Source of the DNA: Acidimicrobiia bacterium
Lineage (GTDB): Bacteria > Actinomycetota > Acidimicrobiia > Spongiisociales > JAHEDJ01
Length of the DNA: 62,682 nt
Direction of reading: 5' to 3'
NCBI GenBank assembly: GCA_035471805.1
Contig: DATIPS010000049.1
Location: 1 to 62,682 of the forward strand
Positions 1-62,682 of the stretch are shown piece after piece. A program made the translations under genes and the position numbers. Each line of letters begins with the position of its first letter. Position 1 is the first letter of the stretch. Under the pieces are notes generated by a model. It saw only the letters and a program-made list of their open reading frames with translations. It did no database searches and was not told the origin of the DNA.

Positions 1-6
1 ACTGCC

Positions 7-54
7 TTTTCGCGCGACCTTCGGCACCTATAGGTGCCGAATCTCGCGCGAAAA
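7..54. repeat. 48-bp palindromic repeat, left end of window
   Basis: The outer arms TTTTCGCGCGA (7-17) and TCGCGCGAAAA (44-54) are exact reverse complements. The inner arms TTCGGCACCTA (20-30) and TAGGTGCCGAA (31-41) are also exact, with the dyad between 30 and 31. Only the two-base spacers at 18-19 and 42-43 fail to pair. A second copy with the same outer arm and a slightly different core lies at 62646-62682. The copy sits just beyond the 3' end of the dodecin gene. It could be a REP-like element, a hairpin terminator or a protein-binding site. The sequence does not decide between these. Confidence 0.85.
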
Positions 55-72
55 CGGGGATTTGGAGAGGGG

Positions 73-291
73 TTACTTGACTGCGAAGGCCAGTTTCAGG
101 GTTGTGTGGAACTGCACGACCTTGCCTTCGTGGACTCTGGCCGTTTGGTTGGTCACCTCGACTCCGGTGATGTTCTTCACCGTCTCCGCGGCCTTGGCCA
201 CTCCCTGCGAGACGGCGTCTTCAAAGCTCTTGTCCGAGATCCCGATGATCTCGATCACCTTCACTGCGCCGCGGTCGATGAATTCGGACAT
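73..291 (-). CDS. dodecin family flavin-binding protein
   Basis: The gene encodes 72 residues, the usual size for dodecins, which assemble into hollow dodecamers that bind and store flavins. The N-terminal VKVIEIIGISDKSFEDAV followed by a helix and the strand GVEVTNQTARV fits the beta-alpha-beta-beta dodecin fold. The ATG at 291 is preceded by a good Shine-Dalgarno (GGGAG, about 6 nt upstream), which supports this start. It is a single gene, divergent from the histidine kinase. The identification is by fold pattern and length, and is quite secure. Confidence 0.9.
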   Translation of the reverse strand: MSEFIDRGAVKVIEIIGISDKSFEDAVSQGVAKAAETVKNITGVEVTNQTARVHEGKVVQFHTTLKLAFAVK

Positions 292-417
292 CCGTTGCTC
301 CCTTTGTTCGTAGCTCGTCGGTGATCCTACGCCGGACGAACTCCAAGCCGGAACGTGCTATCGGAGCGACCCCGCCTCCATTTGTGGAGTTGACCAAAAA
401 GCCTTTGCTTTGCCCCG

Positions 418-1689
418 GTGTCTGCCGACATAGAAAGTATGACACAGGCCGTATTGTCGCAATCGGTGCGTCGCGGCGAGTCAGTAGTCGATTTTGCTGA
501 TGTCTCCTCGACGTTTCACCTGGTGCGCGCCTTCACCGCAGCTTCGAGCGCCGCCGCACTGGCGATCTTTGCCTCTTCCTGGGACTTCCGGAGCGGAGCC
601 TGGCTGGCCGTCGCTCTCGCCGTTGCGGCAACCGCGGATGCCCTGTGGCAGAGGAGAAGGGGGGCCGGCAAACCCTTCCTCCGGCTGGCATTCGACGCGA
701 CGGCGCTTTCCCTGGCCGTGATCGTCATCGGCGGTCCGGCACTGATCGCCGGGCCGTTTGCCTACCTCCTGGCGGCGGCTCTGATGATTCTTCCAACCAA
801 CCGGGCAATGTTGATGGTCGGCTACTTCGCAGCGTGGATAGCCGCCGTCTACTTCTCGGCAGTCACCTCGGCCGAAGGTTCGACCCGTCTCTATCTGAGC
901 ATGGGAGCGGCGCTCATCTTCCTCGCGGCACTTGGCGTCGTTCTCGCCGTCGTGGGTGACTCCGTCCGGGCGGCACGCGCCAGGCAGGACGTCATCCTCC
1001 AGGGTGCAGTCGAGGAGAGCCGGGCGAGGACCCAGTTGCTGGCCAGCGTTGGCCATGAACTCCGGACCCCGCTGACCGCAGTCGTCGGTTTCTCGCAGGT
1101 ACTGCGCGATGGCAACCTGTCGAAGCAGGAAGTAGACGGTCTGATCGCCGCCCTCGCCCGGGAAGCGTTCGACCTGTCCGGCATCGTCGACGATCTGCTC
1201 GTCGCGGCGCGGGAACAGATCGGTGAACTCTCCGTCATCGAGGTCCGGGTCGATGTCCGGGCGCAGGTCGCCCAGGTGCTGGAGGGTTGGGAGCGGAGCA
1301 TCGGCCAGAAGATCGACGTTGACTCGGCCCCCGATGTCAAGGCGCTCGCCGACCCGGCCCGGCTGCGGCAAATCGTCCGCAATCTCCTCACCAATGCCCT
1401 CCGCTACGGGGGCGACCACGTGCGGATCGAGATCAAGGCAGCACCGGAGTGGGTCTACGTGCGCGTGTGCGACGACGGCAAAGGAATTCCGCGAAATCGA
1501 TGGCAGCGGATCTTCGAGCCCTATGAGCGGGAGACCGGCAAGGATCAGCAACCCGCCTCGGTCGGTCTCGGTCTGGCCGTCTCACGTCAACTCGCCCGCC
1601 TCATGGGCGGGGACCTCACCTACGTCCACAACGGCGAGAGTGTCTTCGAGTTGAGCCTGCCGAAGGCGTCCTCCGAAGTGGTCCGCTAG
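418..1689 (+). CDS. membrane sensor histidine kinase (orphan)
   Basis: The protein has 423 residues. About six hydrophobic segments fill residues 36-180 with almost no extracytoplasmic domain, so it probably senses a membrane or intramembrane signal. A linker leads to the H-box with phospho-acceptor His213 (SVGHELRTPLTAVVGF), the N-box RNLLTNALRYGG at about 321-332, the G1 box DDGKGIP at about 352-358 and the G2 box GLGL at about 383. All catalytic boxes are intact. No response regulator is adjacent, so it is an orphan kinase here. The GTG at 418 gives the full ORF, and the in-frame ATG at 439 is an equally possible start. Neither has a strong ribosome binding site. Confidence 0.88.
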   Translation: MSADIESMTQAVLSQSVRRGESVVDFADVSSTFHLVRAFTAASSAAALAIFASSWDFRSGAWLAVALAVAATADALWQRRRGAGKPFLRLAFDATALSLAVIVIGGPALIAGPFAYLLAAALMILPTNRAMLMVGYFAAWIAAVYFSAVTSAEGSTRLYLSMGAALIFLAALGVVLAVVGDSVRAARARQDVILQGAVEESRARTQLLASVGHELRTPLTAVVGFSQVLRDGNLSKQEVDGLIAALAREAFDLSGIVDDLLVAAREQIGELSVIEVRVDVRAQVAQVLEGWERSIGQKIDVDSAPDVKALADPARLRQIVRNLLTNALRYGGDHVRIEIKAAPEWVYVRVCDDGKGIPRNRWQRIFEPYERETGKDQQPASVGLGLAVSRQLARLMGGDLTYVHNGESVFELSLPKASSEVVR

Positions 1690-1781
1690 GCCATTTCGCG
1701 ACCCGGACGAACCGCCTCTCTGTGGCACGGAGATGTCTGCTGACCTTCACGGATGGTCTTGTGCTCCTGGTTGCCCCCTCC

Positions 1782-1930
1782 GCCGGCAAGCATTAGCTTG
1801 CCGCCACCTCCCCCGTCTGGTGCCGGGGGAGGAACGCGTGGGTGTCCGTGTTTCGGTTTTCCGCTCTGCCGGCAGGCATTGGCTTGCCGCCACCTCCCCC
1901 GTCTGGTGCCGGGGGAGGAGTGTGTGGGTG
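1782..1930. repeat. two tandem copies of a hairpin-forming intergenic repeat
   Basis: This repeat lies in the 306-base gap between the kinase and dgt. Two near-identical units begin at 1782 and 1868, 86 bp apart. Each carries a first palindrome (exact in unit 1: GGCAAGC 1785-1791, GCTTGCC 1796-1802) and a second hairpin with stem CCTCCCCC/GGGGGAGG (1807-1814 with 1825-1832, and 1893-1900 with 1911-1918) around a 10-nt loop. The first palindrome is degraded in unit 2. The genes on both sides end here, so the hairpins may serve as bidirectional terminators. I see no gene in the rest of the gap. Confidence 0.75.
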
Positions 1931-1995
1931 CGGTTCGCTCGGGAGAGCACGTGGCGGCGTGCGAATTGCGAAAGCCCCACAACCCGGGATTCCTC

Positions 1996-2988
1996 CTACG
2001 CGATTCCCTCCGGCCGGAACAGCGAGTCGTGCAGACGCAGCGCGAAGCGATCGGTCATACCCGAGACGTAGTCGATGGCGCGGTCGGTGAAGTCGGTGTC
2101 TTCGATCCGATAGGTGGCCGGAACCTCGGTCGGATGCTCGACGAAGTAGTCGACCAGATCGCGGATGACCCATATCGCCGCGTGCTTCTGCCGTTCGCCG
2201 TGCGCTCCGAGGTAGACCCGTTCGAACATGAAGTCCCTGAACCGGCCCATGACGGTGAGAACCTCCGGACGCATCGTCACCCTGCCCTGCTCCAGCGACT
2301 CGTCGATGACCGCACGTACCATCGAGTCGATCCACTCCGCGCCGGGTTCCCCGAAGGTGTCCATGGCGTCCTTCGGAATGTCCCGTCGGTTGAGAACCCC
2401 GGCTCGGAGAGCGTCGTCGACGTCGTGGGTGAGATAGGCGATACGGTCCGCGAACCGGCACAAGTAGCCTTCCGGCGTGTTGGGGGGCGGCTCGACTTTC
2501 CACGAGTGGGCGCGGATTCCGTCGAGGGTCTCCCAGGTCAGGTTGAGAGGTTCGAGCACGGTGAGCAGGCGCACGCTCTGTTTCGAGTGGAGCCACTCTC
2601 CATCTACATACGGTGAGAGGGCGTCCTCGCCGGTATGCCCGAACGGCGAATGGCCCGTGTCGTGTCCGAGACAGATCGCTTCGGTCAACGCCTCGTTCAG
2701 GCCGAGCGGTACCGCCATCGCCCGGCCGATCTGAGTCACCTGCAGGGTATGAGTCAGGCGGGTGACGAAATGATCGCCCTCTGGATTGAGGAAAACCTGG
2801 GTCTTGTGTTTCAGACGACGGAAGGCTTTGGAGTGGAGGATGCGGTCCCGGTCGCGCTCGAAAGCCGTCCGGTATTCATCCGGTTCCTCTTCGACTGCGC
2901 GACCCTTCGACTCCGAGGACAGCGTCGCCTCGGGCGAGAGCAACTCCCTCTCCAGCGACTCGCGCTCTTCCCGTTTGATCAACCGCAT
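1996..2988 (-). CDS. dgt: deoxyguanosinetriphosphate triphosphohydrolase-like HD protein
   Basis: Family members hydrolyse dGTP or other dNTPs to deoxynucleoside and triphosphate. The product is about 330 residues. Visible HD-domain metal ligands are RLTHTLQV (first His), LGHDTGHSPFGHTGE (the HD motif) and the later ADRIAYLTHDVDD. The N-terminal RDRDRILHSKAFRRLKHKTQVF is typical of the dGTPase type 2 subfamily, which is common in Actinobacteria. The ATG at 2988 is preferred over the in-frame TTG at 2997. It is transcribed away from a heptad repeat array that separates it from phnE. Confidence 0.9.
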   Translation of the reverse strand: MRLIKREERESLERELLSPEATLSSESKGRAVEEEPDEYRTAFERDRDRILHSKAFRRLKHKTQVFLNPEGDHFVTRLTHTLQVTQIGRAMAVPLGLNEALTEAICLGHDTGHSPFGHTGEDALSPYVDGEWLHSKQSVRLLTVLEPLNLTWETLDGIRAHSWKVEPPPNTPEGYLCRFADRIAYLTHDVDDALRAGVLNRRDIPKDAMDTFGEPGAEWIDSMVRAVIDESLEQGRVTMRPEVLTVMGRFRDFMFERVYLGAHGERQKHAAIWVIRDLVDYFVEHPTEVPATYRIEDTDFTDRAIDYVSGMTDRFALRLHDSLFRPEGIA

Positions 2989-2997
2989 AGGGGACAA

Positions 2998-3032
2998 CCT
3001 AGAGCCTGGAGCTCAGAACCTGGAACCAAGTG
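2998..3032. repeat. degenerate heptad array (5 units)
   Basis: Five consecutive 7-mers can be read without a gap: CCTAGAG, CCTGGAG, CTCAGAA, CCTGGAA, CCAAGTG. The array fills most of the 66-bp spacer between the dgt start and the phnE stop codon. It shares the CTCAGAA unit and the CCTNGAA consensus with the array at 15629-15670. Confidence 0.65.
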
Positions 3033-3054
3033 CTGCAGCCGGCCGCAACAACTC

Positions 3055-4998
3055 CTAGACGATCCTCTCACGAATCCGGGAGCTCAGGTAGTCCATCGAA
3101 GCAACGACCACCGCGATGGCCAGCATGTTCACCGATGCAGCCTGGTAGTTGAGCAACCGGATGTTCTGCTGGAGCAGGAAGCCGATTCCGCCACCGCCGG
3201 CGAACCCGATGATCGTCGACATGCGAACATTGATATCCCAGCGGTACAAGGTGAAAGATATGTACGGCGGGACGATCTGGGGGATCACCGCATAAACGAT
3301 CGTCTGGATCCTCGTTGCGCCCGATGCTTTCACGGCCTCGATCGGTCCCGACAGGATGCTCTCGACCTGCTCTGAATAGAGTTTGGCGAGTGCGGCCACT
3401 GTGTGCAGTGCAAGGGCGAGAGACCCTGCGAACGGTCCAATGCCCACCCAGACAACGAACACGATCACCATGACCAGTGGCTCTATCGACCGGATTGCGT
3501 TGAAAACGGTTCGGGCAATGTAGTAGACCGACAACCCGATCCCGATCTGCTCGCGCTGGTAGGCGCGCATAGCCAGGATGAGTCCGATGGCGGCCCCCAC
3601 ACCCCCCGGCACCCAGTAGACCTTCAACGGATCAGTGATCTGGTAGAGCGAACCGATCCCAACTCCGATGAGGCCGGCCAGCAGCGCACCGGAAGTCGCG
3701 GCGAGTGGGACCCGGAACACTTTGATGAAACCGGCAGGAAGGTGGCCCTTCATCCACATGCCGAGTTTGCCTGCGAGGTTCATTAGAACCCCGGCGGTCG
3801 CCAGCGCGGTGAGGAGGGTGATTATTGCGTTGAGGATGTCGCCGAGGCTGGCAACGAACGACCCCAAGAAATCGAAACCCGACAAGCGGGGCTCGAGCCA
3901 CTCACCGACGGTCACCATCAAACTGGCCAGCAGGAACAGCACAACGATCCCGCCCACGGAGGCAGCCGACATGACTGCCGCTCGTATGCCGCGCTCCGAG
4001 GGCGTCGGCGGTTCCTCCTCCACCGGCGGCAGGGCCCATCGGAAGGCCATGACCATGAGAATCGGAATTGCCACCAATCCGAGGATGACCAGGAATGTCG
4101 AATCGGTGAGTTGCTCGCTGATAGCCCTCGCCCAACCGGCCGCCAGCATGCCGACTCCGACCCCAACCGGCAGGGCGATCAGTTGAAGAGCCAACTTCGT
4201 CATCGGGACGCTTATGTCCCGCATCAGATTGCGCGCAGCAAGGAAGCTGAGGGGAACGGCGATGATCGTGCCCAGGGTGGTTGCGAGGAAAGCCAGGAAT
4301 ACTGTCTCGATTATCCGGTCCCAGGTGTTCTTCGTGGATTCTGAGATCCGCGGGGATCTGACGGTGGACACGACACCGTTGCCGTCCTCTACCTCTACCT
4401 CCACCGGATTGAAGACCGACCCGATGTTCTCCCGGGTGATCGCCCTGATCGTCTGCGGTTCGTCGCCTTCTCGCTCACGAGTGTTGACTTCTATCTCGAA
4501 ATCCCCGAACTCGTCGGTCTGGAATTCGGCCAGCCTCAGTTCCAGATCACCCAAAGTGGGGTCATCGGACGGCGGTACCTGGACGAGAGTGCCCCGCGCG
4601 TTTGCCGAGAAATTGAATCCGCGGACTGTGATCTTGTCGCCCGGTGCAACGCATGCGGGTTCCACCGTGATGTGCCGCGAGTCAACGTCGGGCTCGTCGG
4701 CAACGAAACCCACGGCCTGACAGGGCATCGCAAAAGTCGTATCGGTGGGTGTAGATATTCGCTCGTAGGTCAGGATGTCGGGCCGGGCAAGGGCCCGGAG
4801 AACCCGAACCAGTTGAGTCTGACGGGTCTCAGACTTGATCTCATCGAGGTTGACGTCGGTCACTGCGAACCCGTAGGCGTAAACGATCACGCCGAAAACC
4901 ATCGCCAGTATCAGGAGAACTGTGCGCTTGAGCCCTCGTTTGGGAGTGACCGGCATCGGTTCGAGTGTCTGCTGCGAGGTGTCTCTGCTATCAGCCAA
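3055..4998 (-). CDS. phnE: phosphonate-type ABC transporter permease with large N-terminal insert
   Basis: This is the membrane channel of a phosphonate-type importer. At 647 residues it is over twice the usual PhnE length of about 260-290. A first membrane helix (about 28-48) leads to an extracytoplasmic region of about 180 residues. Within it, CVAPGDKITVRGFNF resembles an IPT/TIG-like beta-sandwich. A long bundle of about ten hydrophobic segments follows. The C-terminal half carries the permease coupling loop EAVKASGATRIQTIVYAVIP, which contacts PhnC. The start overlaps the phnC end by 8 bp, so the two are translationally linked. The real substrate could be a phosphonate, phosphite or another oxyanion. 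No C-P lyase genes are in the window. Confidence 0.85.
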   Translation of the reverse strand: MADSRDTSQQTLEPMPVTPKRGLKRTVLLILAMVFGVIVYAYGFAVTDVNLDEIKSETRQTQLVRVLRALARPDILTYERISTPTDTTFAMPCQAVGFVADEPDVDSRHITVEPACVAPGDKITVRGFNFSANARGTLVQVPPSDDPTLGDLELRLAEFQTDEFGDFEIEVNTREREGDEPQTIRAITRENIGSVFNPVEVEVEDGNGVVSTVRSPRISESTKNTWDRIIETVFLAFLATTLGTIIAVPLSFLAARNLMRDISVPMTKLALQLIALPVGVGVGMLAAGWARAISEQLTDSTFLVILGLVAIPILMVMAFRWALPPVEEEPPTPSERGIRAAVMSAASVGGIVVLFLLASLMVTVGEWLEPRLSGFDFLGSFVASLGDILNAIITLLTALATAGVLMNLAGKLGMWMKGHLPAGFIKVFRVPLAATSGALLAGLIGVGIGSLYQITDPLKVYWVPGGVGAAIGLILAMRAYQREQIGIGLSVYYIARTVFNAIRSIEPLVMVIVFVVWVGIGPFAGSLALALHTVAALAKLYSEQVESILSGPIEAVKASGATRIQTIVYAVIPQIVPPYISFTLYRWDINVRMSTIIGFAGGGGIGFLLQQNIRLLNYQAASVNMLAIAVVVASMDYLSSRIRERIV

Positions 4999-5743
4999 CG
5001 CGCTCAGCCTCCTGCCCGTAGATCTCCTTGAACTTGGCGTCGTCTATTTCCGATGGAGATCCTTCGAATACCAGTTTGCCTTCGTTGAGAGCGATGGCCC
5101 GATCGGCGTAGCGATGGACCAGATCCAAGAAGTGAAGGCTGCAGATCACCGTCACCTTGTCCTCATCATTGATCGTCTCGAGGTACTGCATGATGCTGTG
5201 CGCCAGCACCGGGTCGAGGCTGGCCACCGGCTCGTCCGCCAGAATCATTTCGGGATCCTGCATCAGAGCCCGTGCAACTCCCACCCTTTGCTGCTGGCCG
5301 CCGCTCAGTTCGTCGGCGCGCTGGCCGGCCTTGTCTTCCAGTCCCACCCTGGCGAGTTGCTGGTGGGCCTTGATCACCTGATCCCTGGGGAAACGGTTGA
5401 CGAGGCTCAAAGCCGGGTTCACGTAGCCGAGGCTTCCCTGGAGCACGTTGGTGAGAACCTTCGAACGGTGGACCAGGTTGAAGTGCTGGAACACCATTCC
5501 GATCTTCCGGCGGATTCTGCGCATTTCCTCCTGAGAGGCACTGGTGATGTCCACACCATTCCAGGTGATGCGGCCCTCGGTAGGCTCGATCAGGCGGTTG
5601 ATGCATCGCAGTAGCGTGGACTTGCCGGACCCGCTGAGTCCAATCACCGCTAGGAACTGGCCGTCGGGGACCTCGAAGCTAACGTCTTCGAGGGCCTGTG
5701 TCCCTCCGTCATAGACCTTGGTCAGGTGTTCGACTTTCAGCAT
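4991..5743 (-). CDS. phnC: phosphonate-type ABC transporter ATP-binding protein
   Basis: This 250-residue ATPase powers the importer formed with PhnE and PhnD. Walker A is GLSGSGKST (about 36-44), the signature is LSGGQQQRV, Walker B is [13 protein letters not shown], and the H-loop His lies in [14 protein letters not shown]. All are intact. Length and the FQHFNLV Q-loop are typical of PhnC. It lies second in phnD-phnC-phnE, 102 bp after phnD with a strong hairpin in the spacer, and overlaps phnE by 8 bp. Confidence 0.92.
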
Positions 5744-5788
5744 GCCCTGGCGGCCGTCCTTCCTCGCTCGCTTTGAGAGCTAATCGCG

Positions 5789-5820
5789 AACCGGGCAGGG
5801 GATCAAACCCCTGCCCGGTT
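5789..5820 (-). terminator. intercistronic hairpin between phnD and phnC
   Basis: A perfect 13-bp stem pairs AACCGGGCAGGGG (5789-5801) with CCCCTGCCCGGTT (5808-5820) around a 6-nt loop. In the direction of transcription no T-run follows. It is therefore more likely a partial terminator or an mRNA-stabilising structure that lets phnD, the binding protein, be made in excess over phnC and phnE. Confidence 0.75.
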
Positions 5821-5845
5821 CCGTTTCATCAGGGATAGGGTTTTC

Positions 5846-6988
5846 CTAGCCCTCCAGTTCGTAACCGACCAGATCAACGATCCTGCGGAGGCTGTCGTAC
5901 TCCGAGTCGGTCGCCGGGTCGATGCCCGTCCATCCGTAGAAGTCCTGGTTTCCGATCGACTGATTCCACGCGCAGTCTTCATTGTCCTCGCACTCGCCGG
6001 CGAAGGCGGTGAGAGCTGCTTCGATCTGGGCGCGAACGTCGGCGGGGAACTCCGGACCGAACGACAGGGTGTCGTTGGGGATCTCCGGCGAGATGGTCAG
6101 AATCTTCACCTTCTGGATGATATCCGGAGCGTCGTTGCGGGCACTGGCCCGTGCGTCCAGTACACGCCACTGGGCGTCTTCCGGACCGCAGAACAGACGC
6201 GACCCTTCCTCGTTCGGGGCGCAACTATCAACGATTTCGTCCGGGATCTCCGGGTTGTCGCCGATAGCCCAGTCGAAGTTCGGTGTCAGCGGCGGGCTGA
6301 AGAATGTGGTAGCAAAGTCGGCTTCGCCCCGGTAGACGGCCAGGGCCGCCTGCGGGTGACCGCCGGCTTCCACTCGCTCGCCGGGCGTAACGCCGGCTTC
6401 GTCGAACATCAGAGTCGGGACCATGTAGCCCGAGGTCGATCCGGTGTCCGGGAACGCCCAGGTCAGGCCCTCGAGATCTTCGATGCTGTCGATGTCGCTG
6501 TCACGCGGGACCAGGATCTGGGCCCAGTACACGGACCAGCCGAAGCGGATGGCCTTGAACGAAACATCTACGCCACAACGGTTGCTGGCAAGAACGTATC
6601 CCAGGCCGGGAATGAATCCCATGGTGTTTTCCGGCGAGGCACACATCTCCTCAATGGTTGCCGCATAAGAGGTAGGTACCGAGACCTCGAAGCTAAGCCC
6701 GGTGGCTTCTTCGAGGGCTGCCTTCATGATCTCGCCACCTGTGACGATCACCTCTGCCTCGACCGAAGGAACGAACAGCACCTTGATCGGGTTCTCAGGA
6801 GAACCGACCGTCGGGGCAGGCTCGGTCGTTGTGGTCGTCGGTGCTTCCGTGGTCGTCGTCGGTTCCGGTGCAGCCGTCGTGGCCGTCGTAGCCGTCGGCT
6901 CTTCGGTGGTGTCAGATGTGCTGTCACCACACGCGGCAAGCACGAGCATCAGTGCAAGTGCCAGCGCGATCCAAACACGTGATTTCAT
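5846..6988 (-). CDS. phnD: phosphonate-type ABC transporter substrate-binding lipoprotein
   Basis: This 380-residue protein should capture the substrate outside the membrane and deliver it to PhnE. The N-terminus MKSRVWIALALALMLVLAAC is a lipoprotein signal with lipobox LAAC (Cys20). A Thr/Glu/Pro-rich linker (about 27-62) follows, then a PhnD-type periplasmic-binding fold. KVLFVPSVEAEVIVTGGEIM, FIPGLGYVLASNRCGVDV and GSTSGYMVPTLMF occupy the positions of the usual PhnD ligand loops. It is first in the operon, upstream of the intercistronic hairpin. No recognisable Pho box was seen upstream. Confidence 0.88.
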   Translation of the reverse strand: MKSRVWIALALALMLVLAACGDSTSDTTEEPTATTATTAAPEPTTTTEAPTTTTTEPAPTVGSPENPIKVLFVPSVEAEVIVTGGEIMKAALEEATGLSFEVSVPTSYAATIEEMCASPENTMGFIPGLGYVLASNRCGVDVSFKAIRFGWSVYWAQILVPRDSDIDSIEDLEGLTWAFPDTGSTSGYMVPTLMFDEAGVTPGERVEAGGHPQAALAVYRGEADFATTFFSPPLTPNFDWAIGDNPEIPDEIVDSCAPNEEGSRLFCGPEDAQWRVLDARASARNDAPDIIQKVKILTISPEIPNDTLSFGPEFPADVRAQIEAALTAFAGECEDNEDCAWNQSIGNQDFYGWTGIDPATDSEYDSLRRIVDLVGYELEG

Positions 6989-7068
6989 GCTGGAGTAACT
7001 CCCTTCCTGTAGCGGACAATCGGAGATCGCCCGTCTCGTGACAATCTAGCCACTGAGGACGATGCCAG

Positions 7069-7629
7069 CTACCTGGTGGCCAGTTCTTGCACGATATCGA
7101 CGAAAGATGGCCAATCCGGAACGTCGCGAGTCCCGGGTACGGGGCCATTCCAGGGCCGGACGAACCGGCACACCAGGGATTCCGGGCGGGCCCGGTGGAT
7201 CGATACCACCTGGTGCGGGGCGTCATCGAGGTAAACGTCGCATGCGACCCGCCACTTGTCGTCGAGCATGTGCACTTCTCGCGTCGGAAGTCTGTGTTCG
7301 GAGATCCAGGCGAAGGTGTCGTGGATCGCCCAGTCGGGTTTCTGCGTCAAGATCACGACCTCATGCCCGGAACGTGCCAGTGCTCGCAGCGCCTCGACCG
7401 CTCCCGGGTAGGTCTCCAGGTGCCGGAACATGGTCGCTCCGCCGTGATCCTTCGCCCATGTCCAGAACTCGCCCATGTGCCGGAAGTGGGTCAGGGAGGG
7501 GATTCCGTCCCAGGCATCCACCGCGTCGAAGGGGATATCCGCACCGAAGTCGGAGTTGTAACGGTTGATCCAACCGCTGTTGAAGTCGGCGACCACTCCG
7601 TCGAGATCGATTCCAAGGCGCAAGTGCAT
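7069..7629 (-). CDS. 5'(3')-deoxyribonucleotidase-like HAD phosphatase
   Basis: The protein has 186 residues. The motif I DLDGVVADF at about 8-16 (catalytic Asp pair) is the hallmark of the NT5C-like HAD family, which removes phosphate from nucleoside monophosphates. Motif II is probably ILTQKPDW, and the acidic motif DVYLDDAPHQV lies near 130-140. Substrate specificity cannot be read from the sequence. It is a single gene between the phn operon and a double-hairpin terminator. The short ATG start fits the family length. Confidence 0.75.
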   Translation of the reverse strand: MHLRLGIDLDGVVADFNSGWINRYNSDFGADIPFDAVDAWDGIPSLTHFRHMGEFWTWAKDHGGATMFRHLETYPGAVEALRALARSGHEVVILTQKPDWAIHDTFAWISEHRLPTREVHMLDDKWRVACDVYLDDAPHQVVSIHRARPESLVCRFVRPWNGPVPGTRDVPDWPSFVDIVQELATR

Positions 7630-7646
7630 GATCTCAGGCTAGGCCT

Positions 7647-7674
7647 GCGAGGTTCCAGGTATCAGGTACCAGAT
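7647..7674. repeat. degenerate heptad array (4 units)
   Basis: Four 7-mers run without a gap: GCGAGGT, TCCAGGT, ATCAGGT, ACCAGAT. The reverse complement gives ACCTNNN units like those in the other arrays. It lies upstream of the nucleotidase-like gene and next to the hairpin pair at 7679-7750. Confidence 0.55.
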
Positions 7675-7678
7675 AACG

Positions 7679-7750
7679 GCAGTTCTCTCCGACGGCTCCG
7701 CCGCCGGCGAGAACTGCAATTTGATTCGACGACGCAGTTGTCGAATCAAA
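7679..7750 (-). terminator. tandem hairpins ending the ABC-2 exporter operon
   Basis: Two stems are stacked. TTTGATTCGAC (7720-7730) pairs perfectly with GTCGAATCAAA (7740-7750) around 9 nt. GCAGTTCTC (7679-7687) pairs perfectly with GAGAACTGC (7709-7717) around a GC-rich 21-nt loop. The first stem includes the stop codon of the upstream permease gene (7746-7748). They probably form a terminator between the permease and the nucleotidase-like gene. Confidence 0.7.
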
Positions 7751-9344
7751 CCTCTACCCAAGCCAGAATCTCCGGCAGGCGCCGGCGTGTCACCCAGATG
7801 GACACTGCAAGTCCCGCTCCGTACAGCAAGAGACCCCATACGACCGACAACCAGGCAATGAGCATGGGCGAAAGGGCATCCGTGTAGAAGAGCGCGATGG
7901 TCATCGCCGAGGCCGGTACGACCAGGCTGAGCCCGATCACGAAGAAGGCGATCAACTGCGACCCGATGGCCAGGCAACCCTGCTCGCTGGCCTGGGAGAA
8001 GACGTCGGTGCCCGGGTCGGGGAGGCGCAGCGGGGTCACGGCGGACACGACGTTTCCGACCGCCATCTGGGCCAGAACCGCCGTCAGCATGAGAGGCGGC
8101 AGCAGCGTCAGGTACCGGGCCGTGCCCACGTAGAACGAGAACGCTATCGACACGGCCGAAGCCTCGAGCATAAGCCCGAGGCCGGTCGCCAGATTCTTTC
8201 CGACGATAACCTGGAGCGGGCTGGCAGGCAGTGCGAACAGGAAGCTGGCCGCCCTGCGTTCCCAGCCGAACTGGTTCAACGCAATCGGCAGCCCGACGAA
8301 CAACACGACGATCGGGGCCAGGAGCGGCATCCATTCCTGTTCCCTGACCCTGGCGAGTTGGGCGTCGCCGAAGAAGGTGGCTGCAACCAGGAACCCGAGG
8401 AAGATGACCGCCCCGGTCCACACCATGCGCATGCGCGGCTCCCTCAGGTAGTACCTGAGTTCCTTGCGTGCGACGACCAGGACCGTCGACCATCCGAAGC
8501 TCTCGGCGAAGCCTCTGCCGAATGATCGGCGGGACACGGTGGTGACCTCGGGCGTGGTGAGGAGTCGCTGGACTATCCAGAACCAGAACGCCAGCAGTGC
8601 CCCCAGCCATCCAAGCGAGATCACCAGGCCGGATACGACTCCCCAGGGGTCACCGGCGTGCGCAGACAGGATCGCAGACTGGGCCCCGGCAGGCGGGACG
8701 AGGATCCGGAACGGTGACAGCGGATACTTCTCAACCGCTCCGACCAGGCCGTGTTCCCCGACGGCGGCAGCGATCGACCGCTGCAGCAGGAATCCGGCCA
8801 GCCCCAGTGCGGCGATGATCACCATGATCAGGTCTCTGCCGCGCCTGCTGCGCACTAGAGCACTCACTACGGCGGTGAAGGCCTGGCCGCTCACTATGAG
8901 GATGGCCAGGATCAATGCGCCCGCAACGATCGTCACCGGAGTGGCGAGCCAGCCGCTGAAGGTGAAAGCGGTCACCGCGAGGAGCATCAGAGGGACGATG
9001 ATTGGTGGAGTCACCAGCCCGGCCGAGAGGAGCCCGCCGAGCAGCTGGCGGCGCTCGAACGGCATCAGAGAGAACTTGTTGGGATCGAGAGTCTCGTCGA
9101 GCGGGAACACGATGACCGGCACTGTGGTCCACAAGATCCACAACAGTGCCATCACCCAGATCGAGAACTCGCCGCGATTGACTCCCGATAGACCGGCGGC
9201 GGTCGAACCGTACCAACGGGACAGGGACCAACCACCCCAGATGATCAAGGTGAGGACGAGCGGTAGCCCGATGGCCCGCTGCCGGTCGTGGCGGACGCCG
9301 TTGACCAACAGCCTCCACTTCAGCCAGACGAGGCGTCGAGCCAA
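7746..9344 (-). CDS. ABC-2 type transporter membrane protein
   Basis: This 532-residue integral membrane protein is the channel partner of the ATPase encoded upstream. It has roughly ten to twelve hydrophobic segments in two halves, split by a hydrophilic stretch near VVARKELRYYLREPRMRM, a typical exporter element. I chose the TTG at 9344 (L-A-R-R-L-V-W-L-K-W). It is the first start before clear membrane coding and overlaps the ATPase stop by 25 bp. The reading frame stays open far upstream, but that part is antisense-like sequence over the ATPase gene. The substrate is unknown. Confidence 0.8.
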   Translation of the reverse strand: MARRLVWLKWRLLVNGVRHDRQRAIGLPLVLTLIIWGGWSLSRWYGSTAAGLSGVNRGEFSIWVMALLWILWTTVPVIVFPLDETLDPNKFSLMPFERRQLLGGLLSAGLVTPPIIVPLMLLAVTAFTFSGWLATPVTIVAGALILAILIVSGQAFTAVVSALVRSRRGRDLIMVIIAALGLAGFLLQRSIAAAVGEHGLVGAVEKYPLSPFRILVPPAGAQSAILSAHAGDPWGVVSGLVISLGWLGALLAFWFWIVQRLLTTPEVTTVSRRSFGRGFAESFGWSTVLVVARKELRYYLREPRMRMVWTGAVIFLGFLVAATFFGDAQLARVREQEWMPLLAPIVVLFVGLPIALNQFGWERRAASFLFALPASPLQVIVGKNLATGLGLMLEASAVSIAFSFYVGTARYLTLLPPLMLTAVLAQMAVGNVVSAVTPLRLPDPGTDVFSQASEQGCLAIGSQLIAFFVIGLSLVVPASAMTIALFYTDALSPMLIAWLSVVWGLLLYGAGLAVSIWVTRRRLPEILAWVEV

Positions 9345-10102
9345 TCCAGGCCTCCCGGGGTCTCTTCGGCACCGACCGCGGCCAGGAAGGCGTCCTCGAC
9401 ACTCGATGCCGAGTAGTGGTCGAGGAGTTGCTGGCGGGGTCCCTCGATGATGAGGGCGCCGTCGACCATGATTCCGATTCTCGAGCACAGCCGCTCGACC
9501 AGTTCCATCACATGCGACGAGAACACCACGGTCGCCCCTCGCTCCGTGTAGCCCTGCAGCAGACTGCGGATCAGCCGGGCGCTGACCGCGTCGACCCCCT
9601 CGAAGGGCTCGTCGAGGAACAGGACCGGCGGAGCATGGATGACGGCTGCCGCCAGCGCCACCTTCTTCCGCATTCCGCGCGAGTAGTCCGTGATCAGACC
9701 GTGCGCCGCCTCGGCCAGATCGAGGGCCTCGAGCAGTTCGTTCCTGCGCCGCAACGCCTCGTTTCTCGGCAGCCCGTGGGTCGCAGCAGTGAAATCGAGC
9801 AGTTCGGCTCCGGTGAGCCGCTCGTAGAGGTTGAACTCCTCGGGAAGTACGCCGATGCGCCGTTTCACCTCGATCGGCTTCGACCACGTATCGAACTCCC
9901 CGATCCCTGCACGACCGGCATCGGGTCGAAGTAGCCCGACGATCATCTTTATCGTCGTCGTCTTTCCGGCACCGTTGGGACCGAGGAGACCGTAGAACTC
10001 GCCGGGTTCGATCGCCAGATCGACCCCGTTGACGGCGGTCTTCTTGCCGAAATGCCTGACCAGGCCTTCCGCCCAAACGGCAGGTTTCGAATCTGTCGCC
10101 AT
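9320..10102 (-). CDS. ABC transporter ATP-binding protein (ABC-2 exporter type)
   Basis: This 260-residue ATPase belongs to the CcmA-like group that drives ABC-2 exporters. Walker A is GPNGAGKTTT (about 40-49), the signature region is YSRGMRKKVALAAAV, Walker B is VLFLDEPFEGVDAV, and the H-loop is SSHVMELVERLCSRIGIM. The signature reads SRGMRKK rather than SGGQ, which is usual for this group. It is first in a two-gene operon with the membrane protein. The exported substrate is unknown. Confidence 0.88.
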   Translation of the reverse strand: MATDSKPAVWAEGLVRHFGKKTAVNGVDLAIEPGEFYGLLGPNGAGKTTTIKMIVGLLRPDAGRAGIGEFDTWSKPIEVKRRIGVLPEEFNLYERLTGAELLDFTAATHGLPRNEALRRRNELLEALDLAEAAHGLITDYSRGMRKKVALAAAVIHAPPVLFLDEPFEGVDAVSARLIRSLLQGYTERGATVVFSSHVMELVERLCSRIGIMVDGALIIEGPRQQLLDHYSASSVEDAFLAAVGAEETPGGLDWLDASSG

Positions 10103-10230
10103 CGGTTATCTGTCTTCCCGTCGCGCGCAACCTAGGAACCCAGTATCGGCCATTTGCCGCCACTATTGAGAACTGATCGGCGGTAGCCCGCGGCAGGGCT
10201 CCTCGGATCGCTGAGGAACCGGGCGTCGCT

Positions 10231-12042
10231 ATGCTCGCTCAGGTGGAATACCAGGCGCTATATCGCAAGTACCGGCCCCAGCGTTTCTCGGAGATCATCG
10301 GCCAGGGCCATGTGACCGAAACCCTGGCCCGGGAGGTCGTGGAAGACAAGGTCGCTCACGCCTACCTGTTCGCAGGCCCGCGGGGAACAGGCAAGACGAC
10401 CGCAGCCCGAATCCTCGCCAAGTCGTTGAACTGCACCAATCGCCAGGACGGCGGAGAGCCGTGCAATGTGTGTTCTTCGTGTGTCGGGATCACGGAGGGG
10501 TCGTCCCTCGACGTGATCGAACTCGATGCCGCCTCACACAACAGTGTCGACGACATCCGCGACATGCGGGTGAGCGTGTCGACCGTTGCCTCGGCAGGCG
10601 GCGCCAAGCGAGTGTTCATCCTCGACGAAGCGCACATGCTTTCGAAGGCTGCCGGCAATGCACTGCTGAAGACACTCGAAGAGCCTCCGGCACACGTCCA
10701 CTTCGTTCTGGCCACAACCGAGCCCTACAAGCTGCTCGACACGATCCGGAGCCGGGCCCAGCGTTTCGACTTCCACCCGGTATCGATAGGCGTGCTCGTG
10801 AAGCACCTCGACTCCATCTCGGACATCGAGGGCTATCGGCGGTCCGAGGAAGCGCTCGTCGCGGTTGCCCGGCATGCCCGAGGGTCCGTGCGCGACTCGA
10901 TGAGCTTGCTCGAGCAGGTCGCCGCTCTGGGCGAATCGAGCGTTGAGGTGGCCGGCGTGAACCGTGCCCTGGGGCTCGCCGACCGCGAGGTCTACAGCCG
11001 GCTCGGCTCGGCCGTGGCCGACCTGGACGCCCGGTCTGCCCTGGAGATGGTGGCGACCCTGTCGGCTGAGGGTGCCGATCTCCGCAGGTTCGCCGCCGAG
11101 GCGATTGCGTTCTTCCGTGGAGTGTTTCTCGTCAAATACGCTCCGAATCTCTCCGAAGTCGTGGACGAATCGGAAGATGTCATCGACGACTGGCGGCGTG
11201 TGGCCGACGAGCTATCTGCTTCCGACGTGCTCCGCGTGCTCGACATCATGTCGGAGGCCCTGATTCAACTGCGAGAAGGCCGGGAAGAGCGGCTGATGAT
11301 CGAACTGGCTCTCCTGAAGATGACCCGTCCGGAGGTCGCGTCCGATCCGTCGTCGCTTGCCGCCCGGCTCGAACACCTGGAGCAGCGCATGAAGCGGATG
11401 ACCGCCGGTGCGGCGGCAGCACCGCAGATTCCCGTTCCGAAACCCCTTCCGGCCGCGCCGGAACCGGTTGCCGTCCCGGCTTCCCGGGGGAAGGCTCCCG
11501 AGGAGGAGGTCGTTGCTCCTTCTGCTTCGGTCGCCGACGGCGCCGCAGACGAATCCCCGGAGGATTCGACTGAGGAGCCGGCCCCGGTCCCGGAAGCGGC
11601 CGCTTCGAAGGGGCCCGCCGCTACCACCGGAGAGGTCACCTTCCTCGACCTCCAGTCCGTCTGGCCCGCGCTGGTTGCCGGCGTTCGGGACATTCTGGGC
11701 TCGCGTCGCTATGCCCTCTTCCGCGAATCCAGCCCGGGAGCGGTCGAAGGCTCGATCCTGGTGATGCACCTGCCCGAGCACCGGAGTTTTCACCTGCAAC
11801 AGCTGAAATCCGACAACGTGGTGGCGGCGATCGTGGCAACGAAGGCTTCGGAACTCCTCGGTGTAGAAGTGACGGTCGAGTTCCGGACGGACGGGGAGCC
11901 GCAGCTCCCGGTGGTCCGTGAGGTACCGGTGATACCCGACAAGGACGACCTCGCCGAGGCCCCGGAAGAAGGAACCGATCCGACCAGCCTGATGTCCGAG
12001 TTCCTCGGAGCAGAGGTTGTCGAAGAGGTAGAGAACGACTAG
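10231..12042 (+). CDS. dnaX: DNA polymerase III subunit gamma/tau
   Basis: This is the clamp-loader ATPase subunit of the replicase, 603 residues. YQALYRKYRPQRFSEIIGQ opens the protein. Walker A is GPRGTGKTTAARI (about 50-62), a four-Cys zinc site follows (CTNRQDGGEPCNVCSSC), then Walker B FILDEAHMLSKAAGNALLKTLEEPP and the sensor region TTEPYKLLDTIRSRAQRFDF. Residues about 400-470 form a Pro/Ala/Glu-rich linker to a tau-like C-terminal domain. The ATG at 10231 and the GTG at 10243 are both possible starts. dnaX, ybaB and recR in this order is a widespread conserved cluster. No clear slippery site for a separate gamma form was found. Confidence 0.95.
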   Translation: MLAQVEYQALYRKYRPQRFSEIIGQGHVTETLAREVVEDKVAHAYLFAGPRGTGKTTAARILAKSLNCTNRQDGGEPCNVCSSCVGITEGSSLDVIELDAASHNSVDDIRDMRVSVSTVASAGGAKRVFILDEAHMLSKAAGNALLKTLEEPPAHVHFVLATTEPYKLLDTIRSRAQRFDFHPVSIGVLVKHLDSISDIEGYRRSEEALVAVARHARGSVRDSMSLLEQVAALGESSVEVAGVNRALGLADREVYSRLGSAVADLDARSALEMVATLSAEGADLRRFAAEAIAFFRGVFLVKYAPNLSEVVDESEDVIDDWRRVADELSASDVLRVLDIMSEALIQLREGREERLMIELALLKMTRPEVASDPSSLAARLEHLEQRMKRMTAGAAAAPQIPVPKPLPAAPEPVAVPASRGKAPEEEVVAPSASVADGAADESPEDSTEEPAPVPEAAASKGPAATTGEVTFLDLQSVWPALVAGVRDILGSRRYALFRESSPGAVEGSILVMHLPEHRSFHLQQLKSDNVVAAIVATKASELLGVEVTVEFRTDGEPQLPVVREVPVIPDKDDLAEAPEEGTDPTSLMSEFLGAEVVEEVEND

Positions 12043-12145
12043 GTGTCGGGTGCCGGCACCGCCGGTCGCCGGCCCATCGTGAGGACGGAGCCGTCCTGCC
12101 TCTCGAAGGACGAGGCTGAAGCCGGAGTGGTGATACCCTCTGACC

Positions 12146-12472
12146 ATGGGAATGCGACCTCAAGACATGCGCAAGCTGATGCAGCAGGCGCAGCAAATGC
12201 AGGAACAGCTAGCCGCTGCTCAGGACGAACTCGCCTCAGCCACGTTCGAGGGGAGCGCCGGCGGCGGTGTGGTCAAGGCCACGGTGACGGGATCGAACGA
12301 GATCGTCTCGGTTGAGATAGATCCCTCGGTGATCGATCCGGAGGATCCCGAGATGCTCGGCGATCTGGTGGTGGCAGCAGTCAACCAGGCGATCAAGAAC
12401 GCGGCCGATGCCGCCCAGCAGTCACTCGGCGGGCTGGCCGGAGGCCTTGATCTCGGTGGCTTGCTCGGCTGA
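12146..12472 (+). CDS. ybaB: YbaB/EbfC family nucleoid-associated protein
   Basis: This 108-residue small DNA-binding protein matches the family length. The N-terminal helix [20 protein letters not shown] and the strand region [20 protein letters not shown] are typical. The C-terminus is Gly/Leu-rich, as in many YbaB proteins. Its stop TGA overlaps the recR ATG by one base (TGATG), which implies translational coupling. It lies 103 bp after dnaX. Confidence 0.93.
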
Positions 12473-13065
12473 TGTTTGAGGGGCCGATTCAACGGCTTAT
12501 CGATGAGCTCGCTCGACTTCCCGGGATCGGCCGAAAGTCTGCTCAGCGTCTTGCCTTCCACCTCCTGAACGCCGAGGATGCCGACGCGCAGCGTCTGGCA
12601 AGCGCCATCGTCGACATGCGCACCCAGGTCCGGCTGTGCAGCCGGTGCTTCAACGTCACGGGTGCAGAGGAATGCTCGATCTGCCGGGACCTGCGCCGGG
12701 ATCCCACCCTCGTTTGTGTTGTCGAGCGGGCGCAGGACATCGTGGTCATCGAGAAGACCCAGGAGTTTCGCGGCCGCTACCACGTTCTGGGCGGCGCCCT
12801 CTCACCGATCGACGGTATCGGCCCCGGCCAGTTGCGGATCGCTGAGCTCAAGCACCGGATACCGAACGAGGGCGTGCAGGAACTGATCGTGGCGACCAAC
12901 CCGACCATCGAGGGCGACACGACCGCCATGTACCTGGCGCGCGAGCTGAAGCCGCTCGGGGTCCGGGTGACCCGGTTGGCCAGCGGACTCCCCGTGGGCG
13001 GGGACCTCGATTACGCAGACGAACTCACCCTCGGCCGGGCCCTGGTGGGCCGGCAGGAGATATAG
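12472..13065 (+). CDS. recR: recombination mediator protein RecR
   Basis: This 197-residue protein acts with RecF and RecO to load RecA at gaps. The helix-hairpin-helix [20 protein letters not shown] is followed by a four-cysteine zinc finger ([16 protein letters not shown]). A Toprim domain comes next: [16 protein letters not shown], then [18 protein letters not shown] and [13 protein letters not shown]. The family's usual length and order are kept. Confidence 0.96.
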
Positions 13066-13137
13066 GCGAGACACGGCCCGCAGGCGGCGCCCGAGCCACG
13101 GGCGATCCAGACGATGGGCGTCGCCTAGCCTCCCAGC

Positions 13138-14232
13138 ATGAAGATCCTCCTCATTGAGCCCTACTTCGGCGGCTCGCATCGGGTCTGGGCGGAGGGCTAC
13201 GCGGCGCACAGCAGCCACGAAGTCCGCCTTCTGACGATGCCGGCGAGGTTCTGGACCTGGCGGATGCGGGGCGGCGCAATCACGCTGGCGCATGAGACGG
13301 AGCTGTGGGTTGAAGAGAACGGCCGCCCCGACCTGGTGGTGGCGAGCGACATGCTGGACCTTCCCGCCTATCTGGGGGCGGCTCGCCGGGTGCTGGGCGG
13401 CACGCCGGCAGCCCTCTATCTCCACGAAAGCCAGTTCACCTACCCCTGGTCGCCGCAACTGCGCACCGACCTCCAGTACGCCTACGTCAACTGGTCCTCG
13501 ATGCAATCGGCCGACCTGATTCTGTTCAACTCGGCGTTTCACATGAAGGTCGTGTTCGAGAGCCTGCCCAAGTTCCTTCGCCAGTTTCCCGACTCCACCC
13601 ATGAGCATCTGGTCGGCGAGGTCCGGGAACGATCGGCGGTTCTGCACGTCGGCATCGATCTGCGACGATTCGATCGGGTTCCCTCCTCCCGGGGCGACGG
13701 CGCCCCGCTGATCCTGTGGAACCAGCGCTGGGAGCACGACAAGGATCCGGCTGCCTTCTTCCGGGCTGTGTTCGGACTCGCAGACGACGGTGTCGAGTTC
13801 AGGCTTGCCGTGTGCGGTGAGAACTTCCGGCAGATGCCCGAGGAGTTCGCGGAAGCCGAGCGGCGGCTTGCCGGCCACCTCGTCCACTTCGGTTTCGCGG
13901 CGGAGGACGAATATGTGCGGCTGCTCCGCGCGGCGGACGTCGTCGCCAGCACGGCGCTCCACGAGTTCTTCGGCATAGCGATTGTCGAAGCCGCCTACGC
14001 GGGAGCCTTCCCGGTGCTGCCCGACCGGCTCTCCTACCCGGAGTTGTTTCCCGAGACCCTTCACGAACGGGTGCTCTATCCGGAGGGCGGTCTTCAGGAG
14101 CGCCTCCGGTGGGCACTCACGCATCCTGCCGAACGCATGACGGTGGCGGCGGAGTTGAAGCAGTCGCTGACGGCGTTTGACTGGTCGGTGCTGGCCCCCC
14201 GCTACGACAGGCTTCTGGCAGCGCTGGCGTAG
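13138..14232 (+). CDS. tRNA-queuosine mannosyltransferase (GTDC1/QTMAN)-like glycosyltransferase
   Basis: This 364-residue GT-B glycosyltransferase resembles the DUF3524 family, whose animal member GTDC1 (QTMAN) adds mannose to queuosine in tRNA-Asp. The N-terminus ILLIEPYFGGSH, MPARFWTWRMRG at about 34-45 and YLHESQFTYP at about 94-103 match the N-terminal domain. NQRWEHDKDP at about 195-204 and HEFFGIAIVEA at about 275-285 match the donor-binding half. No queuosine biosynthesis gene lies in the window, so the acceptor is inferred from family only. A HAD phosphatase follows 18 bp downstream and is probably co-transcribed. Confidence 0.75.
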   Translation: MKILLIEPYFGGSHRVWAEGYAAHSSHEVRLLTMPARFWTWRMRGGAITLAHETELWVEENGRPDLVVASDMLDLPAYLGAARRVLGGTPAALYLHESQFTYPWSPQLRTDLQYAYVNWSSMQSADLILFNSAFHMKVVFESLPKFLRQFPDSTHEHLVGEVRERSAVLHVGIDLRRFDRVPSSRGDGAPLILWNQRWEHDKDPAAFFRAVFGLADDGVEFRLAVCGENFRQMPEEFAEAERRLAGHLVHFGFAAEDEYVRLLRAADVVASTALHEFFGIAIVEAAYAGAFPVLPDRLSYPELFPETLHERVLYPEGGLQERLRWALTHPAERMTVAAELKQSLTAFDWSVLAPRYDRLLAALA

Positions 14233-14250
14233 CGCTACCGTTCCGGACTC

Positions 14251-14913
14251 ATGCAGCACGTTGTCTGGGACTGGAACGGGACCCTCCTGAACGACCTCCA
14301 GCAGGTCGTTCTGTCCGTCAACGCCGCCCTCGCGTCGGTGGGCGTCGGCCCGATCGATGCCGACGGTTACCGGGCCGGATACACCCGCCCGGTCGTGCTC
14401 TTCTACGAGCACCTTCTCGGCCGTCCGGTCGGCGACGAAGAGTGGGAGCGGCTGGACATCACTTTTCACGACGCCTACCGGGAGGCGCTGGCCGGCGCCG
14501 AACTGGCCCCCGATGCTCTGGAAGCGATGGACCGGGTCGAAGCGGCCGGGTGGACCCAGTCGCTGCTCTCGATGTTCCCGCACAACGAACTGCTCGCTGC
14601 TCTCGACGAACACGGCATTGCGGACAGGCTCCTGGCCGTTGACGGCTTGCGAGGGGGGCGCGGCGAGCGGAAGTACGGCAGTCTCGTGAAACATCTGGAG
14701 CACGTCGCCCCCAAGCTCGGCGGCCGAATCGACCCGAAGACGGTGGTCATGATCGGAGACGCTCTCGATGACGCCGATGCCGCCGAGGGACTCGGAATCA
14801 GATGTGTCCTCTACGCCAGCGGATCCCACCCGCGCGAGAAGCTCGAAGCCTCGGGTCACCCGGTGGCCGGCTCGCTCATCGAGGCGCTGGCCCTGGCCGG
14901 GATCACAAGCTGA
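14251..14913 (+). CDS. HAD-superfamily phosphatase, phosphoglycolate phosphatase-like
   Basis: The protein has 220 residues. Motif I is DWNGTLLND (about 6-14), where Asp-Trp-Asn replaces the usual Asp-x-Asp. The second acidic position is therefore Asn, a known variant in some Gph-like proteins. Motif II is LLSMFPHNELL, the motif III Lys lies in GERKYGSLVKH, and motif IV is VVMIGDALDDADAAEG. The cap domain fits the phosphoglycolate or pyrophosphatase type. Substrate is uncertain. It is 18 bp downstream of the glycosyltransferase. Confidence 0.75.
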   Translation: MQHVVWDWNGTLLNDLQQVVLSVNAALASVGVGPIDADGYRAGYTRPVVLFYEHLLGRPVGDEEWERLDITFHDAYREALAGAELAPDALEAMDRVEAAGWTQSLLSMFPHNELLAALDEHGIADRLLAVDGLRGGRGERKYGSLVKHLEHVAPKLGGRIDPKTVVMIGDALDDADAAEGLGIRCVLYASGSHPREKLEASGHPVAGSLIEALALAGITS

Positions 14914-14947
14914 CTCGATCCGCCTGCGCCTCGAATGTGTTTGCGCC

Positions 14948-15520
14948 TCAGGGCTGGAAACGCGTGAAGATCGGCTGACACTGCGCCATGGCAGCCTGGA
15001 AGGCCGGATCGTTCGGATCTATGTTCTCGCCCATCTCGAACAGGCCGCCGAACCCGTCTCCCGAGAAATCGGGATCCGGCATGTCGTAGCCGTTGTCGCG
15101 CATGCAGGTAGCGAACTCGAGGAACGTGTCCTGCAACTCGACGAGGTCGGGAAGCTGTCCGCCTCCGAACTGGACACCTTCCAGGAACTCGGAACAAGCA
15201 TCCAATGCGGCTTCGATGTTGGCGCGGATCTCCTCGGGCGTCGAGCCAAACGTCGTCATGTCCAGATCGTCCATCGAGAGGTTTCCGTCGGCGTCGACCG
15301 TCGGATCAGGAAAATCGAGGCCTTGATCGCGCATGCACTGCGTGAGTTTGAGGGCCTGTTCCTCGCTCATTTGCGAGAGACTGGTCGCCTCGGTGGTTGC
15401 CGGAGCGACCGTTGTCGTGGTGTCCTCGAGGGTGGCGATGGTGTCCGCGCTCCCGTCTCCCCCACAAGCCGAGGCAAAGAGCGCGAGACCGGCAAGGGTC
15501 ATGATCAATCGGCGGTTCAT
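14948..15520 (-). CDS. lipoprotein with two Cys-Met-Arg repeats, function unknown
   Basis: This 190-residue secreted lipoprotein has the signal MNRRLIMTLAGLALFASAC with the lipid-anchored Cys19. A short Thr-rich linker leads to two related segments, CMRDQGLDFPDPTVDADG and CMRDNGYDMPDPDFSGDG. Each has one conserved Cys and a PDP motif. Two further Cys (LDACSEF and AQCQPIF) could pair with them. This architecture recurs in actinobacterial lipoproteins of unknown role. The ATG at 15520 gives a standard signal peptide and is preferred over the GTG at 15526. Confidence 0.8.
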   Translation of the reverse strand: MNRRLIMTLAGLALFASACGGDGSADTIATLEDTTTTVAPATTEATSLSQMSEEQALKLTQCMRDQGLDFPDPTVDADGNLSMDDLDMTTFGSTPEEIRANIEAALDACSEFLEGVQFGGGQLPDLVELQDTFLEFATCMRDNGYDMPDPDFSGDGFGGLFEMGENIDPNDPAFQAAMAQCQPIFTRFQP

Positions 15521-15628
15521 GAACACATTCTCGCAGGCTCACGGCCAACTCGAACATGCGGCGGTTCCAGATCATGGGTTCTGCCCCACCAGATGATTGG
15601 CCTACCGGACCACGACTCGATTACAGAA

Positions 15629-15670
15629 GCTGGAACCCAAGACCTAGAACTCAGAACCTTGAACCCGGAA
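15629..15670. repeat. degenerate heptad array (6 units)
   Basis: Six 7-mers are contiguous: GCTGGAA, CCCAAGA, CCTAGAA, CTCAGAA, CCTTGAA, CCCGGAA. It lies between the upstream end of the lipoprotein gene and the glpX stop codon at 15681, and is one of the clearest arrays in the window. Confidence 0.7.
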
Positions 15671-15680
15671 CTTCTGCGTC

Positions 15681-16667
15681 TCAGTCGTACACCAGGGCGC
15701 TGATCTTGCGCAGGCGGGTGAAATCGTGGCGGGCGTGCATCGATCGGACGGACCCGGTTTTCGAGCGCATGACGACCGAGTGGGTGCGGGCTCCGTCGCC
15801 GAAGAACTCCACTCCCTGCAGAAACTCCCCGGTCGTGACTCCGGTGGCTGCAAAGAAGACATTGTTCGACCGGACCAGATCTCTCTGGGTGAGCACGGTG
15901 TCGAGATCGAGGCCGTTGTCCAGTGCGTACTGCCGCTCAGAGTCGTCGCGCGGCCAGAGGCGCGCCTGTATCTCGCCGCCCATGCATGTCAACGCGGCGG
16001 CGGCAATGACGGCTTCCGGGGAGCCGCCGACACCGAGCAAGATATCGATTCCCGTCGCCTCGTCGGCTGCGGAGATCGCGCCCGAGATGTCGCCGTCCCT
16101 GATGAGGCGGATTCGTCCGCCGACCCTGCGCACGGCGTCGATGTACTTGGCGTTGCGCGGCCGGTCGAGAATTATGGCAGTCAGGTCGTTGATGTCCTTT
16201 CCCCTCGCATCGGCGACCACGTGCAGGTTGTGCTCTACCGGAGCGTCGAGATCGATCTTGCCGGCGGCCGCCGGCCCAACCGCGATCTTGTCCATGTAGA
16301 CCACGGAGCCCGGTGAGTACATAGACCCGCGTTCTGCCATTGCGATCACTGCAAGGGCACCCGGCATGCCCTGAGCCGACAAAGTGGTCCCGTCGATCGG
16401 ATCGACGGCGATATCCACCTCCGGCCCGTTGCCGTTGCCCACCCGCTCGCCGTTGAAGAGCATCGGGGCCTCGTCCTTCTCGCCCTCGCCGATGACGACG
16501 ACGCCGTCAATGTCGATGGAGGCGAGGATCGCACGCATCGCATCGACCGCGGCGCGGTCGACGCCCTCTTTGTCACCCCTGCCTTGCCAGCGAGCGGCAG
16601 CCATGGCGGCGGTTTCCGTCACATGAGCCAGATCGAAGGCCAGATTGCGGTCCGGTGTCTCGATCAC
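15681..16667 (-). CDS. glpX: class II fructose-1,6-bisphosphatase
   Basis: This 328-residue enzyme removes the 1-phosphate from fructose 1,6-bisphosphate in gluconeogenesis. GEGEKDEAPML (about 60-70), the metal and phosphate motif DPIDGTTLSAQG (about 87-98) and the LGVGGSPEAVI loop are typical of GlpX, the FBPase type used by Actinobacteria. It starts with GTG, one base after the thiolase stop codon, so the two genes are likely co-transcribed. Confidence 0.95.
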   Translation of the reverse strand: MIETPDRNLAFDLAHVTETAAMAAARWQGRGDKEGVDRAAVDAMRAILASIDIDGVVVIGEGEKDEAPMLFNGERVGNGNGPEVDIAVDPIDGTTLSAQGMPGALAVIAMAERGSMYSPGSVVYMDKIAVGPAAAGKIDLDAPVEHNLHVVADARGKDINDLTAIILDRPRNAKYIDAVRRVGGRIRLIRDGDISGAISAADEATGIDILLGVGGSPEAVIAAAALTCMGGEIQARLWPRDDSERQYALDNGLDLDTVLTQRDLVRSNNVFFAATGVTTGEFLQGVEFFGDGARTHSVVMRSKTGSVRSMHARHDFTRLRKISALVYD

Positions 16668-16668
16668 T

Positions 16669-17847
16669 TCATGCCACCTTCACGATCAAGGCGTCGCCCT
16701 GACCTCCGCCGCCGCACAGGGTCGCCGCGCCGATGCCGCCTCCGCGCCGGCGCAGGGCGTTGATCAGCGTGACGACCAGGCGGGCTCCGGTTGCCCCGAT
16801 CGGGTGACCCATCGCGACTGCACCGCCGTTGACGTTCACCTTCTCGTGGGGGATGTCGAGCATCCTGGCCGACCACAGCGAAACGGCGGCGAACGCTTCG
16901 TTGATCTCGACCAGATCGAGGTCGGACGCCTCCATTCCGGCCTTCTTGAGCGCCACTTGCAGCGCTTCTGCCGGTCGCTCGTGCAGCGTGGCGTCCCGTC
17001 CTCCTATCTGTCCGTAGGCGATCACTTCCGCGAGGATCGGCAGGCCGGCGGCCTCCGCGGCCCTGCGGTCGGCAGCAACGACCGCTGCGCCTCCGTCGGA
17101 GATCTGAGAGGCGTTCCCGGCTGTGATGGTTCCCTCTTCGATGAAGGCCGGTCGCAGACGACCGAGCGACTCGGCGGTCGTGCCGGCTCGTACACCCTCG
17201 TCGGTGTCGAAGACCACGGGGTCACCCTTGCGTTGCCGGATCGAGATGGGGACGATCTCGTCCGCGAAAGCGCCGTTCTCGGCGGCTGCGATCGTGCGTG
17301 CGTGGCTCGCCGCCGACCATTCGTCCTGTTCTTCCCGGCTGATGCCGAGCTGCCGGTTCTTCATGTCCGAACTCTCGCCCATGGTGCACTGGTCGAAAGC
17401 GCAGAAGAGACCGTCGTGCAGCATCACATCGACGAGAGTTGCATCGCCCAGGCGACTGCCGGCGCGTAGCTCGCGCAGCACGTGAGGTGCGTTCGTCATC
17501 GACTCCATGCCGCCCGCCACGACAAACGACGACTCGCCGAGGCGGATCGACCGATCGGCATGGCCGATGGCCGCGAGTCCGGAAAGGCATACCTTGTTGA
17601 TCGTGATCGCCGGAACGGTCATCGGGATGCCCGCCCGGGTGGCGGCGACCCGCGAAGTTATCTGACCCTCTCCTGCCTGGAGGACCTGTCCGAAGATGAC
17701 CTCGTCCACCTTGTTGGCTTCCAGGCCCGAGCGCTCCAGCGCACCCTCAATGGCTCTCGCGCCGAGATCAACGGCACGCAGTGCTGCGAGGCTCCCCGAG
17801 AACTTGCCGATCGCCGTTCGGGCGATCCCTGTGATAACTGCACCCAT
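16669..17847 (-). CDS. acetyl-CoA C-acetyltransferase (thiolase)
   Basis: This 392-residue thiolase makes or cleaves acetoacetyl-CoA or longer 3-ketoacyl-CoA. The nucleophile Cys lies in NKVCLSGLAAIGHAD (about 87-90), the base His in VAMGHPIGATGARL (about 350), and the second Cys in TLCGGGGQGDA near the C-terminus. All active-site residues are present. It is likely co-transcribed with glpX and divergent from the methylmalonyl-CoA epimerase. The biosynthetic AtoB/PhaA subgroup fits best, but chain-length specificity cannot be told. Confidence 0.92.
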   Translation of the reverse strand: MGAVITGIARTAIGKFSGSLAALRAVDLGARAIEGALERSGLEANKVDEVIFGQVLQAGEGQITSRVAATRAGIPMTVPAITINKVCLSGLAAIGHADRSIRLGESSFVVAGGMESMTNAPHVLRELRAGSRLGDATLVDVMLHDGLFCAFDQCTMGESSDMKNRQLGISREEQDEWSAASHARTIAAAENGAFADEIVPISIRQRKGDPVVFDTDEGVRAGTTAESLGRLRPAFIEEGTITAGNASQISDGGAAVVAADRRAAEAAGLPILAEVIAYGQIGGRDATLHERPAEALQVALKKAGMEASDLDLVEINEAFAAVSLWSARMLDIPHEKVNVNGGAVAMGHPIGATGARLVVTLINALRRRGGGIGAATLCGGGGQGDALIVKVA

Positions 17848-17914
17848 TACTGGTCACCTCCTGCGACGAGACTACCCGGGTAACCCGGCGTCCTCCCCGG
17901 TAGTCTCAGTCCCA

Positions 17915-18322
17915 GTGAAGCTAATCAATCTCGATCATGTTGCAATTGCCGTGCCGGACCTCGACCAGGCGATCGCCGAGTACAGGCGTCAGTACGAGGT
18001 GGAGCCACTCTTCCGCGAGGTCGTCGAGGAACAAGGTGTCGAGGAAGCAATGATCCCGCTCGGCGGGTCGTTCGTGCAGCTCATTCGACCGCTCCGCGCG
18101 GACTCTCCGGTGGGGCGTTTTCTTGCCAGGAACGGGCCGGGTCTTCACCATGTCGCCTACGCGGTGGCCTCGATCGAGGACGCTCTCGACCATTTGAGGA
18201 GCGAAGGGATCCGTCTCGTGGACGAATCCCCCCGTATCGGTGGGAGGGGAGCCAAGATCGCCTTCGTCCATCCGAAGGAACTGGCCGGGACCCTCATCGA
18301 ACTGGTCGAGACTGATGAATAG
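17915..18322 (+). CDS. mce: methylmalonyl-CoA epimerase
   Basis: This 135-residue glyoxalase/VOC-fold enzyme interconverts the two methylmalonyl-CoA epimers in propionyl-CoA metabolism. LDHVAIAVPDLDQAI (first metal His), EEQGVEEAMIPLG, GLHHVAYAV (second His) and GTLIELVE (C-terminal metal Glu) are all present. I placed the start at the GTG at 17915 (V-K-L-I-N-L-D-H-V-A), since the frame is open further upstream without family similarity. The stop overlaps the next small gene. Confidence 0.92.
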   Translation: MKLINLDHVAIAVPDLDQAIAEYRRQYEVEPLFREVVEEQGVEEAMIPLGGSFVQLIRPLRADSPVGRFLARNGPGLHHVAYAVASIEDALDHLRSEGIRLVDESPRIGGRGAKIAFVHPKELAGTLIELVETDE

Positions 18323-18545
18323 CGAGATCCGGGTGCGCGGCGGCGTCGGACCCCAGGAGGCGGCTGCCATCCTGGCTGCCGTTCAGCTACTTCTCGAGGA
18401 AGAGGCCGCATCACAGGCGATGATCGCCCCCCGCAACGTTCCGACGGCCTGGGTGCGGTCGAGCCGGCGACGGGTCGTGAAACCTGCCAGGCACACATCC
18501 ACTTCTCTGAGCCCCCACGGAATCGCCGACGGCCAGATCCGGTAG
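18315..18545 (+). CDS. acyl-CoA carboxylase epsilon subunit-like small protein
   Basis: This 76-residue protein begins at an ATG 8 bp inside the end of mce. IRVRGGVGPQEAAAILAAVQLLLEEE followed by a Trp and a basic tail (TAWVRSSRRR) fits the epsilon subunit of actinobacterial acetyl- or propionyl-CoA carboxylases: an N-terminal VRG strand, an amphipathic helix and a Trp/Arg-rich C-terminus. Position after methylmalonyl-CoA epimerase supports a role in propionyl-CoA carboxylation. No alpha or beta subunit is nearby, which is unusual. The match is by pattern only. Confidence 0.55.
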   Translation: MNSEIRVRGGVGPQEAAAILAAVQLLLEEEAASQAMIAPRNVPTAWVRSSRRRVVKPARHTSTSLSPHGIADGQIR

Positions 18546-18563
18546 GGGGAGCCCTGCCGGGCA

Positions 18564-18599
18564 CCGGTTCCGCATTTCGGGTTCCGGGTGTTCGGGTTC
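18564..18599. repeat. degenerate heptad array (5 units)
   Basis: The units CCGGTTC, CGCATTT, CGGGTTC, CGGGTGT, then after one extra base CGGGTTC, lie between the epsilon-like gene and the end of murJ (convergent genes). It is GC-richer than the CCTAGAA arrays but has the same 7-bp period. Confidence 0.5.
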
Positions 18600-18630
18600 C
18601 GCCGTCCCGGGCCGGTGGACCAATGGCCGA

Positions 18631-20238
18631 TCAATCGAGTGGCGCCGATGCTCCTCGGCCGCGCCGCAAACCCTCCAGTTCCGGCGCGCGCATCGCTCGT
18701 GCGGAACCCAGGAACACTGTTCCGACTACGAGGGCGCCCACCGCCAGTGCGGCCAGTGACCGCCAGAAGCCTGACAAGGCGATATCTCCGGTGACGGACG
18801 ATACCGCCCACCAGCCTGCGGCCGCCGCCAGACCGGCCGCCACCGCGCTGCGACCTATTGAGGCGAGCAGAGGTTGAAGCTCACCGCCGCCCGTTCTCCG
18901 GTACCAGACCGAGGCCATCATCAGGGTATAGAGCGTCATGGCGAGAGTGCTGGCCAATGCCATGCCGGGAGTCCCCATCACGTCGAAAAGCCATATGTAG
19001 AGCCATACTCCGGCGGCCGTGCCGATGGTTCCGGTGATCACCGGCACCCACATCTCCCGGCGGGCGTAGAAGCCGCGGGCGTACAGCTGGTGGGCTCCCC
19101 AGACCGGGATGCTGAACGCGTAGGGAACGAGGGCCGCCGCAGTTCCGATTGTCGCCGCGTTCGTGAACTCTCCGCGCTCGAAGACCAGCCGGACGGCAGG
19201 TTGCGAAGCGGCGAGAACAGCCGCGGTCGCCGCAGCGCCCACGAAGACCGTGTACTGGAGCGCCTTGCGCAGAGTCGCCGCCAACTCCGCATGACGGCCC
19301 TCTGCGAAGAGGCTCGCCAGGAACGGATAGGCTGCTACGCCGGCCGCCTGGGCGATCATGCCGACCGGCAACATGTTGAGCCTTCGAGCCAGACCGAGTT
19401 GGGTGATCGAACCTTCGCCGGCCCATTGGCCGAATATCCGCACGAACTGCTCGTCGAGCACGGCGATCGACTGCCCGAGCATCAGGGGGAGCGCCAGCAC
19501 GGCGTACTCCCAGAGAGACGGATGCCGCCAGCGCGTGCCCGGCATCCAGCGCAGGCCGGCCCGTTTCGCCCCGACGACCTGAAGGGCGAAGTTACCGAGG
19601 ATGGCTCCGGCCAGGGCTCCGTAGACGAACCCCGCCGGCGAAGGTTTCCCGATGGCCCAACTGATGAGACCTCCGGCGATGATGCTCAGGTTGTAGACGA
19701 GTGGGGCCAGCGCGGGGATCAGGAACCGTCTGCGGGCGTACTGGACGGCCATCAACAGCGAGCCGACGAGGAAGAACAACTGAGCCGGAGCAACGACCCT
19801 CGTCAGTGCGGCCACCTCATCGAGCTGCACGTCGGATAGGCGTTTGGCTGCATCGGACACGGGCAGCCAGTCTGAGAGTCCGACGAACAGCAACTCAACC
19901 AGCGGTCGGGCGAAGACGATCGTGGCGACGGTGAGTGCCGTCATCACCACCACAACCGGACGGACCACTGCAGCAAACGATCGCCAGGCGCCGTCCTCGT
20001 CGTCGTCGACGAAGTAGCGGGAGAGGATCGGAATGAAAGTGATCGTCATGTACCCGCCTGCCATGAGATAGAACAGCAGATCGGGAATGAAGAAGGCGGC
20101 GAAATAGATGTCCCCGGCCGCCGTTGCGCCGAGGAGGTTGGCGATGAGGAGATCGCGCAGCAGGCCCAGGATGCGAGAGAGCACGATCCCGCCGGAGACG
20201 AGCAACGCCGCCTTGCCGATGGTCGTTCGCCGGCTCAT
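18631..20238 (-). CDS. murJ: lipid II flippase MurJ/MviN
   Basis: This 535-residue polytopic membrane protein flips the peptidoglycan precursor lipid II. The N-terminal KAALLVSGGIVLSRILGLLR and FIPDLLFYLMAGGYMTITFIP are characteristic MviN sequences, and 13-14 hydrophobic segments span the protein. It lacks the long pseudokinase extension found in mycobacterial MurJ. Its ATG overlaps the stop of the upstream PHP gene by 4 bp, suggesting co-translation. Confidence 0.92.
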   Translation of the reverse strand: MSRRTTIGKAALLVSGGIVLSRILGLLRDLLIANLLGATAAGDIYFAAFFIPDLLFYLMAGGYMTITFIPILSRYFVDDDEDGAWRSFAAVVRPVVVVMTALTVATIVFARPLVELLFVGLSDWLPVSDAAKRLSDVQLDEVAALTRVVAPAQLFFLVGSLLMAVQYARRRFLIPALAPLVYNLSIIAGGLISWAIGKPSPAGFVYGALAGAILGNFALQVVGAKRAGLRWMPGTRWRHPSLWEYAVLALPLMLGQSIAVLDEQFVRIFGQWAGEGSITQLGLARRLNMLPVGMIAQAAGVAAYPFLASLFAEGRHAELAATLRKALQYTVFVGAAATAAVLAASQPAVRLVFERGEFTNAATIGTAAALVPYAFSIPVWGAHQLYARGFYARREMWVPVITGTIGTAAGVWLYIWLFDVMGTPGMALASTLAMTLYTLMMASVWYRRTGGGELQPLLASIGRSAVAAGLAAAAGWWAVSSVTGDIALSGFWRSLAALAVGALVVGTVFLGSARAMRAPELEGLRRGRGASAPLD

Positions 20239-21089
20239 GACGGCAGCGCGGCCCGAGCCGCGCTCAGTTCCTCGAGCACTTCGTCGGCGACGACAAGATC
20301 ACCCCAGCCGGTGCCCAGCTGAAGGCCCTCTTTGTAGGTCCCGTGGTAGTCGGAACCCCCAGAAGGGATCATTCCGAAGGATCTCGTCACCGCGGCCAGT
20401 GCCTCTCGTTCGTCGGGGGAGTATTCGGGGTAGTAGCAGTCGATGCCGGCCAGCCCCAGGCCGGCAAGGTAGCCGAACGCTTCACGAAACTGGGCTTCGG
20501 ACTCGAGGCCCATCGTGTACGGATGGGAGAGAATCGGCAGCGCTCGTGACCGCAGGGCTAGTTCGATGGAATCCTCAGGGGTGAGGCGCTCGCGAGGCAC
20601 ATAGGCCGGCCGCCCGTTGCCCAGGTAGTCATCGAATGCGGCGCGCATGTCCTCCGCCACCCCCTTGCGGATCAGCACGGCGGCGATGTGCGGCCTGCCG
20701 GTTACGCCGGTGCCCGCCTCCTCCGCCACCTCTTCATTCGTGATATCGATCCCGAGACCGTTGAGCTTCTCGACGATGCGGTCGTTCCGGGTCGCCCGGG
20801 CCCCCCGGATACGGGCCAATCGGTCCTGGAGCGGGCCTTCCCCCGGTTCGAGGAACAACACGACCATGTGCAAGGTCCCCGGTGCCCACTCACACGAGAT
20901 CTCGATGCCGGGGACGACGTCGAGGCCGAGCCGGGCACCTGCGGAGCGCGCCTCCTCTATGCCATCCTGGGTGTCGTGATCGGTCAGCGCCAGCGCGGAC
21001 AGCCCGGCGGAACGGGCCTTCTCGATGAGCGCTGTGGGCGAGTCCGACCCATCGGAAAACCGGCTGTGGGTGTGGAGGTCGACGGGCAT
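20235..21089 (-). CDS. PHP-domain metal-dependent phosphoesterase
   Basis: This protein of about 284 residues belongs to the TrpH/YciV-like PHP family; some members are 5'-3' exonucleases or nucleotide phosphatases. Metal ligands are visible in MPVDLHTHSRFSDGSDSP, ALTDHDTQDGI, VPGIEISCEW, ILSHPYTMG and SGGSDYHGTYK. I placed the start at the ATG at 21089 (M-P-V-D-L-H-T-H), because the 29 codons upstream lack family similarity. It overlaps murJ by 4 bp. Confidence 0.85.
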   Translation of the reverse strand: MPVDLHTHSRFSDGSDSPTALIEKARSAGLSALALTDHDTQDGIEEARSAGARLGLDVVPGIEISCEWAPGTLHMVVLFLEPGEGPLQDRLARIRGARATRNDRIVEKLNGLGIDITNEEVAEEAGTGVTGRPHIAAVLIRKGVAEDMRAAFDDYLGNGRPAYVPRERLTPEDSIELALRSRALPILSHPYTMGLESEAQFREAFGYLAGLGLAGIDCYYPEYSPDEREALAAVTRSFGMIPSGGSDYHGTYKEGLQLGTGWGDLVVADEVLEELSAARAALPS

Positions 21090-21156
21090 ATCCGCCGGGC
21101 AGAGTAGCGACACGAGGCACTCGTTCCGGCCATCATGACGGGATACCATTCCCACT

Positions 21157-21171
21157 AGGGAGGCACAGACG
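21157..21171 (+). promoter_or_regulatory. Shine-Dalgarno and possible ACG start for pabBC
   Basis: AGGGAGG at 21157-21163 is followed after 5 nt by ACG at 21169, in frame with pabBC. The codons from there to the ATG at 21238 read as family-like sequence (YIRFDDLRPHSRRSF). The ATG itself has no ribosome binding site. The frame contains no ATG, GTG or TTG between a stop at 21136 and 21238. Confidence 0.45.
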
Positions 21172-21237
21172 ACCACCGGTCACACACCCTACATCCGCTT
21201 CGACGATCTGCGACCGCATAGCCGGCGGTCGTTCACG

Positions 21238-22938
21238 ATGTCCGGCGAGGCGCAGATTCTCATAGCGAAGTCGGCACGCGAGGTAGCCGGTGTGCTCGAT
21301 GCGGCCGAGCAGGCGGTGGCGGGCGGACGCTGGGTGGCCGGTTTCGTTTCCTATGAGGCGGCGCCCGGTCTCGATCCTGCACTCCGTGTTGAGCCCTCGG
21401 CGGGCACCGCCTTCGACGAGCTCCCGGCGGCGTGGTTTGCCGTGTTCCCCGACCGCCGACCGGCCGACGACTCGAATGCCGAGAGCTATTCCCTCGGCAG
21501 CTGGAGTGCCGCCGTCAGCGAATCCGACCACCGTTCGTCGGTCCATCGAATCCTGGAGCACATCCGGCAGGGCGATACATATCAGGTCAATCTGACCTTC
21601 GGCCTCTCGACCCCCTTCACCGGCGGCGCTCGATCGTTCTACCTCGACCTGATCGCCGCGCAAACGTGCGGATACGGGTCATATATCGACACCGGGCGAT
21701 GGCAGATTGCGTCGGCCTCGCCCGAGTTGTTCTTCGAGTGGAGCGATGAGCGGATCGTCTGCCGCCCCATGAAGGGCACCGTGCGGCGCGGATTGCTCAC
21801 TGCGGAGGACGAGGAGCAGCGCCTCGCATTGCTGGCGTCCGAGAAGGACCGGGCCGAGAACGTGATGATCGTCGACATGGTTCGCAACGACCTCGGCCGG
21901 GTGGCGGTAGTCGGCTCTGTCGACACTCCGGTCCTGTTCAGCGCCGAGAAGTACGACACGGTCTGGCAACTCACCTCCACCGTGACGGCGCGAACAACTC
22001 CGGGCACCTCGCTGCGGTCGGTCTTCGAAGCACTGTTCCCGAGCGCGTCGATAACCGGCGCACCAAAGGTCGCCACGATGGAGATCATCAGCGCACTCGA
22101 GGGACACCCGCGCGGGGTCTATTGCGGCACCATCGGATTCGGCGGTCCCGGGCCAACGGGCCGTCCTGAGTGGGCGTTCAACGTCGCAATCCGTACGGTC
22201 GTGCTGGATCGCCGGCGCGGGGTGGCGCATTACGGGACCGGGGGCGGCGTCACGATCGATTCAACCGCCGAGGGCGAGTATCGAGAGGCATTGCTCAAAG
22301 CAGAGGTTCTGGCACGACGCACTGCCGACTTCCGCCTTCTGGAGACGATGCGGTGGGAGCCGGCGTCCGGATTCTGGCTTCTCGACCGGCACCTGGATCG
22401 CCTGGTGGACTCGGGCTGGTACTTCGACATCCCCCTCGATCGAGAGAAGGTCTTGACGGACCTCCAGCGGGCGGTCGCCGGTTTGGACGCCCCTTCCGTC
22501 CTGCGCCTCGTAGTCGACCGTACGGGGTCGATCTCGATCGATGTTGCAGCCCTGCCGGCTGCGGATACCGGGGTCAGGCTGGCGGTGGACGACCGGCCGA
22601 TCGACCGCCGGGACCCGCTCCTCTACCACAAGACAACCGGACGGCGCGTGTACAACGAGGCGGCGGCCCGGCATCCCGGAGCAGACGACGTCGTGTTGTG
22701 GAATGAGTCAGGACAGGTCACCGAAACGACGATCGGGAACCTGGCCGTGCTGGTGGACGGAATCTGGTGGACGCCGCCCGTGTCGAGCGGGTGCCTGCCG
22801 GGAACGTATCGGGCCGAACTACTCGAGGAGGGGAAGCTTCGCGAGCGGGTGATCACCACCGGTGAGCTTCGTTCTGCCGGCTCGATCGCGCGCCTCAACT
22901 CGGTGAGAGGCTGGGAAATGGCGGCTCTGGCCGGATAG
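21238..22938 (+). CDS. pabBC: fused aminodeoxychorismate synthase component I and 4-amino-4-deoxychorismate lyase
   Basis: At least 566 residues combine two steps of p-aminobenzoate synthesis for folate. The PabB-like part (about 1-355) has the chorismate-binding motifs IRQGDTYQVNLTFG, CRPMKGTVRRG, SITGAPKVATMEII, HYGTGGGVTIDS and EGEYREALLKAE. The PabC-like PLP domain follows (about 370-566) with LLETMRW, FWLLDRHLDRL, the likely PLP Lys in YHKTTGRRVYNEA, and WNESGQVTETTIGNLAV. The PabA glutaminase is not nearby. The start is uncertain: coding similarity extends upstream to a possible ACG start at 21169. Confidence 0.9.
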   Translation: MSGEAQILIAKSAREVAGVLDAAEQAVAGGRWVAGFVSYEAAPGLDPALRVEPSAGTAFDELPAAWFAVFPDRRPADDSNAESYSLGSWSAAVSESDHRSSVHRILEHIRQGDTYQVNLTFGLSTPFTGGARSFYLDLIAAQTCGYGSYIDTGRWQIASASPELFFEWSDERIVCRPMKGTVRRGLLTAEDEEQRLALLASEKDRAENVMIVDMVRNDLGRVAVVGSVDTPVLFSAEKYDTVWQLTSTVTARTTPGTSLRSVFEALFPSASITGAPKVATMEIISALEGHPRGVYCGTIGFGGPGPTGRPEWAFNVAIRTVVLDRRRGVAHYGTGGGVTIDSTAEGEYREALLKAEVLARRTADFRLLETMRWEPASGFWLLDRHLDRLVDSGWYFDIPLDREKVLTDLQRAVAGLDAPSVLRLVVDRTGSISIDVAALPAADTGVRLAVDDRPIDRRDPLLYHKTTGRRVYNEAAARHPGADDVVLWNESGQVTETTIGNLAVLVDGIWWTPPVSSGCLPGTYRAELLEEGKLRERVITTGELRSAGSIARLNSVRGWEMAALAG

Positions 22939-23051
22939 CTCCCCGTGCTCCGAGGGCCGCCCATTCTCCGGCCACGGGCGAGAGAGACAGGCGGATTTCG
23001 CGTTCTCGTTCCGGGATGCGAAGGTCCGGGGGACCGAACTCAGATAGTCAG

Positions 23052-23072
23052 GCTGCTACCTGCCACCTGCTA
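23052..23072. repeat. degenerate heptad array (3 units) ending in a stop codon
   Basis: GCTGCTA, CCTGCCA and CCTGCTA are contiguous. The last three bases are the stop codon of the cyclophilin gene on the minus strand, so the array begins inside the coding region. Confidence 0.5.
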
Positions 23073-23954
23073 CGGCGTGACCTCAACATCGACCCGCTCG
23101 ATGAACAAGCCCTCCATGGGCACGCTCTGCTCGCCTCCGCGGAACTCCTTGGGGAGGGCCTCGATGGCGTCCATGGTGGCGTCGGAGTCGACGGTCCTGC
23201 CGAACACGGAGTAGCTGGGGCCGAGCGGGTAATCCTCGAACATGATGAAGAACTGGCTACCGGCACTGCCCGGCGCCCCGCTGTTCGCCATTGCCAGTGT
23301 TCCCTTCGGGTAGGGAGACACGGCAGACGCCAGCTCATCGGGCAGCAGGTAGCCGGGGTTGCCGGTTCCGGTCGCCGTCGGGTCGCCGCCCTGCAGCATG
23401 AATCCTTCGACGATGCGATGGAAAGCCTGTCCTGTGAAATAGCCCTGACGGGCCAGGAACACGAACGAGTTGACGGTCTCGGGCGCGGCTGCCGGATCGA
23501 GCTCCAGAACGATGTCACCGCACGACGTGACGATGGTCGCGACTACCCGATCGGAGGGATCTATGCCTTGATCCTCCGGGGCGTCGAAGGTCATCGGCTC
23601 GACCGGATCGGGCAAAGTCCCGCCGCAGGCGACCGGCAGCGTCCGGTAGTCGTCGTAACCCGACGGTATCTGCACGTCGGGGCCGGCGGCTGCCGTGGTA
23701 GCGGTGGTACTCGTCGAAGTCGAGTCGGTCGTGCTCGTCGAGGCCGGGATGGTTGTACTCGTCGAGGTATCAGCGGTCGCGTCGTCGTTTCCGCTCAGCA
23801 GCGAGTTGACACCGAGGACTATGACGACGATCACGAACAATATGACGACTTGAGTGATCCGGCGGCGCAGTGCTTTGGCTCGAGCTGCTTTGCGCTCTGC
23901 TTCGAGACGCTTCTGGCGGTTCACTTTTTGTCGTTCGCGTTTTTCGTGGCTCAC
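23070..23954 (-). CDS. membrane-anchored cyclophilin-type peptidyl-prolyl isomerase
   Basis: This 294-residue protein has a highly basic cytoplasmic N-terminus (about 1-33), one membrane helix (VVILFVIVVIVLGVNSLL, about 36-53), a Ser/Thr-rich linker (about 58-90) and a cyclophilin domain. Key cyclophilin residues are visible in QAFHRIVEGFMLQGGDP, GTLAMANSGAPGSAGSQFFI and YSVFGRTVD. It should speed proline isomerisation in exported proteins. The start is GTG. It is a single gene, divergent from lysC. Confidence 0.9.
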   Translation of the reverse strand: MSHEKRERQKVNRQKRLEAERKAARAKALRRRITQVVILFVIVVIVLGVNSLLSGNDDATADTSTSTTIPASTSTTDSTSTSTTATTAAAGPDVQIPSGYDDYRTLPVACGGTLPDPVEPMTFDAPEDQGIDPSDRVVATIVTSCGDIVLELDPAAAPETVNSFVFLARQGYFTGQAFHRIVEGFMLQGGDPTATGTGNPGYLLPDELASAVSPYPKGTLAMANSGAPGSAGSQFFIMFEDYPLGPSYSVFGRTVDSDATMDAIEALPKEFRGGEQSVPMEGLFIERVDVEVTP

Positions 23955-24033
23955 GGGCGGGAACTATAGGCGCGTCTGAAGAGGTTTCCGCCACCGTTAC
24001 ACTCGTTCTTCGACATTAATCAGGAGTGGCCGG

Positions 24034-25266
24034 ATGGCCTTGATCGTTCAGAAGTACGGCGGCACCTCGGTGGCCGATGCAAGCCGCCTCAAACAAGTTG
24101 CACATCGGATCGCCGCCACCCGCCGCGCAGGCAACCAGGTGATCGTGGTGGTCTCCGCGATGGGTTCGACCACCGACGACCTGATTGCGCTGGCCGATCA
24201 GGTGAACACCAGTCCGCCGGCCCGCGAGATGGACATGCTGCTCACCGCCGGTGAGCGCATCTCCATGGCCTTGCTGGCCATGGCCATCCATGCCGAAGGT
24301 CTCGAAGCCGTGAGCTTCACCGGTTCCCAGGCCGGCATCCTGACCAGCGAAGCACACGGCGAAGCCAAGATCGAGGAGATTCGCGGATTCCGAGTCCAGG
24401 AGTCACTCGATGAGGGCAAGGTCGTCATCGTCGCCGGTTTCCAGGGGGTGTCGCCCCGAACCAAGGAGATCACAACACTCGGACGGGGAGGCTCGGATGC
24501 CTCGGCAGTTGCTCTGGCGGCTGCTTTCGGGGCGGACGTTTGTGAGATCTGTACAGATGTCGACGGCGTCTTCACGGCCGACCCGAGAATCGTTCCCAAC
24601 GCCAGGAAACTCGACGAAATCTCAACCGAAGAGATGCTCGAACTCGCCGCCACCGGCGCCGGCGTGCTCATGGCGCGCTCGGTGGAGTTCGGACGTCGTT
24701 TCAACATCCCTATCCACGTGCGGTCTTCGTTCAGCGACGCGCCGGGTACCTGGGTCAAGGAGAAGACCATGGAACAAGCCATCATCAGCGGAATCGCTCA
24801 CGACAAGTCGGAGGCGAAAGTAACGGTTCATGGAGTTCCGGATCGGCCGGGTATTGCAGCCAGTCTGTTTGAGCCCATGGCGAAGGCTGAGATCAATATC
24901 GACATGATCGTTCAGAACGTTTCCATCGACGGCTCGACGGACATCAGCTTCACGGTCCCGAGAGCCATGTCGGCGGTCGCTCTCGGCGTCACCGAGCAGG
25001 TCGCAGCCGAGATCGGCGCGGCCGGAGTCGACATCGACAACGACATCGCCAAGGTCTCGCTCGTCGGAGCCGGCATGAAATCGCACCCGGGTGTGGCCGC
25101 CAAGGTCTTCAGGGCGTTGAGCAATGCGGACATCAACATCGAGATGATCTCCACGTCGACCATCCGCATCTCCTGCGTCGTTCGGTCGGATCGGGTGGAG
25201 GACGCGGTCCGGACCTTGCACGAGGCGTTCGAGGACGAACTGGCCGGAGCGCAAGCCGATGCCTGA
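24034..25266 (+). CDS. lysC: aspartate kinase, with nested beta-subunit start
   Basis: This 410-residue enzyme phosphorylates aspartate, the first step to Lys, Thr and Met. [28 protein letters not shown] and [12 protein letters not shown] mark the kinase domain (about 1-240), and two ACT domains for feedback control follow. AGGAG precedes the ATG. Inside the gene an ATG at 24769 ([17 protein letters not shown]) has its own Shine-Dalgarno AAGGAG at 24757-24762 with 6 nt spacing. This is the place where corynebacterial and bacillar aspartokinases start their separate regulatory beta subunit. Its end overlaps asd by 8 bp. Confidence 0.95.
24757..24771 (+). promoter_or_regulatory. internal ribosome binding site and start of the aspartokinase beta subunit
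   Basis: AAGGAG at 24757-24762, 6 nt, then ATG at 24769, in frame with lysC. Translation from here gives a 165-residue protein with both ACT domains, the beta subunit of an alpha2-beta2 aspartokinase. Confidence 0.7.
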
Positions 25267-26272
25267 CAAGAACGTTGCGATTGTCGGGGCGACCGGTGCC
25301 GTCGGCAGGGCCATGCTGTCGATTCTGACCGAACGGGATTTCCCCGTGGGGCGACTGCGCCTGATGGCCTCCGCCCGTTCGGCCGGACAGAAGATAGAGA
25401 CGGTCTGGGGAGAGGTCGAGGTCGAGGATCTGTCCATCGCCGATCCGACGGGAATCGACATCGCTCTCTTTTCGGCCGGCGGTGGTCGGTCCAGGGAGTA
25501 CGCCCCCGCCTTCGCCGGCGCCGGTGCGGTGGTGATCGACAACTCATCGGCGTTCCGCATGGATGAACGTGTTCCGCTGGTTGTAGCGGGAGTCAACGAT
25601 CACGCCGCGAGCGCCAACGAGGGCATCATCGCCAATCCGAACTGCACGACCATGACGATGCTCATGGGAGTGGCTCCTCTGCACCGGGCCGCAGGGCTGG
25701 TCCGGATGGTCGCCTCGTCGTATCAGGCTGTGTCGGGCTCCGGCAAGACCGGTGTAGACGAACTGTCCCGCCAGATCCGTCTTCTGCAAGCCGACGAGGC
25801 GGCCCTCAACGATGGAACCTGGGTGGACCCGGGCGGCGACGTCTACGCCCGCCCGATCGGCTTCAACGTCTTGCCGTTGATAGGTAGTGCGGATCCGCAC
25901 GGATACACCGACGAGGAGCTGAAACTGCTGAACGAGACGCGCAAGATCCTCGAGGCGCCTGCGATCGAAGCAGAGTCGACCTGCGTCCGCGTGCCGGTCG
26001 TGACGGGCCACGGCACGTCCGTTGCGCTGTGGTTTGAACGTCCGGTGGCTCCGGAAGAAGCGGTGCGGCTGATCGACGAAGCACCGGGTGTTCAGGTGTG
26101 GCTGGACAGGGTGCCTACTCCGCTCGATGCGGCGGGTACCGATGATGTGCTGGTGGGACGTATCCGGCCGACACTCGACGGCAGGGGCGGACTCAACATC
26201 TGGACGGTTGGTGACAACCTGCGCAAGGGCGCAGCCCTCAACGCAGTCCAGATCGCAGAGTTACTGGTCTAG
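25259..26272 (+). CDS. asd: aspartate-semialdehyde dehydrogenase
   Basis: This 337-residue enzyme reduces aspartyl phosphate to the semialdehyde with [20 protein letters not shown] is the nucleotide-binding loop, the catalytic Cys is in [11 protein letters not shown] (about 125), and the substrate-binding residues lie in [13 protein letters not shown] and [13 protein letters not shown] (catalytic His). It overlaps the lysC end by 8 bp, giving the classic lysC-asd operon. Confidence 0.95.
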
Positions 26273-26310
26273 TCGGCGTCAGATCGTCGCCGTAAGCGAC
26301 CCATCCGATC

Positions 26311-26386
26311 GGTTGTAGGTTCTGGGTTTTGGTTGTAGGTATCCAACCCGGCACCTAAAACCTAAAACCCCAAAAACCCAATACCT
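26311..26386. repeat. heptad arrays in inverted orientation
   Basis: The left part (26311-26344) reads GGTTGTA, GGTTCTG, a 6-base GGTTTT, GGTTGTA, GGTATCC. The right part (26345-26386) reads AACCCGG, CACCTAA, AACCTAA, AACCCCA, AAAACCC, AATACCT. The two halves are roughly complementary and could fold into an imperfect hairpin. It fills the spacer between the convergent asd and CAP-like genes and could double as a terminator. Confidence 0.6.
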
Positions 26387-26389
26387 CTC

Positions 26390-26977
26390 TCAGATGATGC
26401 AGAAGGTGCCGCCCATGTCGACCGCGTCTTCCTCCCCCGTGATCAGCGGGCAGAGTTCACGGTCGAACGGGACGATCTTCAAGGAAGCTCGAATCGAATG
26501 AGATGCGGGTTGGGTGATGCCGGCAGGAGCGTGGGTCGTCGTCGTTGTCGGCACCGGTGATGGGGGAGGAGCATCCCCTTGACAGAAGATCACGGAAACG
26601 TAGAGGTAGCCGTCGCTGCCGCGCTTTTGGGCCGCCCCGATCGAAGTCCACTTCGATGACGTGATCACCGACCAGTGCACTCCGCTCCTGGCGAACTCCT
26701 GAAAGATCATCTCGATGTTGGGGCCCATGCCGACGACTTCTCCTGCAGAGTCGCAGGTTCCGATGATCGGGCTCAGGTCCGAGTGAAACGGTTTCCCCGC
26801 GGCAGCCTGTGCGCTCGCCGACGCGCCGGCGAGTGACTGCGCCTCGCTCAGGGTCGGCAGGGAGCCGCCTCTTGCAGATGCGACGGCGGATTCGAGGTCG
26901 TTGGCGACGGCCGGTAGAGCGATCAGGGCAATGAGGGCGGCCGCGACTATGGAAAGAAATGGAAATCGACTCTTCAC
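26390..26977 (-). CDS. secreted CAP-domain-like protein
   Basis: This 195-residue protein has a signal peptide (MKSRFPFLSIVAAALIALIA, cleavage probably after AVANA-like residues near 26). The segment FHSDLSPIIGTCDSAGEVVG, then GPNIEMIFQEFARSG, HWSVITSSKWTSIG and GYLYVSVIFCQ, follows the CAP/SCP order (His, Glu, HW-like, then a terminal strand), though shortened. A Thr/Pro linker and a C-terminal part with two Cys follow. CAP proteins have diverse extracellular roles. Assignment is by motif order and is moderate. Confidence 0.55.
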   Translation of the reverse strand: MKSRFPFLSIVAAALIALIALPAVANDLESAVASARGGSLPTLSEAQSLAGASASAQAAAGKPFHSDLSPIIGTCDSAGEVVGMGPNIEMIFQEFARSGVHWSVITSSKWTSIGAAQKRGSDGYLYVSVIFCQGDAPPPSPVPTTTTTHAPAGITQPASHSIRASLKIVPFDRELCPLITGEEDAVDMGGTFCII

Positions 26978-27015
26978 CCCGGGAGCCTAATCGCCCGGTT
27001 CCGGTGAGCGCTATC

Positions 27016-27297
27016 TCACGTACAGTTGCACGGCACAGAGCCGCACTTCGGACACCCATGGGCGTACCGGTCGAGCGCCCCTTCGATATCGATGCCCGCC
27101 TGGTTGGCGAGCGAGAACGTCCAGGCGAGGACGTCGGCGAACTCGTGAGACTGCTGATCCGGGTCGCCCTTGCGAAGCGACTGGGCGAGTTCACCCACCT
27201 CTTCGGTCAACCAGGCGACCGAGGCGGGGATCCCTCTGGCGCGATCGCGGTCACCGTAGGTGCGTTCCATCATGCGCTGAAACTCTGTGATCTCCAT
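27016..27297 (-). CDS. MazG-like nucleotide pyrophosphohydrolase with C-terminal Cys cluster
   Basis: This 93-residue protein has the MazG-fold metal-binding helices: WLTEEVGELAQSL (EExxE) and HEFADVLAWTFSLAN (ExxD). It probably hydrolyses a nucleoside triphosphate to the monophosphate. The C-terminus HGCPKCGSVPCNC carries four Cys in a compact cluster that could bind zinc. This tail is found in some small MazG-like proteins. Single gene. Confidence 0.8.
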   Translation of the reverse strand: MEITEFQRMMERTYGDRDRARGIPASVAWLTEEVGELAQSLRKGDPDQQSHEFADVLAWTFSLANQAGIDIEGALDRYAHGCPKCGSVPCNCT

Positions 27298-27389
27298 GCG
27301 ATCTCCACTGTCACCCGGTTCCCGACCGATACCGGGCAGGATCGTAGCGCACCGGGCGGATGGGGATCTGAGCCCGTGACCGTCGGGTC

Positions 27390-28421
27390 CTACTGCTCGC
27401 CGACCTGTTCCATCAGTAGATCGGGCCTGTCGGTGATGATCCCGTCCACTCCCAGCGCGATGAATGTGGCCATGTCACCCGGATCGTTCACGGTCCACGG
27501 GATGACCCGGAGTCCGGCCTCATGAGCCTCCGCGATGCGCGGGGCGGTCAGCGTCGATGCTCGCGGTGACCAGATCGACGCCCCGCCGGCCGCAAGGCCG
27601 GGCAGGTCGACCGAACCGGTCGAGGTGAGCGCGGCCAGGGGGACCGTCGGATCAGCGGCATGCACAGCCCAGAGGGACCGATGGTCGAAGCTCTGGACGA
27701 CGATGCGGCTCGCCAGGCCGAATCGATTCATCAGGTCGAGCAGTGCCAACTCGAACGGTCCGGCGTTGACCCCATCGAATCCATCTGCGATCGTCGAGGG
27801 GTCGTCGGGCCGCCGCTTCGTCTCGACGTTGAACCCGACCCGTGCTGCATTCTCTCGTTGTGAGTCGGTCTTGTCGTCCGACCCCGCGTAGCTATCGACG
27901 AACTCGAGCAGTTCGATCAGGGTCACGATCCGGAAGTCGTTCCCGGCGAGTTCCGTCGCCACGGCCAGCTGATCGGGCTGTCCCTCCGGGTCCGGGTTCC
28001 TGTCGCACTTGAACCAGTTGATCTGATCAGCCGTCAGCCGGGCGATCGCCCGATCCGCCTGTGATCCGGGGTCGTCGGGATCGGGGACCGTCGCAGGGGC
28101 ACCCGCCCGCAACCCGCACTTGTCGGACTCGACCACCGGATCGTGCCAGATGACGATCTGCCCGTCCGCGGTGTAGTGCAGATCGAGTTCGAGTGTCGTC
28201 ACACCGATATCCAGTGCCGTCTCGAAGGCCGGGAGGGTGTTCTCCGGCTGCAGGCCCCGTGCGCCTCGATGGCCCTGGACGTCGAACCCGTTGGAGGAAG
28301 GTGATGCAGGCTGCGAATCGGTGGGGGTACTCCGGCATCCGCTCGAGACCAGCGCCGCAACCAGCAAGACGGACCAGAGAAGGCGACGCCTCCCCGCCTG
28401 CCTCTCTGCGTTCAGTTGCAT
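27390..28421 (-). CDS. glycerophosphodiester phosphodiesterase lipoprotein
   Basis: This 343-residue protein has a lipoprotein signal ending at LVSSGC. GHRGARGLQPENTLPAFETA (catalytic His, Arg and Glu), ELDLHYTADGQIVIWHDP (metal Glu/Asp and second His) and the C-terminal GVDGIITDRPDLL define the GDPD TIM-barrel family, which cleaves glycerophosphodiesters to glycerol 3-phosphate. The insert with several Asp/Pro between the motifs matches extracellular GDPDs. I placed the start at the ATG at 28421, because the frame runs open over manA on the other side without similarity. Confidence 0.88.
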   Translation of the reverse strand: MQLNAERQAGRRRLLWSVLLVAALVSSGCRSTPTDSQPASPSSNGFDVQGHRGARGLQPENTLPAFETALDIGVTTLELDLHYTADGQIVIWHDPVVESDKCGLRAGAPATVPDPDDPGSQADRAIARLTADQINWFKCDRNPDPEGQPDQLAVATELAGNDFRIVTLIELLEFVDSYAGSDDKTDSQRENAARVGFNVETKRRPDDPSTIADGFDGVNAGPFELALLDLMNRFGLASRIVVQSFDHRSLWAVHAADPTVPLAALTSTGSVDLPGLAAGGASIWSPRASTLTAPRIAEAHEAGLRVIPWTVNDPGDMATFIALGVDGIITDRPDLLMEQVGEQ

Positions 28422-28471
28422 CGGAACCACGGTACCTCTCACCGCCGGGTGTGTTTCGCCCAACGCGCCGG

Positions 28472-29479
28472 TTATTTCGTTTCGAGTCTCACGAGTAGAA
28501 GCGAGGCCGGTCCGGGAGCAGACAGGCGGGTGCCGGCCGCGATGGCGGCCGGAATGACACAGGTGACGCCGCTCTCGAGCACGCCGTCCCCGCCCGGGTA
28601 GGTGAAACCGACCGGTCCCGATTCGACCATGAGAACGTGGCATCCGGCAGACAATGAGGCTTCCTTGTAGCCGGAATCCAGCAGCAAGAGCTCGATCGTG
28701 TAGTGGTCGGTCTCGACCAGGCGTCCGCGATGCGAGCCGGGAGCCAACCTGGTCGCCGGTGGAGGCGGCTCGAGGCCGGCGTTGGCGAGGGCTTCGGCCG
28801 GGTGAAGCAGCCGATCCGACCGTCCGTACTCTTCTGCCCAGTCGTAGAACCGGAAGGTCGTGTCGCTGGGCGTTTGGATCTCGGCCGCCAGAACTCCGGC
28901 CCCCAGTGCATGGACGGTGCCACTCGGAAGGTGGTGAAGTTCGCCGGCTGTGACGGGAGTCCTGGTGAGCAGGTGTACCGGGGACCCTCCCGCCGAGACC
29001 ACTGCGGTCAGCTCCTCCAGTGTCGTTCCGGGCCGCACTCCTTTGAAGACTGCCGAACCGGGAGCGGCCTCGAGAATGAACCAGCTCTCCGTCTTGAGGA
29101 AGGCTTCCGGGTGGGCGTCGACGTATTCGGCGGTTGGATGAACCTGAACCGAGAGATGCTCCTGAGCATCCAGGTACTTCACGAGGAGAGGAAACCCGCC
29201 GCTCTCGCTGGGTGGAACGTCTCCGAGCAGGTTGCGCCGCCACCGCTGCATGACTTCGTGGAGGGTGTCGCCGGCACATGGGCCGTTCAGGATCACCGAT
29301 CGGGCCTCGCCCCCGCCGCCGCCGGTCGGGCTCGTCGACGCAAGGTCCGCCAACTCCCAGCTCTCGCCTATCCGTGCCCCGGCCGGCAGGTCCTTGCCGA
29401 ATCCGGCGAGCCGGCGGCCACCCCAGACCTTCTCTTTGAGGATCGGGTTGAGGATCAGTGGATAGGGATCAAGAGTCAT
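28472..29479 (-). CDS. manA: mannose-6-phosphate isomerase, class I
   Basis: This 335-residue cupin enzyme interconverts fructose 6-phosphate and mannose 6-phosphate, feeding mannose-containing glycans. NPILKEKVWGG at the start, LVKYLDAQEHLSVQVHP (zinc ligands Gln and His), LPSGTVHALGAGVLAAEIQ (third ligand His) and TFRFYDWAEEYGRSDRLLH are the typical motifs. A Gly-rich loop (GGGGGEARS) is a small insert. It lies downstream of the tRNA-Pro terminator hairpin. Confidence 0.92.
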   Translation of the reverse strand: MTLDPYPLILNPILKEKVWGGRRLAGFGKDLPAGARIGESWELADLASTSPTGGGGGEARSVILNGPCAGDTLHEVMQRWRRNLLGDVPPSESGGFPLLVKYLDAQEHLSVQVHPTAEYVDAHPEAFLKTESWFILEAAPGSAVFKGVRPGTTLEELTAVVSAGGSPVHLLTRTPVTAGELHHLPSGTVHALGAGVLAAEIQTPSDTTFRFYDWAEEYGRSDRLLHPAEALANAGLEPPPPATRLAPGSHRGRLVETDHYTIELLLLDSGYKEASLSAGCHVLMVESGPVGFTYPGGDGVLESGVTCVIPAAIAAGTRLSAPGPASLLLVRLETK

Positions 29480-29642
29480 GTCTCACCGCCGGGGACCGAA
29501 CGGGATCGGCTGTCGTACCCTACCAACACGGCAGCGGGCACCTGGGGAGGCGCGCTCGTGGGACTCCGCCGCCGTGTGTGGGGGTCGGACGCCTGCCGTG
29601 GGGTTGCCCGGCCGGTGGGATCGAGTCGACCCGCAAACCAGA

Positions 29643-29662
29643 GGCCGCCCCGCAGGGCGGCC
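29643..29662 (-). terminator. hairpin terminator after tRNA-Pro
   Basis: GGCCGCCC (29643-29650) pairs perfectly with GGGCGGCC (29655-29662) around CGCA. On the minus strand it begins 20 nt after the tRNA 3' end and is followed by a short T-containing stretch, so it probably ends the CNNM-tRNA transcript. Confidence 0.7.
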
Positions 29663-29681
29663 CTGAACTGGTGTTTCTGAG

Positions 29682-29755
29682 TCGGGACGGCGGGATTTGA
29701 ACCCGCGACCTCAGCGTCCCGAACGCTGCGCGCTGCCAAGCTGCGCTACGTCCCG
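29682..29755 (-). tRNA. tRNA-Pro (anticodon CGG)
   Basis: The 74-nt cloverleaf has acceptor arms CGGGACG/CGTCCCG with discriminator A, the D-arm GCGCAGCTTGGCAGCGC, the anticodon arm CAGCG-TTCGGGA-CGCTG with anticodon CGG (reads CCG), and a T-arm GCGGGTTCAAATCCCGC. The first base is C, as in bacterial tRNA-Pro. CCA is not encoded. The first 10 nt overlap the end of the upstream CNNM gene, whose stop codon lies inside the tRNA sequence. Confidence 0.97.
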
Positions 29756-31056
29756 TGGTGGGAATCATACCCGCTTCCGGGTGTCTCAAACCCGGTCTCC
29801 ACCCGGATCCGATCGATTCTGAGCTTGTCCATGCGATCGACGGTGAACCGGATCCCCTCCAACTCTGCCGTCGAGCCTTCAGTGGGGATGTTGCCGGACA
29901 AGAACAGGAACAGTCCTCCTATCGTCGCGTACGGGCCGGACGGCAGTTCCACGGAGATGACGTCTGCGAGGTCCTCCACCGGCATCCGACCGTCTGTCAG
30001 CCACGTCCGACGGTCGATTTGCACTGCTGCGGGTATGCCGGGGTCGTATTCGTCCTGGAGTTCCCCAACCAACTCTGCCACCAGGTCCTTGATCGTCACG
30101 ATGCCGTCCACACCTCCGTGTTCGTCGAGTACCACCGCGAACCCGAGGCGGCGGACGCGCATCTGCTGGAAAACGTCGAGGACCGGAGTGCTCTCGGGCA
30201 CGTAGTGCGGCTCGCGCAGGAGGCGGATCAGCCTCTGCGGGGGAAGGTTGTCGGCAGATCTCAACAGGTCTTTGGCGTAGAAGATGCCGAGAATCTGATC
30301 CAGGTTCCCTTCGTCGTCGATCACCGGATAACGTGAGTGTCCGGTGCGCACGACGGCCGATCGGATGCCTGCCGTCGTGAGCGGGGTCGAGAGGGGAACG
30401 ATGTCGACTCTCGGGGTCATGACGTCCCTCACCGGGCGGTCCGAAAGGCTGAACACCGAATCGATCAGCTCGCGTTCGGCCGCATCGATCTCGCCGGCCG
30501 CCTCTCCGAGCTTGGCCATTGCCTTGATGTCCTCTTCGGTGATCGGGCTCACCCTGACGTCGGTGGCCCCGAAGAGGCGGAGAATCAGTCGACCGATCCC
30601 CACGAAGATCCGGGTGATGGGTGAGATCGTGCGGGTCAGAAACCAGATGGGGCGTGCCACCGCCAGGGAGAACTGATCCGGGTAGCGGGCCGCGAGAGTC
30701 TTCGGTGTGATTTCACCGACGATGAGGATCAGGGCGGTGAACAGGAGCGTCGATGCCCAGGGACCCCAGCCGACTCCGGCTTCCTCACCGAAATTGGAGG
30801 CGATGAGCTGAATGGCGATCGCCGTCGCCACCGACGCACCGAGGATGTTTACGAAGTTGTTGGCGACCAGCAACGTGCCGAGTGTCCGCTCGGGATCGCT
30901 CGTCAAGCGGGCTAGGAATCGTCCCCTCCGGCTTCCGTCGTCGAGTTGATGCACTCGCTCGCGGGGAATGGCGATCAGGGCCGTCTCCGAGCCGGAAAGG
31001 AATCCGGAGGCGGTCACACACAGCGCCAGAACAGACAGCAGGATGATCGTAGACAT
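29746..31056 (-). CDS. CNNM/CorC-family membrane protein with CBS pair
   Basis: This 436-residue protein has a DUF21 membrane domain (about 1-180, four hydrophobic segments; SGFLSGSETALIA), a CBS pair (VRDVMTPRVDIVPL to VPESTPVLDVFQQM, about 200-330) and a C-terminal CorC/HlyC domain (VEDLADVISVELP). The family includes Mg2+ and Co2+ transport and hemolysin-like proteins; Mg2+ efflux or homeostasis is the likely role. Its TAG stop at 29746-29748 lies within the tRNA-Pro gene, so the mRNA and tRNA share a transcript. Confidence 0.9.
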   Translation of the reverse strand: MSTIILLSVLALCVTASGFLSGSETALIAIPRERVHQLDDGSRRGRFLARLTSDPERTLGTLLVANNFVNILGASVATAIAIQLIASNFGEEAGVGWGPWASTLLFTALILIVGEITPKTLAARYPDQFSLAVARPIWFLTRTISPITRIFVGIGRLILRLFGATDVRVSPITEEDIKAMAKLGEAAGEIDAAERELIDSVFSLSDRPVRDVMTPRVDIVPLSTPLTTAGIRSAVVRTGHSRYPVIDDEGNLDQILGIFYAKDLLRSADNLPPQRLIRLLREPHYVPESTPVLDVFQQMRVRRLGFAVVLDEHGGVDGIVTIKDLVAELVGELQDEYDPGIPAAVQIDRRTWLTDGRMPVEDLADVISVELPSGPYATIGGLFLFLSGNIPTEGSTAELEGIRFTVDRMDKLRIDRIRVETGFETPGSGYDSHHGT

Positions 31057-31089
31057 GGCGTCACATCGGGGTCGAGCCCCGACCGACCG

Positions 31090-31470
31090 TCAGCGGACGG
31101 CCCCGACGCCCTGCACCCGGTCCAGCGTGGCCCGGAGATCCTGAGCTGTGATGGGTTTCGTCAGCCAGGCGTGAGCAGAGGCTCTCTTCGCGAGGAATGC
31201 GTCGGCGGCCCGATCAAGCAGGAGAACGATGGGTATGTCCGCGAGATGCGATTCGTACTCGGTCTCTCGAACGGCCCTGGCGACGGCCATACCGCCCATG
31301 CTCCCGATCTGCATGTCGATGATGATCACATCCGGTTCGAAGCCGATCACTTCGTTCACGGCGGTGCGCGGATCCGTGATCTCGCGCACTTCGATTTCTG
31401 AATCGCTGAGAGCGGCGGCTACCTGGTTTCGAACCCAGGATGCGTCCGCTACGAGCAGCACTTTTGACAT
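31090..31470 (-). CDS. single-domain response regulator (receiver only)
   Basis: This 126-residue CheY-like receiver has VLLVADASW (acidic pocket reduced to one Asp), the phospho-acceptor Asp in DVIIIDMQIGSMGG (about 52) and the conserved Lys in AWLTKPIT (about 104). It has no output domain. The first acidic pair is Ala-Asp rather than Asp-Asp. The start is taken at the ATG at 31470 (M-S-K-V-L-L-V), since upstream codons do not fit the fold. No kinase is adjacent. It may act with the CNNM gene or an orphan kinase. Confidence 0.85.
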   Translation of the reverse strand: MSKVLLVADASWVRNQVAAALSDSEIEVREITDPRTAVNEVIGFEPDVIIIDMQIGSMGGMAVARAVRETEYESHLADIPIVLLLDRAADAFLAKRASAHAWLTKPITAQDLRATLDRVQGVGAVR

Positions 31471-31599
31471 GATTGAGAGGTTAGCCGCGCCGGGGGACTC
31501 GGCGTAGTTGAGTAGGTCAACTCTGATCGTGCCGGCCACTCATTCGGGATCGATCAAATGCGAGTCCGATGCATACCGGGTAACAGGTACCATCGACGC

Positions 31600-32862
31600 A
31601 TGCTTCGTCGTCTCTCAGCTCTCTCCGCGTTGTTCGTAGCGCTCGTCGCCATGCCCGCCTTTGCCTCTGAGCGCGAAGCTCCCGTCGACATCATCGAAGT
31701 CAAAGGGCCTCTCGACGGACTCGGCATCGAGTACGTCATGGACGAGATATCCGCCTCGGCGGCAGACGGATCGCTCGCCGTGATCATTCAGGTCGATTCT
31801 CCGGGGGCAGTGTCGGACAAGATCGATGAGTTGATCGAGCTCATCCAGGCCGCGCCTCTTCCCATCGCCACGTGGGTAGGGCCGGCCCCTGCCCGCGCAT
31901 ACGGAGGGGCGCTGCAGATGGTCCTGGCGGCGCCTGTGCGGCTGGCCGCGGTCGGATCTGAGATCGGCCACATCAGTCCCCGAGTAGCCGGAACCAACCG
32001 CGGCACAGAGATCCACTCCGGGATCGGAAGCGAGGACATCGAGTTGCTGTCCGATGTCGTAGAGGTCACGGCACCCGTGCCCGGCATCATCGATGCCACT
32101 CCTCCGGCCGATCGGCAGGCGGTGGCAGCACTGGACGGTGTCGGCTTCGTGGTAGCCGGCGAAACGATCGTGCTCACCACGATTCACGACGTGGAGGTCG
32201 ATGGTGAAACGGTCAGTACCACCGCTCCGGTGCGCTTCAGGCAGCCGGGCGTCCTGACCCGCACGGCCCGCACAGCCCTGGCGCCGGAGGCCGCCTTCTT
32301 CTTCCTCGTCGCCGGTCTCGCCGTGGCGGCTTTCGAGTTCTATGCGATCGGCCCCGGCCTGGCCGCCGCCGTGGCGGCCGCATCACTGCTCATGGCAGGC
32401 TACGGCCTGGTCAGCTTGCCGCTGCGCTGGTGGGGACTCCTGCTCGTCCCGGCCGGGATGTGGTTGTTCACCGTCGACTACCAGCGCGGGCGATTCAGGG
32501 CCTTGAGTGCCCTCGGCGCGATTGTGCTCCTCGCCGGGGGTCTGACCTTCACCAACGGCGGTTCGCAGATAACCGCCAACTTCTGGGGTGTCCTGTTCGC
32601 CGTCATGGGGGTCTGGCTGTTCTACCAGTTCGCAATGCCCACAGTGGCTCGAGCCCGGTTCTCAACGCCGACCATGGGCAGGGAGTACCTGATCGGCCGG
32701 TCGGGCAGGGCGCTCACCGGCTTTGCGCCTGAGGGCAGAGTCGAAGTCGACGGCGCTCACTGGGCGGCCACCGCCCATCGCGAGGCCGGGATATCCGAAG
32801 GCGACGAGGTCGTCGTTGCCGGCATCGACGGCTTGTTTCTCGAGGTGGAGAGAAAGCAGTAG
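31600..32862 (+). CDS. NfeD-family membrane protein with protease-like N-domain, serine probably lost
   Basis: This protein of about 420 residues (start at the ATG at 31600, with the frame open from 31558) has a signal peptide, a ClpP/SDH-like domain (about 25-220; VIIQVDSPGAV, then VGPAPARAYGGALQMVLAAP), about five membrane helices and a C-terminal NfeD OB-fold (GRSGRALTGFAPEGRVEVDG). In active NfeD1b proteases the motif after the GAxA segment carries the nucleophilic Ser. Here it reads AYGGA, so that Ser seems replaced by Gly. The protein may be a non-proteolytic scaffold with a stomatin partner encoded elsewhere. Confidence 0.85.
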   Translation: MLRRLSALSALFVALVAMPAFASEREAPVDIIEVKGPLDGLGIEYVMDEISASAADGSLAVIIQVDSPGAVSDKIDELIELIQAAPLPIATWVGPAPARAYGGALQMVLAAPVRLAAVGSEIGHISPRVAGTNRGTEIHSGIGSEDIELLSDVVEVTAPVPGIIDATPPADRQAVAALDGVGFVVAGETIVLTTIHDVEVDGETVSTTAPVRFRQPGVLTRTARTALAPEAAFFFLVAGLAVAAFEFYAIGPGLAAAVAAASLLMAGYGLVSLPLRWWGLLLVPAGMWLFTVDYQRGRFRALSALGAIVLLAGGLTFTNGGSQITANFWGVLFAVMGVWLFYQFAMPTVARARFSTPTMGREYLIGRSGRALTGFAPEGRVEVDGAHWAATAHREAGISEGDEVVVAGIDGLFLEVERKQ

Positions 32863-32926
32863 CCCATTGGCTTGAGCGATCGGCAGTTGGATCCTGGTTG
32901 AAGCCGTGGTCGGATTCATGGGCTGC

Positions 32927-32954
32927 CGATTGCCTGCTGCCTGCCGCCTGCGGG
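32927..32954. repeat. degenerate heptad array (4 units)
   Basis: CGATTGC, CTGCTGC, CTGCCGC and CTGCGGG are contiguous in the 200-bp gap between the NfeD-type gene and whiB. The rest of the gap holds no gene that I can see. Confidence 0.5.
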
Positions 32955-33063
32955 GCAGAAGTCGCGAAAATCTCCCGTGTTCCTGCCATATATTTCCTGG
33001 TCACATCACGGACCCGCTGTTAGGTTGACCCCCCGAACCCCGGTCTGGAGGAAGGAGCTGGAG

Positions 33064-33306
33064 GTGAGCGACTGGCAGTCTGCCGCTCTTTGTAGAGGCA
33101 ACCATTCGCATCTGTTTTTCCCGCCCAGCACGTTCGAACGCAAGGACGAACGTGAACGGCGAGAGGTCAGGGCGAAAGCCATCTGTCAGGTCTGTCCGGT
33201 GACGAGCGATTGCCTCGACTATGCAGTCCGCATTCGCGAGCCGTACGGAATATGGGGAGGACTCACCGAACCGGATCGACGGTCGGTAGCCGTTCAATCG
33301 GCCTGA
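33064..33306 (+). CDS. WhiB-family iron-sulfur transcriptional regulator
   Basis: This 80-residue protein has four Cys at the spacing of WhiB proteins (LCRGNHSHLFFPP, then ICQVCPVTSDC), which bind a redox-sensitive 4Fe-4S cluster. The signature GIWGGLTEPDRR follows. WhiB proteins are confined to Actinobacteria and their phages. I placed the start at the GTG at 33064 because a strong Shine-Dalgarno (AAGGAG) precedes it. The 29 upstream codons are not conserved. Its 3' end overlaps selB (convergent) by 13 bp. Confidence 0.92.
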   Translation: MSDWQSAALCRGNHSHLFFPPSTFERKDERERREVRAKAICQVCPVTSDCLDYAVRIREPYGIWGGLTEPDRRSVAVQSA

Positions 33307-35096
33307 ACCGTCCGGACATCACCGTCCCGCTCCGTGACGCCGTTGGCGTCCATCCATTCGAGGAGCGGGACGGCGTATTTCCTGGACAATCCGAAGTGGT
33401 CGCGGAACTCGGCGACGGTGAATGGTGTCGGCATCGCTCTCATGCGCTCGATGAGGCCATCGAGCTGCTCGGGCAAATAGACCAGTTCAGGCCCGACCCT
33501 CACAATCCGTGCCTCTCGAAGCAGCGCGTGCAGTAGATCCGGATCAATCGACAGTTCCTTGATGCGAGGCACAGCCAAACCGGCCGTTCGGAGCTCGTCT
33601 CGAACAGACTCCCAGTCCGCCTCGCGCCCCGCATCGAGTCCGCCCGCGAAGTCTGCGGTTGCCACGGTCGCCCCGTCGTCGCGCAACTCGTCGCCGGAAT
33701 CGATCAATGCCTCGAGGAAGTCGAGATCGACTTCGATGCTGCTGGCGAGACTGGCCTTCGGTACACCCGGTCGCAGCGGGTTCTCTTCCTGAAAGGCACG
33801 CGCCGCAGCCACGGCCCGGTCGGTGATCTGGTGGGCGTGGCGGCGCGCCATGGCCCGGCCTTTCACGATCACGGCATCGGTGGGTGTCCCGCCTCCGGAG
33901 TGGGCAGCCAGTCGGGCGAGATCCTCCGTCTGCCGGGCTCCGAGCAAGGCATCGGCGATCGAGTCCGGCCCTTCGCCGAGCGCCGCACGCAGGCTGCCGA
34001 GCGACGTCAGAATCGAGGCGCGGCGCCTGCTCGGGGCGGGATTCAGAACCCGGCCGCCTCCGACGACGGAACGGCGTCCGGTTTCTCTCAGAATGAACCT
34101 GTCTCCGGCCACCACGGGAATCCGGGAGGGCAGCTCGAGCAGAGCCGCCCCGGACCCGGTGAGCTCGGCATCCTCAACGAGCCGCAGGGTCACAGGCCAT
34201 GAACCAGATCCGAGGTGCAGGTGGTAGGCGCCGCGGTTGGTCAGCGGGTCCTCCACATACCTGGCGGTCCGAACGTCCACCAGGAGCAGGTCGCTGGGTG
34301 CCCACTGACCCGGCAGGCCGAGCATCGACCCTCGCTGTACCTCCTGCCGCTCGAGCCCTGCCAGGTTGATCGCACAACGAGTGGACGGCGGCACGGTTTC
34401 GAGTTCCTGTTCATGCGACTGAAGTCCGCGGACCCGGACTTCGTGCTTGCCCGGCCAGAGCTCGAGACGATCTCCGACCCGGACGGAGCCGTCGGTGAGT
34501 GTTCCCGTGACGACGGTTCCCGCCCCGGAGATCGTGAAGGCGCGATCGATCCACAGCCTGGAGCGCCCGTTGGGCCGGGACTCGCGTCCCGCGCTCTCCA
34601 CCGCCTTCGCCAGGTGTTCCAGCAAAGACTCCTGTCCGGCGCGTGTCGGGGCGGCGACCGGAATGAGCGGGGCATCGGCGAACACCGTTCCGGCCAGGTG
34701 CTCTTCTACTTCGAGAACCGCCAGTTCGAGCAAGTCCTCATCGACCCGGTCGGTCTTTGTAATGGCTACGACGCCGTGACGCACGCCGAGTAGGTCGAGA
34801 ACTGCCAGATGCTCCTCGGATTGCGGCATCCAACCCTCGTCCGCGGCAACGACGAGCAGCGCCACATCTATAGCCTCCGTTCCGGCCAGCATGTTCTTGA
34901 TGAAACGCTCATGGCCCGGGACGTCGACGAAAGAGACCTCTGTTCCGTCCGGGAGGGTGGTCCAGGCGAACCCGAGATCGATGGTCAGCCCGCGCCTCTT
35001 CTCTTCGTCCCAGCGGTCCGGGTCACGTCCGGTCAACTGCTCGACCAGGGTCGACTTGCCGTGGTCGACATGTCCGGCGGTGCCGATTACCGGCAT
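33294..35096 (-). CDS. selB: selenocysteine-specific elongation factor SelB
   Basis: This 600-residue GTPase delivers Sec-tRNA to UGA codons marked by a SECIS element. GTAGHVDHGKST (G1), RRGLTIDLGF (G2, with the SelB-type switch), DVPGHERFIKNMLAG (G3) and TKTD (G4) are intact. The EF-Tu-like domains 2-3 and the C-terminal winged helices that bind SECIS (about 380-600) follow. It overlaps selA by 10 bp. No selC tRNA, selD or selenoprotein with an in-frame UGA was recognised in the window. Confidence 0.94.
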   Translation of the reverse strand: MPVIGTAGHVDHGKSTLVEQLTGRDPDRWDEEKRRGLTIDLGFAWTTLPDGTEVSFVDVPGHERFIKNMLAGTEAIDVALLVVAADEGWMPQSEEHLAVLDLLGVRHGVVAITKTDRVDEDLLELAVLEVEEHLAGTVFADAPLIPVAAPTRAGQESLLEHLAKAVESAGRESRPNGRSRLWIDRAFTISGAGTVVTGTLTDGSVRVGDRLELWPGKHEVRVRGLQSHEQELETVPPSTRCAINLAGLERQEVQRGSMLGLPGQWAPSDLLLVDVRTARYVEDPLTNRGAYHLHLGSGSWPVTLRLVEDAELTGSGAALLELPSRIPVVAGDRFILRETGRRSVVGGGRVLNPAPSRRRASILTSLGSLRAALGEGPDSIADALLGARQTEDLARLAAHSGGGTPTDAVIVKGRAMARRHAHQITDRAVAAARAFQEENPLRPGVPKASLASSIEVDLDFLEALIDSGDELRDDGATVATADFAGGLDAGREADWESVRDELRTAGLAVPRIKELSIDPDLLHALLREARIVRVGPELVYLPEQLDGLIERMRAMPTPFTVAEFRDHFGLSRKYAVPLLEWMDANGVTERDGDVRTVQAD

Positions 35097-36436
35097 GCGG
35101 CGGCCAGCGCGGCGGCGAGGGCGTCGTCGTCGGATACCGGGACGGCGCGAATGTCGATGATCAGCTCACCTGCGTCCCTTCGTGCCACAACCGGCGTTTC
35201 CGAAGCGAGCAGTCGATCCCATACTTCGTCGGTATCGATGTCGGTGATTGCCAGCACGGGTGTGGGCAGCTCGGCACCCGGCACCGATCCTGCTCCTGGA
35301 ACCGAACTACCCGCACGAATGTCTCCACCGGCGACCGTTCGAAGCCGGCCGAGCCTCATCTCCAGGTCTTCATAGCTCTGCGCAGCCATCTGCCAGAACG
35401 GAATCTCCGATCCGCGCCCGTCCGCGTATAGCTCCAGGGTCACGGCCAGTGCCGCCAGGTTGGCTCCGTCGATTCGCAGCGCCCGGGCGATCGGGTGGGT
35501 CGCCATCCGCTCGATCAGCTCACCGTGCCCCACGATGATTCCGGCCTGCGGGCCGCCGAGCAGTTTGTCGCCGGAGAAACTGACGATGCCGGCTCCGGCG
35601 GAGAGCGCTTGCCGGACGCCGGGCTCATTCTTGAGCCATGCGGGAGGCGGACCATCGAGCCAGGGAACGTTGTCGTCCAGCAATCCCGAACCGATGTCGA
35701 ATGCGACGGGAACACCATGCTCCCGTCCGACCTCGACGAGATCCCGCAGTGAGGTGTCCTCGGAGAAACCCATCACGCGGTAGTTGGACGGATGCACCTT
35801 GAGCAGGAGAGTCGTGTCGGCGGTCATGGCCCTCTCGTAGTCGGAGCGGCGGGTGCGGTTGGTGGTTCCGACCTCGACCATGCGGGCATGGCTGGCGGCC
35901 ATCAGTTCGGGCAGACGGTAGGAACCGCCGATCTCTATCAACTCCCCCCGGGACACGGGGACCCGGCCGTCACCTCCGATGGCGGCCAGGGTGAGCAGCA
36001 GAGCGCCGGCGTTGTTGCCCACGACCAGCGCGGCTTCCGCGCCGGTCAGGACGCGAAGGAGGGTCTGCACATATGCACCCCTCCCGCCCCGCCGCCCGGT
36101 CGACAGGTCGAACTCGAGGTTGCCGTATCCGGTTGCTGCTCGAAGGGCGGCCTCCGCAGCGGTTGCAGCAAGTGGGGCCCTTCCCAGATTCGTGTGCAGG
36201 AGGACGCCTGTGGCGTTCAGCACCTTGCGCGGCCGAGAGTTCTCGAGCTTCGACAACTTGTCCTCGGCAATCGAGCGCGCCTCGACCTCTTCGCCTGCCG
36301 AGAGCCGCCGGCGAGCCTCATCGATAGACCGGCGGGCTATCTCGGTGACGAGGGTCGCCGGCAGCGGGGACCCGATCTCGCGAACCAGTGCATCAACGGA
36401 AGGGAGGTGCCGCAGCATGATGAATAGCCTAGACAT
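35087..36436 (-). CDS. selA: L-seryl-tRNA(Sec) selenium transferase SelA
   Basis: This 449-residue PLP enzyme converts Ser-tRNA(Sec) to Sec-tRNA(Sec) with selenophosphate. The N-terminus LRHLPSVDALV, then NATGVLLHTNLGRAPL, the SYRLPELM region and the PLP lysine motif SFSGDKLLGGPQAG are typical. Both the ATG at 36436 and the ATG at 36418 are possible starts. It is divergent from fxsA with only 17 bp between the start codons, so the two promoters must overlap the opposite coding regions. Confidence 0.95.
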   Translation of the reverse strand: MSRLFIMLRHLPSVDALVREIGSPLPATLVTEIARRSIDEARRRLSAGEEVEARSIAEDKLSKLENSRPRKVLNATGVLLHTNLGRAPLAATAAEAALRAATGYGNLEFDLSTGRRGGRGAYVQTLLRVLTGAEAALVVGNNAGALLLTLAAIGGDGRVPVSRGELIEIGGSYRLPELMAASHARMVEVGTTNRTRRSDYERAMTADTTLLLKVHPSNYRVMGFSEDTSLRDLVEVGREHGVPVAFDIGSGLLDDNVPWLDGPPPAWLKNEPGVRQALSAGAGIVSFSGDKLLGGPQAGIIVGHGELIERMATHPIARALRIDGANLAALAVTLELYADGRGSEIPFWQMAAQSYEDLEMRLGRLRTVAGGDIRAGSSVPGAGSVPGAELPTPVLAITDIDTDEVWDRLLASETPVVARRDAGELIIDIRAVPVSDDDALAAALAAACR

Positions 36437-36453
36437 GCCCTTATTCTGTCGAC

Positions 36454-36816
36454 ATGCTGGTTTTGCTCTTCATCGCAGTACCCATCGCGGAACTCTTCGT
36501 CCTCGTGGCCGTGGAGGACCGCATCGGACTCGGCACCACCGTGGCCGCCATACTCCTCACTGCGGTGCTCGGAGCCTCGCTGCTGCGCAGGCAAGGCGGA
36601 GCAACGATGTCGGCCATCCGGGGGCAGATCTCATCGGGGCAGTTCCCCGGAAAGGACCTGGCCCACGGGGGGATACTCCTCTTTGCAGGCGGACTCCTCC
36701 TCACTCCAGGGTTTCTCACCGACGCGGTCGGCTTCGCGCTGATGGTGCCCGCGGTGCGGGAACTGGTGAGAATCCGGCTCGCCGGGTTCTTCCGAAATCG
36801 CACCGTCATTCTCTGA
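36454..36816 (+). CDS. fxsA: FxsA family membrane protein
   Basis: This 120-residue membrane protein has the FxsA pattern: PIAELFVLVAVEDRIGLG, GASLLRRQGG, a middle helix and LLTPGFLTDAVGFALMVPA. About four hydrophobic segments are present. In E. coli FxsA reduces phage exclusion, but in most bacteria its role is unknown. It reads in the same direction as the MBL hydrolase and the M23 peptidase. Confidence 0.88.
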   Translation: MLVLLFIAVPIAELFVLVAVEDRIGLGTTVAAILLTAVLGASLLRRQGGATMSAIRGQISSGQFPGKDLAHGGILLFAGGLLLTPGFLTDAVGFALMVPAVRELVRIRLAGFFRNRTVIL

Positions 36817-36879
36817 TCGACTTGAGCTGGGCCGAGAACGCGCGAAACTGGTCGTCGTCCCCCCGAGTTTCGAGGACCA

Positions 36880-37671
36880 GTGGAGATAGAACGGCTGCTC
36901 GCCCCCAATCCTGGACTGTTCACGGGTCCCGGCACCAACACCTATTTGGTCCGGTCGGGCGCCGCCGCCCTCATCGTGGATCCGGGACCGGTCGATTCAT
37001 CGCACGCCCGGGCGATTCTCGAAGCGGTTGCCGCCGACGCCGTGCTCGGCATCCTGGTGACCCATTCCCATCCGGATCATGCACCGCTCGCCAATCCGCT
37101 CGGCCGTGATCTGGGAGTCCCGGTCTACGGCTACGAACCCGGTCCTCAGTTCGACCCGGATGTGCTGGTCGGCGACGACGCTCGGATCCCGGTCGGCGCC
37201 GAACGGCTGACGGTGCTCTACACGCCCGGACATTCCGCGGATCACCTGTGCTTCCTTGCGGGCGACGTGCTGTTCACCGGTGACCACATCATGGGCGGGT
37301 CGACCGTGGTAGTCGAAGACATGGTCGCCTATCTCGATTCGTTGAGGCGCCTCGGTGCACTATCGCTGAGGAAGCTCTACCCGGGACACGGGCCGATCAT
37401 GGACGATCCCCGGGCGGTGATCGACGACTACATCGGCCACCGCCTGGAGCGGGAAGAGCAGATCGTCGCCGCGCTGGCCGCAGGTGCAGGCACCGTCGGC
37501 GCGGTGGTCGAAGATGTGTACGCCGACGTCGACCCGGCCCTTCATCCGCTTGCCGCTCATTCTGTGGCGGCCCACCTCAACAAACTCGTTGCTGAAGGGC
37601 GGGCGTCCTTCGAAGGCTCGGCGGATGAGCTCTGGGGGGCTCTCGTTCGGCTCATCGGGGCTCCGTCGTGA
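36880..37671 (+). CDS. metallo-beta-lactamase fold hydrolase (LACTB2-like)
   Basis: This 263-residue protein has the zinc-binding motif THSHPDHA (about 61-68), further ligands in LYTPGHSADHL and FTGDHIMGG, and a C-terminal winged-helix-like extension (HPLAAHSVAAHLNKLVAEG). This is the LACTB2-type layout. LACTB2 is an endoribonuclease in mitochondria, and bacterial substrates vary. The GTG start overlaps no neighbour. Its stop overlaps the M23 gene start (GTGA). Confidence 0.85.
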   Translation: MEIERLLAPNPGLFTGPGTNTYLVRSGAAALIVDPGPVDSSHARAILEAVAADAVLGILVTHSHPDHAPLANPLGRDLGVPVYGYEPGPQFDPDVLVGDDARIPVGAERLTVLYTPGHSADHLCFLAGDVLFTGDHIMGGSTVVVEDMVAYLDSLRRLGALSLRKLYPGHGPIMDDPRAVIDDYIGHRLEREEQIVAALAAGAGTVGAVVEDVYADVDPALHPLAAHSVAAHLNKLVAEGRASFEGSADELWGALVRLIGAPS

Positions 37672-38867
37672 GGTGGCTGCGCCTCGTCGGGGCGGTGGTC
37701 GTCATGGCGCTGCTGGCATTGCCGGCGCTTGCGCAGGTGTCCGACGACGATTTGTCCGCCGCCGAACGGGAGGTCGCCACAACCCGGGCCGAGCTCGAAG
37801 CCCTGGCTGTGGAGTTGGAGGCAGCCACGGTCCGCTCCGTCGAGCTGGACGCGGAGATCTCCCGCATCAACCGGTCGATCCTCGAAACGCAGGTTCAGGT
37901 GGCGGCCGCACTCGAGCGACTCCAGGAACGGGCCGTGGCCCTTTACACGGCGGCGGCCTCCAACCGCGTTTCGCTGCTGTTCTTCTCCGGGACGCCGGAG
38001 CAACTCGGGGCCGGCCTCAGCTATCTCGAGAGCCTGGCCCTGGACGACGAGCAGCTGGTCAACGATCTCGAAGGGCTTCGATCTGAGTACGAACGCCAGC
38101 TGGGCGTCCTTTCCGACCTCGAGGGAGAGCAACGAGTGACCGTTGAGCGACTCGATTCAGCGGCGGTATCGCTGAACGATCGACTCGACGACGCCCAGGC
38201 CTCCTACGTCGCGCTGGTCGAGCAGCGAAGGATCGAGGAAGAGGAGCAGCGCCGAATAGAAGAGGAACTCCGACGGCTGGCAGAAGAGCAACGGCTGGCA
38301 GAGGAGGCTGCTCGCGCCGCGACTTCGACCACCACGACGGTCGTCACGACCACCTCAACGGCAGCCGTTTCGTCCACTACGACGCTGCCGGATGAATCGA
38401 CGACCACAACCACCGAAACCACCACCCCGACCACCACCCCGACCACCACGCCCCCTCCGGCGGGGAACCTGGTGTGTCCGATCAACGGGTTCACGACCTT
38501 CACCGATACCTGGGGAGCCCCGCGCAGCGGCGGAAGGACGCACCAGGGAGTCGACATGCTGGCGGCTCGGGGAACTCCGGCGGTGGCGATTGAGTCCGGC
38601 ACGATTCTCCGGTTGGGCAACAGCAGCCTGGGTGGGATAACGATCTGGCTGACCGGCGTCTCCGGGGACGAGTACTACTACGCACACCTGGACGGCTGGG
38701 CGCCCGGCCTCTCTGTGGGGCAGTCCGTGGCTGCCGGCGAACTGGTGGGGACGGTCGGTTCGTCGGGCAACGCTTCATACACCGTCCCGCACCTCCACTT
38801 CGAGCTCCACCCGGGTGGAGGCTCGGCGGTGAATCCCTATCCCCTGGTCAAGGGACTGTGCGGCTAG
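37668..38867 (+). CDS. murein hydrolase activator-like M23 peptidase with coiled coil
   Basis: This 399-residue protein has a signal peptide (about 1-23), a coiled coil (about 24-215; AEREVATTRAELEALAVELE onward), a Thr/Pro-rich linker (about 215-265) and an M23 LytM domain. The zinc ligands are in THQGVDMLAARG and HLHFELHPGG, with another His in YYYAHLDGW. The architecture matches EnvC/NlpD-type cell-wall hydrolases or activators. The GTG start overlaps the previous stop by 4 bp. Confidence 0.9.
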   Translation: MRWLRLVGAVVVMALLALPALAQVSDDDLSAAEREVATTRAELEALAVELEAATVRSVELDAEISRINRSILETQVQVAAALERLQERAVALYTAAASNRVSLLFFSGTPEQLGAGLSYLESLALDDEQLVNDLEGLRSEYERQLGVLSDLEGEQRVTVERLDSAAVSLNDRLDDAQASYVALVEQRRIEEEEQRRIEEELRRLAEEQRLAEEAARAATSTTTTVVTTTSTAAVSSTTTLPDESTTTTTETTTPTTTPTTTPPPAGNLVCPINGFTTFTDTWGAPRSGGRTHQGVDMLAARGTPAVAIESGTILRLGNSSLGGITIWLTGVSGDEYYYAHLDGWAPGLSVGQSVAAGELVGTVGSSGNASYTVPHLHFELHPGGGSAVNPYPLVKGLCG

Positions 38868-39188
38868 GGGTGAGCCTCGAGGTCTGCTTTCTGCACCGAG
38901 ACCGGGCAGGGCGAGCCGCCTGCCGGCTCTGGCCATGCCACAGACACCGGTCCATGGTCGTCTTGTCCCGGTGATTCGAAACTCGCGACGTTTAACCCGG
39001 TGAGGGCCGACCTTTCGGTGGCCCTCACGCTGGTGTGATGCACTTGCGGTGGAAAAGCCTTCCCAGCCGGTCCGGCAACCTCGGCACGTTCAGGTCGATT
39101 ATCGACCACGGAGGGTAGTTTCTTGCGTAGCAATAAAAGATAGCACCATGTAACTAGTCCCTGAGCGGGCCGGGGCGGCGAACGAACC
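38868..39188. other. 321-bp convergent gap with a strong hairpin and AT-rich segment
   Basis: This gap lies between the end of the M23 gene (+) and the end of mrp (-). GTGAGGGCC (39000-39008) pairs with GGCCCTCAC (39020-39028), extended by an inner ACC/GGT pair across TTTC, a stem of 12 bp with a bulged G. Further palindromes such as GGTCGAT/ATCGACC lie near 39093-39108. The part at about 39119-39157 is AT-rich for this genome. It could be terminators or a small RNA. An 89-codon minus-strand frame crosses it but looks random. Confidence 0.55.
39000..39028. terminator. GC-rich hairpin between convergent genes
   Basis: A 9-bp perfect outer stem with an 11-nt loop that itself pairs 3 bp (ACC/GGT). 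It has no U-tract on either side, so intrinsic termination is uncertain. It may mark a bidirectional end or be part of a larger RNA. Confidence 0.6.
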
Positions 39189-40337
39189 CTATGCCGGCTG
39201 CGCCTCCAGCGCTTCTACGAGTCGTGCGATGCGAGCGGTGCAGGTTTCGTCTTCAACCGGAGGAACCAGGTCGACAACACGCTGGGCGGTTGCCATCAAG
39301 GCGGCACCTGCGGCGCTCGCCGGTGCGAAACGGGCTACCGGAGTCCCCGAGTCTCCTCCTTCGACGACGCCGGCGTCGACCGGGATGGTGCCTATCAATG
39401 GAACTCCAATCGACTCGGCCAGCTCGAGGCCTCCTCCCGATCCGAAGAGGTCGTAGCGGGTCCCGTGGTCGCAAACGAATCCGGCCATGTTCTCGATGAC
39501 TCCGACGACGGGCATGTACGACCTTCGGGCCATGTCCGCCACCCGGATGGCGACCTTCTGCGCGGCCTTCTGAGGAGTGGTGACGACGACCATCTCTGCC
39601 TGCGGGAGAAGTCTCGACAGCGCCATTTGGATATCGCCGGTTCCGGGTGGCAAGTCGATGATCAAGTAGTCGAGCTCTCCCCACTCCACCTGATGCAGGA
39701 ACTGCTCGAGGGCCTTCGAAAGCATGAGACCCCGCCACATGAGGGCGGTCTCTTCCGACTCGACGATGAGGCCGGTTGAGACGACATCGATGCCGTGCAC
39801 ATGAACCGGGATGATGATCTTCTCGTCGTTCGCTTCGAGGCGTTCGCTCGTGCCGAGCATGCGGGGAATCGAGAAGCCCCATATGTCGGCATCGAGCAGA
39901 CCAACGCGGTAACCGAGGTCGGAGATGCCGACGGCCAGATTCACGCTGACCGACGACTTCCCGACGCCTCCTTTGCCGGAGCCGACCGCGATCACTCTGG
40001 TCTTGGGGTCGATCCTGGTCGGTTCGGCTTTGTCCCTGGCGGTTTTTCTGGCCCGCTCCATCACGCCGGAACGCTGCTTCTGGGTCATCGCCCGGATGTC
40101 GATTTGCACATCGGTGACACTGCGCAGCGCCGAGACCTTGCGGACGGCGTCTTCTTCGATCTGCGAACGCATCGGACATTCGGCGATCGTCAGCGCGATT
40201 CCGAGCGTCACGACTCCGGCCGGGGTGATCTCCACATCCTGGACCATGCCGAGCTCGACGATGTCCGTCCCCAGTTCCGGATCGAATACCCCGCGCAGCG
40301 CCTCTAATACGTCATTCTTCGTGGTCACTCCGTGCAT
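39189..40337 (-). CDS. mrp: Mrp/ApbC-type iron-sulfur carrier ATPase
   Basis: This protein of about 382 residues has an N-terminal MIP18/DUF59 domain (about 1-85; LRGVFDPELGTDIVELGMV, ECPMRSQIEEDA) and a P-loop ATPase domain (GSGKGGVGKSSVSVNLA, deviant Walker A; DYLIIDLPPGTGD, Walker B). It assembles or carries Fe-S clusters. The family CxxC that bridges the cluster between subunits reads VCDHGTRYDLF here, so only one Cys is kept. The ATG at 40337 is chosen over the GTG at 40355. It is divergent from an erpA/iscA-type gene. Confidence 0.9.
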   Translation of the reverse strand: MHGVTTKNDVLEALRGVFDPELGTDIVELGMVQDVEITPAGVVTLGIALTIAECPMRSQIEEDAVRKVSALRSVTDVQIDIRAMTQKQRSGVMERARKTARDKAEPTRIDPKTRVIAVGSGKGGVGKSSVSVNLAVGISDLGYRVGLLDADIWGFSIPRMLGTSERLEANDEKIIIPVHVHGIDVVSTGLIVESEETALMWRGLMLSKALEQFLHQVEWGELDYLIIDLPPGTGDIQMALSRLLPQAEMVVVTTPQKAAQKVAIRVADMARRSYMPVVGVIENMAGFVCDHGTRYDLFGSGGGLELAESIGVPLIGTIPVDAGVVEGGDSGTPVARFAPASAAGAALMATAQRVVDLVPPVEDETCTARIARLVEALEAQPA

Positions 40338-40430
40338 GGTACCGACAATTACCACTATCGAGACATTGGAAATTACCCCGGTCGAGGGGTTATAGTTACG
40401 TACCCGTAATGAGCTGAGGAGTTAGGACCC

Positions 40431-40793
40431 ATGAGTCAGCCGTTGGCATTCAAGCCGCGTGTACCGCAGAAGGCCGTCGATCTGACGGATGGCGCCATCA
40501 ACAAGCTGCGCCAGCTCATCGAAGCCGAAGGCGATGACACGATGGCCCTCCGTCTGGCAGTGCGTCCGGGCGGCTGTTCGGGATTCTCCTACGAGATGTT
40601 CTTCGACAACGAGTTCGACGGAGCCGACACCGTCGAAGAGTACGAAGGCGTCAAGGTCGTCGTCGACCCGCAGAGCCTCGAAATGGTGCGCGGTGCGACT
40701 CTCGATTACAAGGACGGGCTGACCGGCGCGGGGTTTGCAATCAACAACCCGAACGTCACCCGCTCCTGCGGCTGCGGCAACAGCTTCTCCTGA
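40431..40793 (+). CDS. HesB/IscA/ErpA-type iron-sulfur cluster insertion protein
   Basis: This 120-residue A-type carrier has the three cluster-binding Cys: GGCSGFSYEM (about 52) and SCGCGNSF near the C-terminus. DGAINKLRQLIEAEGDD is the typical helix. GAGG-type Shine-Dalgarno before the ATG. Its divergent arrangement with mrp, sharing a 93-bp promoter region, points to common Fe-S control. ErpA and IscA cannot be told apart here. Confidence 0.92.
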   Translation: MSQPLAFKPRVPQKAVDLTDGAINKLRQLIEAEGDDTMALRLAVRPGGCSGFSYEMFFDNEFDGADTVEEYEGVKVVVDPQSLEMVRGATLDYKDGLTGAGFAINNPNVTRSCGCGNSFS

Positions 40794-40891
40794 ACTGCAG
40801 GCGTTAGGTTGTCGGCCGTGAGCTCCGCACTGCTCACTGCTACTGCCCGGCGGGCGGCGCCACCACCTCCAGGACCAGTTACTCTTGCCGG

Positions 40892-41272
40892 ATGCCCAAA
40901 CACGTACTCAGCACCCCCAGCGCGCCGCCCGCCCTCGGACCGTATTCGGTAGCAGTCGAAGCCGCCGGCCTCGTGTTCATCTCCGGTCAGGTCGCGCTTG
41001 ATCCGGCCACCGGCGACAGAGCCCCCGACGATGTCGTGGCGCAGTCGAAGCAGATCATGAAGAACCTCGAGGCGATCCTTGCCGATATCGGGCTCGGCTT
41101 CGCCGATGTAGTCAAGACCACCATCTTCCTGGCCGACATGGCCGACTTCCCGAAGGTCAACGAGGTCTACGGAGCGGCCTTCACCGACCGGCCACCGGCC
41201 CGCTCCACCGTTGAGGTGGCCGCCCTGCCCGGTGGTTTTCTGGTCGAAATCGAAACCATCGCGGCGCGCTGA
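40892..41272 (+). CDS. ridA: RidA family enamine/imine deaminase
   Basis: This 126-residue protein matches the RidA/YjgF family, which hydrolyses reactive enamines from PLP enzymes such as threonine dehydratase. LGPYSVAVEAAGLVFISGQV, VVKTTIFLADMADFPKVNEVY and PPARSTVEVAALP (active-site Arg) are intact. It lies 15 bp before the aldehyde dehydrogenase and is probably co-transcribed with it. Confidence 0.93.
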   Translation: MPKHVLSTPSAPPALGPYSVAVEAAGLVFISGQVALDPATGDRAPDDVVAQSKQIMKNLEAILADIGLGFADVVKTTIFLADMADFPKVNEVYGAAFTDRPPARSTVEVAALPGGFLVEIETIAAR

Positions 41273-41287
41273 GAGAGGAGCCCAAAG

Positions 41288-42805
41288 GTGGACACACAGC
41301 AAGTACTTGCCGAACTAGGCATCGATGAAATCAACCGCGGAGCCTATGCCGGAGGGTGGATCGAGACCCACGGCTCCGAACTGCAGAGCATCAACCCCGC
41401 CACCGGCGAGGTAATCGCCACCATCACCAGGGCCACCGGTGAGGACTACGAGAAGGTTGCAGCCAGTTCGGTCGAGACCTTCGAACGCTGGCGGATGCTG
41501 CCCGCGCCGAAGCGCGGCGAGTACGTCAGGTTGGTAGGGAACGCACTACGCGAGAAGAAGGCTGCACTCGGTGCGCTGGTCACGATGGAGATGGGCAAGA
41601 TCCTCCCCGAAGGGGAGGGCGAAGTCCAGGAAATGATCGACATCGCGGACTTCGCGGTCGGACTTTCTCGCCAGCTGTACGGTCTGACGATGGCCTCGGA
41701 GCGGCCGCGGCATCGCATGTACGAGCAGTGGCATCCGCTCGGCCCGGTCGGCACCATCACTTCGTTCAACTTCCCGACGGCCGTGTGGTCGTGGAACTCG
41801 CTGATCGCGGCGGTCTGCGGCGACACGAACATCTGGAAGCCCTCCAGTGAAACGCCCCTGACCGCCATCGCCGTCACCAATATCACCCACGAGGTAATGG
41901 CCGGAACCGGGTTCGAGGGCGTCTTCAACCTGGCGATCGGCTCGGGGTCCGATGTCGGCGATCTCATGGTGAAGGACCGCCGGGTACCGCTCGTTTCTGC
42001 CACCGGATCTTGCGACATGGGATACAAGGTCGGGACCGAACTAGCCAAGCGTCTCGGACGGGCGATACTCGAACTCGGCGGGAACAACGCGATCATCGTG
42101 ATGGACGACGCCGACATCGAGCTGGCCGTCCGGGCGGCGACCTTCGCCGCCGTTGGAACGGCCGGGCAGCGCTGCACATCGTTGCGGCGCATGATCGTCC
42201 ACAAGGACGTCTTCGACGAGGTGGCAGAGCGGATGGTCTCCACCTACGCCCAGGTCACTATCGGAGACCCGCTCGCAGCGGGGATACTGATGGGACCGCT
42301 CGTCAACGAGACCGCCGTCCACAACATGCTCACCGCCCTCGACATAGCCAAGCGTGAAGGTGGAGAAGTCCTGACGGGCGGCAACCGCCTCGAGGATCTC
42401 GGACCGGCCTACATCGAGCCGACCATCGTCAAGATGCCCAAGGACGCGCCGATCCTCCAGGAGGAGACCTTCGCGCCCTTGCTGTACCTGATCGAGGTGG
42501 ATTCACTCGAGGAAGGCATCGCCGTTCAGAACGGGGTCCGCCAGGGGTTGTCGTCGGCCATCTTCACCGACTCGCTCAAAAACGCGGAGAAGTTCCTATC
42601 TCACCTCGGCTCCGACTGCGGCATCGCCAACGTCAACATCGGGACCTCCGGAGCCGAGATCGGCGGCGCATTCGGCGGCGAGAAGGAGACGGGCGGCGGC
42701 CGCGAGGCGGGGTCGGACTCCTGGAAGGCCTATATGCGTCGCCAGACGACCACGATCAACTGGGGCGACGACCTTCCGTTGGCCCAGGGCGTCGAGTTCG
42801 TCTGA
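41288..42805 (+). CDS. aldehyde dehydrogenase of the ALDH7 (alpha-aminoadipate semialdehyde) family
   Basis: This 505-residue enzyme matches the ALDH7/antiquitin family that oxidises alpha-aminoadipate semialdehyde in lysine breakdown. The catalytic Cys is in VGTAGQRCTSLRR (about 295), the Glu in ILELGGNNAIIV (about 260), and the family-specific C-terminus GGAFGGEKETGGGREAG and WKAYMRRQTTTINWG is present. SFNFPTAVWSWN is the NAD-binding segment. GTG start. Its operon with ridA suggests amino-acid catabolism. Confidence 0.92.
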   Translation: MDTQQVLAELGIDEINRGAYAGGWIETHGSELQSINPATGEVIATITRATGEDYEKVAASSVETFERWRMLPAPKRGEYVRLVGNALREKKAALGALVTMEMGKILPEGEGEVQEMIDIADFAVGLSRQLYGLTMASERPRHRMYEQWHPLGPVGTITSFNFPTAVWSWNSLIAAVCGDTNIWKPSSETPLTAIAVTNITHEVMAGTGFEGVFNLAIGSGSDVGDLMVKDRRVPLVSATGSCDMGYKVGTELAKRLGRAILELGGNNAIIVMDDADIELAVRAATFAAVGTAGQRCTSLRRMIVHKDVFDEVAERMVSTYAQVTIGDPLAAGILMGPLVNETAVHNMLTALDIAKREGGEVLTGGNRLEDLGPAYIEPTIVKMPKDAPILQEETFAPLLYLIEVDSLEEGIAVQNGVRQGLSSAIFTDSLKNAEKFLSHLGSDCGIANVNIGTSGAEIGGAFGGEKETGGGREAGSDSWKAYMRRQTTTINWGDDLPLAQGVEFV

Positions 42806-42874
42806 GTCCCTCCCTTTCATGCGTGGGAGGGGAGCAGCTTTGTCACGCACGAAGAGACTCGCGAGGAGTTGACT

Positions 42875-43474
42875 GTGGATCGAGACGCCTGGGACGACCG
42901 GTATCGGGACCGCGAGTGGTTGTGGACTGCCGAGGCCAACCGCTCCGTGGTTCAGGAGACGGTCGGGCTCAACCCCGGACGGGCGCTGGACCTGGCCGCC
43001 GGCGAGGGCCGGAACGCGGTCTGGCTGGCCAAGCAGGGCTGGGACGTGACGGCAGTCGACTTCTCGGGTGTAGCCCTCGGGCGAGCCTCCGACCTCGCTG
43101 CTCGTGAGGGCGTGACGATCACAACGGTCGAAGCGGATCTGCGCGATTACGTGCCGGCGGTCGGGGCCTTCGATCTCGTCCTTCTGTCCTACCTGCATCT
43201 TCCGCCGGTCTTCTTTCGAGAAGTCCTCGCACGGGCTGCCGGGGCACTGGCGCCGGGCGGGACGCTCGTGGTCGTCGGCCACGATCTCTCCAACATCGAG
43301 GAGGGCTACGGGGGGCCCCAGAGCCCTGAGGTCCTCTACACCCCCGACTCTCTGGTCGGGGATCTGGGCGACCTCGAGATCGTCAAGGCGGAGAAGGTGG
43401 ATCGACCGTACGAGGCCGACGAGGGCACCTTCACGGCCATCGACGCCCTGGTGGTGGCGACGAGACCACAGTAG
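42875..43474 (+). CDS. class I SAM-dependent methyltransferase
   Basis: This 199-residue protein has DAWDDRYRDREWLWTAEANRS at the start, the SAM loop ALDLAAGEGRNAVWLAKQGW (about 35-54), the acidic VTAVDFSGVAL (about 57-67) and APGGTLVVVGHDL. This layout matches the TehB/thiopurine methyltransferase-like group. I placed the start at the GTG at 42875 because GAGGAG ends 6 nt upstream. The TTG at 42869 is too close to that site. Substrate unknown. Confidence 0.82.
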   Translation: MDRDAWDDRYRDREWLWTAEANRSVVQETVGLNPGRALDLAAGEGRNAVWLAKQGWDVTAVDFSGVALGRASDLAAREGVTITTVEADLRDYVPAVGAFDLVLLSYLHLPPVFFREVLARAAGALAPGGTLVVVGHDLSNIEEGYGGPQSPEVLYTPDSLVGDLGDLEIVKAEKVDRPYEADEGTFTAIDALVVATRPQ

Positions 43475-43597
43475 GGCGAGTTGCTAGGGGAGCGGCACCG
43501 GCGGTTCGGCGAACCCGGCGCCGGGTAACCGGCAGATGCCGTCCATTGCCTTTGACCGGTGTGCCGTCCTGCCCGCTTCAACACGATCCCGGCTCGT

Positions 43598-43939
43598 CTA
43601 GTCCTTCATTTGTTCGGGGCCGACCGTCGGCAACTCATCGGGCATGAGCGGGTTCGGGCGGTTCCGGTGATAGCGCCCCAGCGTGTCTGCATCACAGACC
43701 GTGCACAGATGCACAGTCCGGCTGCCGACGATCGAGAGCTGTGTGCCTCGCGAGCGCTCGACGATCGCCTTCACCACCGCTTGCAGGTCGTCGCCTCCGC
43801 AGCGGTCACAGTGCGGCGTTGCAGGGCGGTCCCAGGTGCGCCCACACGCACCGCAGGTCAGATGAATGATCTCGCCCTCACGGGACCCGCGCAGGTTGTC
43901 GGCCTCGTCGCACTCCGGGCAGCAGATATCCAACGCCAC
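43598..43939 (-). CDS. small zinc-ribbon protein, function unknown
   Basis: The 113 residues have several Cys pairs: CCPECDEADN, LTCGACGRTW and CDRCGGDD at the N-terminus, and HLCTVCDADTLG near the C-terminus. This could form two or three zinc ribbons. The middle (AVVKAIVERSRGTQLSIVG) is not recognised. The GTG start lies 2 bp after the stop of the methyltransferase, so it is the second gene of that operon. It may bind nucleic acid or protein. Confidence 0.7.
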   Translation of the reverse strand: MALDICCPECDEADNLRGSREGEIIHLTCGACGRTWDRPATPHCDRCGGDDLQAVVKAIVERSRGTQLSIVGSRTVHLCTVCDADTLGRYHRNRPNPLMPDELPTVGPEQMKD

Positions 43940-43941
43940 CG

Positions 43942-44748
43942 TCAGGCCCGCCCGACGGCGATGAAGTGTGGGGTCGCTCCGAGTAGCGATGGGGCAGACT
44001 CGAGCCTCCGCAGGACGTCGAGGACGGCGGCGAGTTTCTCAGGATCGGTGATTCGCTCGTCCAGATCCCGGGCCGCCCACGACACTCCCTCGACGGCGAG
44101 GATCTGCACGTCTGTGAAGCCACTCGAGGCGACTTCATCCACTAGTTCCTCCGGTCGATGGAAGTAAGCCGTCGTGAAAAACCGGGGATCACCTGTGTTG
44201 TTCACGTGTTTGCCGGTCTCGAGGTCGGCATGCACGATTCGCTCGAACTCCTCGTGATCGATGAAGCCTGAGTCGAAGCCGTCGATCGCTGAGGCGTATC
44301 TCGTGATTCCGGCCGCGATCAGCGGGCCACCAGGTCTGAGAACCCGCCGTGCCTCGCGGAGAGCCTGGAGTCTGTCTGCGCGCTCCTGGAGGTGATAGAG
44401 CGGGCCGAGCATCAAGGCCATATCAAAGCTGTCGGCTGCGAAGTCGAGAACGGCTGCAACGCCGGCCGTCGCGCCGGGTACTCCGGCCTCGCGCGCCTGC
44501 TCAACGTGAAGGGCGACCGGATCGATCAGCGCCGGGCGATGGCCGAGCTCCGACAGCCAGACCGAATAGACGCCCGGGCCTCCGCCGATGTCGATTACGT
44601 CGGCAGGTGCTGGAGGCAGGTAGCGCTCGATGATCTCTTTCGTCCGAATCAGTTCGATCTGACTCAATCCATCGCTGCCCAGACGTGCCGACTCGTCGTA
44701 CAGCTCGGAATAGTGAGCGTAGATCTCGGGCCGAATGAACGGATGCAT
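43942..44748 (-). CDS. class I SAM-dependent methyltransferase (Methyltransf_11/25-like)
   Basis: This 268-residue protein has the SAM loop VIDIGGGPGVYSVWLSELGH (about 51-70), the acidic residue in PALIDPVALHVEQA, and DSFDMALMLGPLYHLQERAD as the post-II motif. ARRVLRPGGPLIAAGI is motif III. Substrate unknown. The first gene of a two-gene operon with the zinc-ribbon protein, next to glnR. Confidence 0.82.
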   Translation of the reverse strand: MHPFIRPEIYAHYSELYDESARLGSDGLSQIELIRTKEIIERYLPPAPADVIDIGGGPGVYSVWLSELGHRPALIDPVALHVEQAREAGVPGATAGVAAVLDFAADSFDMALMLGPLYHLQERADRLQALREARRVLRPGGPLIAAGITRYASAIDGFDSGFIDHEEFERIVHADLETGKHVNNTGDPRFFTTAYFHRPEELVDEVASSGFTDVQILAVEGVSWAARDLDERITDPEKLAAVLDVLRRLESAPSLLGATPHFIAVGRA

Positions 44749-44829
44749 GCAAAGGACAATACGCCCTGTCTCCTTCTGGCGTCAGAAACGCCCCGAGATT
44801 GCGTGATCATCGACGCCACAACGAGCGAA

Positions 44830-45450
44830 TCAGCCGAAGCGGTAGCCGACCGACCGCACCGTCGTGATCCAGCTGGCGCGTTCCTCGCCCAGCTTGGAGC
44901 GCAGCCTTCGCACGTGCACGTCGACGGTGCGGGCGCCGCCGAAGTAGTCGTATCCCCACACCTTCTGGAGAAGCTGTTCCCGGCTCCATACCCTGCCCTG
45001 GTGCTCGATGAAGAACCGCAACAACTCGTACTCCATGAACGTCAGATCGATCGGCCTACCGTCGATGGTGGCCTGATATGTAGCGAGGTTGAGTTCGAGG
45101 GATTTGTAGCGCTGTGTCTCGACCTCCGCCTGCTGACCGGCGAGGCGATGGAACCGCAGCCGCAACTCCAGCGTATCGACGGGGTCGGTGACGAAGTCAT
45201 CAACCCATCCCTCCGACTCGAGGAGAGTCGTCTGGGACGAGGTGATGATTGCGATGATCGGACATCCATTGTCCTCGTTGACCCGTTTCGCCTCGCGCAG
45301 CTGCTGGATCGGCTCGGTGCGGAGGTCGATGAGGGCGATATCCCACTCAATCTCTTCATCTTCGATCGAGACCGCGTGCGCTCCGGTCAGCGTGATGGCC
45401 TCAACGAGACCGGCCGGGTCGCCAATCGAGGAGTGCGCAACGGTGATCAC
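44830..45450 (-). CDS. glnR: GlnR-type OmpR-family transcriptional regulator
   Basis: This 206-residue regulator has a receiver-like domain (about 1-110) and an OmpR winged helix (YELLRFFIEHQGRVWSREQLL, then GGARTVDVHVRRLRSKLG and TVRSVGYRFG). Position directly after glnA2 and near glnA1 points to GlnR, the nitrogen regulator of Actinobacteria. An Asp is kept in DIALIDLR, but the usual receiver Lys is replaced (FVTDPVDTL), as in atypical GlnR proteins that work without phosphorylation. The GTG at 45450 overlaps the glnA2 stop by 4 bp. Confidence 0.85.
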   Translation of the reverse strand: MITVAHSSIGDPAGLVEAITLTGAHAVSIEDEEIEWDIALIDLRTEPIQQLREAKRVNEDNGCPIIAIITSSQTTLLESEGWVDDFVTDPVDTLELRLRFHRLAGQQAEVETQRYKSLELNLATYQATIDGRPIDLTFMEYELLRFFIEHQGRVWSREQLLQKVWGYDYFGGARTVDVHVRRLRSKLGEERASWITTVRSVGYRFG

Positions 45451-46772
45451 AGGATCGGCAGGTATCTCTCGAGTTCGAACGCCGAAACGTGATGCTGGAA
45501 ACGATCCCACTCCTTGCGTTTGTTGCGCAGGAACCATGAGAAGACGTGCTCACCGAGAGCCTCTGCCATGAACTCCGAAGCCTCCATGGCGTCGAGGGCG
45601 TGATCGAGTGTGGAGGGGAGCCTTCCCACGCCCAGCGCCTTCCGCTCCGCGGTAGTCATCTCGAAGACGTTGCTCGAAACCTCGGCCGGAAGCTCGTAGT
45701 TGTTCTCGATTCCGCTCAGGCCGGCGGCCAGCAGCACGGAGAATGCGAGATACGGGTTGCAGGCCGAATCCGGCGCCCGGTACTCGATTCTGGTCGACGA
45801 GGCCTTCCCCCGTTTCACCGTCGGCACCCGGATCAAAGCGGACTGGTTGTTGCGGGCCCAGAACGAGTAGATCGGCGCTTCGAAACCCTGAACCAGACGT
45901 TTGTAGGAGTTGACCCATTGGTTCGTGATGGCCGTCAACTCTGGTGCATGCCTGAGCACCCCGGCGATGAAACCCTCGGCCACTTTCGACAGCCCGTTCT
46001 CGGCACCGGCCTCGTAGAAGGCGTTCCGGTCGCCCTCGAAAAGGGACAGGTGCATGTGAAACCCGGATCCGTCGTGTTCCTCGAGCGGTTTGGGCATGAA
46101 GGTCGCATATATGCCGTGTTCGATCGCCACCTCCTTGACCGCAAGGCGGAAGGTCATCACGTTGTCTGCCATGGTCAGAGCGTCGGTGTAGCGCAGGTCT
46201 ATCTCGTGCTGGCTGGGGGCCACCTCGTGATGGGAGTACTCCACCGGGATCCCCAACTGTTCGAGAGCGTTGATCGTCGTGCGCCGGTACTCCTGCGCAA
46301 CGTCCAGTGGGGTGAGGTCGAAGTAGCCGCCCTGATCGAGGACCTTTGGCTTGCCTTTCGAGTTCTTGAAGTAGAAATACTCGAGTTCCGGTCCGACGTA
46401 GAACGAGTAGCCGAGGTCCGCTGCTCTCTGGAGGTTGCGTCGCAGCACATATCTGGGGTCTCCTTCGAAGGGCTCACCGTTCGGAGTGACGATGTCACAG
46501 AACATGCGCGCCACCTGCTGTTCCGGCCGCCACGGCAGGATTTGAAAACTGGACGGATCGGGCAGGGCGAGCATGTCGGCCTCTTGAACCCGGGCGTAGC
46601 CGTCGATCGATGACCCGTCGAACGTCATGCCTTCCTCGAACGCCGTCTCCAGTTCGGCCGGGCTGATCGAGACCGATTTGAGGAAACCCTGGACGTCGGT
46701 GAACCACAGGCGAACGAACCGGATTCCCCGTTCTTCGACGGTTCGCAGCACGTACTCGGCCTGTTTGTCCAC
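45447..46772 (-). CDS. type I glutamine synthetase, short form without adenylylation site (GlnA2-like)
   Basis: This 441-residue enzyme makes glutamine from glutamate and ammonia. TFDGSSIDGYARVQEADML, GPELEYFYF (metal Glu), GSGFHMHLSLF (His and Gly of the active site), NSYKRLVQGFEAP and YRAPDSACNPYLAF are intact. It lacks the long loop with the adenylylated Tyr, so it belongs to the alpha-like short form and escapes GlnE control. GAAGGAG precedes the GTG start. It is co-transcribed with glnR and divergent from glnA1. Confidence 0.93.
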   Translation of the reverse strand: MDKQAEYVLRTVEERGIRFVRLWFTDVQGFLKSVSISPAELETAFEEGMTFDGSSIDGYARVQEADMLALPDPSSFQILPWRPEQQVARMFCDIVTPNGEPFEGDPRYVLRRNLQRAADLGYSFYVGPELEYFYFKNSKGKPKVLDQGGYFDLTPLDVAQEYRRTTINALEQLGIPVEYSHHEVAPSQHEIDLRYTDALTMADNVMTFRLAVKEVAIEHGIYATFMPKPLEEHDGSGFHMHLSLFEGDRNAFYEAGAENGLSKVAEGFIAGVLRHAPELTAITNQWVNSYKRLVQGFEAPIYSFWARNNQSALIRVPTVKRGKASSTRIEYRAPDSACNPYLAFSVLLAAGLSGIENNYELPAEVSSNVFEMTTAERKALGVGRLPSTLDHALDAMEASEFMAEALGEHVFSWFLRNKRKEWDRFQHHVSAFELERYLPIL

Positions 46773-46901
46773 GTCTCGCTCCTTCGTCGATTACTACGAA
46801 ACGATACTCCACCCAGGCCGATCTTCCCCTTCGCGGCCGCTCTGTTCAAGCGGCGAATGGCCAGCGTGACAGGCGATTGCGGGCTTCGCAGGCGACGGGA
46901 T

Positions 46902-46939
46902 TTAACACTCCGTTCACATTCGGGCAACCGAGCCGAAAC
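46902..46939 (+). promoter_or_regulatory. GlnR-type operator array upstream of glnA1
   Basis: Four 5-mers lie exactly 11 bp apart: TTAAC (46902-46906), TTCAC (46913-46917), GCAAC (46924-46928) and GAAAC (46935-46939). This is the a-b-a-b layout of known GlnR boxes (GTnAC, 6 bp, GnAAC, repeated). The array ends 77 bp before the glnA1 start. A GlnR-type regulator gene is encoded next door. The match is to spacing and to partial consensus. Confidence 0.65.
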
Positions 46940-47016
46940 CGGTCCATGGGACTCTGCGGCGCGCGGGCGGCTCGCGTCGTCCCGCGTCGAAACCGGCTTC
47001 AGAGGAGTAACCCATC

Positions 47017-48441
47017 GTGAGTAAGACGCCTGCAGAGATTCTTCAGGAACTGGCCGCCGAGGACTACATATTCGTGGATCTCCGGTTCTGCGATCTTCCC
47101 GGTCAGGTCCAGCACTTCACCATTCCGGCCGGCCAACTCGACGAAGATGGGTTCGTTGAAGGATTCGGGTTCGACGGGTCGTCGATCCGGGGATTCCAGG
47201 AGATCCAGGAATCGGACATGATCCTCAAGCCGGACCCTTCCACGGCCTTCCTCGATCCGTTCATGAAGCACAAGACCATGGTGATCTACTGTTTCGTGTT
47301 CGATCCGATCACCGGGGAGCCCTACGACCGCGACCCGCGCTACATCGCAGCCAAGGCGGAGGCCTACTTGACGGGCACCGGCATCGCAGACACCTCCTAC
47401 TGGGGCCCCGAAGCCGAGTTCTACGTCTTCGATTCCGCCCGGTTCATGCAGAACGAGTTCTCCTCGTTCCATGAGGTGCAGTCTGTTGAGGGAGCGTGGA
47501 ACTCCGGCGCCGAGGAGGACGGCAAGAACCTCGCCTACAAGCCCGGCTACAAAGAGGGCTATTTCCCGGTCCCTCCGACCGATCACTTCCAGGATCTGCG
47601 TTCGGAGATGTCGCTGGCCTTGATGAATCTCAACATCCACGTCGAAGTCCATCACCACGAAGTCGGAACCGCCGGCCAGGCCGAGATCGATATCCGCTAC
47701 AACACGCTCCTCCGACAAGCCGACGACGTGACGATCTTCAAGTATGTAGTGAAGAACGTTGCCTGGGCCCACGGCAAGACCGTGACCTTCATGCCGAAAC
47801 CGGTGTTCATGGACAACGGGTCCGGGATGCACACCCACCAGAGCCTCTGGAAGGACGGGGTGCCGCTGTTCTACGACGAGAACGGCTACGCCGGATTGTC
47901 GGACATGGCCCGCTGGTATATCGGCGGCTTGTTGAAGCACGCGCCGGCGGTACTGGCGTTCGCAGCCCCGACCACGAACTCGTACCGGCGGCTGGTGCCC
48001 GGATACGAAGCCCCGGTCAACCTGGTGTACAGCCAGCGCAACAGGTCGGCTGCCGTTCGTATCCCGCTGTACTCGCAGAAGCCGGCGCTCAAGCGTCTCG
48101 AGTTTCGCTGCCCGGATCCGTCGGCCAACACATACCTGGCATTCGCAGCGATGTTGATGGCCGGTCTCGACGGCGTGCAGAACCAGATCGAACCGCCGCC
48201 CCCGGTCGACAAGGACATCTACGACCTGCCTCCCTCCGAACTGGCGAACCTGCCGTCGGTTCCGGGCAGTCTCGAAGAGGCGCTGGCGGCACTCGAGGAG
48301 GATCACGACTTCCTGCTGCACGGCGACGTGTTCACCGAGGGCCTGATCCGTGCCTGGATCGACTACAAGATGGAGCACGAGGTCGATGCTCTGCGGTTGC
48401 GCCCGCACCCGCACGAGTTCTCGATGTATTACGACGCGTAG
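47017..48441 (+). CDS. glnA: type I glutamine synthetase with adenylylation site
   Basis: This 474-residue enzyme is the main ammonium-assimilating glutamine synthetase. [71 protein letters not shown] and [13 protein letters not shown] mark the active site. The adenylylation loop is present with its Tyr in [12 protein letters not shown] (about 410), so it can be shut off by GlnE-type adenylylation. AGAGGAG precedes the GTG start, with the GlnR-type boxes further upstream. Confidence 0.96.
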
Positions 48442-48479
48442 GAGCCGGCGGCTCCGCGGTTGGTCATCGGCCACCGGTT

Positions 48480-48506
48480 CTCCCCCCGCCGCCGAGGCGG
48501 GGGGAG
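48480..48506 (+). terminator. GC-rich hairpin terminator after glnA1
   Basis: CTCCCCCCGCC (48480-48490) pairs perfectly over 11 bp with GGCGGGGGGAG (48496-48506) around a 5-nt loop. It lies 39 bp after the glnA1 stop. There is no clear U-run. Confidence 0.7.
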
Positions 48507-48580
48507 TCGCGTTCCGGGGGGCCCGCTTCGAGCAAGTGGGGGGCCGGGCAACCGTCTGACACCGGCGGGGCGCAGCCCGC

Positions 48581-49192
48581 CTAGATGCCGGCTGCTGCCT
48601 TTGCCGAACTCACGGCGGCGCTGAAGTCTCCCACCGCCCCGTTGAAGGATTCGAGCGCAGCCAGGCGCTCTGCCGAGCCCTCGCTGTTCACGAGTCCGTC
48701 GAGCACGTTCTCAGCTGCCGTCTTGGCGGCGGTTGCCGCGGCCACGATCTTCTCGTGCTCCAGGGCGAGGCCGGCCTGACCGGCGGGCGGAGTGGCTGCT
48801 GCTACTTCGTCGGCGAAGGTCGTCGTGTCCGCGATCAAGGTCTCGAGGACGGTCCGGGTGTCCGAGAAGGTGGCGGAGCGATCGTCCCAGGCGGCGTTGG
48901 CCGCCGCCATTCGGTCTCCCAGGGTCGCCATCGAAAGATCGAAGTTGTCGAGTCCGGCGACGTAGGCCTGGACTTCGGGCGAGATAGCGATCGGCACCGT
49001 GGAAGGGGCCGACGAACCGCTCGTTGCCTCGGTCGTCGAGGTGCTGGTCGACGTCGAAGAAGAGGTCTCATTATCTGGGACCTCGGGGACCGTATCGATG
49101 CTGGTGGTGAAGAGGTAGGTGAATCCGACCATTCCGACAATGATCAGCGGAAGGATCCACCGCCCCGGCTTTGGATCTGGGTTGCGTGCCAT
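48581..49192 (-). CDS. single-pass membrane protein, function unknown
   Basis: The 203 residues have a short cytoplasmic N-terminus, one membrane helix (WILPLIIVGMVGFTYLF, about 12-28), a Ser/Thr-rich linker (about 42-63) and a helical extracytoplasmic domain (about 70-203). No cysteine or enzyme motif is seen. The domain is rich in Ala and could form a helical bundle. I placed the start at the ATG at 49192 (M-A-R-N-P-D-P-K), because upstream codons look non-coding. Not recognised. Confidence 0.7.
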   Translation of the reverse strand: MARNPDPKPGRWILPLIIVGMVGFTYLFTTSIDTVPEVPDNETSSSTSTSTSTTEATSGSSAPSTVPIAISPEVQAYVAGLDNFDLSMATLGDRMAAANAAWDDRSATFSDTRTVLETLIADTTTFADEVAAATPPAGQAGLALEHEKIVAAATAAKTAAENVLDGLVNSEGSAERLAALESFNGAVGDFSAAVSSAKAAAGI

Positions 49193-49321
49193 CGGCAGAC
49201 CAACGATAGCCGACGGCTTTGCGGTTCCCGAACAATGCCGCTCGTTTTCGAGAACCCCCTTGATCCCGGGCCTCTGCCGTCGTACGTTCGGCTTGCCACC
49301 GCGCTTCCCCGGAGAGGCGTC

Positions 49322-50113
49322 ATGCGCGATCAGCTTTCCGACAACGAGACCGAGATCTACGAGCACATACCCTGGAGCCGGCTCACTCTCACCAACGGCA
49401 CCGGTGCGCGAGGCAGGTGGATGTACTTCGCCGCCGCTCTGCTGATCGCAGCCGCGCTGGCGGCCGTTGTCGCACGCATGGTCTGGCAACCAGGGGCGGC
49501 GGTCGCAGCACCGTCGACTTCCTCACTTCGACCGATTGCCGAGATCCCGGAACCCGTTCCGCCGCCCGTCCTCTATTCCGAAGCGGACCTGATGGCCGCA
49601 TCCCCGCCCCTCGACATCGGCCGGAAGGTGGCATCGGTCGCCGAACGGTACGTGCGCCGGTGGGCCGGCGGTTCGGACGACTCGTGGAGCTACGTCGAAT
49701 GGATCATTGTCGACTCCGTGGAGGATCTCGGAGACGGCAGATTCACGGCCACGGTGTTGATGCAACTGCTCGTCGCCGGCGAAACGGGGACCGTTCGTCT
49801 GCCGGTGGAAGGTCTGGTCATAACCGTTCTGGTGGACGGCGATGTTGTTTCGGTAGTCGACCTGCCCTCCCCGGTGGGTGTGGGGGCACTGTCGGTCGGC
49901 AGACCCGTCGCCGGCAATGCCGAGATACCGGCCGCGGTGGCGCGGGGCGCCCTCGACGCGGTCGCTCCGTGGGGCACGGCGACCGTGGTGGGCGGGGGGC
50001 CGGTGGACGATCGATGGCGAGTTGAAGTAGAGGTCGAGAGCTCCGGCGGGCTGTTGAGGACCGTTGCCGTGTGGATGTCCCCGGAGGGATTGCCGGTGGC
50101 ACTGGTTCCGTAG
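49322..50113 (+). CDS. membrane-anchored protein with TcpC/NTF2-like extracytoplasmic domain
   Basis: The 263 residues have a cytoplasmic N-terminus, one membrane helix (WMYFAAALLIAAALAAVVA, about 32-50) and an alpha+beta domain with repeated strand pairs (WSYVEWIIVDSVEDLGDGRF, then TVRLPVEGLVITVLVDG). The pattern resembles TcpC-like conjugation proteins or other NTF2-like folds, but no other transfer genes are here. GGAGAGG lies before the ATG at 49322. Function unknown. Confidence 0.6.
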   Translation: MRDQLSDNETEIYEHIPWSRLTLTNGTGARGRWMYFAAALLIAAALAAVVARMVWQPGAAVAAPSTSSLRPIAEIPEPVPPPVLYSEADLMAASPPLDIGRKVASVAERYVRRWAGGSDDSWSYVEWIIVDSVEDLGDGRFTATVLMQLLVAGETGTVRLPVEGLVITVLVDGDVVSVVDLPSPVGVGALSVGRPVAGNAEIPAAVARGALDAVAPWGTATVVGGGPVDDRWRVEVEVESSGGLLRTVAVWMSPEGLPVALVP

Positions 50114-50162
50114 GAGGGAAGTAGCCTGGCGGTGGATTGCAGACGGCGTACCAGAGGTTCCT

Positions 50163-51098
50163 ATGAGCGGTCTCTTCTTCTTCCTGGTGGTAATGATCGG
50201 CGCCATCTCCAAACCGTTTGGCGGGTCACCCGGATACGGCGATGGGGACCGACCCCGGCCCGGATACGGCGATCTCGAACGCGTGCCGGTAGCGGATGAC
50301 TGGTTCGAGGTCCACATCGCCGCGCCCGGCGTCTTGGCGATTTCTGAACCGTTCCAGTGGCAGGAGGTGATCTCGTACCTGATCACGGGATCCGAGCGGG
50401 CTCTTCTCTTCGACACCGGCATGGGGATCGGCTCGATCAGCAGTGTCGTTCGAGAACTCACCTCCCTCCCCGTGACGGTGCTCAACTCGCACACGCATTT
50501 CGATCACATCGGCGGCAATGCGGAGTTCGGTCGAATACTGGCGATGGACACCGACTACACGAGGCGCAGCACGTCCGGTATCGCCAACGCCGACGTTCGC
50601 CGGGAAGTATCTCCGGGAGCTCTCATGCGGCCGCTGCCCAAGGGATTCGACCCCTCCACCTACTGCATCGCCCCGTTCGAGGTAACCGGGTACATCGCCG
50701 ACGGGCATCGAATCGACCTGGGGGACAGAGAGCTCGAAGTCGTGGGTGTTCCCGGACACACTCCGGACTCGATCGCCCTGCTCGAAACCGATTCCGGGTT
50801 CCTGTGGACCGGAGACACCTTCTATGAGGGGCCGATCTGGCTGTTCGTTCCGGAAACGGATCTGGCGGCCTACGAGGAGTCGCTGGAGCGGCTGGTCGGG
50901 CTCGTGCCGCGCCTGAGCACTCTGTTCCCGGCACACCAGGCGCCCAGGGCGAACCCCGGACGCCTCGAGGAGTTGCGCAATGCCCTCGCGCTGGTGAAGG
51001 GCGGCGAAACCCGGGGAGAGAGCACCGGGGACGGGCGCATCGAGTATCGCTTCGGAGCCTTCTCCCTGCTGATGGAGGAGTCCGGCCCGACCGGGTGA
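50163..51098 (+). CDS. metallo-beta-lactamase fold hydrolase, possibly membrane-anchored
   Basis: This 311-residue protein has the zinc motif LNSHTHFDHIGGN (about 115-127), VVGVPGHTPDSIALL and FLWTGDTFYEGP. The first 20 residues (SGLFFFLVVMIGAISKPF) are hydrophobic and may anchor it. A short internal duplication, PGYGDGDRPRPGYGD, follows. The start at the ATG at 50163 is chosen because the upstream codons overlap the previous gene out of frame. Substrate unknown. It is convergent with the Nfu-domain gene. Confidence 0.8.
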   Translation: MSGLFFFLVVMIGAISKPFGGSPGYGDGDRPRPGYGDLERVPVADDWFEVHIAAPGVLAISEPFQWQEVISYLITGSERALLFDTGMGIGSISSVVRELTSLPVTVLNSHTHFDHIGGNAEFGRILAMDTDYTRRSTSGIANADVRREVSPGALMRPLPKGFDPSTYCIAPFEVTGYIADGHRIDLGDRELEVVGVPGHTPDSIALLETDSGFLWTGDTFYEGPIWLFVPETDLAAYEESLERLVGLVPRLSTLFPAHQAPRANPGRLEELRNALALVKGGETRGESTGDGRIEYRFGAFSLLMEESGPTG

Positions 51099-51126
51099 TC
51101 CGGCGTCCTGCCGGCGCCTCCGCCGG

Positions 51127-51384
51127 TTACCCGGGGAACTCAGCCTCTAGGATCGCCTGGGCGGCCGGAGCGATGGTTCCCCAGTCGGCTTCCGGCGTCT
51201 TGGTCAAAGTAACGAAATCGGCGGTCATGAAGACACTCGTCACGCCTTCGAGTCGGAAAACAGCAATGGCAACAGGATCGTCGGTTTCCTGGCTGGGAAC
51301 GAATGTCTTCGGCCCGCCTACGTCCACGCCTACGGTGAACTTGAGGGCATTCGGGTTGGGTGTGTTGTCGATTCGAACCGGCAT
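51127..51384 (-). CDS. stand-alone Nfu N-terminal domain protein
   Basis: This 85-residue protein matches only the N-terminal domain of Nfu scaffold proteins: TPNPNALKFTVGVDVG, PVAIAVFRLEGVTSVFMTADFVTLTK and DWGTIAPAAQAILEAEF. The C-terminal CxxC domain that binds the Fe-S cluster is missing. Such N-domain proteins are found as single genes in some bacteria. It may regulate or dock to a carrier elsewhere. It is divergent from hyuA. Confidence 0.85.
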   Translation of the reverse strand: MPVRIDNTPNPNALKFTVGVDVGGPKTFVPSQETDDPVAIAVFRLEGVTSVFMTADFVTLTKTPEADWGTIAPAAQAILEAEFPG

Positions 51385-51426
51385 GGTTGTTGATCCTTCC
51401 TACCGTCCTGAGAGTAGTGAAGCATC

Positions 51427-53400
51427 GTGACACTCGGCGTCGATGTTGGAGGCACGTTCACCGATCTCGCCTGGTGGGATGGGGCGCAGCTCCGGGTCGG
51501 CAAGACTTCGTCGACGCGGGACCAGTCGGAAGGTGTAGTTGCCGGTGCCCTCGGACTCACAGAGGGACGCCCGGTGCAGGCCCTGCTGCACGGAACGACG
51601 GTTGCGACCAACACGCTCCTCGAACGGAAGGGAGCACGTACTGCACTGGTTGCCACCGAAGGGTTCACAGACGTGATCGAGATCGGACGGCAGGAGCGGC
51701 CGTCGCTCTATGACAGCTTCGTCGATCGGTCCGAACCGCTGGTTGAGAAACGACTCCGGTTCGGCGCGGCGGAACGGTCTTCTTTCGATGCCGGATCCGG
51801 CGTTCGCCTCTCCAACCTCGGTGGGTTGATTGAGGCGCTGGCGACCGCCCGCCCGGAGGCCGTTGCCGTTTCCCTGCTGTTCGGGTTCGCCGATCCGGAT
51901 AACGAGTCGCTGATTCGCGCGGCCATCTCGGCCGCAATGCCCGACGTGCCCGTATCGATCAGCAGTGAGGTGGTCGGCGAGCTGCGTGAGTACGAAAGAA
52001 CCTCCACGACGATCCTCAACGCCTACTTGACGCCGGTGATGGCGGGATACCTGCGGAGTCTGGTGGAGAGGGCGGCCGTCGCCGGTCTCCCGCCCGACAT
52101 CCTGGTGATGCGGTCGTCGGGCGGGTTGATGGACATCGGCACCGCCGGGCGGCTTCCGGCCGCCGCACTGCTCTCGGGCCCGGCCGGAGGCGTCGTTGCC
52201 TCAGCCGCTCTGGGAGAAGCACTCGGATACGGCCGGCTCGTCTCGTTCGATATGGGGGGCACCTCCACCGATGTGTGCCGGATCGAAAGAGGCCGTCCGG
52301 AAGTCTCGTACGAGCGAGCCATCGACGGATACCCGTGCCGGATGCCGTCCGTCGCGGTGCACACGGTCGGGGCAGGCGGAGGCAGTGTCGGCTGGATCGA
52401 TCCGGGAGGGGCACTTCGGGTCGGGCCACGCAGTTCGGGGGCCATTCCCGGTCCTGCATCCTACGACCGCGGCGGAGTCGAAGCCGCAGTCACCGACGCG
52501 AATCTGGCGCTGGGCCGAATCGGGTCCGAGGTGCGCCTCGCCGGATCGGTTCCCCTGCGGGAGGATCTGGCGCGGGCGGCACTCGACCGGCTCGGCGCGG
52601 CAGTGGGCCTCGGGCATCGTGAGACGGCGCTCGGGATGCTCGAGGTGGTTGAGGCCCACATGGTCCGGGCCATCCGGGCCGTATCGGTCGAACAAGGCGC
52701 CGATCCCCGGGACGCGGCTCTGGTCGCCTTCGGCGGGGCAGGCGGCCTTCACGCGACGGCACTGGCCAAGAGTCTCGAGATGGCGGGCGTGATCGTCCCC
52801 CCGTTTGCCGGGGTGTTCTCCGCGTTCGGCCTCCTCCTCAGCCCGCCCCGACACGACGCGGCGCGCAGCGTGCTGCTGCGGTCGGGTGAACGGCTCGATG
52901 AGCTCGTGAAGTCCCTGGCCGGGGATGCCGTCGATACGTATCGTGCCGAGACGGGTCGGGGCCCGGATCAGGTCCGCCTCGTTGCCGACGTCCGCTATCT
53001 GGGTCAGGCTCATGAGACCTCCGTTCCGTACGAGGCGGGGGAAGGCTGGGACGCTCTCGCCGGACGCTTTCACGCCGCCCACCACGATCGCAACGGCTTC
53101 GCCCGCCCGGAGGACCCGGTGGAGGTGGTCACGTTGAGAGCAGAGGCAGTCGGGTCTCCTGCCATGTCATGGAACGATCTCCCGGAGTTTCGACCCGAAG
53201 GGGAGGCGGACCGGGGGACCCGGGAGATCGTTTCCTCAGACGGGCCCTTGCCGGCTTCTGTTTGGTGGCGAGGCGGCCTGCGTCCCGGCCGCCAGGTCGT
53301 CGGTCCGGCGATCATCGAGGAAGCAGAGGCGACCACCTATCTCGGCCCCGGGGAGCGGGCGGTCGTGTCCGAGTCGGGAGCTCTCGAGGTGTCGTGGTGA
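51427..53400 (+). CDS. hyuA: hydantoinase/oxoprolinase A subunit
   Basis: This 657-residue subunit belongs to the HyuA family, which pairs with HyuB to open cyclic amides (N-methylhydantoin, 5-oxoproline) or to carboxylate ketones with ATP. LGVDVGGTFTDLAWWDG (N-terminal ATP-binding loop), LLHGTTVATNTLLERKGART, SSGGLMDIGTAGRLPAAALL, SFDMGGTSTDVCRIERG and FGGAGGLHATALAKSL are family motifs. It is first in hyuA-hyuB-SnoaL, with overlapping starts. The substrate cannot be told from sequence. Confidence 0.92.
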   Translation: MTLGVDVGGTFTDLAWWDGAQLRVGKTSSTRDQSEGVVAGALGLTEGRPVQALLHGTTVATNTLLERKGARTALVATEGFTDVIEIGRQERPSLYDSFVDRSEPLVEKRLRFGAAERSSFDAGSGVRLSNLGGLIEALATARPEAVAVSLLFGFADPDNESLIRAAISAAMPDVPVSISSEVVGELREYERTSTTILNAYLTPVMAGYLRSLVERAAVAGLPPDILVMRSSGGLMDIGTAGRLPAAALLSGPAGGVVASAALGEALGYGRLVSFDMGGTSTDVCRIERGRPEVSYERAIDGYPCRMPSVAVHTVGAGGGSVGWIDPGGALRVGPRSSGAIPGPASYDRGGVEAAVTDANLALGRIGSEVRLAGSVPLREDLARAALDRLGAAVGLGHRETALGMLEVVEAHMVRAIRAVSVEQGADPRDAALVAFGGAGGLHATALAKSLEMAGVIVPPFAGVFSAFGLLLSPPRHDAARSVLLRSGERLDELVKSLAGDAVDTYRAETGRGPDQVRLVADVRYLGQAHETSVPYEAGEGWDALAGRFHAAHHDRNGFARPEDPVEVVTLRAEAVGSPAMSWNDLPEFRPEGEADRGTREIVSSDGPLPASVWWRGGLRPGRQVVGPAIIEEAEATTYLGPGERAVVSESGALEVSW

Positions 53401-54944
53401 TCTCGATCAGTCCGATCGCCCTGGAAGTTGCGAGAAACCAGTTCGCATCGATTGCCGACGAAATGGGGATGGTGCTGCGCCGGACCTCGTACTCGCCGAA
53501 TATCAAGGAGCGAGCCGACTGTTCCGCGGCCGTGTTTGTTGCGTCGGGTGAAATGCTCGCCCAGGCCGAGCACATTCCCGTGCATCTCGGCTCGATGCCG
53601 GCGTCGGTTGCCGCGGTCCTCGACCGGTTCGGCGACGGAGTGGAGCCGGACACACAGTACGCGGTGAATGACCCCTTCTTCGGAGGTACCCACCTCAACG
53701 ATCTGACGCTCGTCCGCCCGGTGTTCGCCGGTGGGCGCATGGTCGCCTGGGTCGCCAATAGAGCCCATCACGCTGATGTGGGAGGCGAGGCGCCGGGCTC
53801 CATGCCGGCACATGCCGTCCACGTCGATCAAGAAGGCCACCGGGTTCCACCGACGGTGGCGGTTCGCAACGGCGAGTGGGCGGCCGAGTTCGTCGAGCCG
53901 TTTCTGCGCGCCACCCGAACGCCGGCGGAGCGGCTTGGCGATCTGTCGGCCCAACTCGGTGCCAATGAAGTGGGGGCACGGCGCCTCCAGGCGCTGATTG
54001 TGAACGAAGGAATCGATTCCTACGACCGGCTCAGCTCGGCGCTGCTCGACTACGGCGAGCGGCGAATGAGAGCAGCGCTCGAGGCTCTCCCGGACGGCCG
54101 GTTCGAGTTCACCGATTCCATGGAATGGGGCTCTCGCGATCTTCCGATCAGTGTGGCAGTCCGGATCGACGGGGAGAGCCTCGAGGCCGACTTCTCCGGG
54201 ACCCACCCCCAAATCGACGGCAACATCAACGCGGTAGAAGCAGTCACCCGCAGTTGCCTGTACTACGCGGTGCGAGTGGCCACGGACCCAACGATCCCCG
54301 CCAACGGCGGCTGCTACCGGCCCTTGGATCTGAAGGTCGAGCCCGGATCTCTCGTGTCGGCCGAGTACCCCGCTGCCGTCGCAGCCGGGAATGTGGAGAC
54401 GAGCCAGCGAATCGCCGACGTTCTGCTGGGGTCACTCGCTCAGGCCGCCCCGGATCGAGTGCCGGCCGCCTCCCAAGGGACGATGAACAACGTCTTGATC
54501 GGATCAGACGAGTTCGCCTATTACGAGACTCTGGCCGGAGGGCAAGGCGGACGCCCCGGCAAACCAGGCCAGTCGGGAATCCACACCGGTATGACGAACA
54601 CCAAGAACACCCCGATCGAGTCCCTCGAAACCCACTACCCCTTCCGGGTCGTCCGCTACGGCCTGCGCCGCGGCAGCGGCGGTGCCGGAGCATTCCCGGG
54701 CGGCGAGGGAATCGAGCGAGAGATCGAGTTCGCGACCCCGGCGACCGTCTCGCTCATGGGTGAGCGGAGGCGCAACGCCCCGTGGGGACTGGCCGGCGGT
54801 GGCCCGGGAGCGACCGGCGAGGACTGGGTGATCCGCGCCGGGCGAACCCCCGAACGCGTGCCCGGGAAATCGACGTTCGAGGTCGCCGCAGGCGACCGGT
54901 TGCTGGTGCGGACACCGGGCGGGGGAGGTTGGGGGGTTGAATGA
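53397..54944 (+). CDS. hyuB: hydantoinase/oxoprolinase B subunit
   Basis: This 515-residue partner of HyuA has DEMGMVLRRTSYSPNIKERADCS, VNDPFFGGTHLNDLTLVRPV, RAHHADVGGEAPGSMP, NGGCYRPLDLKVEPGSLV and LETHYPFRVVRYGLRRGSGG, all typical of HyuB. The GTG at 53397 overlaps the hyuA stop by 4 bp. The frame is open upstream within hyuA, but that part is not similar to HyuB. Confidence 0.92.
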   Translation: MISISPIALEVARNQFASIADEMGMVLRRTSYSPNIKERADCSAAVFVASGEMLAQAEHIPVHLGSMPASVAAVLDRFGDGVEPDTQYAVNDPFFGGTHLNDLTLVRPVFAGGRMVAWVANRAHHADVGGEAPGSMPAHAVHVDQEGHRVPPTVAVRNGEWAAEFVEPFLRATRTPAERLGDLSAQLGANEVGARRLQALIVNEGIDSYDRLSSALLDYGERRMRAALEALPDGRFEFTDSMEWGSRDLPISVAVRIDGESLEADFSGTHPQIDGNINAVEAVTRSCLYYAVRVATDPTIPANGGCYRPLDLKVEPGSLVSAEYPAAVAAGNVETSQRIADVLLGSLAQAAPDRVPAASQGTMNNVLIGSDEFAYYETLAGGQGGRPGKPGQSGIHTGMTNTKNTPIESLETHYPFRVVRYGLRRGSGGAGAFPGGEGIEREIEFATPATVSLMGERRRNAPWGLAGGGPGATGEDWVIRAGRTPERVPGKSTFEVAAGDRLLVRTPGGGGWGVE

Positions 54945-55354
54945 AACCGCGTGATGCAGCCCGCCGCTGGGCCGAGGTCTGGCACCGCTCGTGGGAGGCT
55001 CTCGACCCGGAGCCGGTCGTCGCTCTCTACCGCGAGGATGCTCTTCTTTCCACCGCCCCTTTTCGTGAGCCGTTCAAAGGACGGTCTGGAGTCCGGAGCT
55101 ATGTGACCGGGGTGTTCGGGGAGGAGGAAGAGCCCGATGTTCACATGGGAGTCCCGGTGGTCGACGGAGACTCTGCCGCCGTCCCGTGGTGGGCGGCCCT
55201 GGGCGAAGAAGGACACCACGTGACCATTGCCGGGGTTTCCGTCCTTCGCTTCGATGCCAGGGGACTCGTTGCCGAGCAGTGGGATTCGTGGAACGTCACC
55301 GACGGGCTTCTCGATCCACCGGAGAGCTGGGGACCGTTCGCCGGCGGGCGGTAG
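54941..55354 (+). CDS. SnoaL-like NTF2-fold protein
   Basis: This 137-residue small protein begins in the last codon of hyuB (ATGA) and is clearly part of that operon. AEVWHRSWEALDPEPVVALYREDALLSTAPF, GRSGVRSYVTGVF and GLVAEQWDSWNVTDG follow the SnoaL/NTF2-like pattern, a cone fold used by many small enzymes. A role in processing the hydantoinase product is possible but not shown. Polyketide-type function is not implied. Confidence 0.75.
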   Translation: MKPRDAARRWAEVWHRSWEALDPEPVVALYREDALLSTAPFREPFKGRSGVRSYVTGVFGEEEEPDVHMGVPVVDGDSAAVPWWAALGEEGHHVTIAGVSVLRFDARGLVAEQWDSWNVTDGLLDPPESWGPFAGGR

Positions 55355-55459
55355 GGAAGCAGGGGAGAGGGCGGAAGACGTCCGCGGTTCGGGAGTAGCG
55401 TGTCCCGCTCCCCGGCCCCACTCCGCGCGTTGCCCCTCAGTTGGGTAACCTGCCTAGGC

Positions 55460-56875
55460 ATGACGCTCACCGCCGAATTGCGCGATCTTCTCGGCCACGA
55501 CCGGGTGCTCACAGAGCCGCTCGAACGCTGGGTTTACGGCATCGATTCCGGCGTGGTCCGCGGTGATGCGCAGCTCGTAGCGTTCCCCGAGACCACGGCC
55601 GAAGTGGCTTCGATAGTGCGCCTGGCCCGGCATTACAGGATGCCGATCGTGGCGAGAGGCGCAGGCACCGGCCTGGCCGGAGGGGCCATTCCCACCCAAC
55701 CCGGCCTGGTAGTGGTGCTGACCAAGATGAACTCGGTCGAGATCGACGTCGAGAACGCGGCGGCCTGGGTGGGTCCCGGGGTGATCAACCTGGATCTCTC
55801 CAAACAGACGGAACCGCTCGGATTTCACTTCGCCCCCGACCCGTCTTCGCAATCCGCATGCACGATCGGCGGCAACATCGCCAACAACTCGGGCGGACCC
55901 CACTGCCTGGCGGAAGGATCGACGGTCGGGCACGTGCTCGCCGTGGAGATGGTCACGGCCGACGGGGACATCATCATGCTGGGCGGCCCGGCTCCCGACC
56001 CGCTGGGACTCGATCTGCGCGGTGTGGTAGTCGGATCTGAAGGCACCCTCGGAATCATCACGAAAGCGCTGGTGCGTCTCACGCCGAATCCGCCCGATGT
56101 GCGAACCCTGCTCACGGCCTTCTCCCGGGTGGAAGATGCCGCTGCCACCGTGTCGGGCGTCATCGCCCGCGGGGTCGTCCCGGCTGCCCTGGAGATGATG
56201 GATCAACGCATGACCGAGGCGGTGGAGCGATTCGTGAGCGCCGGATTCCCGACCGACGCCGCCGCCGTCCTGCTCGCCGAGGTCGTCGGGCTTACGGCTG
56301 CCGTCGATGCCGAAGCCGCCATCATCGAAGAGGTCGCCGGAGAGAACAACGCCACGACTCTGCGCGTTGCCGCCGATGGGGCGGAGCGGGCGAAACTGTG
56401 GCTGGGCCGCAAGTCCGCTTTCGGCGCCGTCGCTCAAGCTGCACCCGATTACTACCTCCACGACACCGTCGTGCCCCGCACCAAGCTCGTCGAGACAATG
56501 ACCCGCGTATATGAGATCGCCGACCGGCACGGGATCATGATGCTGAACGTCTTCCACGCCGGTGACGGCAACCTGCATCCCCTGATGGCGTTCGACTCTG
56601 CCGAGGAGGGGATGCTCGACCGGGTCAAGGCTGCTGCCCGCGAGCTGGTCGAGGTCTGCGTGGCAGTCGGCGGCTCTCTCTCGGGGGAGCACGGCATAGG
56701 CATCGAGAAGCGCGAGTTGATGACCCTCGTCTTCAGCGAAGCCGACCTGGATGCGCAGGCGCGCGTCCGCGAATCGTTCGACCCGGATGCGGTGTTCAAT
56801 CCCGACAAGGTTCTGCCGGCCGGCTCCCGCTGCTTCGATCTGGGCAGGCCGCCCCTCGAAGGGATGTGGGTGTGA
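55460..56875 (+). CDS. glcD: glycolate oxidase FAD-binding subunit GlcD
   Basis: This 471-residue FAD enzyme oxidises glycolate or D-lactate with GlcE and GlcF. The PCMH FAD domain is marked by MPIVARGAGTGLAGGAIPT and SQSACTIGGNIANNSGGPH, VVGSEGTLGIITKALVRL follows, and the C-terminal cap carries FHAGDGNLHPLMAF and LSGEHGIGIEKRE (catalytic His). The start at the ATG at 55460 (M-T-L-T-A-E-L-R) is preferred to the GTG at 55400. First gene of glcD-glcE-glcF. Confidence 0.93.
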   Translation: MTLTAELRDLLGHDRVLTEPLERWVYGIDSGVVRGDAQLVAFPETTAEVASIVRLARHYRMPIVARGAGTGLAGGAIPTQPGLVVVLTKMNSVEIDVENAAAWVGPGVINLDLSKQTEPLGFHFAPDPSSQSACTIGGNIANNSGGPHCLAEGSTVGHVLAVEMVTADGDIIMLGGPAPDPLGLDLRGVVVGSEGTLGIITKALVRLTPNPPDVRTLLTAFSRVEDAAATVSGVIARGVVPAALEMMDQRMTEAVERFVSAGFPTDAAAVLLAEVVGLTAAVDAEAAIIEEVAGENNATTLRVAADGAERAKLWLGRKSAFGAVAQAAPDYYLHDTVVPRTKLVETMTRVYEIADRHGIMMLNVFHAGDGNLHPLMAFDSAEEGMLDRVKAAARELVEVCVAVGGSLSGEHGIGIEKRELMTLVFSEADLDAQARVRESFDPDAVFNPDKVLPAGSRCFDLGRPPLEGMWV

Positions 56876-57981
56876 CCTCCGTCCGTTCCGCTCTCGACGG
56901 TTTGCCGGGTCAGGTGGCACCGATCACCGGAGCTCCCCAGGCTGATGCGACGGTTGCCCCGGCGTCCATCGAAGACGTCGAAACGATTCTCGACACCGCC
57001 AGCGAACACCATCTGCGGACGCTCGTGTGGGGTGGAGGAACCCACCAGGGCTACGGGGGACGACTCGACCCGGTGGTGGTTCTGTCGACCGCCGGTCTGG
57101 ATCGGATCGTCGACTTCCAGCCTGAGGACCTCACCGTCACCGTGGAAGCGGGTGTCCGCGTGGTCGATCTGGAGGCGCAGCTGGCGGAGCAGGGATTGAC
57201 GGCCGCCTTGCCGGAGAGGCCCGGCGAGGCAACGGTCGGAGGGGTAGTGGCCGCCGGCATCAGCGGGTGGAGGCGTGCCCGGTACGGGCCCACCCGCGAG
57301 CGTCTGCTCGAGGTGGTCCTGGTCACCGGTGACGGCAGGAGGGTTCGGGGCGGAGGACGGGTGGTCAAGAACGTGACCGGTTTCGATATTCCCCGGCTGG
57401 TGACCGGCTCTTTCGGTTCGCTCGGGGTCATCGTCCAGGTCTGCCTCAAGCTGTGGCCGTTGCCTTCCGCCCGGGGGACCGTCACGGTGGCCGACGGCGA
57501 CGGAGCACTGGCCGCCGCATACCGCCCGCAGGCCGTGGTCGAGTGCGACGGATCCACCCGGGTCTTCCTGGGCGGCACGCCGGAGGAGGTCGAGGGTCAG
57601 GCGGCGGCGATCGGCAGCCCGGCGGCCGAGGGATGGGACTGGCCGGGAGACCTCGACGGCGAAGTCCGCTGGTCGCTGCGGGTGCCGCCGTCCGAGCTGC
57701 GTACCGCGATCAACGACGTGCGGGCCGACTACGCATATCAGGCAGCCCTGGGAGTCGGAGAACTGGTCATCGGCGGACCCGACGGCGAGGTCGGCCCGCT
57801 GCGCAAGTGGGCCGAGTCGCACGGGGGCGCGCTGGTACTCGTCGCCGGCCCTCCCGAGCTCTACGCCCGGATCGACCCGTGGGGTACGCCTCCGGCCTCC
57901 CTGTCGCTGCAGAAACGAATCGTGCAACGGTTCGATCCGGTCCGGATCCTCAACCCCGGCCGCCTCCCGGGAGGTATCTGA
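56872..57981 (+). CDS. glcE: glycolate oxidase subunit GlcE
   Basis: This 369-residue FAD-binding subunit has VWGGGTHQGYGGRLDP, ERPGEATVGGVVAAGISGWR and VVKNVTGFDIPRLVTGSFG, the reduced PCMH motifs of GlcE. C-terminal FDPVRILNPGRLPGG is typical. GTG starts exist at 56866 and 56872. The latter overlaps the glcD stop (GTGA) and is preferred. The stop overlaps the glcF ATG by one base. Confidence 0.9.
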   Translation: MTSVRSALDGLPGQVAPITGAPQADATVAPASIEDVETILDTASEHHLRTLVWGGGTHQGYGGRLDPVVVLSTAGLDRIVDFQPEDLTVTVEAGVRVVDLEAQLAEQGLTAALPERPGEATVGGVVAAGISGWRRARYGPTRERLLEVVLVTGDGRRVRGGGRVVKNVTGFDIPRLVTGSFGSLGVIVQVCLKLWPLPSARGTVTVADGDGALAAAYRPQAVVECDGSTRVFLGGTPEEVEGQAAAIGSPAAEGWDWPGDLDGEVRWSLRVPPSELRTAINDVRADYAYQAALGVGELVIGGPDGEVGPLRKWAESHGGALVLVAGPPELYARIDPWGTPPASLSLQKRIVQRFDPVRILNPGRLPGGI

Positions 57982-59219
57982 TGGGCTGGGCCACCGCCGA
58001 CGCCCCGACGAGATCTGAGCTGGCCGCCTGTATCCAGTGCGGGCTCTGTCTCCCGACTTGCCCGACGTTCCGACTGACGGGCATGGAGTCGGCTTCGCCG
58101 CGGGGCCGGTTGCTGATGATGAGCGCAGTGGCCGAAGGTCACGCCGAAGTCAACGACGTTTTCGATGATCTGATGGGGTTTTGTCTGCAATGCCGGGCTT
58201 GTGAGGTCGTGTGCCCTTCATTGGTTCCGTTCGGACGTGCCATGGAGGGCGCCCGGATCGAGATTGCCGCGCAACTGGCTTCCCCCGTTCGCAGGTTCCG
58301 TCGATTCATTACCGGGAGGTGGATAGGGACTCCCTGGTTCATGCGGGTGGTCACCCGGATCACCCGGCTCGTCCAGCGCAGCGTGCCCGCCCGGTTTCTT
58401 CCCCCACAGGTTCGAACCTCGATCGGCGGGTTGCGCCGGTTGCCGAAGCGTCCGGCATCCTCCATCGGGTCATCCTTCACCCCGCTCGGACCGACCGGCG
58501 GAGGTGTGGCTGCCGTGTTGGCGGGGTGCGTGATGGACCCGTGGTTCGGTGACGTGCACGCGGCCACGGTGGAAGTCCTGCGCAGGTCCGGGTACAGGGT
58601 GGTCGTTCCGGACGGCCAAACGTGCTGCGGCGCTCTCGCCGCTCACGACGGCGACGCCCAGGGGACAAGACGTCTGGCAAAGCGGAACCTCGCCGCCTTC
58701 GCCTCTGCCGATCTGATCGTGACCGACGCCGCCGGTTGCGGAGCCCATCTCAAGGAGTACGGCAACTGGGTCGGGGATGCGGGAGGAAGGCTCGCTTCGA
58801 AGGTCAAGGACGTGACGGAGGTCGTCGCTGCGGCAATCGCCGACGGGCGCCTACCCCGACTGGAGGTGCCCCGGGGAAAGGTGGCGATGCAGGATCCGTG
58901 CCACCTGCGACATGCCCAGCGCATCGTTGCCGAGCCGCGGGCGGTGGTTGCAGCAGCCGGATACGAACCCGTGGAAATCGACGAGGCCGGGATGTGCTGT
59001 GGAGCCGCCGGGATCTACAGCGTGCTGCATCCGAAGGCCTCGCGGGAACTCGGTCGGAAAAAGGCGGATCAAGTGCGGGCGTCGGGATCCACGCTGGTCG
59101 CCTCCGCCAACCCGGGTTGCGAGATGCAACTCCGCGGTCATCTCGGCGGTGCCTACCGCGTTGCACATCCCGTTGAGCTCTACTGGGAAGCGCTGCAAGC
59201 CGCCGACCCGACGCGGTAG
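57981..59219 (+). CDS. glcF: glycolate oxidase iron-sulfur subunit GlcF
   Basis: This 412-residue electron-transfer subunit has two 4Fe-4S motifs, CIQCGLCLPTCP (about 17-28) and CLQCRACEVVCP (about 68-79), and two CCG domains (GQTCCGALAAH and GMCCGAAGIYS) as in heterodisulfide-reductase-like subunits. It carries electrons from GlcD/E to the respiratory chain. The ATG at 57981 overlaps the glcE stop, and upstream codons of the open frame lie antiphase to glcE. Confidence 0.92.
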   Translation: MGWATADAPTRSELAACIQCGLCLPTCPTFRLTGMESASPRGRLLMMSAVAEGHAEVNDVFDDLMGFCLQCRACEVVCPSLVPFGRAMEGARIEIAAQLASPVRRFRRFITGRWIGTPWFMRVVTRITRLVQRSVPARFLPPQVRTSIGGLRRLPKRPASSIGSSFTPLGPTGGGVAAVLAGCVMDPWFGDVHAATVEVLRRSGYRVVVPDGQTCCGALAAHDGDAQGTRRLAKRNLAAFASADLIVTDAAGCGAHLKEYGNWVGDAGGRLASKVKDVTEVVAAAIADGRLPRLEVPRGKVAMQDPCHLRHAQRIVAEPRAVVAAAGYEPVEIDEAGMCCGAAGIYSVLHPKASRELGRKKADQVRASGSTLVASANPGCEMQLRGHLGGAYRVAHPVELYWEALQAADPTR

Positions 59220-59247
59220 GCTGGTCGCTCGCCGAAGAAGGCAGATC

Positions 59248-59856
59248 TTGACCGATACAGACTCTTCAACCGAGGTGCCGGCCCGGTCGCAACTGCGCCG
59301 TTTGCTGGGACTCGGTGCCCATACTCTGGGAACGAGCTTTGACGTGGGTCTGCTCGTTGTCGGGACCGCATTGGTTGGTTTGGCGGCGGCCGTCTTGCTG
59401 GACGGCTTCGACGTGGTCGAGATCGGGCTCACCGAGTCGACGGGCTCGATGCTCGGATCCGGCCTCGTGATCGCAGTGTTCGGCGCATTCGCGCTGGGAG
59501 TTGCCGTCGAGGGACCGATCGGCTACTCGACCCGCCGCCGGGGGACCTTCACCGATATCGAGGTAGCGATCGCCGGTGCGCTGGGTGCTCTCGTCACCGG
59601 TCTGGTCCTCTTTCTGATTGGCGGGTTCGCCGGGCAGTACGTGGATGAGTTGCCGCAGCCGTTCGACTTCGGCGTTACCGTGATTCGCAGCGCCGGTTCG
59701 GCCGGAATGACCTTCGCGCTCTTCCTGGGTGTTCCGGCTCTGTGGGGTGTTCGGGAACTGTGGGGCCACAACTCCTGGATCGAGGAGGTCGAACTACCGG
59801 TCTTCTACGCCATCTGGGCCACGGCGGCCGCCTTCTTCATCGCAGGAGCGATCTAG
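59248..59856 (+). CDS. polytopic membrane protein, function unknown
   Basis: The 202 residues have about five hydrophobic segments (about 30-55, 70-92, 105-130, 148-168, 180-200). No motif is recognised. It starts at a TTG at 59248 preceded by an AAGAAGG-type site, and lies 28 bp after glcF, so it may be the last gene of that operon. Codon use is like its neighbours. Confidence 0.7.
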   Translation: MTDTDSSTEVPARSQLRRLLGLGAHTLGTSFDVGLLVVGTALVGLAAAVLLDGFDVVEIGLTESTGSMLGSGLVIAVFGAFALGVAVEGPIGYSTRRRGTFTDIEVAIAGALGALVTGLVLFLIGGFAGQYVDELPQPFDFGVTVIRSAGSAGMTFALFLGVPALWGVRELWGHNSWIEEVELPVFYAIWATAAAFFIAGAI

Positions 59857-59861
59857 CCGGC

Positions 59862-59889
59862 CCTAGAACCTAGAACCTAGAACCTAGAA
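59862..59889. repeat. perfect heptad array, 4 x CCTAGAA
   Basis: Four identical CCTAGAA units in the spacer between two convergent genes. It is the most uniform of the heptad arrays and ends 5 bp before the GNAT stop codon. Confidence 0.8.
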
Positions 59890-59893
59890 CCCT

Positions 59894-60760
59894 CTACAGG
59901 GAGTACTCCCACAGGATGTCGTGGTGGAGTTCGGAACCTGCCCGCTTGAACGCACCCTCCAGGAAACCCACGGCGGGCACCAGCGCGGTGAGTTTCTCGG
60001 CGCCGAGGTCGGTCGCCCGATCCAGCAACGCCCGCACCAGCGAGTATGCGTCGTCGGGGTTGGTGGTGATCCACGGTATGTGGAACGAGTCATCGCGAAA
60101 CTCGCCGATCACCCATCCGGCCCTGCACATCCAGAACCTCCGCTCCACCGCAGCCTTCTCGAGATCGGCCATTCGCAGACTGCGGAAGGTCCACCAGGTC
60201 GGGAAGAGATTTCGGGCGTGTCTGATGAGGTCGCCGCTCGACCAGGACAGAAAGGCCGGCTCGGCCTCTGCCCGGGGTGCCGGGGTCAGACGTTCATCTC
60301 CCGGCGTCCGCCTTCCTCCGTTGCCGCTCGTTTCCGGCTGGGTCGACCCGATCGGACGGATGGCGTAGAACCACGTCGAGACATCCCGGTATCCCGCCTT
60401 GCGGACCTGAGCCTGAGCCGCTGTGTTCCAGCTCTCGGTGAGGAGTCGCGCCACACGAGCGCCGTGATCGGCTGCCCACCGGTTGGCGGCCTCGGTTACC
60501 TTGCCGGCGATGCCCTGCCGGCGGGCGTCGGGATGAACGCGGGCCGCGTGCAACCAGGCTTCATCGGCGGAAACCATGACGATACGGACGATGCCGAGCG
60601 GCCGGTCGTCGGCATCCGCGGCGACGAGAACGGTGGACGTTTCGTCTTCGGACATCCACTGGGCGAAGCTGTCCGGCACGTAATCGCCCCACTCGAAGGT
60701 GTTCCTTGTGAAGGCAACGATGGCCGCCTCATCGTCCGGACGGGCAGTGCGGATGTTCAT
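59894..60760 (-). CDS. tandem GNAT-fold acetyltransferase
   Basis: This 288-residue protein has an N-terminal GNAT domain (about 1-140): VRIVMVSADEAWLHAARVHPDARRQGIAGKV is the acetyl-CoA binding strand and loop (V-x-P-x-x-R-x-x-G-I-A). A second, more diverged GNAT-like domain (about 155-288) ends in LVPAVGFLEGAFKRAGSELHHDILWEYSL, the usual GNAT terminus. Start at the ATG at 60760. The frame runs open over argS without similarity. Substrate unknown. Confidence 0.82.
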   Translation of the reverse strand: MNIRTARPDDEAAIVAFTRNTFEWGDYVPDSFAQWMSEDETSTVLVAADADDRPLGIVRIVMVSADEAWLHAARVHPDARRQGIAGKVTEAANRWAADHGARVARLLTESWNTAAQAQVRKAGYRDVSTWFYAIRPIGSTQPETSGNGGRRTPGDERLTPAPRAEAEPAFLSWSSGDLIRHARNLFPTWWTFRSLRMADLEKAAVERRFWMCRAGWVIGEFRDDSFHIPWITTNPDDAYSLVRALLDRATDLGAEKLTALVPAVGFLEGAFKRAGSELHHDILWEYSL

Positions 60761-60839
60761 GTCATCGAGACTACCGCGTGCTGCAGACGGGTTCAGGGCG
60801 CCGGGCACGGGCAGCTTGCCCCGGCCACCGACCGGCTCT

Positions 60840-62606
60840 CTACATGCGGTCGGGAATCTCGATTCCCAGGAGGTCCAGGACCAGTTCGAGCTGACGAAGC
60901 GTCGTGCCGACGAGGGTGAGCCAGGAGCCGCGGCGGGCGGCATCGGCTTCTGACAGGATGTGGCAGGCCTCGTAGAAACGGTTGAAGTCGGCCACCAACT
61001 CAAACGCATACTCGGCCAGCTGGTTGGGAGCGCGGTGTTCGACCGCCCGCCCGAACACCTCCGGCAATCTGGCGAGTCGCAACATCAGGTTGCGTTCGCC
61101 GTCACGGTCGGCCGCGATGATACGCCCGCCCTCCATCTCGCGCTCGGACGCTTCACGCAGTATCGACTTGATGCGAACCGCACCGTAGAGGAGGTAGGGG
61201 CCGGTCTTCCCGTCAAAGGACGTGAACCGGTCCAAATCGAAGATGTAGTTGGATGTCCGGTGGTTGTGGAGGTCGCCGAACTTCAAGGCCGACATGCCAA
61301 CGAGGTGGGCGATGCGGTGCCGCTCCTCCCCGGAGTATCCGGTGGCGAGTTCGTTCTCGTCGAGGCGCTGCGCGGCCCGCTCGGCCACCATCGAGACGAG
61401 GTCGGCAAGCCGCAGGAGGTTGCCGTCCCGGGTCTTGAAGGGCTTGCCGTCCGGTCCGTTCACGGTGCCGTTGCCGGCGTGTTCGAGCACGACATCGGGG
61501 CCGGCGATTCCGGTCAGGCGTGCGGCACGAAAGACCTGTTCGAAGTGCAGGGACTGCCGGACATCGACGATGTAGACCATCAGGCGGGCATCGAGTTCCT
61601 CGATACGCTCCTCGATCGTGGCGAGGTCGCTCGTTCCGTACAGATAGGCACCGTCGCTCTTGGCGAGGAGCAGGGGCGGGATCTCCCTGGTGTCTGCTTC
61701 GCCGGCAACGTCGATCACTATTGCCCCGTCGCTGAGCCGGGTGAGTCCGGCATCGACGAGGCGATCGATCATCGGCTGGATCCGATCATGGACGGTGCTC
61801 TCGCCGTTCCAGAGATCGAAGTGGACCCCGAGGTCGTCGTAGACGGCTCTCATCGCCTCGATCGAGACGTTGCGGAAGTGGGACCACAGGGCCCGGTATC
61901 CGGGTCGCCCGTCCTGTAGTTCGACCGTCGCCCGGCGGGCGGCCTCCGCGAAGTCCCGATCCTGTTTGGACCGTTCGGATGCGATCGGATACAGGAGCTG
62001 AAGGTCGCCCACCGAAACCGGTGACTCGGCGGGATACGGCCCGGAGAATCCGGCGTCGAAGTAGGGGAGTTCGGGTTGGCGTTCGGAGAGCTCGACGATG
62101 AGCTGGCCCATCGGGGTTCCCCAGTCCCCGAGGTGGACGTCGCCGGCCACCCGGTGTCCCTCGAAGAGCAGGATGCGCTTGATCGACTCGCCGATGATGG
62201 CCGGTCGCAGGTGCCCGACGTGCATCTCCTTGGCGACGTTCGGGCCCCCGTAGTCGACCACGACCGAGAGCGGCTCGGATGCCCGGGGTACACCAAGGCG
62301 TTCGTCCTCTGCCACCGCTTGAAGGCCCTCGGCGAGGGACTCGTCGGTCAGGGTCAGGTTGATGAAGCCGGGCCCTGCGAGGCTCAGTCCGGCGATGCGC
62401 CGATCTCCGGAAACGATCTCCAAGACCTCCTGGGCGATCTGGCGAGGGTTTCTCCCGGCCGGCTTGGCAGCGGGCAACGCACCGTTGCATTGGAACTGGC
62501 CGAGATCGGGCCGCTGTGAAACGGACACTTCGCCGAAAAGCCGGTCGAGCCCGATCGACTCGAACGCATCGCCGAACACCTCGGTGAGATCGGAAAGAAG
62601 GGACAT
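60840..62606 (-). CDS. argS: arginyl-tRNA synthetase
   Basis: This 588-residue class I enzyme charges tRNA-Arg. The N-terminal Add1 domain, the HIGH-like HVGHLRPAIIG in YGGPNVAKEMHVGH, and the GKPFKTRDG loop at the KMSKS position are intact. The DALR anticodon domain ends in LLGIEIPDRM. I chose the ATG at 62606 (M-S-L-L-S-D-L-T), because the 10 upstream codons look like leader. It is the last gene before the right-end palindrome. Confidence 0.95.
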   Translation of the reverse strand: MSLLSDLTEVFGDAFESIGLDRLFGEVSVSQRPDLGQFQCNGALPAAKPAGRNPRQIAQEVLEIVSGDRRIAGLSLAGPGFINLTLTDESLAEGLQAVAEDERLGVPRASEPLSVVVDYGGPNVAKEMHVGHLRPAIIGESIKRILLFEGHRVAGDVHLGDWGTPMGQLIVELSERQPELPYFDAGFSGPYPAESPVSVGDLQLLYPIASERSKQDRDFAEAARRATVELQDGRPGYRALWSHFRNVSIEAMRAVYDDLGVHFDLWNGESTVHDRIQPMIDRLVDAGLTRLSDGAIVIDVAGEADTREIPPLLLAKSDGAYLYGTSDLATIEERIEELDARLMVYIVDVRQSLHFEQVFRAARLTGIAGPDVVLEHAGNGTVNGPDGKPFKTRDGNLLRLADLVSMVAERAAQRLDENELATGYSGEERHRIAHLVGMSALKFGDLHNHRTSNYIFDLDRFTSFDGKTGPYLLYGAVRIKSILREASEREMEGGRIIAADRDGERNLMLRLARLPEVFGRAVEHRAPNQLAEYAFELVADFNRFYEACHILSEADAARRGSWLTLVGTTLRQLELVLDLLGIEIPDRM

Positions 62607-62645
62607 GGTGCTCCGGGATGATAGGGCACCGGCCACCCACCGCCG

Positions 62646-62682
62646 TTTTCGCGCGACATTCGGAACCTATAGGTTCCGAATG
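62646..62682. repeat. palindromic repeat at right end, cut by window end
   Basis: The outer arm TTTTCGCGCGA (62646-62656) is identical to the left-end copy. Inner arms TTCGGAACCTA (62659-62669) and TAGGTTCCGAA (62670-62680) are perfect, and the CA and TG spacers also pair. The right outer arm would lie just past the window. It is upstream of argS. Confidence 0.85.

Follow-up and report, generated by a model that had tools for sequence, protein, structure and literature searches.

A QTMAN-family glycosyltransferase in an Acidimicrobiia genome, predicted to act on queuosine in bacterial tRNA

The animal enzyme QTMAN (GTDC1) is a tRNA-queuosine alpha-mannosyltransferase (Zhao et al., Cell 2023, as cited in PMC12873605). 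It attaches an alpha-mannose to the allylic hydroxyl of queuosine (Q) at position 34 of tRNA-Asp (PMC12518689, PMC8654956). In the literature covered, mannosyl-queuosine (manQ) is described from animals only. No report of bacterial mannosyl-queuosine or of a bacterial QTMAN enzyme was found in the open-access literature searched, which is weak evidence because few subscription papers were covered. The family and its name already exist in Pfam, bacterial members included, and the defining domain QTMAN_N (Pfam: PF12038) carries the title 'tRNA-queuosine alpha-mannosyltransferase N-terminal'.

Here we describe a member of this family from an Acidimicrobiia bacterium (GenBank: GCA_035471805.1). 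The whole stretch of DNA analysed, 62,682 nucleotides of contig DATIPS010000049.1, is called the window. A first-pass annotation of the window had proposed that one of its open reading frames (ORFs) is a bacterial homologue of GTDC1/QTMAN. The ORF, its domains and its nearest neighbours are:

12472-13065, forward strand: recR, upstream neighbour of the QTMAN gene; this adjacency recurs in Acidimicrobiia
13138-14232, forward strand: QTMAN-family glycosyltransferase, predicted tRNA-queuosine glycosyltransferase (ATG start, 364 aa; PF12038 and PF00534)
13141-13656, forward strand: QTMAN_N domain, N-terminal half, presumed acceptor side (PF12038; invariant S13-H14, W39, R42, H96-E97-Q99 and P103)
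13672-14130, forward strand: GT4 domain, C-terminal half, presumed donor side (PF00534, residues 179-331; R197/K202 and E276-x7-E284)
14251-14913, forward strand: HAD-superfamily hydrolase, 220 aa (PF00702, E=4.3e-11), 18 bp past the QTMAN stop codon

The proposed homology is borne out by an end-to-end match to the defining domain: the first 173 residues of the ORF cover profile positions 1-168 of 168 of PF12038 with 186.8 bits (cut-off 25) and E=3.5e-55, followed by a Glycos_transf_1 domain (Pfam: PF00534) with 44.7 bits and E=1.3e-11. Judged from its sequence, the protein is a genuine QTMAN-family member with a C-terminal GT4 domain. The three motifs on which the proposal was based, HESQFTYP, NQRWEHDK and HEFFGIAIVEA, are all present in the order claimed, and they are conserved. 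A second genome belonging to this genus has an orthologue that is 77% identical, and inside one phylum family members go down to 36-40% identity. This second genome (G310; C24:5205-5714) carries QTMAN in two copies, of which one contains an in-frame TGA.

Aligning 27 relatives from the phylum showed that H96, E97, Q99, P103, W194, R197, W198, D201, K202, E276, G279 and E284 are invariant, including both glutamates of the E-x7-E motif. Across 81 aligned sequences drawn from many phyla, most motif residues are still conserved at 95% or more. E276, though invariant in the 27 phylum members, is not among them. The conserved residues include family-specific ones beyond the generic GT4 motif.

We consider it probable that the protein glycosylates queuosine-34 in tRNA, with mannose from GDP-mannose as the most likely sugar and tRNA-Asp as the most likely tRNA. 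Tgt, QueA and QueG would first install queuosine at position 34 of the tRNAs with GUN anticodons. The QTMAN_N half would then bind the Q-bearing anticodon loop via the family-specific residues, and the C-terminal GT4 half would bind the nucleotide sugar, held by R197/K202 and E276-x7-E284, which we take to be donor-holding residues from GT4 enzymes such as PimA. Mannose, with GDP-mannose as the likeliest donor, would be transferred with retention (alpha) to a cyclopentenediol hydroxyl of Q, and the likeliest tRNA to receive it would be tRNA-Asp. Co-occurrence with Q genes suggests Q as the acceptor of the bacterial enzyme. The choice of mannose, of the allylic hydroxyl and of tRNA-Asp follows the animal enzyme only.

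Whole-genome searches for the genes that would supply the two substrates in the host genome gave the following hits:

C57:25937-26980 (genome G000): tgt (Tgt, 441.8 bits; NCBIfam equivalog cut-off 306.75), one copy in the genome
C57:24885-25880: queA (QueA, 355.8 bits; NCBIfam equivalog cut-off 267.45), one copy in the genome
C65:7458-8423: queG (QueG, 216.5 bits; equivalog cut-off 200)
C66, locus L120: GDP-mannose pyrophosphorylase (mannose-1-phosphate guanylyltransferase; GMP_PMI, 435.9 bits; cut-off 372.95), with a ManC beta-helix domain

The genes queA and tgt adjoin each other downstream of ruvC-ruvA-ruvB. The first-pass annotation had noted that no Q genes lie in the window, which holds for tgt, queA and queG, found on C57 and C65 and not on the window's contig C49. 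It had also made the proposed function depend on the genome making queuosine, and by gene content the genome does so, with queA, tgt and queG all above their equivalog cut-offs. A genome lacking tgt and Q transport had been named as grounds for rejection; tgt is present here, with an adjacent queA and a queG. Because these genes and that of GDP-mannose pyrophosphorylase are present, the host is predicted to have both substrates of animal QTMAN, Q-tRNA and GDP-mannose.

In a sample of 396 Actinomycetota genomes, PF12038 was detected in 32, which represent 28 genera and 14 families. In the same sample, 258 genomes have tgt and 270 encode a QueA domain. Since many QueA hits are weak (E ~1e-60 to 1e-75) and lie in genomes without tgt, full-strength queA was counted separately. 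All 32 QTMAN genomes have tgt together with full-length queA, against about 214 of the 396 overall, a background tallied by hand from both search tables. Per genome, the hypergeometric P is 5e-7 for tgt and 9e-10 for tgt with full-length queA, values which overstate the association because the genomes are related. Counted by genus, P for tgt is 1.4e-5. By family (hand tally) the association is much weaker, with P = 0.009 for tgt alone and 0.0009 when full queA is required as well. Among the tgt-positive genomes, 32 of the 214 that have a full queA carry QTMAN, against none of the 44 that lack one (P=0.002). This suggests that the requirement is for Q and not for preQ1.

QueG and QueH are unrelated last-step enzymes of queuosine synthesis. 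A clear QueG was found in 15 of the 32 QTMAN genomes and a clear QueH in 14, together 29 of 32. Two others have only a partial or broken QueG: that of G350 lies at a contig end and that of G003 contains an in-frame TAG. Neither a clear queG nor a clear queH was found in G325. QueG was searched with TIGR00276, which detected members; the short Pfam domain (PF08331) missed most. A reductase for this step is also common in the 15 QTMAN-negative Q-making genomes searched in parallel, so its presence serves as a consistency check and not as a discriminator. As a separate observation, many Actinomycetota without tgt (e.g. G302, G023 and G093) carry the weaker QueA-domain protein, and the 44 genomes counted above have tgt but no full-length queA. 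These are possibly QueA paralogues, or tgt in another role.

Beyond the phylum, an alignment-based scan of 84,980 species genomes found at least 581 relatives. The best 80 of these belong to Chloroflexota, Acidimicrobiia, Bacteroidota/Rhodothermota, Marinimicrobia (Fidelibacterota), Acidobacteriota and Desulfuromonadia. Cultured carriers among the relatives are Geothermobacter hydrogeniphilus, Flavilitoribacter nigricans and Phaeodactylibacter xiamenensis. Outside Actinomycetota, tgt was found in 47 of 50 QTMAN genomes; the other three are MAGs of unstated completeness. Of the 297 genomes in Anaerolineae, the class to which the Caldilineaceae genome G404 belongs, 141 have QTMAN and 291 have tgt. 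The overlap, 140 of 141, is consistent yet uninformative, since almost every genome of the class has tgt. One genome of this class (G598) has a strong QTMAN_N match (1.4e-62) and no detected tgt; either a contig is missing or this genome breaks the QTMAN-tgt rule. QTMAN is absent from all 14 control genomes, and these include the Q-makers E. coli and B. subtilis, so QTMAN is an accessory step. No relative was found in the viral contigs searched. In a quick tree the sequences cluster strongly by phylum (13 changes against a shuffled mean of 39), the pattern to be expected of an ancient bacterial family inherited mainly vertically.

The AlphaFold2 model of the protein, built from a 27-sequence alignment, has a mean pLDDT of 93.1 and a pTM of 0.90, and its predicted fold is a plain GT-B/GT4. 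In the fold comparison, the model matches sucrose-phosphate synthase best (Z 33.2), then MshA (31.9), BshA (31.4) and a methylmannose polysaccharide mannosyltransferase (30.7). Among the many other GT4 folds to which it aligns are the GDP-mannose-dependent PimA (PDB: 2gej, 27.6) and PimB' (PDB: 3oka, 27.4). Sequence searches of the PDB found no QTMAN structure, and none was among the fold matches listed. The first-pass annotation had named the best structural match as a possible arbiter. GT4 enzymes look alike and no QTMAN structure was found in the PDB, so this match cannot discriminate the acceptor, and with more than 900 chains at Z 8 or above we rejected the fold for this purpose.

An enzyme that glycosylates Q-tRNA with another sugar, such as glucose or galactose, or that acts on another tRNA (Asn, His or Tyr), would give a different hexosyl-queuosine. 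GT4 donor specificity varies, the best structural neighbours of the model are UDP-sugar and GDP-sugar users alike, and the low identities within the family leave room for such a change; the genome, however, encodes GDP-mannose pyrophosphorylase, and the top PDB sequence matches are PimA-like GDP-mannose enzymes, if weak (E ~1e-3) and in the C-terminal half only. We regard this alternative as possible and rather unlikely.

It is less likely still that the protein is a polysaccharide, glycolipid or small-molecule glycosyltransferase that merely shares QTMAN_N with the animal enzyme. Such a role would fit the fold, which is like that of MshA, BshA and sugar synthases, and also the NCBIfam GT4 matches, which include EPS_EpsE and HpsP. 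These best matches reach only 24-36 bits against cut-offs of 260-550, so no NCBIfam equivalog is reached, and the polysaccharide GT4 models are missed more than ten-fold (35.7 bits against a cut-off of 400 and 29.2 against 550); the match to PF12038 has 186.8 bits. Moreover, the neighbours are recR, ybaB and dnaX and not a polysaccharide cluster, and the confinement of QTMAN to genomes with tgt and queA in Actinomycetota would be unexpected of an envelope enzyme.

The dnaX-ybaB-recR genes (10231-13065 of the window) lie directly upstream, and recR is adjacent to QTMAN in several Acidimicrobiia loci (e.g. L003, L013, L018, L042, L053, L065 and L087). Unsupervised clustering of the neighbours at QTMAN loci gave clade-specific neighbours only. 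Of 80 loci surveyed, none had tgt or queA within 8 kb of the QTMAN gene, and the link to Q therefore has no support from operon structure. Downstream, the HAD ORF lies on the same strand at the 18 bp distance reported earlier and is probably co-transcribed with QTMAN. The sister genome from the same genus shows this arrangement too, and it also occurs at L015 and L049. Beyond the genus and a small number of relatives, no HAD gene lies beside QTMAN, so the hydrolase is a local neighbour; as a widely conserved partner it was ruled out, being confined to near relatives. That the two genes form a unit acting on a phosphorylated sugar substrate is therefore very improbable despite the shared strand, the short gap and the related loci, as a HAD gene stands beside QTMAN in just 2 of 80 loci and 3 of 30 phylum loci (the window's own counted).

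The HAD hydrolase has DWNGT as motif I, with Asn replacing the second catalytic Asp. Typical HAD phosphatases have a catalytic Asp at this site. The protein scores 37 bits against the NCBIfam phosphoglycolate phosphatase model (cut-off 180). On the reverse strand, an open frame of 685 codons (12802-14859) spans both QTMAN and HAD. At 58 of 80 loci a comparable antisense frame faces QTMAN, most likely as a result of high GC and codon constraint.

Taking queuosine glycosylation as the preferred reading, the tRNAs of some bacteria are probably also sugar-modified. We give somewhat better than even chances to a wider picture, in which hexosylated (probably mannosylated) queuosine is widespread in bacteria, in perhaps half of the Caldilineaceae/Anaerolineae class and in at least six groups, and the animal form is one branch of an old family that is also bacterial. 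If true, catalogues of bacterial tRNA modifications are incomplete, the role of manQ in decoding is open to study in simple cells by single-gene deletions, and the origin of animal QTMAN turns into a testable question.

Compared with known systems, MshA, BshA and sucrose-phosphate synthase have the overall fold of the window protein (Z 31-33) and differ in using UDP-sugar donors and small-molecule acceptors; their high Z scores reflect a shared fold only. PimA and PimB' share with it the GT-B fold and retaining GT4 chemistry, and both use GDP-mannose. They have only ~20% identity to the window protein, however, and their acceptors are lipids. For animal QTMAN the donor, linkage and tRNA specificity are known, whereas those of the window protein are proposed by homology, and animals salvage queuine, whereas the bacterial host has a Q pathway. 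Like the window protein, animal QTMAN consists of a full-length QTMAN_N followed by a GT4 domain, and both of its substrates, Q-tRNA and GDP-mannose, are predicted to be supplied in the bacterial genome.
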